A DNA stretch of 32,912 nucleotides, from assembly GCA_016928575.1 (NCBI GenBank), contig JAFGKK010000121.1, forward strand, positions 1 through 32,912, in the 5' to 3' direction. This document shows positions 1-32,912 of this stretch, in pieces. Under the pieces are notes generated by a model that saw only the letters and a list, made by a program, of their open reading frames with translations, was not told the origin of the DNA and did no database searches. Numbering within the stretch: the stretch's first letter is position 1; the number at the start of each line of letters is the position of its first letter. The position numbers and the translations under genes are program-made. Source of the DNA: Anaerolineales bacterium. GTDB lineage: Bacteria; Chloroflexota; Anaerolineae; Anaerolineales; RBG-16-64-43.

Positions 1-39
1 CCCCTCCTCCCTTCCCGTATGACGGGAAGGGAGGAGGGG
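1..39. repeat. Perfect 18-bp inverted repeat (hairpin) in intergenic DNA
   Basis: Positions 1-18 (starting CCCCTCCTCCC) and 22-39 are exact reverse complements separated by a 3-base loop. The right arm merges into a purine-rich tract in which four runs of three to five G lie between 24 and 47. It could be a transcription terminator for a gene left of the window or a dispersed repeat. It has no T-tract on the plus strand, so a classical rho-independent terminator reading rightward is not supported. Confidence 0.7.
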
Positions 40-364
40 GCAGGGGGAGGAGGGATGGGATGGTTTCGATCAGCCGCAACCTCGACTGGGGACTCGGCTC
101 ACGATGGGAGGAGGGGGCAGGGGTTGGGGGTGAGGATGGAACGGGAGGAGAGGAAAACAGACGCCGAATGAGTGAAAAAGGTCGGCAGGGAAGTCGGGAT
201 GGGACGGCGCTCGCGAAAAGCGGATTCTTCCGGAGGAGCGCGTCAGATTCCTTCCCTTCCTCGCTCTTTTCCCCCACTCCTGGCTTAGGTTACAAATGGG
301 GGAAAGCCCATCCCTGAGCCGGAGACGAAGGGAGGGTGGAGGATTGGGAAGCGAGGAAGGGAGG
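1..364. other. Intergenic region, G-rich, no gene recognised
   Basis: No coding region is supportable here; the open frames are short and low in complexity. The stretch lies downstream of the minus-strand membrane protein whose stop is at 365. It contains the hairpin at 1-39 and two G-run clusters (24-47 and 106-130) with four runs of at least three G each. I see no tRNA, rRNA or promoter that I would defend. Confidence 0.6.
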
Positions 365-1354
365 TCAAGGCTGAGGCGAGGAATTATCCGCGGGGATTTG
401 TGCGGCGGTCCGGGGGCGTTTGCGGATCCGATAAGCCAGCACGGCCAGCGCGATGATCGCGAACGCGCTGACGCAGCTGCGTCCGGCGAAGCCCTCCTCA
501 ACATCGCTGAAGAAATTAAAGAGGACAAAGAATCCCAGCCCTCCGGCTACCCACGCCAGCCGGTGCCGATCGTCCCATGCCCCGCCGTTGCCGGACCAGC
601 GGAGAAGCAGACCCAGCGTCAGCGCGTCCAGGACGACCAGCCCGCCGGCGGCCAGCCACAGCGGTGGAGCCCAAAAGTCCGGGAGCATAAACACCGAAAC
701 GAAGAACACCGTCATGTTGACGAAGCCCAGCAGCCAGAAGAACAGCGGATGCGGAGGGGATTTCTTCACCCGCCGGGGAAAACCGGCCGGGAGGCGGCGC
801 GCCGCGAGAACCAAACCGGCGATCGCGATCCACGAGAGGATGTACCCCGACGCGGGCGGGACGAACCGGGTCATCAGCCAGCCGGCCGGCACCCACAACG
901 TTAATCCGAGGATGCAAGCGATCAGCCCCCGATCCCCGAGCCAGGGCTCTGTCCGGCGGTCGGCGTGGATCATTTCCGCCAGGATCACCGCGGCCGCGAC
1001 GCTGATCAGCACGTGGAAGTGAACCATCGTTTCGGACCAATTCCAATTGACGCCGAGGGCGTAATATTGCTTCAGGTTTTCGAGTTCGCTCCAGTTCGGA
1101 TCGAAAAACGAACGCACGACGATCGCTTCCTCGAAGATTCCGTAGGCGACGGCCATCAGCATCAGGCTCAGGCCGCCTTTCCTCCAGCGCCGGACAAGCT
1201 CGCGGCAGACGAGCGCGCCGAGCCCGTACGGCAGCATCAAGAGGGCGACGCTGAGCGGATTGCAGAGTTGCACCGGCGGCTGATGGCCAGAGACGATCTC
1301 CCCCAGCAGCGGGGCGAGTAGGAGCAGGGTAAGCCAGGGAGGGATGCGCTTCAT
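365..1354 (-). CDS. Multi-pass membrane protein of unknown function
   Basis: The 329-residue product is very hydrophobic, with roughly eight to nine predicted membrane segments spread along its whole length. The first begins a few residues after the N-terminus (MKRIPPWLTLLLLAPLLGE). A short acidic loop around residues 75-95 contains FDPNWSELENLKQYY, and the C-terminal 25 residues are basic and hydrophilic. I recognise no family. The ATG at 1354 is the first in-frame start and precedes a plausible signal anchor, but no convincing Shine-Dalgarno is seen. A C-rich plus-strand tract at 1374-1396 would put a G-rich segment just upstream of the start in the mRNA. It lies 121 bases downstream of carB on the same strand and could be cotranscribed with it. 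Confidence 0.75.
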   Translation of the reverse strand: MKRIPPWLTLLLLAPLLGEIVSGHQPPVQLCNPLSVALLMLPYGLGALVCRELVRRWRKGGLSLMLMAVAYGIFEEAIVVRSFFDPNWSELENLKQYYALGVNWNWSETMVHFHVLISVAAAVILAEMIHADRRTEPWLGDRGLIACILGLTLWVPAGWLMTRFVPPASGYILSWIAIAGLVLAARRLPAGFPRRVKKSPPHPLFFWLLGFVNMTVFFVSVFMLPDFWAPPLWLAAGGLVVLDALTLGLLLRWSGNGGAWDDRHRLAWVAGGLGFFVLFNFFSDVEEGFAGRSCVSAFAIIALAVLAYRIRKRPRTAAQIPADNSSPQP

Positions 1355-1475
1355 ATTGCGTTTCTCTCGCCTTCCCGCCCCCTCCCGCTCTCCCCCATTT
1401 GCGAAGAGAATATTTTTCTTCCGTTCGGATTCATTTTCCGCAAAGGGGGGAGGAAAAAGGAGGGGACGGGCGGGA

Positions 1476-4676
<3,201 letters not shown>

Positions 4677-4885
4677 CGTCGAGCTCCGTATAGAAGGTTC
4701 CTGAAAGACAAGGCAGTCGCTTTACCGGTCGGCGGGCGGGGAAGGAAGAAAACCCCGCGGCCGCATTGTGGAAAAAACCATGGGCGGCAGAGGATTGCGG
4801 TTGCGCAAAGGCCGGAGGCGCCTCAATCCGTTTCCGGAACAACCCGGCCGGCAACTCGCTCCTATTCGTGACAGTACGGGAGCGT

Positions 4886-4891
4886 ATTATA
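4886..4891 (-). promoter_or_regulatory. Candidate -10 box for carB with a ~200-base leader
   Basis: On the minus strand the hexamer reads TATAAT, a perfect -10. A TTGCCA lies 21 bases further upstream, which is too far for a good -35, so the promoter is only half supported. If used, the carB mRNA would carry a leader of about 200 bases that includes a GAGGCGCCTC palindrome near 4815-4824. I see no PyrR-binding loop or clear attenuator. Confidence 0.4.
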
Positions 4892-5012
4892 ACTGGGAAA
4901 GCATCGAGGCGATGGCAATCCTCGATGGCCGCTTCAGGGAGTCGTCCGCGATCGGACGGTTGAGACAGGAACCATGGGGAGAGTAGTGTTATCAAATTAT
5001 TCGAGAGAGAGA

Positions 5013-5032
5013 GGGGAGGGCGGGGGAGGGGG
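5013..5032 (+). other. G-quadruplex-like tract with one-base loops
   Basis: Four G-runs of 4, 3, 5 and 5 bases are separated by single bases (A, C, A). One-base loops are the most stable class of quadruplex motif known. The tract sits upstream of the candidate carB promoter and outside any gene. A similar tract occurs at 11605-11622. Function is unknown. Confidence 0.55.
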
Positions 5033-5098
5033 AGGCAGAGGAGATACAAAACCGTTTAGTGCCTGCTCAGGATGTCTATTTCCGTGCAAAATCTTTAC

Positions 5099-5376
5099 TA
5101 CTCAGCTGGCGATCGTCATGCTGGCGCCCGCCCTCGGCGTGTTCTTTGCCGGGGGTGAAATTAGCCGGCATCCAGTATATCTTCAATAAATACTGGACCC
5201 CAGGTTCGATCATGCCGGGGTGACGGACAAAGCCTAAAACACTGGTGATGTTATGATGAGATTATTCAGTAGAAATTAGCTGCCTGATCAGTTGCTAAAA
5301 ATCTCAAAAAAGAGCTGCCGGCGTTTTTGGTTCTATTTGTCATCCCGGCGCGGGCATGACGACCACTGGCTGAGTA
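5099..5376. mobile_element. MITE-like non-coding element with imperfect terminal inverted repeats
   Basis: The left end (5099-5121, TACTCAGC, six bases, TCGTCATGC) is matched by the inverted right end (5354-5376) at about 19 of 23 positions. The outer eight and inner nine bases are perfect. Inside, TCCAGTAT (5171-5178) and ATACTGGA (5190-5197) form a perfect 8-bp stem, and GTCAT/ATGAC (5339-5343 and 5356-5360) form another. There is no open frame inside, so it would be a non-autonomous miniature element or a REP-type composite. No target-site duplication is obvious. CCAGTA...TACTGG and GTCATCCCGG-like pieces resemble dispersed intergenic repeats common in environmental genomes, as far as I recall. 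Confidence 0.5.
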
Positions 5377-5477
5377 ATTACATAGTAATTTGCTTATGGA
5401 TTGGGGGATTCGATATCGAAGAGAGTCAAGAAAAATCCGTTTTCCCGTTTGGCGAATAGCTCGCGCAGGAGGAACTT

Positions 5478-6152
5478 ATGGTTCGATACGAATATTTCCC
5501 TTACGTCGTAGGGGGAGTCCTCTTTCTGTTTTATTGTATTCGATACGTAGGCCTGTGTTTTCATGGAATTCGGCGGCGGCGGCCTGTGTTTATTGTCCAT
5601 CGAATCCCGGAAGATGGTCTGTTCCGATTGGGGCTGCTGATGTTGTGCACATCGGTTTTTGGGATCCGGAAGATAGTGATTGATAATCAAGTCAATGTCG
5701 TATCTGTCCTTTTGATCCTGATCATAACGGTGCTTATTCCCCTGCTGGTGTTTGCGATTTTCTATCGGAGGAGATCCAAATCCGACTCTGCGATCCATGC
5801 GACAATCCTTGGCGTCAAGGGTGGAGCGTTCCATCTGTTGCGGCAAGCGTTGTGGAAGGAAGGAATCGACTTTTCGGAAGGAAAAAACTATTTTAATTTA
5901 TTGGGTCACAATTCGACGATCGAAGTCAGCGGCTGGGGTGCAGTGGGTTATTCCGCGATCAAATTCTATCCGGAAGAAAAAAGTCATCTTTTTGAAATGC
6001 TTGTTTCCCGAATGAAGGCCTGTAATGACGAACATGCCGACAAGTTTTCCATTTTTACACTCATCCCGCTATTGCTTTTTTGGACGGCATGGATCGCTAT
6101 CAATTTGGTAGTTATTTATTTTTCTATTGAGGAAGTCGTCCCGCATGTGTAG
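5478..6152 (+). CDS. Orphan membrane protein of unknown function, AT-richer than neighbours
   Basis: The 224-residue product has three hydrophobic segments in its first half (about residues 8-28, 48-66 and 72-95). A soluble middle section of about 95 residues follows (RRRSKSDSAIHATILGVKG onward). A last membrane segment lies at about 195-217, ending SIEEVVPHV. I recognise no family. The ATG at 5478 is supported by a strong AGGAGG six bases upstream. Codon use includes many A/T-ending codons, unlike the flanking genes, and the gene lies just right of the MITE-like element. Both facts fit recent acquisition. It is not in an obvious operon. Confidence 0.75.
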   Translation: MVRYEYFPYVVGGVLFLFYCIRYVGLCFHGIRRRRPVFIVHRIPEDGLFRLGLLMLCTSVFGIRKIVIDNQVNVVSVLLILIITVLIPLLVFAIFYRRRSKSDSAIHATILGVKGGAFHLLRQALWKEGIDFSEGKNYFNLLGHNSTIEVSGWGAVGYSAIKFYPEEKSHLFEMLVSRMKACNDEHADKFSIFTLIPLLLFWTAWIAINLVVIYFSIEEVVPHV

Positions 6153-6487
6153 CCATCCTCTTGATGATGAGATGAATGGTTTTTCTTCCCGAACTTGGCT
6201 GAAAGCTCGTCGATTACCATGACGGCGGATATTGCCTGGGTCGGGCACCGATCCGGCATCGCGCGAGTTTGGGAATCAAATCGCCCCCGATCTTTTTGGC
6301 GGGCAGGCCGAACCGTCCACCTTGCATTACGGATACTGGAAAACCCATTCTGCTACAGATCATCGTCATCAACCCCATTTCTGTATTTTCCATTGGCTAA
6401 AGCCGGATTGTGAGCCGGACGAAGATATTCTTGACCGGGATTGTCCGTAGGTGGCAGGACGGCCGGGCGTCGGGTTACAATTGCGGA
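6153..6487. other. Intergenic region without a recognisable gene
   Basis: This 335-base stretch separates the orphan membrane gene from the DUF58 gene. It is intermediate in base composition. I see no gene, tRNA or terminator with a T-tract. The only signal I support is the TACAAT box at its right end (6476-6481), six bases before the DUF58 start codon. Confidence 0.5.
6476..6481 (+). promoter_or_regulatory. Candidate -10 box placing transcription start at the DUF58 ATG
   Basis: TACAAT ends six bases before the ATG at 6488, so transcription would begin at or next to the start codon. No Shine-Dalgarno precedes that ATG. No good -35 is visible at 16-18 bases. The same arrangement recurs in front of four other genes in the window. 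Confidence 0.5.
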
Positions 6488-7792
6488 ATGAACAAGCGCC
6501 CGAGACCGGTCCGGATTTTCTTGCGAGCGCCGTTTCTCCCCGCGCTGACGGCGGCGCTGGTGATCGTGCAGCTCTTCGCCCCCGGCAAGGAGTGGACCGC
6601 GCTGTTGATCGCCGTGGGCGGAGTCTGGCTGATCGGCTGGGCGTGGATCCGCGAGTTGGCTCGCCATCTGACTCTTGTGCGCGAAGTGCGCTTCGGCTGG
6701 GCGCACGTGGGTGACCTGCTCGAAGAGCGCTTCTCGCTGATCAATACGGGCTGGGCTCCGGCCGTGTGGGTGGACGTCCTCGACCGTTCGACGATGCCGT
6801 CGTACGATCCCAGCCGCGTCAGCGGCGTGGGCCGCTATTCTGAAACCCGCTGGCAAACCAAGGGCCTGTGCGCCCGCCGGGGCGTGTACATGCTCGGCCC
6901 CACGTCGATCGTCGCCCAGGATCCTTTTGGAATCTACCGGCTGGAAATGGAATACCCGGCCGCCTCGACGATGGCGGTGATGCCCCCGGTGATTCCGCTG
7001 ACGGAGATCGACATCGCCCCCGGCGGCCGGACCGGCGACGGCCGGATGCGGATCGACGCGCAGGAGCGGACCGTGGACGCCTCGACCGTCCGCGGCTACC
7101 TGCCCGGCGACAGCCTGCGTTGGATCCATTGGCCCACCTCCGCCCGCAAGGGAACCCTGCACGTGCGCCTGTTCGACGGAATGCCGGTCGGGGATTGGTG
7201 GATTTTCATCGACATGCAGCGCGCATGCCAGGCCGGCGAAGGCGAGCATTCCACCGACGAGCACGCCGTGGTGCTGGCCGCCTCCCTCGCCGCGCGCGGG
7301 ATCGGCGAAGGGCGGGCGGTGGGCCTGGTCGGGCAGGGCGCGCGCGACTTGTATTGGTTCCCCCCCCGCCAAGGCGAAACGCAGCTCTGGGATATCCTGC
7401 GCGCGCTGGCGATGATTTCTCCCGCGGAGAGGCCGCTGGGCGACCTCCTGAGCCAGCTGCAGCCCCGCGAAACCGCCCGCTCCAGCGTGATCCTGATCAC
7501 CCCGGAGGTGAGCGGGCGGTGGCTGGAACCCTTGCTTAGGCTGATGCGCCGCGGCATCAAGCCCACTGTGCTGCTTCTGGATCCCGCGTCGTACGGCGGG
7601 AAGGGGGATTCCGGACCGCTTGCCTCCCAGCTCCTGGAATGCGGAATCATCCAATACCGGATCACACGCGACCTCCTCGGCCGCCAGGATCTGCGCCCCG
7701 GCACCGGGGACGGCATTAAATGGAAGGTCACTCCCCGCGGGAGGGCGATCATTTCCGAAAAGGTCGACCTTTCCTGGAAGGAGCTCGCATGA
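6488..7792 (+). CDS. DUF58 domain protein
   Basis: The 434-residue protein begins with two hydrophobic segments (about residues 10-50, including LPALTAALVIVQLF). A beta-rich section follows, then the DUF58 signature near residues 195-225: RGYLPGDSLRWIHWPTSARK, then an aspartate-containing FIDMQR strand as in vWA-like folds. DUF58 proteins usually pair with a MoxR-type AAA+ ATPase and a membrane transglutaminase. Their exact biochemical role is not settled. Here the transglutaminase is directly downstream with an ATGA overlap, but no MoxR gene is next door. I chose the ATG at 6488 rather than the in-frame codon at 6410, because 6488 sits right behind a TACAAT box and begins MNKRPRPVRIF just before the first membrane segment. 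Confidence 0.85.
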   Translation: MNKRPRPVRIFLRAPFLPALTAALVIVQLFAPGKEWTALLIAVGGVWLIGWAWIRELARHLTLVREVRFGWAHVGDLLEERFSLINTGWAPAVWVDVLDRSTMPSYDPSRVSGVGRYSETRWQTKGLCARRGVYMLGPTSIVAQDPFGIYRLEMEYPAASTMAVMPPVIPLTEIDIAPGGRTGDGRMRIDAQERTVDASTVRGYLPGDSLRWIHWPTSARKGTLHVRLFDGMPVGDWWIFIDMQRACQAGEGEHSTDEHAVVLAASLAARGIGEGRAVGLVGQGARDLYWFPPRQGETQLWDILRALAMISPAERPLGDLLSQLQPRETARSSVILITPEVSGRWLEPLLRLMRRGIKPTVLLLDPASYGGKGDSGPLASQLLECGIIQYRITRDLLGRQDLRPGTGDGIKWKVTPRGRAIISEKVDLSWKELA

Positions 7793-10122
7793 ACGCCGCG
7801 GGCGAGTGGATCCTGAAGCGGACGGATACGCGCGGCTTGCTCAAACCGGCGCTGCTCGCGGCTGTCCTGGCGGCGGCGGTCGGGCAGATAGCGCCGCTGA
7901 TCGTCCGCGCGGACGCTGCGTTGTTCCTCAGCGCGGCCCTCTGCGGATTGCTCGCCGGCTGGCTGATCGGCCGCCTCCCCCTGCCGCCGGCCGCCGCCGC
8001 CGCGGCAAACGCCGCCCTGGGGATTGATTTTCTGCTGCTGACCGTCGGGCGGCTGGATCTTCCGTTCCGCCGCTGGATCGGCTTGTCGGCCGTATGGTTC
8101 GCACGATTTCTCCCCCAGTTCCGGAACCTGGAATTCGACGCGGCCTCTTGGCGGGCGGAAACGGGCCTGCTCCTGACCGGGCCTTCGTCGGTGGTGGCGC
8201 GCTTCTTCGCCTGGGCGGCTTCCATCCGGCGCGGCGACGAAATTTTCGATCCGGTCGCCTCCGCGTTTTTCTGGGGCTTGGTGTTTTTCCTGCTCGGAGC
8301 CTTCGCCGGCTGGGCGCTGAGCGCGCGCCGTAAGCCCTTCGCCGCCGTCCTTCCGCCGGTGATCCTTTCGGCGGGCGTCTCCGCCGCCCTGGACGGGGAT
8401 TGGCCTTCCGCCGTCGTGATTGCGGGATTGGCCATGGCGGCCGTGATTGTTGCGGAGCACATCCTGAAGGAAGAGGAATGGGACCGGAGGGGAATGGGGT
8501 ATTCGACCGGCATCCGCTGGGACCTGAGTTTCTCCGCCGGGCCCGTGCTCGCTTTCTTGTTGCTGGCCGCGTACACCGTCCCCGCCATACCCTACGACGA
8601 CATCTCGCGCTGGATCCGGGAGCATTCCCAGCCGGCGGCCGCGCCGGCGGATGCCGGCGGCCGGACTTCCGGCGAAGGCGGGGCGGTCGGCCCGGGCGTT
8701 CCGCGGGCGGATAGCGAATTTCCCCTCACCCATTACCTGGGCGCCGGCCCGGACCTGACCCGCGAGGTGGTCCTGGTTATCGTCACCGGGGAGACTCTGA
8801 AGTATTTTCCGGGGATGCGCGAGCCCTCCGCCCCGCACCATTATTGGAAGGCGGTCACTTACGACATCTACACCGGCAGCGCCTGGCTCACCGGCGCGAC
8901 CGAGGAACGGGAAATGCTGCCCGGAGAGAGGATCCGGGAGGAGTTGCCGTTCGGGGTGAAGTTCCATCAGGCCGTTACGGTGAACCGCTACGGATCCGGT
9001 CCGCTCTACGCCGCGGGCGAAGTGGTCACGGTCGATACGCTTTTCCGGGTGGTGACCCGGACTTGGGAGGATGTTTTCGGCATTCTCGTGCCGGGATCGT
9101 CGTACGAAGTGGATTCCGTTTACACGGATGCGGATGTCGGCGAACTGCGCGCCGCGGGGACGGACTATCCGCAGTGGATCCGCGGACGCTACCTGCAGCT
9201 GCCCCGGGGATTGCCGCAGCGGGTTCATATCCTCGCCCGCGACCTCACCGCCGCGCCGGCCACGCCCTACGACCGCGCCGTCGCCATCCAGGAATACCTG
9301 CGCGCCGAGATGCGCTATTCCTTGGACGTCGAAGCGCCCCCGCGCGACCGCGATGTGGTGGATTTTTTCCTGTTCGATTCAAGGGAAGGCTTCTGCGATT
9401 ACTACGCCACGGCGATGGCGGTGCTGGCCCGGTCGGCGGGGATCCCGGCCCGGATCGCGTTCGGGTACGCATCCGGGACGTTCGACTCGGTCCAGGGGAA
9501 ATTCACCGTGCTGGAATCCGACGCGCACGCCTGGCCGGAGCTCTACTTTCCCGGAATCGGCTGGGTGGAGTTCGAACCCACGTCTTCGATGGCCATGATC
9601 CGGCGGGAGGAAGCCCCCGCCGCTTCCGAATTCATCCCGGCGGCGGGGCGGGAAAACGCGACTCCGGCCGTCCTGACCTGGATCGGGGGGATTCTGCGCC
9701 GCATGTCGGCGCCGGCGCTGATCCTGCTGGTGTCGCTTCCCACGCTCGCCCTGGCGTGGATCCTGCTTGCCCCCTTCCGGTATTGGTTCCTCGCACCCGC
9801 GGCGGTCCTTCCCGGGATATACCGCGAACTGGCGACCCACGGGCGGAGGCAGGGCGTTCCGCGCCTGCCCTCCACGACCCCGGCGGAGTTCGCGCACCGG
9901 CTGGCGCGGATAAACCCCGGCCGCGGCGTCGACCTGCATCGGATTGTGGATTTATATTCCATGCAGGTGTACGGCGGAAAGCCGATCACCGCCGCGCGGC
10001 GGAGGGAAGCGGCCGCACTCTGGCCCGGGTTGGACCGCGGCCTATGGATTAACTGGTGGAATCGGTGGACCGGAAAATGGCGGAACGTATTCCGGCGCCG
10101 TGCCCGTTCCGAGCCGGGGTGA
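7789..10122 (+). CDS. Membrane transglutaminase-like protein with DUF4129-like C-terminus
   Basis: The 777-residue protein has several membrane segments in its first 270 residues. A large extracytoplasmic part and a transglutaminase core follow, then a membrane segment near residue 650 (ALILLVSLPTLALAWILLAPF) and a cytoplasmic tail resembling DUF4129 (TPAEFAHRLARINPG). The catalytic cysteine is C536 in GFCDYYATAM and the histidine is H580 in DAHAWPELY. The third position is E596 in VEFEPT, where many relatives have Asp. The layout matches TgpA-type envelope proteins, so the protein probably acts on peptide bonds or crosslinks outside the membrane. Its ATG overlaps the DUF58 stop (ATGA) and is preceded by AAGGAG, indicating translational coupling. 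Confidence 0.88.
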   Translation: MNAAGEWILKRTDTRGLLKPALLAAVLAAAVGQIAPLIVRADAALFLSAALCGLLAGWLIGRLPLPPAAAAAANAALGIDFLLLTVGRLDLPFRRWIGLSAVWFARFLPQFRNLEFDAASWRAETGLLLTGPSSVVARFFAWAASIRRGDEIFDPVASAFFWGLVFFLLGAFAGWALSARRKPFAAVLPPVILSAGVSAALDGDWPSAVVIAGLAMAAVIVAEHILKEEEWDRRGMGYSTGIRWDLSFSAGPVLAFLLLAAYTVPAIPYDDISRWIREHSQPAAAPADAGGRTSGEGGAVGPGVPRADSEFPLTHYLGAGPDLTREVVLVIVTGETLKYFPGMREPSAPHHYWKAVTYDIYTGSAWLTGATEEREMLPGERIREELPFGVKFHQAVTVNRYGSGPLYAAGEVVTVDTLFRVVTRTWEDVFGILVPGSSYEVDSVYTDADVGELRAAGTDYPQWIRGRYLQLPRGLPQRVHILARDLTAAPATPYDRAVAIQEYLRAEMRYSLDVEAPPRDRDVVDFFLFDSREGFCDYYATAMAVLARSAGIPARIAFGYASGTFDSVQGKFTVLESDAHAWPELYFPGIGWVEFEPTSSMAMIRREEAPAASEFIPAAGRENATPAVLTWIGGILRRMSAPALILLVSLPTLALAWILLAPFRYWFLAPAAVLPGIYRELATHGRRQGVPRLPSTTPAEFAHRLARINPGRGVDLHRIVDLYSMQVYGGKPITAARRREAAALWPGLDRGLWINWWNRWTGKWRNVFRRRARSEPG

Positions 10123-10467
10123 ACCGGGTTCTGGGCGATGGATCCCCGGGTTCCGGCCGGCCGATGTGGACAAAAACGCGGATTGTCACGATAGAGAGCC
10201 GATCCGTTAGCGCCGTACGCCTTCCCGTGATCGTCTTTCCCCCACCCCCGATCCAACCCAATCAGGACGGGTTTCCCTTTGTGCGGTTGCCGCCGGTGCA
10301 AGCGGGGTGTTCCTCGGCGGAAATCCAATCGTCGTAACTCCGGATCCCGGCGTGGATCAACCCGGGCCGGCGAAAAAACGGTTGCGGAGCAGACTCCCAA
10401 ACGCCGCCCCCATGCTTATTCTACGGCCCCCCGCGCAAGCGCCTTCCGCCCCTTTGTCCGCAGACCG
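10123..10467. other. Intergenic region between convergent genes, no gene seen
   Basis: This 345-base gap lies between the ends of the transglutaminase (plus) and a membrane protein (minus). A terminator is expected but I find no hairpin with a T-tract. On the minus strand a TAGAAT (10418-10423) is followed four bases later by an ATG opening an 18-codon frame, too short to call a gene. Confidence 0.5.
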
Positions 10468-11553
10468 CTACGTGGAATGCCTTCGCTGGTAATAGAGGAT
10501 CAACAGCAGCCAAAGAAAATGAATCGCCGCGGGCAGAATCGTGGAAAACTGGTCGAAATAGAAAACCAGCGGATTGACGGCGGCGATGGAAAGCATCAGC
10601 CCGATGACGCCCAGGGAAACCCCCAGCCTGTTGCGGCGGACGATCAGCATCATGGCCGCGACGATCAGGATCATGCCCACGACGGCCTCGAGCCCCAGCC
10701 GGGCCGAATACCAGTACATCGCCGTCAGGCTCGACACATAGCTTTGCGTCACCCAGCCGGCCAGGATTCCCTCCAACCTCGCCGGCGCCGGCAGGGCCAG
10801 GAGCAGGCGCACCAACCCCACCGCCTGCATCGCCCCTAATGCGGCCAATCCTCCGGCCAGAAGGATCCGAAAGGTGTCCGGCGACAGCCGCCGCCGCTCG
10901 AACCGCTTCAGGAGCGCCCGGATTCTCCGCGAGAGGCGCGGCCGCGAAGGGGAGATCATCAGCCGGTCGCTTCCCAGAAATTGGATCAGCCCGTCGGTGA
11001 GGTGAAGCAGGCCGGGATCCCGCGCCTGGGCGCGGATCTCCCGCAGGCGGGTCAGCAGTTCCGCCCGTTCGCGGGCATCGAGATCCCGGTCGAGGACTTC
11101 CTCCAGGCCTTCCAGCACGCGATAGAGGGAAGTGCGCGGATCCTTCGCCGACGGCCGGCTGAATTGGACATAGATCCAAACGGTCAGCAGGAAGAAAACA
11201 TACACGATCGGCGCCGCCGGCGGATAGAAGTAATCGTTGGTGCTGGTGATGAATTTTCCGACTTCGTCGAGGAACAGACCCGCGCCCGCGCCCGCCAGCA
11301 ACGCCGCCGACGTTTGCGCCCAGCGGTTGGCGAGAATGAGCGGCAGGAGGGAGGCGGCGAAGAGCAGCAAGCCGCCCCACAACACGTGCGCGATGTGCAG
11401 GTTGCCGGAGGCCAGGCGCGGGTATCCGGTCAGTTGGAGGAACAGGCGGGTCAAGGTGATCGAGGCCGCGAACGACAGCAGGGTGAGGAGAAGGTAGTGC
11501 GGCGCATCCTCGCGGCGAACCGGAGAGCGGATTTTTCCTCGGGAGGATTTCAT
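10468..11553 (-). CDS. Multi-pass membrane protein of unknown function
   Basis: The 361-residue protein has about four N-terminal membrane segments in residues 15-140. A charged middle section of about 100 residues follows, rich in Arg and Glu and probably helical and cytoplasmic (EEVLDRDLDARERAELL). Four further membrane segments lead to YYQRRHST at the end. The motif GAGAGLFLDEVGKFIT with TNDYFYPPAAP lies inside the N-terminal membrane block and looks conserved, but I cannot name a family. I chose the ATG at 11553 because GGAGGGGG lies about eight bases upstream; an ATG at 11571 with GGAGG close by is the alternative. It lies 88 bases downstream of the aminotransferase on the same strand and may be cotranscribed. 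Confidence 0.75.
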   Translation of the reverse strand: MKSSRGKIRSPVRREDAPHYLLLTLLSFAASITLTRLFLQLTGYPRLASGNLHIAHVLWGGLLLFAASLLPLILANRWAQTSAALLAGAGAGLFLDEVGKFITSTNDYFYPPAAPIVYVFFLLTVWIYVQFSRPSAKDPRTSLYRVLEGLEEVLDRDLDARERAELLTRLREIRAQARDPGLLHLTDGLIQFLGSDRLMISPSRPRLSRRIRALLKRFERRRLSPDTFRILLAGGLAALGAMQAVGLVRLLLALPAPARLEGILAGWVTQSYVSSLTAMYWYSARLGLEAVVGMILIVAAMMLIVRRNRLGVSLGVIGLMLSIAAVNPLVFYFDQFSTILPAAIHFLWLLLILYYQRRHST

Positions 11554-11604
11554 GGGATATGCCCCCTCCATTATCCTCCACCGTTTGGCGCGTCGCACCA
11601 AGCC

Positions 11605-11622
11605 GGGGAGGGCGGGGGCGGG
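11605..11622 (+). other. G-quadruplex-like tract with one-base loops
   Basis: Runs of 4, 3, 5 and 3 G are separated by single bases (A, C, C). It lies between two minus-strand genes, so the G-rich strand is the template strand and the RNA would be C-rich. It resembles the tract at 5013-5032 in length and loop pattern. Confidence 0.5.
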
Positions 11623-11641
11623 AGGAGGATGCCGGCGGGGG

Positions 11642-12856
11642 TCACCAATCCCTCACGGCGGTCTTTTCCCCGATCCGGATCTCCATCGGCGAGGCGGGGT
11701 CGAGCGCCCAGCGGATGCGGGCGATTCCTTCCAAGACGTCCGCCCGGCTCCCGCAATAGGATAACCGCAGATGGTTTTCGGCGCCGAATTCCTTTCCCGG
11801 AACCGTCACAACGAAAGCCTGTTCCAACAGGAAGCTGCTCAGCGCGGTCGAATCCTTTCCGTACGCGGAAAAATCCGGCAAGCAATAAAACGTGCCCTGG
11901 GGCTTCGCGATCCGCACGCCCGGGATTTCCGCCAAGGCCGCGAGCATCGCATCCCGGTTGGATTCGAGCAACGACACCAATTCCGCCACGCCCTCCTGCG
12001 GACCCTTGAGCGCGCCCTCCGCCGCGGCCATCAGCACACCGGAGTTGCAGGAAGTGGTCGCCGCTTGGATGTTGTTCATAACGGCGACGACCGCTCGGGG
12101 AGCGGCCGCCCAGCCGATGCGGAAGCCGGTCATGCCGTAGATTTTCGAAACCGCGTTGAGGAGAATCAGGCGCGAATCTTCCGCTCCGCGGTCGGTGTAG
12201 GCGCAGGGGTTGGGGGCAACCTTCCCGTCGAAGACCAGCTTGTGATAGATGTCGTCGGCCACGAGCCAGATACCCTCGCGTTCGCAGAAACGCACGAGCT
12301 CCTCCACCAGCCCGGCCGGATAGAGCGCCCCGGACGGGTTGTTGGGGCTGTTGTAGAGGATCGCTTTGGTCCGGGCGGTCACCGCCCCGAACAGGTCCTC
12401 GGCCCGCGGGATATGGGTCTGCGGGGAGGAGGGGACGATCACCGGCACGCCGCCCGCCATGCGGACCATTTCCGGATAGGAGACCCAATACGGCGCGGGG
12501 ATGATCACCTCGTCGCCGGGGTCGGTCAGCGCGAAGAGCAGGTTGTAGAGGGTCTGCTTGGCGCCGGCGGAGATGAGGATGTTGTCCGCTGTGGCTTGGC
12601 GGCCGTAGTTCCGCTCGGTGTATTCGGCGGCGGCTTTGCGCAGCGAGGCGGTGCCGGCGGAGGGAGTGTATTTAACATCGCCGGTGGAAAGGTAGGCGCA
12701 GGCCGCGTCGATCGCGGAGCGCGGCGCCTTGTTCTTCGGCTCGCCGCCTCCCAGATGGATCACGGGGATCCCCTCGGCGAGCATGGATTTGGCCAGCGCG
12801 TTGAGCCTCAAGGTCGGCGATTCGGCGATGGAGGAAGCAAGTTTGCCTAATTTCAT
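11642..12856 (-). CDS. PLP-dependent class I/II aminotransferase (aspartate aminotransferase type)
   Basis: The 404-residue cytoplasmic enzyme has the full fold-type I pattern. It shows a substrate-binding N-terminus with LGGGEP and KYTPSAGTASLRKA, then ISAGAKQTLYNLL, then PAPYWVSYPEMV. NSPNNPSG and VADDIYHKLVFDG (the PLP-pyridine Asp) follow. The Schiff-base lysine is K238 in NAVSKIYGMTGFRIGW, and the carboxylate-binding arginine is likely in HLRLSYC near residue 370. This is the family of bacterial AspB-like enzymes transferring amino groups between Asp or aromatic amino acids and 2-oxoglutarate; exact substrate cannot be read from sequence. A GGGAG precedes the ATG, and TATAAT lies at 12885-12890 on the same strand. 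The C-terminal tail after the RIRWALD segment is slightly longer than usual. Confidence 0.9.
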   Translation of the reverse strand: MKLGKLASSIAESPTLRLNALAKSMLAEGIPVIHLGGGEPKNKAPRSAIDAACAYLSTGDVKYTPSAGTASLRKAAAEYTERNYGRQATADNILISAGAKQTLYNLLFALTDPGDEVIIPAPYWVSYPEMVRMAGGVPVIVPSSPQTHIPRAEDLFGAVTARTKAILYNSPNNPSGALYPAGLVEELVRFCEREGIWLVADDIYHKLVFDGKVAPNPCAYTDRGAEDSRLILLNAVSKIYGMTGFRIGWAAAPRAVVAVMNNIQAATTSCNSGVLMAAAEGALKGPQEGVAELVSLLESNRDAMLAALAEIPGVRIAKPQGTFYCLPDFSAYGKDSTALSSFLLEQAFVVTVPGKEFGAENHLRLSYCGSRADVLEGIARIRWALDPASPMEIRIGEKTAVRDW

Positions 12857-12884
12857 CGGGTCGCTCCCGGCGGGGATGGAGGAA

Positions 12885-12890
12885 ATTATA
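12885..12890 (-). promoter_or_regulatory. -10 box of the aminotransferase gene
   Basis: The minus strand reads TATAAT, 28 bases before the ATG at 12856. This leaves a leader of about 20 bases containing a GGGAG ribosome site. No good -35 is seen 16-18 bases upstream. It lies back-to-back with the plus-strand box at 13001. Confidence 0.5.
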
Positions 12891-13000
12891 TCAGGCGGGG
12901 GCGGAGACCGGTCCGATCCGTCCTGCGATCGTGCGGCCCGTCATCACCGCGCCGGTCCGGCGGATGCGCGGCGACAATGCGCCGTGCGGCGCAAATCGCG

Positions 13001-13006
13001 TACAAT
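13001..13006 (+). promoter_or_regulatory. Candidate -10 box next to a start codon
   Basis: TACAAT ends nine bases before the ATG at 13016, so the transcript would have a leader of about zero to three bases. No Shine-Dalgarno is present between the box and the ATG. This also decides the start of the downstream gene over the in-frame codon at 12977. Confidence 0.5.
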
Positions 13007-13015
13007 GCAGGTCCT

Positions 13016-15391
13016 ATGCGAGAGTGGAATCTGCAGGCGGCCGATCCGCTGTCCCTCTTCCTCGCCGCCGACGCCCGGTTTTGCGCCCCGGATTACGCCG
13101 ACGACCAGGTTTGGGAGCTGTGCCTGCGCGGCGGGGATCCTCCCGCGCTGGCCGCGGAGACTATGCTGGGCTTGCGCGCCGTCTCGCTTCGCCTGTTTCC
13201 GGTTTTCATTTCAGCCAGCCGGCCCGTGCAGGATCCGGCGGCGTTTGCTTCGCCGCCGGCGGTGCGCCGCTTCGCGCCGAATTACCTGAAGGTGTACTGC
13301 GCCCCGAATAAAGATTTGGTGGCGGTGTGCGAATACTGGGTCCCGGATTCGCACACGCTGGCCGGAAGGATCACGCTGAACGCGGCCGGGCCCGATCCGG
13401 TTAGCGGGGAATGCCTGCTGGCGGGCATCCTCCGTCCGGCGGCGGAGGGTTCGCCGTTCACCGCCGAGTCGGCGGGCCCCTACGAGGGCGTGTATCTACG
13501 CGGGAAGGTGCGGAACGCGGTGCCGGTCCTGGTAGCGGCGGCCGCGGCTGGAATCGGCCGGGGGGCCGTCCCTTCGCTTAAGGTGGCTTTCGAAGCCGGT
13601 CCGGAGCGGCCCGCCTTCGTGCGCTGGGTGTTCTCCTGCCTGCCCACGGCGGAGGAGGGATTACGCAGCGCGCGGGTGGTCCTGGCGCGGGAATGGGACG
13701 CGGAAACCGCGCGGATCGAACTGGCGGGCGAATCGATTCCGGATTTCGAGACCGGCCGCAAGGATTGGGACGCGGTCCTGGCCTTCTCCCAGACGTCGGC
13801 GATCCAATCGCTGGTCGGGGCTACCCGCCATCTGCCGCACGCCTCGCCGGTGAACGGCCGCAATCCGGAGCGCGGCTACTCGCTGCGCGGCGACGGCGGA
13901 GATTATGCGCCGGCCTGGTCCGGAGCAAACCTGGCCGATCTGATGCTCATCCTCCCGGTGTGGGCGCTCGCCAGGACCGAAGCGGCCAAGGACCTGCTGA
14001 GGAATTATCTCGTTGCGGCCGGCGAGGGACTGCCGGATGCGCGCCCCGGCGCCGGGAGGCAGCGCGCCGGACTGCTCGCGCCGCCGCTCCTGGCGCAAGC
14101 CGCAGGCCGGGCGACAGCCGGCCGCGAGGACCCGCAGTTCGTGGCCGAACTCTGGCCGCTGATCGAACGGACACTGGAAGCGTGGTTCGATCCGGCGCAC
14201 GACCGCGACCAGGACGGTGCGCCGGAATGGGACCGTGCGGATTCCCTCGGTCCGGAAACCGCGCCGATGTTCGCGCGCAGGGAGCCGCACGGCGGCTGGA
14301 TCCTGCCGGAGGAGGTGGAGAGTCCGTCGTTGGCGGCGCTCCTGGCGGGTGAATGCTCAGCCGCCGCGCGCCTCTCGCGGCTGGTCGACGTGCCCGAGCG
14401 CGCGCAGTACTGGAACAAGCGCGGCGGCGAAGCCCGCCGGGCGTTGGAAAAGATGGCGGCCGCGGACGCCTACCGGACGCTCGACCGCGTGACGCATGCT
14501 TCCCCGGCCGGAAGGAACTTATGGTGCGGCCGCCCCGGCGGATCGACCGCCTTGCACGCCGATCTGGAGGAATCCGCCCGAATCCTTCTGCGTTGTTCGG
14601 GCGCGCCGGAAACTCGGCCGATCCTGCGGGTGATCCTCTCCGGAAGGGACGCGCAGGGCAAGGAATGCGAAGAGGAATTCCGCGGCGAAAATTTCTTCTG
14701 GCTGAGGGGGGCCGGCGCCTGCTTCAGTCGCACGGTTTGGAAGCGGATCGATGCGATCCGCGCCGCCGGGCCGGCGGAGGGAATGGAGTTCCGGATCGAC
14801 CTTCCCGGCCTGAGGCGGGAGGATCTCTCGCATTTTCTGCCGCTGTGGAGCCGGTCGGTCCCGGCCGCGCGCGCGGAGGCGCTGCTCGGGCGGCTGGCCG
14901 CCGGTTCGGCGTTCGATTCCCGCTTCGGCCTGCGGTTCGTCCCGCGCACCGATCCCGCCGCCGGAGTGGAAGACGGCGGCGTGTGGATGGTTTGGAATAT
15001 GCTGATGGGGGAGGCCGCGCTCCGGCTGGGAAAGGGAGACCTTGTGCTGGAGTGGGTGGAAAAGTGGATGGACGCGCTCGCGGCTTCCCTGCGCGCCGAC
15101 CATTCTTTCCGCTCCTGTTACGACCCCGAACGCGGCGCGGGATGGGGGCCGCGCAACTCCCTGCAAGGGATCTTCCCCGTCGGCCTGTTTCTTTCGGCGC
15201 TGGGTGTGCATCCGGTATCCACCAACAGATTATGGGCGGGAGGCCGGTCGATCTTCCCCTTCCCGGTGACCATCCGCTGGCGCGGGATGACGATCCTGCG
15301 CGAGGGCGAGACCGTCCGCGTTGAATTTCCTTCCGGACGCATCCGCCACTGGCGGGGTTCCGGGCGGATGCTGATTGCGGACGAAGAGTGA
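13016..15391 (+). CDS. Large cytoplasmic protein, probable six-hairpin glycosidase-like
   Basis: The 791-residue protein lacks a signal peptide and membrane segments. The first 220 residues are beta-rich. The remainder contains helical-repeat features like those of (alpha/alpha)6 glycoside hydrolases of the GH63/GH37 type. These include an aspartate-rich loop DRDQDGAPEWDRAD that fits a calcium-binding or catalytic loop, the segment VWMVWNMLMGEAALRLGKG, and the end AGWGPRNSLQGIFPVGLFL, where relatives close the barrel. The assignment is by pattern and I cannot name the substrate or the catalytic acid with certainty. The gene stands alone, divergent from the aminotransferase, with 442 bases of non-coding DNA after it. 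Confidence 0.6.
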   Translation: MREWNLQAADPLSLFLAADARFCAPDYADDQVWELCLRGGDPPALAAETMLGLRAVSLRLFPVFISASRPVQDPAAFASPPAVRRFAPNYLKVYCAPNKDLVAVCEYWVPDSHTLAGRITLNAAGPDPVSGECLLAGILRPAAEGSPFTAESAGPYEGVYLRGKVRNAVPVLVAAAAAGIGRGAVPSLKVAFEAGPERPAFVRWVFSCLPTAEEGLRSARVVLAREWDAETARIELAGESIPDFETGRKDWDAVLAFSQTSAIQSLVGATRHLPHASPVNGRNPERGYSLRGDGGDYAPAWSGANLADLMLILPVWALARTEAAKDLLRNYLVAAGEGLPDARPGAGRQRAGLLAPPLLAQAAGRATAGREDPQFVAELWPLIERTLEAWFDPAHDRDQDGAPEWDRADSLGPETAPMFARREPHGGWILPEEVESPSLAALLAGECSAAARLSRLVDVPERAQYWNKRGGEARRALEKMAAADAYRTLDRVTHASPAGRNLWCGRPGGSTALHADLEESARILLRCSGAPETRPILRVILSGRDAQGKECEEEFRGENFFWLRGAGACFSRTVWKRIDAIRAAGPAEGMEFRIDLPGLRREDLSHFLPLWSRSVPAARAEALLGRLAAGSAFDSRFGLRFVPRTDPAAGVEDGGVWMVWNMLMGEAALRLGKGDLVLEWVEKWMDALAASLRADHSFRSCYDPERGAGWGPRNSLQGIFPVGLFLSALGVHPVSTNRLWAGGRSIFPFPVTIRWRGMTILREGETVRVEFPSGRIRHWRGSGRMLIADEE

Positions 15392-15833
15392 CCCCTGCCT
15401 CGTCTGGCTTCCCCTAGCTTTCCCTCGCTCCGCTCGGGACAGGCGCTCGGGACAGGTTTGGCCGCCTTCTCCCAGCGCACTTGCGCCCGCAATGTCTTTG
15501 CCTCGGCAAATCGCGGATGCTCGTCGATTAAGCGCGGCGGCGGAACGTTTTTCCCCGGAGTGAATGGACGGGAGGTGGGATGAGGGGGAGGCTGAGGAAA
15601 TCCGTCTGTTTCCTGCAAAGAGAAGAATGGGATGATTTGGGGAAGGCATGGGAGGACCGGGGTGTGATTCCCCATAAAACCGGGATTAATACCGTTTCCG
15701 AAAACAATTAATAAGGAAAGGAACGGAAAACAAGCCTATAATCGTCCTTAGATTGTGAAAAACGGGTGAAAAGAAGGTGACAATAATCCGGACGTTTATT
15801 GCCGCGTGGAAAGGAGTGCAATAGAATACCAGC
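15392..15833. other. Intergenic region with repeat fragments and two candidate promoters
   Basis: No gene is supported. A 13-base unit CGCTCGGGACAGG is directly repeated at 15431-15443 and 15444-15456, next to CCCTCGCTCCG. On the minus strand this encodes the peptide CPERSEGK, which I recall from many spurious translations in environmental genomes, so it is probably a dispersed repeat. The right part is AT-rich, with TATAAT at 15737-15742 and the better promoter at 15799-15827. Confidence 0.55.
15799..15827 (+). promoter_or_regulatory. Promoter of the TadE/TadG cluster
   Basis: TTGCCG (15799-15804) and TAGAAT (15822-15827) are separated by exactly 17 bases. The -10 ends six bases before the ATG at 15834. 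This is the only one of the start-proximal boxes with a recognisable -35. It predicts a leaderless or nearly leaderless mRNA for the first tad gene; the downstream genes have normal ribosome sites. Confidence 0.6.
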
Positions 15834-16619
15834 ATGAAGGAATCCAGGATTTCTTGGCGGATTAAACGCACCCGGCGCGCGCGTCCGCGCGGACAGAGCA
15901 TCGTCGAATTCGCGCTAATGCTGCCGATTCTGCTGATCATCCTCTCCGGGCTGTTCGAGTTCGGATTCATTTTCACCCACTACCTCGCCGTGCTGGACGC
16001 GGCGAGGAACGCCGCGCGGTTCTCCTCCGACAGCCAGTACGACATGCGCGACACGGATCCGGACTGCACCAGGCTTAATGACGGGTCGTCGACCCAGGAT
16101 TTCTACCGCCAGACGGCCTGCTTGGCGGTCGACGAACTGATGCTGGAACAACCGACGATCGAACTGTGCCTGCCGGGGATGCTTACACCGGGCTGCTCGG
16201 GGAACTGGGACGACATGGATGATGTCATCGTCTCGGCATTCAGCGTCATGCGGGTCGGTACGACCCAAGTGAAGCGATTCCCGCTGGATGTATTCGGCGG
16301 CGAACTCCTCGACGGGTGGTCGTACGCCTGCGACCTGCGGTATTTCATCGACGGTTCATGCGACCAGTTCAATCCCGCCTTCCGGACTGGGATGCACAAG
16401 ACCGAATTCAGCAACGCCCGGATCATCAGCATGCTGCAGCCCGGCACGCCCAGCACCGGATACGTCCTGGTGGAGATCAAGTACCACTACCATCAGGTCC
16501 TGGCCCTGCCGTGGTTCACGCAGTTCGTGGACGACCCAGTGCGCTTCAACATCTACTCGATTTGGCCGCTGGTATCGGCCGAGCCGACGTCGACCTTCGT
16601 GCCGTCCGCGACGCCGTAG
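15834..16619 (+). CDS. TadE-like pseudopilin-type protein
   Basis: The 261-residue protein has a basic N-terminus ending in RPRGQSIVEFALMLPILLII, the hallmark of TadE-type proteins: G-Q-S-x-V-E-F followed by one membrane helix to about residue 50. The remaining 210 residues are exported, with several cysteines (in DPDC, QTAC, IELC, PGC, YAC and SCDQ) that could form disulphides. The protein ends in a short Ser/Thr/Pro tail (PTSTFVPSATP), a miniature of the long tail on the third gene. TadE proteins are minor pilin-like components of Flp/Tad systems, but no Tad ATPase or secretin is nearby. It is the first gene of a three-gene cluster; the next ORF starts 17 bases downstream. Confidence 0.85.
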   Translation: MKESRISWRIKRTRRARPRGQSIVEFALMLPILLIILSGLFEFGFIFTHYLAVLDAARNAARFSSDSQYDMRDTDPDCTRLNDGSSTQDFYRQTACLAVDELMLEQPTIELCLPGMLTPGCSGNWDDMDDVIVSAFSVMRVGTTQVKRFPLDVFGGELLDGWSYACDLRYFIDGSCDQFNPAFRTGMHKTEFSNARIISMLQPGTPSTGYVLVEIKYHYHQVLALPWFTQFVDDPVRFNIYSIWPLVSAEPTSTFVPSATP

Positions 16620-16636
16620 GTGAGGAGGAAGGCCAG

Positions 16637-18286
16637 ATGAGATTCTTCGACGATTGGCACACCCGCAGGCGGATCCGGTCCGCTGGCCAGGCGTTGATCC
16701 TGATCGTGCTGACCTTTTTCGGCTTGCTGTTTTTCCTCGGGTTGATGGTGGACCTGGGGCAGATCTTCCTCGCCAAAGGCTACCTGCGGCGGGCGGCCGA
16801 CGCCGCCTCGCTCGCTGCTGCGGCCCAATTCCGCGAGAACCGCACAATCGTCGAAATGACCAAGGCCGCGGAAGAGGTGGCGCTGATGAACGGCGTGGCC
16901 CCGACCACGATCCTAGTCGAGACCTGCCAATCGACGGGGGGAACCGACGCGTATTTGTGCCCCGAACCGGGCGAGATGCCGAAGAAGCTTGTGCGGGTAA
17001 CCGTCGTCATGAAGTACCCGATGACCTTCCTGGTCCTGCTGGGGATCAACGACGTCACCCTCCAGGAGGTTTCCGTCAGCGAGGCGGCGGCGATGGACGT
17101 GGTCCTGGTGATCGACGTCTCGGAATCGATGGCCTGGCTGGGGACGACGCCGGAACAGCGCGATCCGTCGATGTGCAATCCGCCGATGGACAACTGCACC
17201 CCGATGCGCGAAGCGAAGGATGCCGCTTTGCAGTTCATCGACCGGCTGTTGAACAAACCCGCCGCGGACGAAGAGGACCGCCTGGCGATCGTCACCTTCG
17301 CCAACGGATGGCAGGGAGGTGAGCGGGGAACGCGGGTTCTGCCCTTGGACGGGGGAACGACCGGGTGGACGAGCGACAACGCGAACGCCAAGAACTGGGT
17401 GAATGGCATCAACGTCTACGATCCGGGAGTCGCGTATATCAACAACGGCAGTCCGTTGCCGGATCCGGTGCCGATCCATCCGGTGCGGATGTACACCGCG
17501 ACGAACGAATTCCAAGGGATGGTCTGCCTGCGCACCCTGGTGGCGGCGGATCCCTCCTCCGATCCCAAAGCGGAGGCGATTTCCGCCTGCGGGACGACCA
17601 ACATCGGCGGCGGCCTGCTGATGGCCGGCAACCAGTTCGCCAAGGCGAAACGGCCCGACGCCTTGTGGGTGGTGGTCCTCCTGACCGACGGGATGGCCAA
17701 CGCCACTTTTGCCACCCGCCAGGATCTGGGGATGGGTCTGCCCGACGAGGCCATCGTCCTGCCGGGAGGCTCGGATCCCGATTATGATTCGGTGATAAAG
17801 ACGGAGGTGATCCCGAATTTCCCGCTGGGATTCTGCCCGAGCGGCACCTGGGACGGGCCGTCGGTGGATCCGGCCTTTTCTTATTGCCAGGATCACGACG
17901 CGAAGAACTACAACTCGCCTACCAGCGGCTCGTACGACGCCGACGATTTCGCCCGGGATATGGGCCGATTCGTCGGCTGTCCGGCGGTCGTCGCCTCGCC
18001 GGCGACCGGATGCGGCTCGACCAAGGGGCAGGGGGCGGTGATCTTCGCCATCGGGCTGGGCGATGAGATCGACCGCCGGGATCCCAACAACTTCGCCTAC
18101 GGAGGCGAACTGCTGAGGTTCATCGCCGCAATCGGCGACGACGGCAACCCGGACACCAACCTGTGCGCCTCGGAGCCCGATTACAAGAAGAATTGCGGCA
18201 ACTACTACTACGCCCAGGAAGGCACGGACCTCGGACCGGTGTTCGAGGCGATCTATTCGCGGATCTTCACCCGGCTGACGGCCTGA
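16637..18286 (+). CDS. TadG-like protein with von Willebrand factor A domain
   Basis: The 549-residue protein begins with the TadG-type N-terminus (AGQALILIVLTFFGLLFFLG, a membrane helix to about residue 40), followed by KGYLRRAADAASLAAA. After about 150 residues a vWA domain starts with VVLVIDVSESM, giving the D-x-S-x-S metal-site signature. It continues with an acidic insert, VVVLLTDGMAN (the second-strand aspartate), and a long C-terminal half with ATGCGSTKGQGAVIFAIGLG. vWA domains bind protein partners through a divalent metal, and in Tad systems they occur in surface TadG proteins. GGAGG lies before the ATG at 16637, which fits both the membrane helix and the spacing after the TadE stop. 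It is the middle gene of the cluster. Confidence 0.85.
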   Translation: MRFFDDWHTRRRIRSAGQALILIVLTFFGLLFFLGLMVDLGQIFLAKGYLRRAADAASLAAAAQFRENRTIVEMTKAAEEVALMNGVAPTTILVETCQSTGGTDAYLCPEPGEMPKKLVRVTVVMKYPMTFLVLLGINDVTLQEVSVSEAAAMDVVLVIDVSESMAWLGTTPEQRDPSMCNPPMDNCTPMREAKDAALQFIDRLLNKPAADEEDRLAIVTFANGWQGGERGTRVLPLDGGTTGWTSDNANAKNWVNGINVYDPGVAYINNGSPLPDPVPIHPVRMYTATNEFQGMVCLRTLVAADPSSDPKAEAISACGTTNIGGGLLMAGNQFAKAKRPDALWVVVLLTDGMANATFATRQDLGMGLPDEAIVLPGGSDPDYDSVIKTEVIPNFPLGFCPSGTWDGPSVDPAFSYCQDHDAKNYNSPTSGSYDADDFARDMGRFVGCPAVVASPATGCGSTKGQGAVIFAIGLGDEIDRRDPNNFAYGGELLRFIAAIGDDGNPDTNLCASEPDYKKNCGNYYYAQEGTDLGPVFEAIYSRIFTRLTA

Positions 18287-18319
18287 GTGCTCCGGACCGG
18301 ACGGAGAAAAGAGGTTACG

Positions 18320-19891
18320 ATGATCACAGAACTGATCCTGGGAATGAAGACCGCCGCCGCCGGGAGCCCCTCCGGAAGGCGGCGCACCCGCGGCCAGTCG
18401 CTGGTGGAGTTCACGCTGGTCCTCCCGGCGCTGCTCTTGCTGATCTTCGGGATCATCGAGTTCGCGCGGATTTTTTATTCCTGGCTGATCGTCACCAACG
18501 CGGTGCGCACCGGAGAGCGCTACGCCGTCACCGGCGACTACATGGAGAAATACTGCGAGGGCGCGCACGGCGCGATCGCGGACAGCCGCGGCGACAACGA
18601 CGGCGATTACTGCGAGAAGATCATCGACACCTCGAATTCCGCGCACGCCCAGGCGCAGGACGAGATGCGGGCCCGGGAGGAGGACTACGCCCGGCTGATG
18701 TCGATCGTCGAGGTCACCAACAACGCCGCCAGCGGGTTGCTGCGGGCGACCGAATCTTCCAGCAACCCCCTGTTCCCCACGGTGGCATTTAAAACCCCGG
18801 GCTACTTCCACATCGTCGTCTGCAGCAACAGCAAGGGATTCGGCTACACCAAGATGGGCAGCGCGGCCGACTGCGAATGCACGCCGCACGACGACGCCGG
18901 CAACCCGATGGAGGGGATGGTCCGGGTGCAGGTGTCGATCACCTTCGAGCATCCGCTGATCATGCCGTTGATCAGCTCGGTCTGGCCGCACATCACCCTG
19001 CACGCCGAGCGCAGCGGCTTCCTCGAGCAGTTCCGCGTGGCGCGCGTGCTGGGGGTGGCGCCGCCCGGAATGCTCTACAACACCAACACCTTCACGCCGA
19101 TCACGCCGACGCTGACGCCGACGATCACCCTCACGCCGACGATCACCGACACGCCGACGATCACGTACACGCCGACCGACACGGCCACCCCGACCTCGAC
19201 CGACACCACGACCAACACCAACACGCCCACCTCGACCAGCACCAACACGCCCACGCGGACGGTCTTCACCAGCACGCCTTCCCACACCCGGACGGCGAGC
19301 CGGACCTACACCCCCTCGCGGACCCGGACCCCGACCCGGACCCGGACGGCCACGCGGACTCAGACGACCACGCCGACGATCACCAACACGCCGACGATCA
19401 CCTACACCCCGTCGCGCACGCTTTCGCCGACGATCACCTACACGCCGTCGATCACCTACACTCCCAGCCGGACCTACACCCGGACGATCACCCGCACGTC
19501 GACGTCCACCCGCACTCCGACGAGAACCCGGACTCCGACGCGGACGCGAACGATCACGTCCACGCCGACGCGCACGTCCACCTATACGATCACGCTGACT
19601 CCCTCGCGCACGTACACCCGGACGCCGGTGACCCCGACCCTGACGCCCACCCGGACCATGACCCGGACGCCGGTGACGCCGACCCTGACGCGCACGCACA
19701 CACAATCTCCTTCGCGCACTCCCGTGATCCCTTCGCAAACGGCGACGCCGACTCCCTCCCGTACGTTGACTCCGTCCGTCACGCGAACCGCAACGCGCTC
19801 GCCGAGCCGGACTCCTTCGCGGACCTATACGCCGGCTTCGCCGACCATGACCCGTACATTGACGCCGTTGCCGACGATGCACATCGGTTGA
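18320..19891 (+). CDS. TadE-like protein with a long Thr/Pro/Arg-rich tail
   Basis: The 523-residue protein starts with a basic stretch and TRGQSLVEFTLVLPALLLLI, the TadE signature with one membrane helix. An exported domain of about 190 residues follows, with a DNDGDY acidic loop and paired cysteines (CSN, CECT). From DNA position about 19082 to the stop, roughly 265 residues form a low-complexity tail. Thr occupies nearly every second position, first as TPTIT/TPT and then as basic TRTPTRT units. Such tails are typical of extracellular stalks in Chloroflexota proteins and may be O-glycosylated; that is inference. No LPXTG motif or second membrane helix ends the tail. The ATG at 18320 is preceded by AAGAGG, preferred over the GTG at 18287. 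Confidence 0.85.
   Translation: MITELILGMKTAAAGSPSGRRRTRGQSLVEFTLVLPALLLLIFGIIEFARIFYSWLIVTNAVRTGERYAVTGDYMEKYCEGAHGAIADSRGDNDGDYCEKIIDTSNSAHAQAQDEMRAREEDYARLMSIVEVTNNAASGLLRATESSSNPLFPTVAFKTPGYFHIVVCSNSKGFGYTKMGSAADCECTPHDDAGNPMEGMVRVQVSITFEHPLIMPLISSVWPHITLHAERSGFLEQFRVARVLGVAPPGMLYNTNTFTPITPTLTPTITLTPTITDTPTITYTPTDTATPTSTDTTTNTNTPTSTSTNTPTRTVFTSTPSHTRTASRTYTPSRTRTPTRTRTATRTQTTTPTITNTPTITYTPSRTLSPTITYTPSITYTPSRTYTRTITRTSTSTRTPTRTRTPTRTRTITSTPTRTSTYTITLTPSRTYTRTPVTPTLTPTRTMTRTPVTPTLTRTHTQSPSRTPVIPSQTATPTPSRTLTPSVTRTATRSPSRTPSRTYTPASPTMTRTLTPLPTMHIG
19082..19888 (+). repeat. Low-complexity tandem coding repeat (Thr-x units)
   Basis: Degenerate repeats of units such as ACGCCGACGATCAC and CGGACCCGGAC encode the Thr-x tail of the third tad gene. 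Because Thr codons alternate with Pro, Ile, Arg and Ser codons, the DNA repeats at roughly six and twelve bases without being exact. The region also yields long open frames on the other strand, which are by-products. Confidence 0.75.
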
Positions 19892-19929
19892 GGCGCGGAG
19901 GGGCGGAACAGAATATCAACGGGCTTTGC

Positions 19930-19965
19930 GGCCGCGGCGGTCCACCGGACCGCCGCGGCCTTCTT
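19930..19965 (+). terminator. Rho-independent terminator of the tad cluster
   Basis: GGCCGCGGCGGTCC (19930-19943) and GGACCGCCGCGGCC (19947-19960) form a perfect 14-bp stem with a 3-base loop, followed by TTCTT. It lies 38 bases after the stop of the third tad gene and before the histidine kinase, so it should separate the two transcription units. Confidence 0.75.
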
Positions 19966-20075
19966 ACCCGCATGCGCCGGAGGATGAACGCCCCGCGGCC
20001 CGATCCGCGTCCGCCCTCGGCGCAATTTTATCCGGGGGAAGCGGGGCGTCGCCGCGCGGCAATTTCTTTTTTGAG

Positions 20076-20081
20076 TACAAT
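20076..20081 (+). promoter_or_regulatory. Candidate -10 box next to the histidine kinase start
   Basis: TACAAT ends six bases before the ATG at 20088, following an AT-rich stretch. No Shine-Dalgarno separates box and ATG. No -35 is recognisable at 16-18 bases. Confidence 0.5.
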
Positions 20082-20087
20082 CTCCCC

Positions 20088-22286
20088 ATGCGCGCCTTGG
20101 ATCGCCGTCTGCTTGCCCGCTGGCTCCCCGTCCTGGTCTTCGGGACGGCGATCCTTTCCTGGATTTGGATCTATTCCCGGTTCCTGCGCTTTTTTTTCTA
20201 CGTCCCCAACCCGTTCCTGCCCCAGCTTACGCTTATCCAATGGCTGACCGGTTTCGCCGCCGCAATCCTGGCTTTGGCCCGGGCGGGGCGGGAAGCCGGC
20301 CCCGACCGGCGCGCCTGGCTGTTCCTCGGAATCGCGTTGACGCTCTGGCCGCTGGCCGACGGGCTGGAGCAGTTCCTTCCGACGCATTGGTCGTTGTTTC
20401 ACAACCTCCTGCCGCGCCCGGCGCATATTGCGGCGTACGGGATGGCGTTCGCCGCGGTGGTTTTCTTCGCGCCGATTCCGCAGGCGCGCTTCGGGCGGCT
20501 GAGGTTCCTGGTGGATATCGTCATCCACGCCGCCTCCTGGGGAGTGCTCCTGTGGTTTCTGCTGGTCGAGCCGGTCCTCAAGCCCTTGCAGGCCACGCTG
20601 GAATTGAGGTTTTGGATCGCGCTGTATGCGATCCTCGATCTGATCCTGCTGATGCTGGTTGTCTGGCTCCAGGGAGGGTCTGAAAGGCCCTCGCGGATGC
20701 TGTGGCTGTTGGCCGGCGGCTATTTCCTGCTCTCCACCCACGATCTGGTCACGGGGTTCCTTGTCTTGCAGGGCGGGGTTCAAGCCTACGTGTATACCGG
20801 CTTCCTGATGGTCGGGGGGTACGCGCTGATTGCCGCGGCTGCATCCGCTTCGCATCCGCGGAACGCCGCCGACGCCGAGCCCTCCCGGGCAGGCGCGGAT
20901 GGATTCCGCCGGCGCTGGCGGCGGATCGAGGAGCGCTGGCTGCCGCTGGTTTCGACCGCGGCGCTGGCGATCTTTTTGGCGGCGGAATGGCGGCGCGTCG
21001 GCCAGGCCGATTCACTGCTCCTGCTGGCCACGCTGGGCCTGAGTCTGCTGCTCTTTCTGCGCGAAGGCATCATCGCCGGCCAGGCGGAAGTGGCCGGGTA
21101 CGCGATGCTGATCGAGCACATCGAGGACCCCGCCTTCATCTGCGACGGCGGGGGACGGATCCTGCTCGACAATCCCCCCTTGCGCAAGCTGCATTCCAGG
21201 GTGCGGGCCTCCGACCGATTGGAGGATCTGCTTCCGGTGAGTCCGGAGTGGGATTTTTTACTCCGCGAAGCCCGAACCGGCGGCTGGGGAGGCGAAGTGT
21301 GGGTGACCTCCTCGGGGCGCGGGTCCTTTCCCGCCTGGTTGGTCCTCCAAACCCTGCCGCGCGTGGAAGGAGGGCGCGAGCGGTACGCCGCACTGCTCCA
21401 CGACCTCTCCCCCCAGCGCCGGCAGGAAGAATCCCTGCGCGAAGCCTACCGCCAGGCCGAAGAATCCCGCCGGGCGCTCGAACGCTTGAGTGCGCAGCTG
21501 GAAGAGAAGGTGGCGGAAAAGACGGCGGATCTTTCCCGGGCGCTCGAACAGCTCGAGGAGCAAAACCGACTCCTGCGGTCGCTCGATCGGCTGAAATCCG
21601 AGTTCGTTGCCCTGACCTCGCATGAGCTGCGCACACCGCTGACGGCGATCGGCGGCGGATTGGAACTGATTGCCGCGCACAAGCAGCCGCTGCCGGCCGG
21701 AATCCGCACAACCCTGGACCTGGTGCGCAAGGAAACCGAACGGCTCAGCCGGTTCGTGGAGAGCATTCTCAACCTCTCGGCACTCGAGTCGGGCCGGATG
21801 CCGTTGCAGATCGGGCCGATGCGGCTGGACGAGGCGCTCGGGCGGGCGCGTTCGGCGCTCGCCGCGGCTCACGGCGGACCGAACAGCCGCAACCTCCGCC
21901 GGCTCAAGATCCGGATTGCGAAGAGCCTGCCGGACGTGGCGGCCGACGAGCATATCCTCTCCAGCGTGTTTTTCCAGCTGATCGACAACGCCTTCAAGTA
22001 CGCGCCCGAAGGCCCGGTGACGGTGACGGCCGAGGCGGAGGGGAGCGGGGTCAAGGTTGTCGTCGCGGACCGCGGACCGGGAATCCCCGCCGAGCACCGG
22101 GATCGGCTGTTCCAAATGTTCTCGCGCTTGGAGGATCGCGACACCCCGCGCGTGCGCGGGGTGGGGCTCGGGCTTTACATATCACGTAAAATGGTGGAGG
22201 CAATGGGCGGGACGATCGAGTTGGCGCCGGCGAAACGCGGCCTTGCGCTATGCATCCGCCTGAGAACGTTCGCCGAGGAGACATGA
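20088..22286 (+). CDS. Membrane sensor histidine kinase
   Basis: The 732-residue protein has about eight membrane segments in the first 330 residues. A PAS-like sensor region follows (about 340-445, IEHIEDPAFICDGGGRILL), then a coiled coil of about 65 residues and the kinase core. The phosphoacceptor is H512 in SHELRTPL. The ATP-binding domain has the N-box with N634 in IDNAFKYAP, then DRGPGIP, LFQMFSR and GVGLGLYI. It should autophosphorylate and pass the phosphate to the regulator encoded next. The large membrane part could sense a lipid, small molecule or membrane state; no ligand is evident. The start at 20088 is set by the TACAAT box and by the arginine-rich residues just before the first membrane segment. 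Confidence 0.93.
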   Translation: MRALDRRLLARWLPVLVFGTAILSWIWIYSRFLRFFFYVPNPFLPQLTLIQWLTGFAAAILALARAGREAGPDRRAWLFLGIALTLWPLADGLEQFLPTHWSLFHNLLPRPAHIAAYGMAFAAVVFFAPIPQARFGRLRFLVDIVIHAASWGVLLWFLLVEPVLKPLQATLELRFWIALYAILDLILLMLVVWLQGGSERPSRMLWLLAGGYFLLSTHDLVTGFLVLQGGVQAYVYTGFLMVGGYALIAAAASASHPRNAADAEPSRAGADGFRRRWRRIEERWLPLVSTAALAIFLAAEWRRVGQADSLLLLATLGLSLLLFLREGIIAGQAEVAGYAMLIEHIEDPAFICDGGGRILLDNPPLRKLHSRVRASDRLEDLLPVSPEWDFLLREARTGGWGGEVWVTSSGRGSFPAWLVLQTLPRVEGGRERYAALLHDLSPQRRQEESLREAYRQAEESRRALERLSAQLEEKVAEKTADLSRALEQLEEQNRLLRSLDRLKSEFVALTSHELRTPLTAIGGGLELIAAHKQPLPAGIRTTLDLVRKETERLSRFVESILNLSALESGRMPLQIGPMRLDEALGRARSALAAAHGGPNSRNLRRLKIRIAKSLPDVAADEHILSSVFFQLIDNAFKYAPEGPVTVTAEAEGSGVKVVVADRGPGIPAEHRDRLFQMFSRLEDRDTPRVRGVGLGLYISRKMVEAMGGTIELAPAKRGLALCIRLRTFAEET

Positions 22287-22966
22287 ATCGGAAGATTCTG
22301 CTGGTGGACGACGACGAATCTCTGCGCCAGGTGATCTCCCAGTACCTGACCCAGGAAGGGTACCGCGTATTCGCGGCCGGATCCGGTGCGCAGGCGCTGC
22401 GGCTCTTCTATGCCGAGCGGCCGGATGCGGTCCTGCTGGACCTGATGATGCCGGGGATGGACGGCTGGGAGGTGTGCGCCCGTCTGCGGGAACTTTCCGA
22501 CGCGCCGATCCTCCTGGTGACGGCTCGCACCTCGCAGGAAGACAAACTGCGCGGCTTCCGGCTGGGAATCGACGACTACCTTTCCAAGCCGTTCAGCCTG
22601 GCCGAGCTGGCGGCCCGACTGCAGGCGGTGCTGGCCCGCAGCCGGAAGCCGCTCGCGGAATCCGAGCGGATTCTGGCCTGGCAGGATCTGCGCATGGACC
22701 TCGGCAAGCGCCAAGTGTGGTGCGGCGGGAAACCCGTCCCGCTCACCCCGACCGAATTCCGACTGCTGGAGATCCTGCTGCGCAAACAGGGCAGCGTGGC
22801 CAGCGAGGAAGAATTGCGCGAGGAAATCTGGGGCAGCGAACGCCCGATAGATTCTTCGGCGGTGCGGCGGTACATCTGGCTTCTGCGCCAGAAGGTCGAA
22901 ATCGATCCGGCCAAACCGGCGCGGGTGCTGGCGGTGCGCGGCGCGGGATACCGCTTGGGGCCGTGA
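22283..22966 (+). CDS. OmpR/PhoB-family response regulator
   Basis: The 227-residue protein has a receiver domain with the acidic pocket at D9-D11 and the phosphorylated aspartate D53 in LLDLMMPGMDG. A conserved Thr lies in LLVTAR and a Lys in YLSKPF. The winged-helix DNA-binding domain follows from about residue 130 (LTPTEFRLLEILLRKQG through VRRYIWLLRQKVE to VRGAGYRLGP). It binds DNA after phosphorylation by the kinase encoded just upstream. The ATG overlaps the kinase stop (ATGA) and GAGGAG lies a few bases before it. The targets are unknown; the adjacent tad cluster and the FHA operon are reasonable candidates by position only. Confidence 0.95.
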   Translation: MNRKILLVDDDESLRQVISQYLTQEGYRVFAAGSGAQALRLFYAERPDAVLLDLMMPGMDGWEVCARLRELSDAPILLVTARTSQEDKLRGFRLGIDDYLSKPFSLAELAARLQAVLARSRKPLAESERILAWQDLRMDLGKRQVWCGGKPVPLTPTEFRLLEILLRKQGSVASEEELREEIWGSERPIDSSAVRRYIWLLRQKVEIDPAKPARVLAVRGAGYRLGP

Positions 22967-23366
22967 GGCCCTCTCATTCTTCCACATACGGGTGGAGAGG
23001 GGGCGGAGGGAACGGACGGTGAGAAGCTGTCAGTAAAAATCCGTGTCAACTCACTCCGATGCAAGTTTTTTTACAGGCCGATAAAAACTTTTCATTCCCC
23101 CCTCATCCCATCCTTCCGCCGCTGTTCCCCGCCGCTCTCGGGACGGGCGTTCCGGGATAAACACTCCCAGCCCACCTCTCACGATTGATGGTTTCGAATA
23201 ATTGCATCCTGGTTCCGCCAATATGGGGCAGGGAAGCCGGTCTCGGCGTAATTCCGGGAAGGGCGCCCGGACCTATCCCGAGCACTTGTCCCAAGCGCCC
23301 GCCGCCAAGAGCCGCCATTCCCTTCCCAAGATTTGCGCCGGGACGGGACTTCTTTTTTTCCTACCC

Positions 23367-23423
23367 CCAACCCTTCCCAACCCTAAGGGTCGACAAGGGT
23401 CGACAAGGGTTGGGAAGGGTTGG
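23367..23423. repeat. Perfect 18-bp inverted repeat with a repeated loop
   Basis: Arms 23367-23384 (CCAACCCTTCCCAACCCT) and 23406-23423 are exact reverse complements. The 21-base loop consists of two exact copies of AAGGGTCGAC plus one base, so the loop repeats resemble the start of the right arm. Slippage or duplication within the arm would explain this. It lies about 120 bases before the FHA promoter box. No T-tract follows, so a simple terminator is not indicated. Confidence 0.75.
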
Positions 23424-23540
23424 ACATTCGTTGGATTCCGCGGTCTTTTCTGCCGTAAAATGCATGTCCCCATTTGTCGCGGATAAATCGGTCGTTCCGA
23501 GTCGGAAGCGATTAGCGAGGCTGCCGAGGGGCGGGTGCGG

Positions 23541-23546
23541 TAGAAT
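23541..23546 (+). promoter_or_regulatory. Candidate -10 box next to the FHA protein start
   Basis: TAGAAT ends seven bases before the ATG at 23554. There is no Shine-Dalgarno between them. No clear -35 is seen. The arrangement matches the boxes at 6476, 13001, 15822 and 20076. Confidence 0.5.
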
Positions 23547-23553
23547 TCTCCCC

Positions 23554-25413
23554 ATGGAGCGGATCCGCCTGCCGGCCGTATTCGCGCTGATCGCAATTCC
23601 ACTCTGCCTCACCCCCTGTTCCGCTTCCGCGGCGGAAGGGGACACGGCCTATCTGTTCGGCCTCGACAACGCCCAATTCCCCCAAATCAGCGCCTTTCTC
23701 TCGGCCACGGACGGGCTCGGCTTCCGCCGGGAAGGGTTGACCGCGGAGCAGGTGACCCTGTGGGAAGACGATTCCCCCGCCCGCAACCTGGGTCTGAAGG
23801 AGGTTCAAACCGGCATGCGGCTAGTCGTCGTTTTGGATCCCGGGCTGGACCTGCTCTACAAGCTTCCCGACGGCGAGGCGCGCATCGACCGGCTGCGCCG
23901 CGCAATGGCCGATTGGCTCGGGACGCTTGGGCAACAGGGGATCGACGATCTGACGCTTGTCACCCCGCAGGGGATCGCCGTATCGCATGCTTCCGATCCG
24001 GAAACGTTCCTGGCCGGCCTGCGGGCGTATGCGCCGAAGATACCGGCGGAGCGGACGCTGGACGCCCTGCTGGTGGATGCGCTCGGGGCCGCGGCCGATC
24101 CGTTGCCGTATCCCGGAATGCGCGCGCTGATGATCGTGTTCTCCGCCTCGAGGCTTTCGCAGGCGGAGGACATCGGCAAAGGATTATGCCCGCGCGCCCG
24201 GGAACTGCACGCCCCGTTGTACGGGATCTGGTCCGGCCGCGTAGAGCCCTCGGCCCAAGCGGATATGGATGCCCTCGCGGGCTTGGCCGAAGAGTGCGGC
24301 GGCTACTCCGTCGCCCTGGAAAGCTCGACCGGGACGGCGACGATGTTGGGGGCCGTTGCCAGCCAGAGGATCCAATACCGGCTGGAGTATCGATCATCGG
24401 CTTCCGATTCCGGAGAACACACCCTCGCCGCCGCGGTGGCGCAGGAGGATTTCCAGGCCGAGACGGAGCCTCTGCGGTTTTCGCTGGCGGTCCAGCCGCC
24501 GGCGGTCGAATGGATCGATTTTCCGGAGCGGATAAGCCGCAAAGGAAGCGAGGTCTCCACTCACGTGGACGCCTATCTGCCCGGCGCCGTCGATTTGCGG
24601 GTCGAAGTCGTCTTTCCCGACGGGCACCCGCGGGAGATCGTCGCCATGCAGCTGTTTGCGGACGGAGAGTTGATCGAAGGGGAATGCCTGGGGAATCCGT
24701 GCCGCGGGATCCGCTTGGATTTGCGCCGGTACCCCTCGACGGCGACGATCCGCCTGCAGATGGTGGTCCGCGACGAACTCGGGCTGGAGGGAAAATCGGA
24801 GGAGCGGAAGCTTTGGCTTGCGGTGGAGCGTCCCGCGTTGTGGGATGTCTTCCGCCAACAATACCTTGTGCCGGCGGCGGTCATCCTGGGAGCGGCGGCG
24901 GCGGCCGGGATTCTGACCGCGACGCTGGTCAACCTGAACCGGATCCGCGCCGTGCGTGCGGCGGACGGATTGATCTTCCCGAACGCCGCCCCGGCGGCCG
25001 TGGTTCCGGGATCGGATCTGGCATCGCGCTTCGGCATCCGAAGGCGCAGGAAACGCTTCCCGGCCGAATCCCCGGCGGAGACCTACGCCGTGCTGGAAGA
25101 GCTCGGGGAAAGCGGCCGGCGTTACGAACTTACCGCCGAGGATGTGATCGTCGGCCGGGATCCGCGGGCGGCCGGGATCGTGCTGAACGATCCGTCGGTC
25201 TCTCCGCGCCACGGGCGGATCGTGCGCATGGGCGACGGGAGCCCGTGGATCTTCGATTTGGGATCGGCCGCGGGCTGCTGGAAGAATTTTGAGGAAGTTC
25301 CGCCGGAGGGGGCCTCCCTCCGGCAAGGGGACCGGTTGAATTTCGGACGGGCCGCGTTCCGCGTGCGGCTCAAGCCGCTCCCCGCCGGAAAGGAGATCCT
25401 CCATGAAGCGTAA
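23554..25413 (+). CDS. Secreted vWA-like and cytoplasmic FHA domain membrane protein
   Basis: The 619-residue protein has a signal peptide (residues 1-27, cleavage likely after SASA). An extracytoplasmic part of about 410 residues comprises a vWA-like domain and a beta-rich domain. A membrane helix at about 440-462 (YLVPAAVILGAAAAAGILTA) and a C-terminal FHA domain (about 525-605) follow. In the vWA-like domain the metal-site signature is degenerate (LDPGLD instead of D-x-S-x-S). FHA hallmarks are present: VIVGRDP, then VSPRHGRIV, then GSAAGCWKN. FHA domains bind phosphothreonine peptides, so the protein could relay an outside signal to a kinase/phosphatase system. Its stop overlaps the PP2C gene by 11 bases. 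Start chosen at 23554 for the TAGAAT box and the immediate signal peptide. Confidence 0.85.
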   Translation: MERIRLPAVFALIAIPLCLTPCSASAAEGDTAYLFGLDNAQFPQISAFLSATDGLGFRREGLTAEQVTLWEDDSPARNLGLKEVQTGMRLVVVLDPGLDLLYKLPDGEARIDRLRRAMADWLGTLGQQGIDDLTLVTPQGIAVSHASDPETFLAGLRAYAPKIPAERTLDALLVDALGAAADPLPYPGMRALMIVFSASRLSQAEDIGKGLCPRARELHAPLYGIWSGRVEPSAQADMDALAGLAEECGGYSVALESSTGTATMLGAVASQRIQYRLEYRSSASDSGEHTLAAAVAQEDFQAETEPLRFSLAVQPPAVEWIDFPERISRKGSEVSTHVDAYLPGAVDLRVEVVFPDGHPREIVAMQLFADGELIEGECLGNPCRGIRLDLRRYPSTATIRLQMVVRDELGLEGKSEERKLWLAVERPALWDVFRQQYLVPAAVILGAAAAAGILTATLVNLNRIRAVRAADGLIFPNAAPAAVVPGSDLASRFGIRRRRKRFPAESPAETYAVLEELGESGRRYELTAEDVIVGRDPRAAGIVLNDPSVSPRHGRIVRMGDGSPWIFDLGSAAGCWKNFEEVPPEGASLRQGDRLNFGRAAFRVRLKPLPAGKEILHEA

Positions 25414-26323
25414 AGACTCGCCTCGGTTGGAAACGGCGGCGGATTCGCACATCGGCCAGGTGCGGACGAACAACGAAGACCGCTTCGCAGTGGTCCCTTT
25501 GGAATGCAACGGGGTGAGGAGCGTATTGGCCCTGGTGGCCGACGGCGTAGGCGGGCATGCCGCAGGCGAGGTGGCTTCGCAGACGGCGGTGGAGACGGCG
25601 GTGAACGCGGTGCGCGCCGATCCGTGCGCCAATCCGGTGAAGGTCCTGCCGGAAGCCGTGATCCGCGCGGGGCAGGCGGTGTTCTCACAAGCCGCGAAGG
25701 ATCCGGCCTTGCGGGGGATGGCCACCACGCTGGCGGCCGTCTGGGTGGTCGGGAGGCGGCTCTACAGCATCACCGTCGGCGATAGCCGGATCTATATGCG
25801 GCGGAAGGGAATTACATTCCAAGCCAGCGTCGATCACACTTGGGTCCAGGAAGCGGTGGAGCACGGATTGCTCACGCCCGACCAGGCCCATATGCATCCG
25901 AACGCGCACGTTCTGCGCCGGCATCTGGGCGGGGAGAAGGATCCACAGCCGGATCCGCGCCTACGGATCTCTCCGGACGAGCCGCTTCCGGAATCCGCCG
26001 AGCATCAGGGGATGACGATGGAAGACGGGGACGCGCTGGTGCTGTGCACCGACGGCTTGAGCGACCTGGTGCAGGCGGAGGACATCGGCCGGGCGCTGCG
26101 CCACAGACGGCTGGAGCGCACGATTCAGGAGCTGATCGAACTCGCGCGGCGGCGCGGAGGGCACGACAACATCACGGTGGCGGCGCTGCGATTCCCGGCG
26201 GCGGAAGCGTTCGGGCCGTTTCCGAATTGGCTCCGCCGGATTGTGGTGTTCGGCCTTTCCGCCCTGATCCTGGCCGCGGCGGCCGTCGCCGCCTATGCAA
26301 TCCTTTTAGCCCCGGGACGTTAA
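25403..26323 (+). CDS. PP2C-family serine/threonine protein phosphatase, membrane-anchored
   Basis: The 306-residue protein carries the PP2C motifs in order: GQVRTNNEDRF (metal Asp), LVADGVGGHAAGEVAS (two metal positions), GMATTLAAVWV, VGDSRIY, CTDGLSDLV and GGHDNITVAALRF. It should dephosphorylate Ser/Thr residues using Mn or Mg. The C-terminus ends in a membrane helix (VVFGLSALILAAAAVAAYAI), so the catalytic domain lies on the cytoplasmic side near the FHA domain of its partner. Its ATG overlaps the upstream gene by 11 bases and is preceded by AAAGGAG, indicating coupled translation. No Ser/Thr kinase gene is present in the window, although kinases often accompany this pair. Confidence 0.93.
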   Translation: MKRKDSPRLETAADSHIGQVRTNNEDRFAVVPLECNGVRSVLALVADGVGGHAAGEVASQTAVETAVNAVRADPCANPVKVLPEAVIRAGQAVFSQAAKDPALRGMATTLAAVWVVGRRLYSITVGDSRIYMRRKGITFQASVDHTWVQEAVEHGLLTPDQAHMHPNAHVLRRHLGGEKDPQPDPRLRISPDEPLPESAEHQGMTMEDGDALVLCTDGLSDLVQAEDIGRALRHRRLERTIQELIELARRRGGHDNITVAALRFPAAEAFGPFPNWLRRIVVFGLSALILAAAAVAAYAILLAPGR

Positions 26324-26551
26324 GTCGCCTTTCGCCGGAATGCGGCGGCCGAATTCCTCCCGCCAAACCGAAAGCCCGATCTCTTCACCCCGCAGCGGCG
26401 CGCCGCCATCCGGCTTGGCCGATGCCCGCTTTCCGTTTTGCTTGTTCGCCAGCAATCGGGAAGCGATCTCCCCCTTCCGCCGAGCCTCGGCGCCATCCCC
26501 CATCCCGCGTGCTAAGGGCGGCCGTCCGGTCATGCCGTGGAGATCGGAGGA

Positions 26552-27982
26552 TCATCCGGGGCCGGACGGCGTGCCCCCGGCCGCTTTCTCGGTGACGAAG
26601 CGGGCGAAGATCAGCGCCGCGGCGAAGCGGCCGATGGCGGACAGCGCGAACACCGCCTTGTAGCCGAAGGCCGTCACCACGGCGCCGCCGGCGAGGGAGC
26701 CGAGGGCCAGCGATAGGGCGACGACGATCTGGTGGATGGCGGTAAAGCGCGCCCGCTCGGAGCGCGGGCTGATCTGCATCAGCAGGTTTAGGACGCACAT
26801 CGTAAACCCCGACCACAGCGCTCCCGAGGCAAGGTTGATCCACAGGACGTATCCGGGGGAGGGGACGATAATCCAGGCCAGCGGAAGGGCGGGGATCAGC
26901 AGGCTGGTGATCAGAACGATCCGCCGCGGCCCCCAGCGGTCGGCGAGCGGGCCGAAGATCCGCAAGGCCGGCAGGCTGGAAAGGCTCATGGCGGCGGTGA
27001 GCAGTCCGACTTGGATCATCGTCGCCTTTAGATCGCGAACCAGGTAGACGTTGAAAAACGGGGCGGCGACATTGAGCGAAAAATTCCACACGGCGCTGTG
27101 CAGGCACAAGGCGAGGAAGACGGGATGGGCGAGGACGCTGCCGAGGATCGGCGACGGTCCGGCGGGCGGAACGCGGGGCGAAGGCCGGGGCGAGGGATCC
27201 TGGATCCGCGAGAAGCAGAACCAGGAGGCGCCGCCGGACAGGAAGGCCAACCCAAACGCCCATTGGTATCCGGCGGGAAACCCTTCCTGGTTGATGATCC
27301 AGCCGGCGGCGAAGGCGGCGGCCATGCCGGCGACGGTTTGAGCGATCGTGCGTGAGGAGAAGTAGCGCCCGCGCTGGCCGAGCGGGACGATATCGGCGGC
27401 CAGGGAAGTCCAGGCCGGGAGCGAAAGGTTGCCGGCTGTATCCCGCAGGACGACCAGCGCAATCGCCAGATGCACCGCGGCTTCCCCCCGCAGGAAGAAT
27501 GGGATCAGCAGGAGGAGCAGGATCACGATCCGTCCGACCGCGCCGCCGGCAACCAGGACGATTTGCTTGCGCACCCCGAAGCGTTCTGAGAGGAACGCCC
27601 CGGGCAGGAGGGCTAGCGCCGCGCCAAGGCCGGAAAGGGCGCCGAGCAGCCCGATCTGTGCGGAACTTGCGCCGAGCGCCACGGCGAACAACACCAGATA
27701 GGCGTTGATGATCGAATCGCTTCCGAGGGCGAACGCGCCGTCGAACCAGAACCAACGCAGGGACGCCCGCGCTTGTTTCGGCAGATCGCCCACCCAACGG
27801 CCGCCGGCGCTGATCAGGGCGGCTTGGCTTCGCAGGCGGGCCAACGGGGCCGCGGGCGGAAATCCGGCGGGGCGGGGCGGAAATTTCGGCTTGGCCGCGC
27901 GGTCGGCCTGCGGCGGATGCGGAGCGGGATTAACTGCGGGCTTGCGAGACGCCCGGCGGGGCTTGGCGGACGGTTTTCCCAT
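26552..27982 (-). CDS. Major facilitator superfamily transporter with basic N-terminal extension
   Basis: The 476-residue protein has about 12 membrane segments after residue 75, with the MFS loop signature around FLSERFGVRKQIVLV and a second-half copy GPLADRWGPRRIVLI. Substrate is not evident; MFS proteins of this general appearance are usually annotated as drug or sugar exporters. The first 75 residues are unusually long, rich in Pro, Arg and Lys, and probably cytoplasmic. No Shine-Dalgarno precedes the ATG at 27982 (the bases upstream are C/T-rich), so a later start near residue 64 (VGDLPKQ) is possible. The gene begins 21 bases after the second DarA-like gene on the same strand and is probably cotranscribed with it. 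Confidence 0.85.
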   Translation of the reverse strand: MGKPSAKPRRASRKPAVNPAPHPPQADRAAKPKFPPRPAGFPPAAPLARLRSQAALISAGGRWVGDLPKQARASLRWFWFDGAFALGSDSIINAYLVLFAVALGASSAQIGLLGALSGLGAALALLPGAFLSERFGVRKQIVLVAGGAVGRIVILLLLLIPFFLRGEAAVHLAIALVVLRDTAGNLSLPAWTSLAADIVPLGQRGRYFSSRTIAQTVAGMAAAFAAGWIINQEGFPAGYQWAFGLAFLSGGASWFCFSRIQDPSPRPSPRVPPAGPSPILGSVLAHPVFLALCLHSAVWNFSLNVAAPFFNVYLVRDLKATMIQVGLLTAAMSLSSLPALRIFGPLADRWGPRRIVLITSLLIPALPLAWIIVPSPGYVLWINLASGALWSGFTMCVLNLLMQISPRSERARFTAIHQIVVALSLALGSLAGGAVVTAFGYKAVFALSAIGRFAAALIFARFVTEKAAGGTPSGPG

Positions 27983-28003
27983 GCGAAGGTAAAGGGGGGG
28001 AAG

Positions 28004-28267
28004 TCAGATCTGCTCGAAGACGGGCGAATCGACAACGAACAGGATGGCGCGGTTCTGGCCTGATTCGGCCGGACAACAGGTCCGGCGGAAGATTTCCACG
28101 ATCTCTTCCAGCTTGTCTTCGGGGATGCCGATTAGAAGGGTGACATTGCCTTTTCGCAAAAAGCCGCCGGTGGAGGCGATGCGCGTGAACCGAAAGCCCC
28201 GTTCGGTCAGGCGGTCGGTGAGCGCCGGATCGTCGATATCGCGGATGACACATATGAGAAGTTTCAT
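28004..28267 (-). CDS. DarA/PstA-like small protein, putative cyclic-di-AMP receptor (short form)
   Basis: The 87-residue protein matches the DUF970 (DarA/PstA) family: MKLLICVIRD at the start, then RFTRIASTGGFLRKGNVTLL. In the N-terminal half R26, T28, F36, L37, N41 and G47 fall at the positions that contact cyclic-di-AMP in characterised PstA proteins, as I recall them. It is shorter than the usual 105-115 residues and lacks the E-V-GGA segment. It therefore misses part of the C-terminal strand pair, though it keeps a final hydrophobic strand (RAILFVVDSPVF). Such PII-fold trimers bind the second messenger, but the output is unknown. GAAAGG overlapping the upstream stop serves as ribosome site. 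It lies 11 bases after its paralogue and before an MFS gene. Confidence 0.75.
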   Translation of the reverse strand: MKLLICVIRDIDDPALTDRLTERGFRFTRIASTGGFLRKGNVTLLIGIPEDKLEEIVEIFRRTCCPAESGQNRAILFVVDSPVFEQI

Positions 28268-28278
28268 GCGGCGGCCTT

Positions 28279-28623
28279 TCAGAGTTGGATGAATCGTTCG
28301 ACGGGAAACGCAACCAGAAAAGCGCCTCCGACCTCGGCTTCGATCATCAGCGGCAGAGTGGGCAGGAGCGAACCGTCGGGCTGGACCGGGACCAGCCGTT
28401 TGTGGGTGGCGCACAGGCTGCGGACATGCTCAAGCAGGATGTTTTGATCCGCGCCGGAAAAGCCGATCAAGAGGGTGGAGGAGGGTTCCAGGATGAAGCC
28501 GCCGCGGCTTTCGATGATCGTGACTTGGAATCCGGCTTGGGTCAGCCGGCGGGTGAGTTCGTCGGCGGTTCCTCCTTGCAGGATGATGATGGCCACGCGG
28601 TCGACGGATTTATTCGATGCCAT
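28279..28623 (-). CDS. DarA/PstA-like small protein, divergent paralogue (full length)
   Basis: The 114-residue protein has the same layout as DarA/PstA, including the C-terminal segment EAEVGGAFLVAFPVERF that matches family members closely (E-V-GGA then P-V-x-x-F). In the ligand loop, however, it reads TIIESRGGFILEPSSTLLIGF, so the family's T-GG-F-x-x-GN pattern is altered. The Thr/Asn contacts seen in its neighbour are replaced by Arg and Ser. It may have lost ligand binding or changed specificity, or form a hetero-oligomer with the short form; both are inferences. The ATG at 28623 follows a consensus promoter by 28 bases and has no strong Shine-Dalgarno. An upstream in-frame extension exists but would begin inside or before the promoter. 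Confidence 0.75.
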   Translation of the reverse strand: MASNKSVDRVAIIILQGGTADELTRRLTQAGFQVTIIESRGGFILEPSSTLLIGFSGADQNILLEHVRSLCATHKRLVPVQPDGSLLPTLPLMIEAEVGGAFLVAFPVERFIQL

Positions 28624-28657
28624 GGGCGGTCCCGGCGCAAACCCCGCGCCTGATACG

Positions 28658-28686
28658 AATATAACCTTGGCGCGGAGCGGTGTCAA
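28658..28686 (-). promoter_or_regulatory. Consensus sigma-70-type promoter for the DarA-like/MFS operon
   Basis: On the minus strand TTGACA (28686-28681) and TATATT (28663-28658) are separated by exactly 17 bases. Transcription would start near 28651, giving a leader of about 28 bases to the ATG at 28623. This is the best promoter match in the window. Confidence 0.7.
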
Positions 28687-29083
28687 TCGAAAACGGAGGG
28701 GCATTTCTGCGGCGGACGGACCGCCTCCACGCCGTCGAAAATACCCCCGCGGCGGCGGGATGAGGGATTCGGATGCGGATTCGTCCGGAGGCGGTATACC
28801 CACCCGGATGGGCGCCAGGATGATCGCCGTTGCCGGGGCGCTGGGGAAACGATGGAAAATCCGAGGCCATCGCCCAATTTCGGCGCCGCCCGAAAGCCTG
28901 CGCGGATCATGTGGATTTCCCTTGGGGGGAGCGACGAATGCCGGCGGGTACGATGGGGCTCCTGCAAAACGGCGGATCGCGCCGGCGTCCGGGGCGTCCC
29001 GGTGCGGAAACGGCGCAGCGTCCTATTCAGGATTCGGGTAGAATAACCGCAAGGGAATCGAAGCCGTTCTCCGGCGAGGGCGA
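28687..29083. other. Divergent intergenic region, no gene seen
   Basis: About 400 bases lie between the minus-strand promoter at 28658-28686 and the hydrolase-like gene at 29084. The only further signal is TAGAAT at 29039-29044 on the plus strand, about 40 bases before the ATG at 29084. Short open frames on both strands lack ribosome sites and resemble no family. Confidence 0.45.
29039..29044 (+). promoter_or_regulatory. Candidate -10 box for the downstream hydrolase-like gene
   Basis: TAGAAT lies about 40 bases before the ATG at 29084, leaving a leader of roughly 33 bases with GAGGG close to the start. The -35 region is not recognisable. Confidence 0.4.
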
Positions 29084-29722
29084 ATGAACGCGGAAGCGTT
29101 GTTGGACATCACCGACATCTCCCTGTTGATGATCGAAGAGCGCCCGAAAAAAAGCGTCGTGGTCGCCGTCCCGCACCACGCACCGGCGGGGAAGGAAATC
29201 CTCCCCTGCCTGGAACACCAGGAAGCGGACGAGAACGCCGGATTCCTGGGCCGCTACCTGGCCGAACGCCTCAACTGCTGCAGCGTGATCGCCTGCAATT
29301 ATCCGGTGGATTCCAACAAGTTTTTCCGCAGCGATTACTCGATGCAGATCGCCGCCTGGAATCCGAAAGTGCTGGTGGAGATACACGGCCACAGCGGCCG
29401 GAAGGCCAAAGCCGCCGTCGAGATATCCTCGGGGGGCGGGGGAAGCGCCGTCCACGCCAAACTCCTGGCGGAGAAACTGGCGGAGGCGTTCCAGGAACAC
29501 GAGGCCCTGCGGGCCTTCACCGTGTGCGGGGATTACGAGGCGATCTTCTACAAGGCCAGCGGTACGGTGACGATCACGGACGGACGCTGGGTGGGCTATC
29601 ACATCGAACTGCCGCCGAACCTGCGCAAGATGATCGAGGGTATGGACACCAAACCGCCCAAGGCGGGGTACGCCTTCTGCGACGCGTTGGCGCGGGCGCT
29701 GCAGGAAATCCACAAGCTGTAA
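29084..29722 (+). CDS. Possible N-formylglutamate-deformylase-like metallohydrolase
   Basis: The 212-residue soluble protein has spaced histidine and acidic motifs reminiscent of the FGase/M14-like fold: VAVPHHAPAGKE near residue 30, EADENAGFLGRYLAERL, then NYPVDSNKFFRSDY, then LVEIHGHSGRKAK and VEISSG. The His-His, Asp-Glu and E-x-H-x-H groups could form a zinc site, but this is pattern-based and I would not exclude an unrelated family. Substrate is unknown. The ATG follows GAGGG by three bases. It stands alone between the divergent DarA-like operon and the PadR unit. Confidence 0.55.
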   Translation: MNAEALLDITDISLLMIEERPKKSVVVAVPHHAPAGKEILPCLEHQEADENAGFLGRYLAERLNCCSVIACNYPVDSNKFFRSDYSMQIAAWNPKVLVEIHGHSGRKAKAAVEISSGGGGSAVHAKLLAEKLAEAFQEHEALRAFTVCGDYEAIFYKASGTVTITDGRWVGYHIELPPNLRKMIEGMDTKPPKAGYAFCDALARALQEIHKL

Positions 29723-29859
29723 GCGCGCTTCCCCGGACGCAGTCTTTTTTTCCTCCCTTTCTCGAAACCCGGTTGGTTGCCTCTCTCCCGTAGGAAAATT
29801 TTGGTTTCCTGCTTGGGAATGACGGACGCCTCGGCATGGGGGCAAAAGGGCGGCAGGGT

Positions 29860-29905
29860 TTGACAAACGTCCTTCCCGGAGGCAATATGACGTAGTACGA
29901 CATAT
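29860..29905 (+). promoter_or_regulatory. Promoter region and palindromic operator upstream of padR-type gene
   Basis: TTGACA occurs at 29860-29865. From 29885 to 29905 lies a near-perfect 21-base palindrome, arms ATATGACGTA and TACGACATAT around a central G (one mismatched pair). The palindrome covers the expected -10 and start region, so a protein bound there would block transcription. PadR-family regulators commonly repress their own operons by binding such dyads. The -10 hexamer itself is weak (CAATAT at 17-base spacing). Confidence 0.6.
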
Positions 29906-29944
29906 CGCAAGGCGCCATAACGGCGGCGCGGGAGGGCGCAATCC

Positions 29945-30292
29945 ATGACGCCAACCGGGGAGAATTCAAACGGACCGCTGACCGAAGCGGCGTTCTACAT
30001 CCTGTTGAGCCTGGCCCCCGGGCCCAGGCATGGATACGCGATCCTCAAGGGAGTCGAGGGGCTCAGCCAGGGGAGGATTCGCTTAAGCACCGGCACGCTG
30101 TACGGCGGGCTGAAGCGCTTCCTGGAAAGCGAATGGATCCGCCGGGTTCCCGGGAAGGACGGCGGAACAACCGACCGGCCGCGGAAAGCCTATGCCCTGA
30201 CCGGGAAAGACCGGCAAATATTGACCGCGGAAATCGCGCGCCTGCAGAACCTGGTCCGCACGGCGCGGATCCGTACGGCGCGGGCGGAATGA
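29945..30292 (+). CDS. PadR-family transcriptional regulator
   Basis: The 115-residue protein is a typical short PadR: LTEAAFYILLSLAPGPRHGYAI, then RLSTGTLYGGLKRFLESEWI, then RPRKAYALTGKDRQIL and a C-terminal dimerisation helix. The winged helix binds palindromic DNA, usually as a repressor released by a small molecule. GGGAGG lies about eight bases before the ATG. Its stop overlaps the ATG of the next small gene (ATGA). The palindrome at 29885-29905 is its probable autoregulatory site. Confidence 0.93.
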   Translation: MTPTGENSNGPLTEAAFYILLSLAPGPRHGYAILKGVEGLSQGRIRLSTGTLYGGLKRFLESEWIRRVPGKDGGTTDRPRKAYALTGKDRQILTAEIARLQNLVRTARIRTARAE

Positions 30293-30498
30293 ATACAGCG
30301 GTGGGGATTGCGGAACGGATTTTCGTCGCGCTTCTCGGGGCGTACCCCGCCGCTTTCCGGGAAAGCTTCGATTCGGAAATGCGGGAGATGTTTTCCGAGA
30401 GCGTGTGCCGGGCGGCCGACCGGGGAATCCTACCGTTTCTGGCGGTCGTACTCCGCGAACTGGGAGACCTGCCGGTGAATGTGCTCGCGGAACATTGA
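30289..30498 (+). CDS. Small PadR-linked protein of unknown function
   Basis: The 69-residue protein starts at the ATG overlapping the PadR stop. Its motifs, LLGAYPAAFRESFDSEMREMF and LRELGDLPVNVLAEH, resemble the N-terminal part of a family that commonly follows PadR genes (YP-x-x-FR-x-x-x-x-x-EM). Usually that part is followed by membrane segments in the same protein. Here it ends after the LPVNVLAEH segment, just before a separate membrane-protein frame, so it may be a naturally short member or a split gene. It likely functions with PadR's regulated target; the function is not known. Confidence 0.7.
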   Translation: MNTAVGIAERIFVALLGAYPAAFRESFDSEMREMFSESVCRAADRGILPFLAVVLRELGDLPVNVLAEH

Positions 30499-30554
30499 GG
30501 GGCTAATGCCATGCAAACCCTGCAGATGTCGCAACCGATCGTACGCCCGGTCTG

Positions 30555-31601
30555 GTGGGGGCCGTCGGATTCGGACGCGGCGCGGCGCTGGTCAACGCGG
30601 TAAACACACTGCTTTCCCTGCGGCCGTCGGAAGGGATAGCCGCCCTGGCGGGGGAGGAACGCTTCTGGGGCGAGTTCCTGGGTTACGCGATCATGGGCGG
30701 ACTGGGCGGATTGCTGTTCGCCCTGGTCTGCAAGCGGCCGGACAAAGCCAAACTCTTCTTCAATGGGGGATCCCTGGGCTTCCTGGCCGGGCATTTCCTG
30801 TGGTGCGCGGCAATGCTCGGCTCCAGCATTCTCATGATCACAGTCGGATGGATGGAAGATCCGGCGGGTCTGGTGATGGCGGCGGTGCATTGGACCGACT
30901 TGATGTTCATGTTCGCCGCGACAGGCCTGGCGATCGGTTTTTTCTCGCGCAGCGGACGGCTGGCTGCCCAGTTGGCCGGCAGCGGCGCGTTTGGCGCCGG
31001 GCTCGGATTGCTGCTCGGGGCGGCGTTCTGCGGCGCAGTTTCGCTGATCGGCGGATCCGCGGCCGGGCGGATCGCGTTGATCACGGCCGTCACCTTCGCG
31101 GTGAACGGCATCAGCGCGATCCTGGGCGGCGTGCTGCTCGGCCGGGCGATCGGCAAGGCCGGCGGCGCTCCGGCTCCGAAGTCCGCCCGAGCGAGTCGTC
31201 TGATCGGACCTCCCCGGACCGCCCGGCCTTTGCCGCGGCGATCCTTTTTTCGCCGCCGTCGGGCCGGACGCGCCTCCCGGAGGTTCAATCCCGGCGGGCA
31301 TTCGAGTACAATGCCTCCGGCGCCGCGGCCCGCCGTTCGGCCTGTGCGAGGATCCCCTGCGCCGCGACCGACGGTTTTTGGAAATGTTGAAAAAATTCTT
31401 CAAGCGGACTCCGGTGTACCCTTTCTTTCGGGATGCGAGGATCCTGTTGCGCTGGACGGCGGCCGGGAAGCCAGCCCCGCCGCCGCATCTGGTCAAACAA
31501 CGCGTCCTCCGGCAGTACGCCCGCCGGCGGCGGTTGCGGGTGCTGGTGGAGACCGGAACCTACCGCGGCGACATGGTCGACGCGGTCAAAAGGGATTTTG
31601 A
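30555..31601 (+). CDS. Multi-pass membrane protein, likely frameshifted at both ends
   Basis: About 210 residues of this frame form five or six convincing membrane segments (for example FLGYAIMGGLGGLLFALVC and ITAVTFAVNGISAILGGVLLG). The first in-frame start is a GTG at 30555 without a ribosome site. A better start is the ATG at 30511, with GAGGGG eight bases upstream, but it is in another frame. Adding one base to the G5 run at 30557-30561 would join the two into MQTLQM...RPVWWGAVGFGRG. After about residue 215 the sequence turns into Arg/Pro-rich low-complexity residues and overlaps the next gene by about 220 bases, so the true C-terminus probably lies near 31180-31210. Function unknown; it probably belongs to the PadR operon. 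Confidence 0.55.
   Translation: MGAVGFGRGAALVNAVNTLLSLRPSEGIAALAGEERFWGEFLGYAIMGGLGGLLFALVCKRPDKAKLFFNGGSLGFLAGHFLWCAAMLGSSILMITVGWMEDPAGLVMAAVHWTDLMFMFAATGLAIGFFSRSGRLAAQLAGSGAFGAGLGLLLGAAFCGAVSLIGGSAAGRIALITAVTFAVNGISAILGGVLLGRAIGKAGGAPAPKSARASRLIGPPRTARPLPRRSFFRRRRAGRASRRFNPGGHSSTMPPAPRPAVRPVRGSPAPRPTVFGNVEKILQADSGVPFLSGCEDPVALDGGREASPAAASGQTTRPPAVRPPAAVAGAGGDRNLPRRHGRRGQKGF
31307..31312 (+). promoter_or_regulatory. Candidate -10 box for the methyltransferase-like gene
   Basis: TACAAT occurs about 70 bases before the ATG at 31384, within the doubtful C-terminal part of the upstream frame. A separate promoter here supports the idea that the upstream frame does not really extend to 31601. 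Confidence 0.4.
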
Positions 31602-32016
31602 GCGGGTGTATTCGATCGAATTGGGAGAGGAGCTGTTCCGCGCGGCGCAGCGGCGGTTCGCCGGCGCGCCGAACGTCGTCCTCCTGCAAGGCGACAGCGG
31701 CGGGGTGTTGCCCGACCTGCTCAAGCAAATCGACCGGCCGGCGCTCTTCTGGCTCGACAGCCACTACTCGGACGCGGACACGGTGCGCAGCGGCCTGATC
31801 ACGCCCATCCGCCAAGAACTCGAGAGCATCCTGAAGCATCCGCTGGCGCACCGACACGTCATTCTGATCGATGACGCCCGGCTGTTCAACGGCGAGGACG
31901 ACTACCCGGCGCTGGAATCCATCCGCGCGGTCGCGCGCGATGCCGGATTCGAGCACTGCGACGTCGAGGACGACATCATCCGCATATGGAACGGCGCGGA
32001 GCGCGCCCGGCGATGA
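31384..32016 (+). CDS. SAM-dependent methyltransferase-like protein
   Basis: The 210-residue protein has a class I methyltransferase-like core. LRVLVETGTYRGDMVDAV is the cofactor-binding loop (E-T-G-T-x-x-G), YSIELGEELF the acidic second strand, VVLLQGDSGGVLPDL the third, and LFWLDSHYS the catalytic strand. HVILIDDARLFNG and YPALESIRAVA follow near the C-terminus. Similar proteins are often annotated only as hypothetical or as methyltransferases of surface-polysaccharide loci; the substrate is not evident. A TTG at 31378 two codons earlier is an alternative start. The stop overlaps the ATG of the next gene (ATGA), so the two are likely coexpressed. Confidence 0.7.
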   Translation: MLKKFFKRTPVYPFFRDARILLRWTAAGKPAPPPHLVKQRVLRQYARRRRLRVLVETGTYRGDMVDAVKRDFERVYSIELGEELFRAAQRRFAGAPNVVLLQGDSGGVLPDLLKQIDRPALFWLDSHYSDADTVRSGLITPIRQELESILKHPLAHRHVILIDDARLFNGEDDYPALESIRAVARDAGFEHCDVEDDIIRIWNGAERARR

Positions 32017-32669
32017 GGCGCAATCCCGGCAAAGCCTGGGTGGATTTCGAACGCCGGTCGACCGCGCGTGAGCGCCGGATCCTCGACGGATTGACGACCC
32101 CGGAACGCCTGCAAGCCTTCCTCGACCGAATCCCCTACCGCGGGGAAGACCGATACCGCTGTCCGCTGAGCTTTCTCCGCGATCGGCGGGGCCATTGCTA
32201 CGACGGCGCGGTTTTCGCGGCGATGGCGCTCGGGCGGATGGGGCATCCGCCGCGGATCGTGGAATTGCTTCCCAACCGGCGGGACGACGACCACATCCTG
32301 GCCGTTTACAGGCGCGACGGCTGCTGGGGGGCGGTCGCCCACTCCAACTTCACCGGCCTGCGCTACCGCGAGCCGGTGTTCCGCGACCTGCGCGAATTGG
32401 TGATGTCGTACTTCGAGGATTTTTTCAACGTCGAGGGTGAAAAGACTCTGCGGGGCTTCACCCGGCCCCTCAACCTGGAGGTCTTCGATTCGCACCTTTG
32501 GATGACCCGGGATGACGCGATGAAGGCCATCGCCAAGGGATTGGACCGGACCGCGAAGCGAGGAATCCTCAGCCCACGGATGATCCGCCGGTTGGCGCGG
32601 GTGGATGAACGGACCCGCCGCGCCGGATTGGCAGGCGCGGTGCGATCCGGTTTATTCACACCGCGATGA
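32013..32669 (+). CDS. Small transglutaminase-like cysteine protein
   Basis: The 218-residue protein contains a transglutaminase-like triad: C62 in RGHCYDGAVFAAMAL, H94 in DDDHILAVY, and N112 in AHSNF as candidate third residue. The N-terminal segment contains LDGLTTPERLQAFLDRIPY and the C-terminal part is basic and helical. There is no signal peptide, so it acts in the cytoplasm. Its ATG overlaps the methyltransferase-like stop, implying a joint function. I base the family on motif order and spacing; the reaction (amide hydrolysis, crosslinking or none) is unknown. Confidence 0.65.
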   Translation: MRRNPGKAWVDFERRSTARERRILDGLTTPERLQAFLDRIPYRGEDRYRCPLSFLRDRRGHCYDGAVFAAMALGRMGHPPRIVELLPNRRDDDHILAVYRRDGCWGAVAHSNFTGLRYREPVFRDLRELVMSYFEDFFNVEGEKTLRGFTRPLNLEVFDSHLWMTRDDAMKAIAKGLDRTAKRGILSPRMIRRLARVDERTRRAGLAGAVRSGLFTPR

Positions 32670-32721
32670 TTCGGCGCTTTTCCATCTTCGTGGCAATGTC
32701 CGGATGAGGCCAAGGTCGCGA

Positions 32722-32912
32722 GAAGATTTTCGACCGCAAAGGGCACAGAGGGCACAAAAGAAAATCCTAGGTGCCCTTTGTGTTCTTTGTGGCAAAATGG
32801 CCGGAAGAATTTGCTAACCACAAAAGGCACAGAGGGCACAAAGTCAAACCCTATGTGCCCTTTGTGTTCTCTGTGGCTAAAGAGGTCAGAAGGATTTTCT
32901 CGCCACAAAGGG
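32722..32912. repeat. Tandem hairpin repeats, about 82-85 bp each, running off the window
   Basis: Three units begin at 32722, 32804 and 32889, each with GAAG(A/G)-(A/T)-TTT, a few bases, then a (C)CGCAAAGGG or CCACAAAAGG arm. In units one and two the arm (GGGCACAGAGGGCACA-like) is followed by its inverted copy GTGCCCTTTGTGTTCTNTGTGG, making long hairpins. The third is cut by the window end. The repeats yield a spurious minus-strand reading with EHKGH...GFDFVPSVPF peptides, which I recall from misannotated frames in other environmental genomes. Whether this is a mobile or a structural repeat is not clear. Only one unit lacks an intact left arm (unit one has CGCAAAGGG instead of CCACAAAGG). 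Confidence 0.8.

Follow-up and report, generated by a model that had tools for sequence, protein, structure and literature searches.

In Myxococcus, the minor pilins TadE, TadF and TadG form Kil Tip complexes, and three further paralogous tip clusters are reported from the genome (PMC12075869). In the Caulobacter protein CpaL, a pilin-like module is joined to a vWA domain that bears a MIDAS and is split by an insert; CpaL was modelled at the Tad pilus tip together with CpaJ and CpaK (PMC12607857). For the Chloroflexales, in which Tad-type pili were proposed to serve surface motility, a gene list reading 'rcpC-tadZABC, tadEEG, and flp' has been given (PMC7332563), and for the Anaerolineales, in which such pili were proposed to function in aggregation, a cluster PilA-CpaB-CpaE-CpaF-TadB-TadC, with no tip genes listed in the accessible text (PMC4877987). 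Tad genes were furthermore found in most MAGs of another study, the accessible part of which gives no tip detail (PMC10746286). As far as these reports could be consulted, the basic idea put forward below is already known from the Kil Tips, CpaL, and the Chloroflexales tadEEG list (PMC12075869, PMC12607857, PMC7332563). What is new here is the recurrent split of tip and motor genes, the Glu5 pattern, the conservation of the MIDAS, and the variable stalk; the vWA domain, the stalk, its inserts, and an order-wide separation are not described in the accessible parts of PMC7332563, PMC4877987, and PMC13319060, and a limited literature search returned no paper on a PA14 domain with a minor pilin, nor on TadG with Chloroflexota.

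The window analysed here (32,912 nucleotides) is the whole contig C121 of an Anaerolineales draft genome (3.84 Mb, 96.9% complete). It contains three same-strand ORFs, separated by gaps of 17 and 33 bases, that encode TadE1, TadG, and TadE2 (Table 1); the first-pass annotation had already described them as three adjoining genes, and its outer coordinates (15834-19891) are correct. They most likely encode an adhesive pilus tip whose motor is found elsewhere in the genome, a split that recurs in the relatives examined, and we regard it as likely that they form a tip cluster detached from the motor genes of its Tad (Flp) pilus, which lie on contig C68. Both TadE proteins exceed the Pfam cut-off of 22.9 bits (47.7 for TadE1 and 56.7 for TadE2), as does the PF13400 (Tad N-terminus) match of TadG (35.2 bits, cut-off 22.3). 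The best starts of TadG and TadE2 are ATG 16637 and ATG 18320, respectively, the mechanical ORF start of TadG being GTG 16316. The strong terminator proposed for the end of the unit could be confirmed as a perfect stem that stands out against shuffles (stem-loop span 19930-19960), with a short T run (TTCTT), and was not listed by a consensus scan. The proposed promoter, in contrast, was dropped, as one sigma-70-like site was found versus 0.9 expected by chance. Upstream of TadE1, a gap of 442 bases is followed by a gene whose Pfam match is of glycoside-hydrolase type. Neither ARAGORN nor Rfam (gathering) reported anything in the window.

Table 1. Features of the three-gene unit and its surroundings (positions in the window).
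Feature	Position	Strand	Basis or remark
Promoter-like site TTGCCG-17-TAGAAT	15799..15827	+	Consensus scan, chance level
TadE1 minor pilin, 261 aa, G↓QSIVE (Glu at +5)	15834..16619	+	Pfam TadE 1.7e-12
TadG, pilin-like helix and sheet, then vWA, 549 aa, G↓QALIL (Leu at +5)	16637..18286	+	Pfam Tad 1.6e-8, VWA_2 3.7e-7; model
MIDAS motif 1, DVSES, TadG residues 160-164 (D160, S162, S164)	17114..17128	+	Aligned TadG
MIDAS motif 2 threonine (T320/T321 of TTNIGGG)	17594..17599	+	Aligned TadG
MIDAS motif 3 aspartate (D351 of LLTDG)	17687..17689	+	Aligned TadG
TadE2, TadE pilin head and Thr/Pro stalk, 523 aa, G↓QSLVE (Glu at +5)	18320..19891	+	Pfam TadE 2.6e-15
Thr/Pro-rich stalk, TadE2 residues 255-523, without insert	19082..19888	+	Composition, insert scan, 18-base DNA repeats
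Terminator-like hairpin, perfect 14-bp stem, 3-base loop, then TTCTT	19930..19965	+	-34.7 kcal/mol, z -4.85 vs shuffles
Histidine kinase, possible functional neighbour beyond the hairpin	20088..22286	+	Pfam HisKA/HATPase_c; start ATG 20088 picked by eye
OmpR-type response regulator adjoining the kinase	22250..22966	+	Pfam Response_reg, Trans_reg_C

The cluster resembles the Kil Tip clusters, as laid out in the accessible text, in comprising three minor pilins, one of them large with a C-terminal display domain, and in its many predicted disulfides (PMC12075869). It differs from them in that TadF is absent and TadE present twice, that a vWA domain replaces the KilN domain, and that a Thr/Pro stalk is present; a killing function is not implied. 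TadG resembles CpaL in that a pilin-like module is fused to a MIDAS-bearing vWA domain; unlike CpaL, however, it is encoded in one operon with two TadE partners and lacks a G-X4-E/F site. One of these partners, TadE2, is stalked, and no such partner is mentioned for CpaL in the accessible text (PMC12607857).

Genome-wide searches returned no T2SSE, T2SSF, or Peptidase_A24 match on C121, and the earlier description of the module as an orphan, with no Tad ATPase or prepilin peptidase gene adjacent, thus holds for this neighbourhood. It does not hold for the genome, as other contigs carry Flp matches, three T2SSE matches over the cut-off (C68, C22, and C118; five matches in total), and the only A24 prepilin peptidase (C92), which is probably the one used by this pilus. 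On C68, a regulator-like ORF (by eye), a kinase, an Flp pilin, CpaB, CpaE, CpaF, TadB, and TadC follow in a row, so that motor, platform, pilin, and peptidase of a Tad pilus system are all present in the genome (C68 and C92). The Tad-like locus on C118 is divergent and has a T2SSE match over the cut-off, a T2SSF match, and, alone among the three motor contigs, a TadE match; the neighbours of the C22 ATPase appear TadB/TadC-like by eye, without Pfam support. A complete tad locus with similar genes was not seen elsewhere, and a simple duplicate was ruled out, since Pfam finds neither TadE nor Tad in the C68 motor locus and the window TadG, used as query against its own genome, matches only itself. 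Further TadE matches are located on C9, C72, and C74 (two), the latter two contigs also matching Tad (PF13400); none of these TadE/Tad loci is found by the TadG query, and C9, C72, and C74 have no T2SSE or T2SSF match.

These minor loci have features of their own. On C9, C74, and C72 (L018, L019, and L020), three pairs of short ORFs of ~130 to 180 aa were noticed, the first of which has a TadE match and the second, on C72 and C74 only, a Tad match. The small divergent machine on C118 (L017 1-9312) includes a secreted protein containing Thr/Pro stretches and a membrane ORF of 201 aa, which has no Pfam match and, judged by eye, may be a peptidase. On C22 (L021 303-5111), the ATPase is adjoined by two large proteins that appear to be secreted and, by eye, contain repeated segments.

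The neighbourhood in related genomes was assessed from 40 TadG loci picked from the listed matches and 49 loci obtained by a two-pattern scan of further, named genomes, which after deduplication gave 75 loci (70 after removal of five weak ones). By their titles, of which three less familiar names were checked, all 49 scan loci stem from Chloroflexota groups, as sampled with patterns built from close relatives; a TadG homolog is present, for instance, in the culturable Anaerolinea thermolimosa IMO-1. Among loci with at least 900 bases of flank, a TadE gene was found upstream of TadG in 65 of 66 and downstream in 64 of 64; 60 loci had this length on both sides, and 59 of them have TadE on both. 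The TadE-TadG-TadE order thus recurs, and so does the lack of motor genes nearby: relatives of CpaF, TadB, or TadC above 40 bits were found at none of the 75 loci (flanks of up to about 10 kb, often less at contig ends), that is, the minor pilins do not lie beside ATPase and TadB/C as in a canonical tad locus. Conversely, 20 motor loci chosen from 121 CpaF-positive genomes gave no TadE/TadG match in a single-sequence search, which divergent copies could escape. In two single-contig genomes, the TadG and motor loci are ~206 kb (G014) and 53 kb (G102) apart, and the split can thus not be an assembly artefact there. Speaking against its generality, the Tad operon of Litorilinea aerophila, a member of another Chloroflexota class (Caldilineae), includes tadE, according to the accessible text (PMC13319060). 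At seven loci (L064, L068, L096, L097, L099, L100, and L101), a second cluster of two TadE-like genes and a third ORF was observed just upstream of the main module; in L099, the third ORF matches Tad and, below the cut-off, DUF7305.

Tip and motor genes also tend to occur in the same genomes. Among 151 genomes, a TadG profile of 32 rows had matches in 68 at E ≤ 1e-30, and a single-protein TadG search in 110 at E ≤ 0.001. A C68-like CpaF (E ≤ 1e-60) was present in 66 of the 68 TadG-positive versus 55 of the 83 TadG-negative genomes (Fisher p 8e-7, ignoring phylogeny). As this cut admits a second ATPase group of about 60% identity, a stricter one (best E ≤ 1e-190) was also applied, which gave 59 of 68 versus 49 of 83 (Fisher p 2e-4, again ignoring phylogeny). 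With the single-protein TadG search, 107 genomes had both genes, 3 only TadG, 14 only CpaF, and 27 neither. Altogether, C68-like CpaF is found in 121 of the 151 genomes (108 at the strict cut); 55 of them have no strong TadG match, 41 with a weaker match and 14 with none. Two TadG-positive drafts, G066 and G125, gave no CpaF match, and families f9 and f15 have no member in either positive list.

A further argument comes from position +5 of the predicted processing site. A prepilin-peptidase-type site, G/A-X4-E/F, is predicted from sequence in both TadE proteins. In aligned columns, which were used for TadG and TadE2 because in some ORFs a regular expression locked onto an incorrect G/A-Q, TadE2 has Glu at +5 in 54 of 54 homologs, and TadG, with Leu in the window, has a hydrophobic residue (L/I/V) in 69 of 69. 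The regular expression itself found Glu at +5 in 63 of 65 TadE2 ORFs, both misses having Glu by eye, and in 51 of 68 TadE1 ORFs, where 14 of the 17 misses have Glu by eye and three are fragments without N-terminus; a similar expression over 260 residues matched 14 of 70 TadG ORFs. Since the two TadE proteins keep Glu5, they appear better read as pilin subunits than as the mere helpers that had been suggested. TadG, for its part, lacks the G/A-X4-F/E site seen in CpaL and was therefore not filed as a CpaL ortholog.

For the first subunit of a filament, three signatures have been proposed, namely a hydrophobic position 5, being the largest minor pilin, and encoding by the last (3') gene of the cluster (PMC5207764, accessible part). 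Compared with this GspK-type pattern, TadG has the hydrophobic residue throughout; it exceeds TadE2 in the window (549 versus 523 aa), but the TadE2 ORF is the longer one in 48 of 65 loci, and TadG is the middle gene of its cluster rather than the 3' one. As two of the three signatures fit poorly, we infer, rather than read off, a position of TadG at the very tip with the TadE proteins behind it.

The predicted model of TadG (mean pLDDT 63.8, i. e., middling) comprises a long N-terminal helix (residues 15-66), a second helix, a three-stranded sheet (strands within 91-150), and a vWA domain aligned over 148-549, with much of 354-436 and 471-529 of low confidence; a pilin-like helix and sheet joined to a MIDAS-bearing vWA domain are thus predicted within one protein. 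The metal-site motif pointed out earlier, DVSES, is indeed intact, and the window TadG carries the complete MIDAS residue set (D160, S162, S164, T321, and D351). Across 70 aligned TadG sequences, D160 and S162 are invariant (70/70 each), S164 is present in 69, position 321 is Thr in 62 and Ser in 6 (68/70), and D351 is Asp in 61 with other residues in 9. Eight rows of the 32-row alignment, six from family f11 and two from f12, do not have this aspartate. Six cysteines are conserved in 66 to 69 of the 70. The best VIA-align match to the model is the vWA domain of the pilus-tip protein Mfa5 (Z 16.0, rmsd 3.6, 207 aligned); human CMG2 and others, among them non-pilus vWA domains, score within 1 Z unit of it and are thus tied with it. 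Foldseek (E ≤ 0.001) returned Mfa5 (two entries), SpaC, and human CMG2, and a sequence-profile search listed a mussel thread protein first, 7w6b second, and RrgA third. Mfa5, SpaC, and RrgA are pilus proteins with the vWA fold that is predicted for TadG, and non-pilus domains such as CMG2 score equally; the Mfa5 pilus is of type V by its PDB title, not Tad, and SpaC and RrgA belong to other pilus types as well.

The stalk-like tail that had been noted for the third protein is borne out by its composition: the C-terminal 269 residues of TadE2 consist of 42% Thr and 14% Pro. The TadE2 head is modelled with a mean pLDDT of 81 and has no significant match in a PDB search. Among 54 TadE2 proteins (including L149 and L150, which look frame-damaged at the C-terminus and were kept in the counts), 47 contain non-stalk inserts of at least 50 residues by a composition cut, six have a bare stalk (the window, G003, G001, G117, G051, and L128), and one, L150, has none. 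Domains identified on the 54 are PA14 in 9, GLEYA in 6, GH115_C in 2, and DUF1349 in 1. By its sequence, the window stalk thus appears to be a spacer without its usual load. A cysteine within the last four residues, often in the ending DC, was observed in 19 of the 54, not including the window protein.

In the arrangement that we propose, Flp, CpaB, CpaE/TadZ, CpaF/TadA, TadB, and TadC of C68 would constitute the pilus motor for a single tip assembled from the three proteins, and the C92 peptidase would process its substrates. TadG would be the first, tip-most subunit, with its pilin helix packed against those of both TadE proteins, and would nucleate the Flp filament and present a metal-dependent vWA adhesion domain, to which TadE2 would add a long, possibly glycosylated Thr/Pro stalk that bears inserts in most relatives, some of a sugar-binding type. 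The earlier suggestion of a surface-displayed adhesive assembly fits here and agrees with the vWA matches, which include pilus-tip adhesins tied with non-pilus domains, with the MIDAS, and with PA14 and GLEYA on the TadE2 proteins of some relatives; the module is, however, not machine-less, a Tad motor being present in the genome. As a candidate tip for the Anaerolineales Tad pilus, the detached module explains how operon-based annotation can miss tip genes, and it provides a testable rule: the order TadE-TadG-TadE with Glu5 in both TadE proteins and a hydrophobic residue in TadG. More tentatively, and with rather less confidence, one may picture a standardised tip cassette, detached from the motor genes and common to the pili of Chloroflexota, with a metal-dependent TadG vWA cap without Glu5 and TadE2 as a swappable display arm, here a bare, probably glycosylated stalk, and that the adjacent kinase-regulator pair reads contact. 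If true, PA14, GLEYA, and other domains would be gained and lost within Thr/Pro spacers, and a single gene could retune the adhesive specificity of a conserved motor.

The genes 3' of the hairpin encode the histidine kinase, the OmpR-type regulator, and, beyond these, an FHA protein and a PP2C phosphatase. In a rival reading, the three proteins would never become part of a pilus; anchored in the cytoplasmic membrane, they would act as a stalked adhesin or sensor of surface contact and signal to the kinase and regulator. A kinase relative above 200 bits lies downstream of the module on the same strand at 8 of the 75 loci and the regulator at 7, both counts including the window, with members of families f1, f10, and f13 among these loci; moreover, the pilin-vWA protein CpaL was itself proposed to be a mechanosensor (PMC12607857, accessible part). 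Such a kinase is, however, not seen within the available flanks of the other 67 loci, some of which lie on short contigs, TadG co-occurs with the Tad ATPase, and Glu5, which both TadE proteins keep, would seem needless for a mere membrane anchor. We therefore consider a purely membrane-bound sensor unlikely.

The same ATPase survey bears on whether the module serves the Tad-like machine of C118 or C22 instead of that of C68. Each of these has a T2SSE match over the cut-off, C118 in addition T2SSF and TadE, and the C22-type ATPase (E ≤ 1e-60) is over-represented in TadG-positive genomes (15 of its 22; p 0.02, ignoring phylogeny). This type is nevertheless limited to those 22 of the 151 genomes, and the C118 type (E ≤ 1e-40) to 3, against the far more frequent C68 type; G001, a genome of the same genus, and G003 have the module but no C22-type match, and C118 has a TadE of its own. 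On these search results, neither of the other two types would be frequent enough to work with the module throughout these relatives, whereas the C68 type would, and its frequency, set against the scarcity of the other two, makes it the candidate motor; service to C118 or C22 is accordingly improbable. Lastly, the missing inserts, present in 47 of 54 TadE2 proteins, could hint that the unit is a non-functional remnant of a Tad locus, left by decay or duplication. Three open frames, a TadG that is single in the genome, near-invariant MIDAS residues and cysteines, and a gene order shared across related families all argue against this, and we deem it very improbable. A detached tip of the C68 pilus therefore remains the preferred reading.

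Beyond the regulator, the window carries a pair of an FHA-domain protein and a PP2C phosphatase (23185-26323), which is likewise found near the module in G001 (L089), and PP2C relatives are also present in the G026 and G016 loci.

Follow-up and report, generated by a model that had tools for sequence, protein, structure and literature searches.

The window analysed here, a stretch of 32,912 nucleotides from an Anaerolineales bacterium, carries two adjacent small genes of the DarA/PstA (PII-like) family directly upstream of a gene for an MFS transporter, which raises the question of what such a pair senses and what it acts upon. Crystal structures of DarA/PstA proteins with c-di-AMP have been available since 2014. 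In the literature PstA appears as a homotrimer that stands by itself, with no known partner, and as late as December 2025 the downstream partners of DarA/PstA were called unknown (PMC12802241). We propose, with about even confidence, that the two genes together encode a c-di-AMP receptor split in two, with a membrane transporter as its client.

A probable three-gene operon with two PII-like proteins

All elements of the locus lie on the minus strand, in the order promoter, long paralogue, short paralogue, MFS gene. The sigma-70-type promoter (TTGACA-17-TATATT, 28658..28686) has 11 of 12 consensus bases and precedes the long gene (28279..28623; codons 28282-28623, stop 28279-28281; 114 aa) by about 35 nt. 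After 11 nt follows the short gene (28004..28267; codons 28007-28267, stop 28004-28006; 87 aa), and after another 21 nt the gene for a 476 aa MFS transporter (26552..27982, codons 26555-27982; PF07690, 1.6e-37). This last gap, also given in an initial annotation made from the sequence, applies to the annotated ATG; as the N-terminal ~70 aa of the MFS protein are poorly conserved, the real start may be internal. The same annotation had placed the genes under a single consensus promoter, and this proved sound: only 0.4 promoter-like sites are expected in shuffled sequence, and a matching promoter occurs at the equivalent position in a genome of the same genus (G001) and one of the same family (G003), both of which carry all three genes. 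Between the window and these two relatives, pN/pS values of about 0.20-0.43 for the long, short, and MFS genes indicate that all three are under purifying selection. The neighbors on both sides, a PP2C phosphatase gene (25403-26323) and a gene for an unknown protein (29084-29722), have the opposite orientation, which gives the three genes the appearance of an operon complete in itself. The PP2C phosphatase and an FHA-domain protein (together 23185-26323) are encoded convergently to the operon, and their clusters (c24, c25) are found at the corresponding position in G001 and G003. Rfam models, that of the ydaO element included, had no match along the whole window, and riboswitch control was ruled out there.

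Both small proteins align with DUF970/PF06153 in profile searches, which bears out their earlier assignment to the DarA/PstA architecture. With a curated cut-off of 27 bits, the long protein matches at 1e-13 (51.9 bits, residues 11-113) and the short one at 1.4e-21 (77.2 bits), the latter over profile positions 1-65 of 109 only. PstA and DarA are the best PDB matches by sequence for both proteins, and they are also the top Foldseek matches of the AlphaFold models (pLDDT 85 for the long and 92 for the short protein), including PstA with c-di-AMP. Both models are thus predicted to have the PII-like ferredoxin fold. Against NCBIfam NF058593, the DarA equivalog model, the two proteins scored 45.9 and 70.2 bits, below its cut-off of 140.

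The initial annotation had made its reading depend on a diadenylate cyclase gene in the genome, and one is present. By inspection of the sequence, the cyclase reads as CdaA-like and the next ORF as CdaR/YbbR-like. The genome also encodes a third DarA-like protein (L042:3882-4199; G000:C9:27881-28199), in which the GN of the ligand loop is replaced by SQ; its gene sits in an F-type ATPase operon, flanked by atpA-like and atpG-like genes. A DarA-like gene has the same position in the ATPase operons of loci L055, L059, and L062. The order in L062, (D)-C-Q-R-B-E-F-A-DarA-G, is that of Na+-type N-ATPase operons, with alternate-F1F0 models scoring below their cut-offs.

Division of ligand-site and loop features between the paralogues

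In Staphylococcus aureus PstA, each c-di-AMP sits between two subunits, one contributing N24, R26, T28, G47, and Q108 and the other F36/L37 of the GGFL loop, N41, and F99 (PMC4316997). Binding tests showed T28, N41, and GGFL to be essential for c-di-AMP, and deletion of the B'-loop (71-87) did not abolish binding (PMC4316997). The B'-loop is presumed in the literature to be the effector contact of PstA.

These features are distributed between the two paralogues. In our alignment the short protein, with the loop sequence TRIASTGGFLRKGN, retains R26, T28, GGFL, N41, G47, F99, and Q108, and has G in place of N24, as do many family members. It is missing GGA and the B'-loop that leads from the second helix to the last strand; that strand is retained and includes the residues equivalent to F99 and Q108. 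The long protein (TIIESRGGFILEPSS) retains T28, GGF, G47, GGA, and Q108, has lost D12, R26, G40, N41, and F99, and has a degenerate ligand loop, ESRGGFILEPSS. It does possess the large B'-loop of residues 68-92, and GGA comes after it in the form EAEVGGA. Neither protein has the residue pair of the D12-R67 salt bridge, the residues aligned there being T12 and H67 in the long and D12 and A67 in the short protein. The description with which we began, a short protein that keeps a T-x-x-x-STGGF-x-x-GN loop and lacks an E-V-GGA segment beside a long protein that keeps the segment and has a changed loop, is therefore accurate.

The retained contacts suggest that the short protein binds c-di-AMP. One could instead regard the long gene as a decaying duplicate and the short protein as the sole working DarA, given the several canonical ligand residues lost from the long proteins of the window's clade. 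This seems very improbable: the pN/pS of the long gene is 0.28-0.34 between the three genomes, GGA is invariant and the replaced loop conserved, and the model has the PstA fold at a pLDDT of 85. We discarded a pseudogene on the basis of pN/pS and conservation.

Tandems of this kind are widespread among Anaerolineales and their close relatives. PF06153 was found in 35 of 61 relatives, mostly as a long-short tandem, and all loci gathered together hold 91 long-short pairs, whose genes lie a median of 10 nt apart, among them Chloroflexota loci from Anaerolineales, Anaerolineaceae, and Thermoflexus. Single long-type DarA proteins were also met in Thermus, Firmicutes, and Armatimonadetes. Tandems exist outside Chloroflexota as well: in two loci of Tissierellia (Firmicutes; L128:5995-6625 and L136:1246-1844), a canonical DarA gene is directly followed by a short DarA-like gene. 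Elsewhere, a long or fused gene is followed by two short genes, of which the second is often divergent (L033:2150-4667, L037:3325-3867, and L124:5160-5686).

A tree of the long domains, built with columns 12 and 41 omitted, contains a clade of 68 members (support 98) that holds most of the antiporter-linked sequences described below and a clade of 21 (support 98) that holds the window; two sequences with an antiporter neighbor, from G006 and G019, fall outside the clade of 68. A tree of the short proteins shows the matching division (support 77), which agrees with joint inheritance of the pair. All 21 long proteins of the window's clade lack N41, while 18 of 20 short partners have it. The complementarity of losses proposed in the initial annotation is exact for this clade, but the antiporter clade differs: its long proteins usually keep GGFL and N41, have lost R26, and often lack Q108 and T28. 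Over the 91 pairs, N41 is found in the long protein only (39), the short only (21), both (22), or neither (9), with a Fisher p of 0.003. A tree-aware check left two independent contrasts on supported branches, and a sign test on them was not significant; we therefore do not count the reciprocal pattern as evidence and dropped it as proof of a shared site. No natural fusion of long and short in one frame, which would show contact, occurred in the loci read.

The conserved, differing losses fit a division of labor, which the initial annotation had suggested as subfunctionalization; the paralogues may also form the hetero-oligomer that it named as the alternative. It is also conceivable, although rather improbable in our judgment, that the paralogues form separate homotrimers, the short one acting as a c-di-AMP receptor or buffer that has no output loop and the long one having lost c-di-AMP to become constitutive or to take another ligand. 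The short protein does have a full homotrimer site, to which one face contributes F36 and N41 and the other face T28 and Q108, and the long proteins of close relatives conserve their replaced loop residues. However, the conservation of the tandem in 91 pairs, their median spacing of 10 nt, and the agreement of the two trees suggest a joint product, and a receptor without an output loop needs a partner.

Linkage of the pair to transporters

That PII-like regulation of transport was conceivable had been raised from the adjacency of the MFS gene alone, and the idea is strengthened by three kinds of linkage. The first is fusion: 21 long domains, including those of 14 genomes of the first sample, are the C-terminal domain of an antiporter. 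The fused proteins contain PF00999 (about residues 18-386) and PF06153 (about 528-631) in one frame, and their best NCBIfam model, above its cut-off, is a_cpa1 (Na+/H+ antiporter). Among 251 genomes sampled from the phylum, fused matches were confined to the window's order. One fusion gene (L069; G045:C73:43376-43624) has a TGA inside the DarA match and its antiporter match split over two frames, and probably reflects a damaged copy or a fault in the assembly.

The second kind is an unfused pair that follows a separate antiporter gene, seen in about nine loci (G004, G006, G014, G019, G027, G051, L092, L102, and L140); two of these antiporters were checked with NCBIfam, and both are of CPA2 type. 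Many fused and unfused pairs (L026, L032, L034, L044, and L048) are also preceded by a gene for a protein of ~800 aa with a weak match to PF22422 (MGH1-like glycoside hydrolase); its homolog in the window is encoded at 12977-15388, about 13 kb from the DarA pair.

The third kind is that of the window. The initial annotation had allowed that the long-short-MFS order might be unique to this genome, and our survey instead found it in eight loci (the window, G001, G003, G018, G026, L074, L075, and L077). In G053, an MFS gene directly follows a lone long gene, which makes this the ninth MFS locus of the window's clade. MFS genes are common, but adjacency to one in 9 of 21 members greatly exceeds the background of 1-2% (binomial < 1e-9, for rows that are not independent). 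The MFS proteins of the clade belong to two subfamilies, ~24% identical, with G018 and G026 carrying the second one. Orthologs of the window's subfamily (E <= 1e-20) occur in five of the 61 relatives, in four of them beside a DarA gene; MFS proteins of this subfamily are encoded next to DarA genes in G001, G003, and G053, and also in L074, L075, and L077. The best model matches of the MFS protein were weak and of generic or multidrug type, too little to propose a substrate.

The transporter linkage of the DarA pair is thus well supported, through MFS loci, CPA1 fusions, and CPA2 neighbors, and is a conserved linkage of regulator and transporter genes of the kind known for GlnK and AmtB. It is not obligate: of 116 long domains, 55 are paired with a short gene in a neighborhood that lacks all of these transporters (e.g., in Thermoflexus). 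The presence in both clades of many pairs without such a neighbor, which indicates that the pair can function with no transporter beside it, is what favors another explanation: the pair could be a c-di-AMP receptor with its target elsewhere, the MFS gene being merely co-expressed in a shared osmotic or ion-stress response. We consider this possible, if fairly unlikely, since MFS genes of two subfamilies recur directly downstream and sister long proteins are physically fused to an antiporter. On the preferred reading of a receptor that serves a transporter, the MFS protein encoded next to the pair is the likeliest client in the window genome, where we detected no CPA antiporter, and the pair would control this MFS protein. 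PF00999 had no match in this genome (G000) or in G001, G003, and G018.

A candidate output for DarA/PstA proteins

In the mechanism that we propose, the short subunit would bind c-di-AMP made by the CdaA-like cyclase, and short and long subunits would form a mixed PII-like ring. The B'-loop of the long subunit, or the tether in the fusions, would contact the transporter, and ligand binding would move the loop and turn the transporter up or down, as GlnK does on AmtB or SbtB on SbtA. The fold, the T'-loop motif and contact residues of the short protein, and the B'-loop and GGA strand of the long protein resemble those of PstA/DarA. Known PstA, however, is one homotrimeric protein with both loop types, whereas here the features are split between tandem paralogues. 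PII-type control of transporters is well known from GlnK-AmtB and SbtB-SbtA, with which the proposed system would share a small PII-fold protein that acts on a transporter, and glnK and amtB are also gene neighbors; nucleotide-controlled gating has been proposed as the action of these systems (PMC10710835). Those systems differ in that a single homotrimer acts on a transporter that is itself trimeric, and in their ligands or modifications, while the DarA pair comprises two paralogues, with c-di-AMP as presumed ligand and CPA1, CPA2, or MFS proteins as candidate partners.

CPA1 proteins are dimers and MFS proteins are monomers. As the known PII-controlled transporters are reportedly those that work as trimers (PMC10710835), this counts against the proposal: either the assembly would not be a plain C3 trimer, or the mode of control would differ. 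We can only speculate that a ring of two paralogues would break C3 symmetry. A more general proposal, which we regard as unlikely enough to be offered only tentatively, is that the DarA family of Anaerolineae are general ion-transporter regulators, in which a symmetry-broken ring of short sensor and long adaptor lets c-di-AMP gate non-trimeric transporters: CPA1 via fusion, CPA2 and MFS via the operon, and perhaps a Na+-type F-ATPase via the third paralogue (atpA-atpG).

Control of cation/proton antiporters by c-di-AMP is an established theme (PMC7288161). CpaA-type antiporters receive c-di-AMP via RCK_C, whereas the fusions described here are CPA1 antiporters with a DarA domain added at the C-terminus; a Pfam scan detected PF00999 and PF06153 in them and no match to RCK_C (TrkA_C). 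In the literature searched, to which subscription journals contribute little, we found no report of PF06153/DUF970/PII-like antiporter fusions, which does not establish priority. As the partners of PstA were still considered unknown, the CPA1-DarA fusions offer a testable output, and together with the repeated transporter linkage they provide a concrete candidate output for DarA/PstA that can be tested with one protein. If the proposal is true, it would add a PII-like route of c-di-AMP control over ion balance beside the RCK, USP, and riboswitch routes, and would be an example of a homotrimeric sensor split into sensing and coupling subunits.
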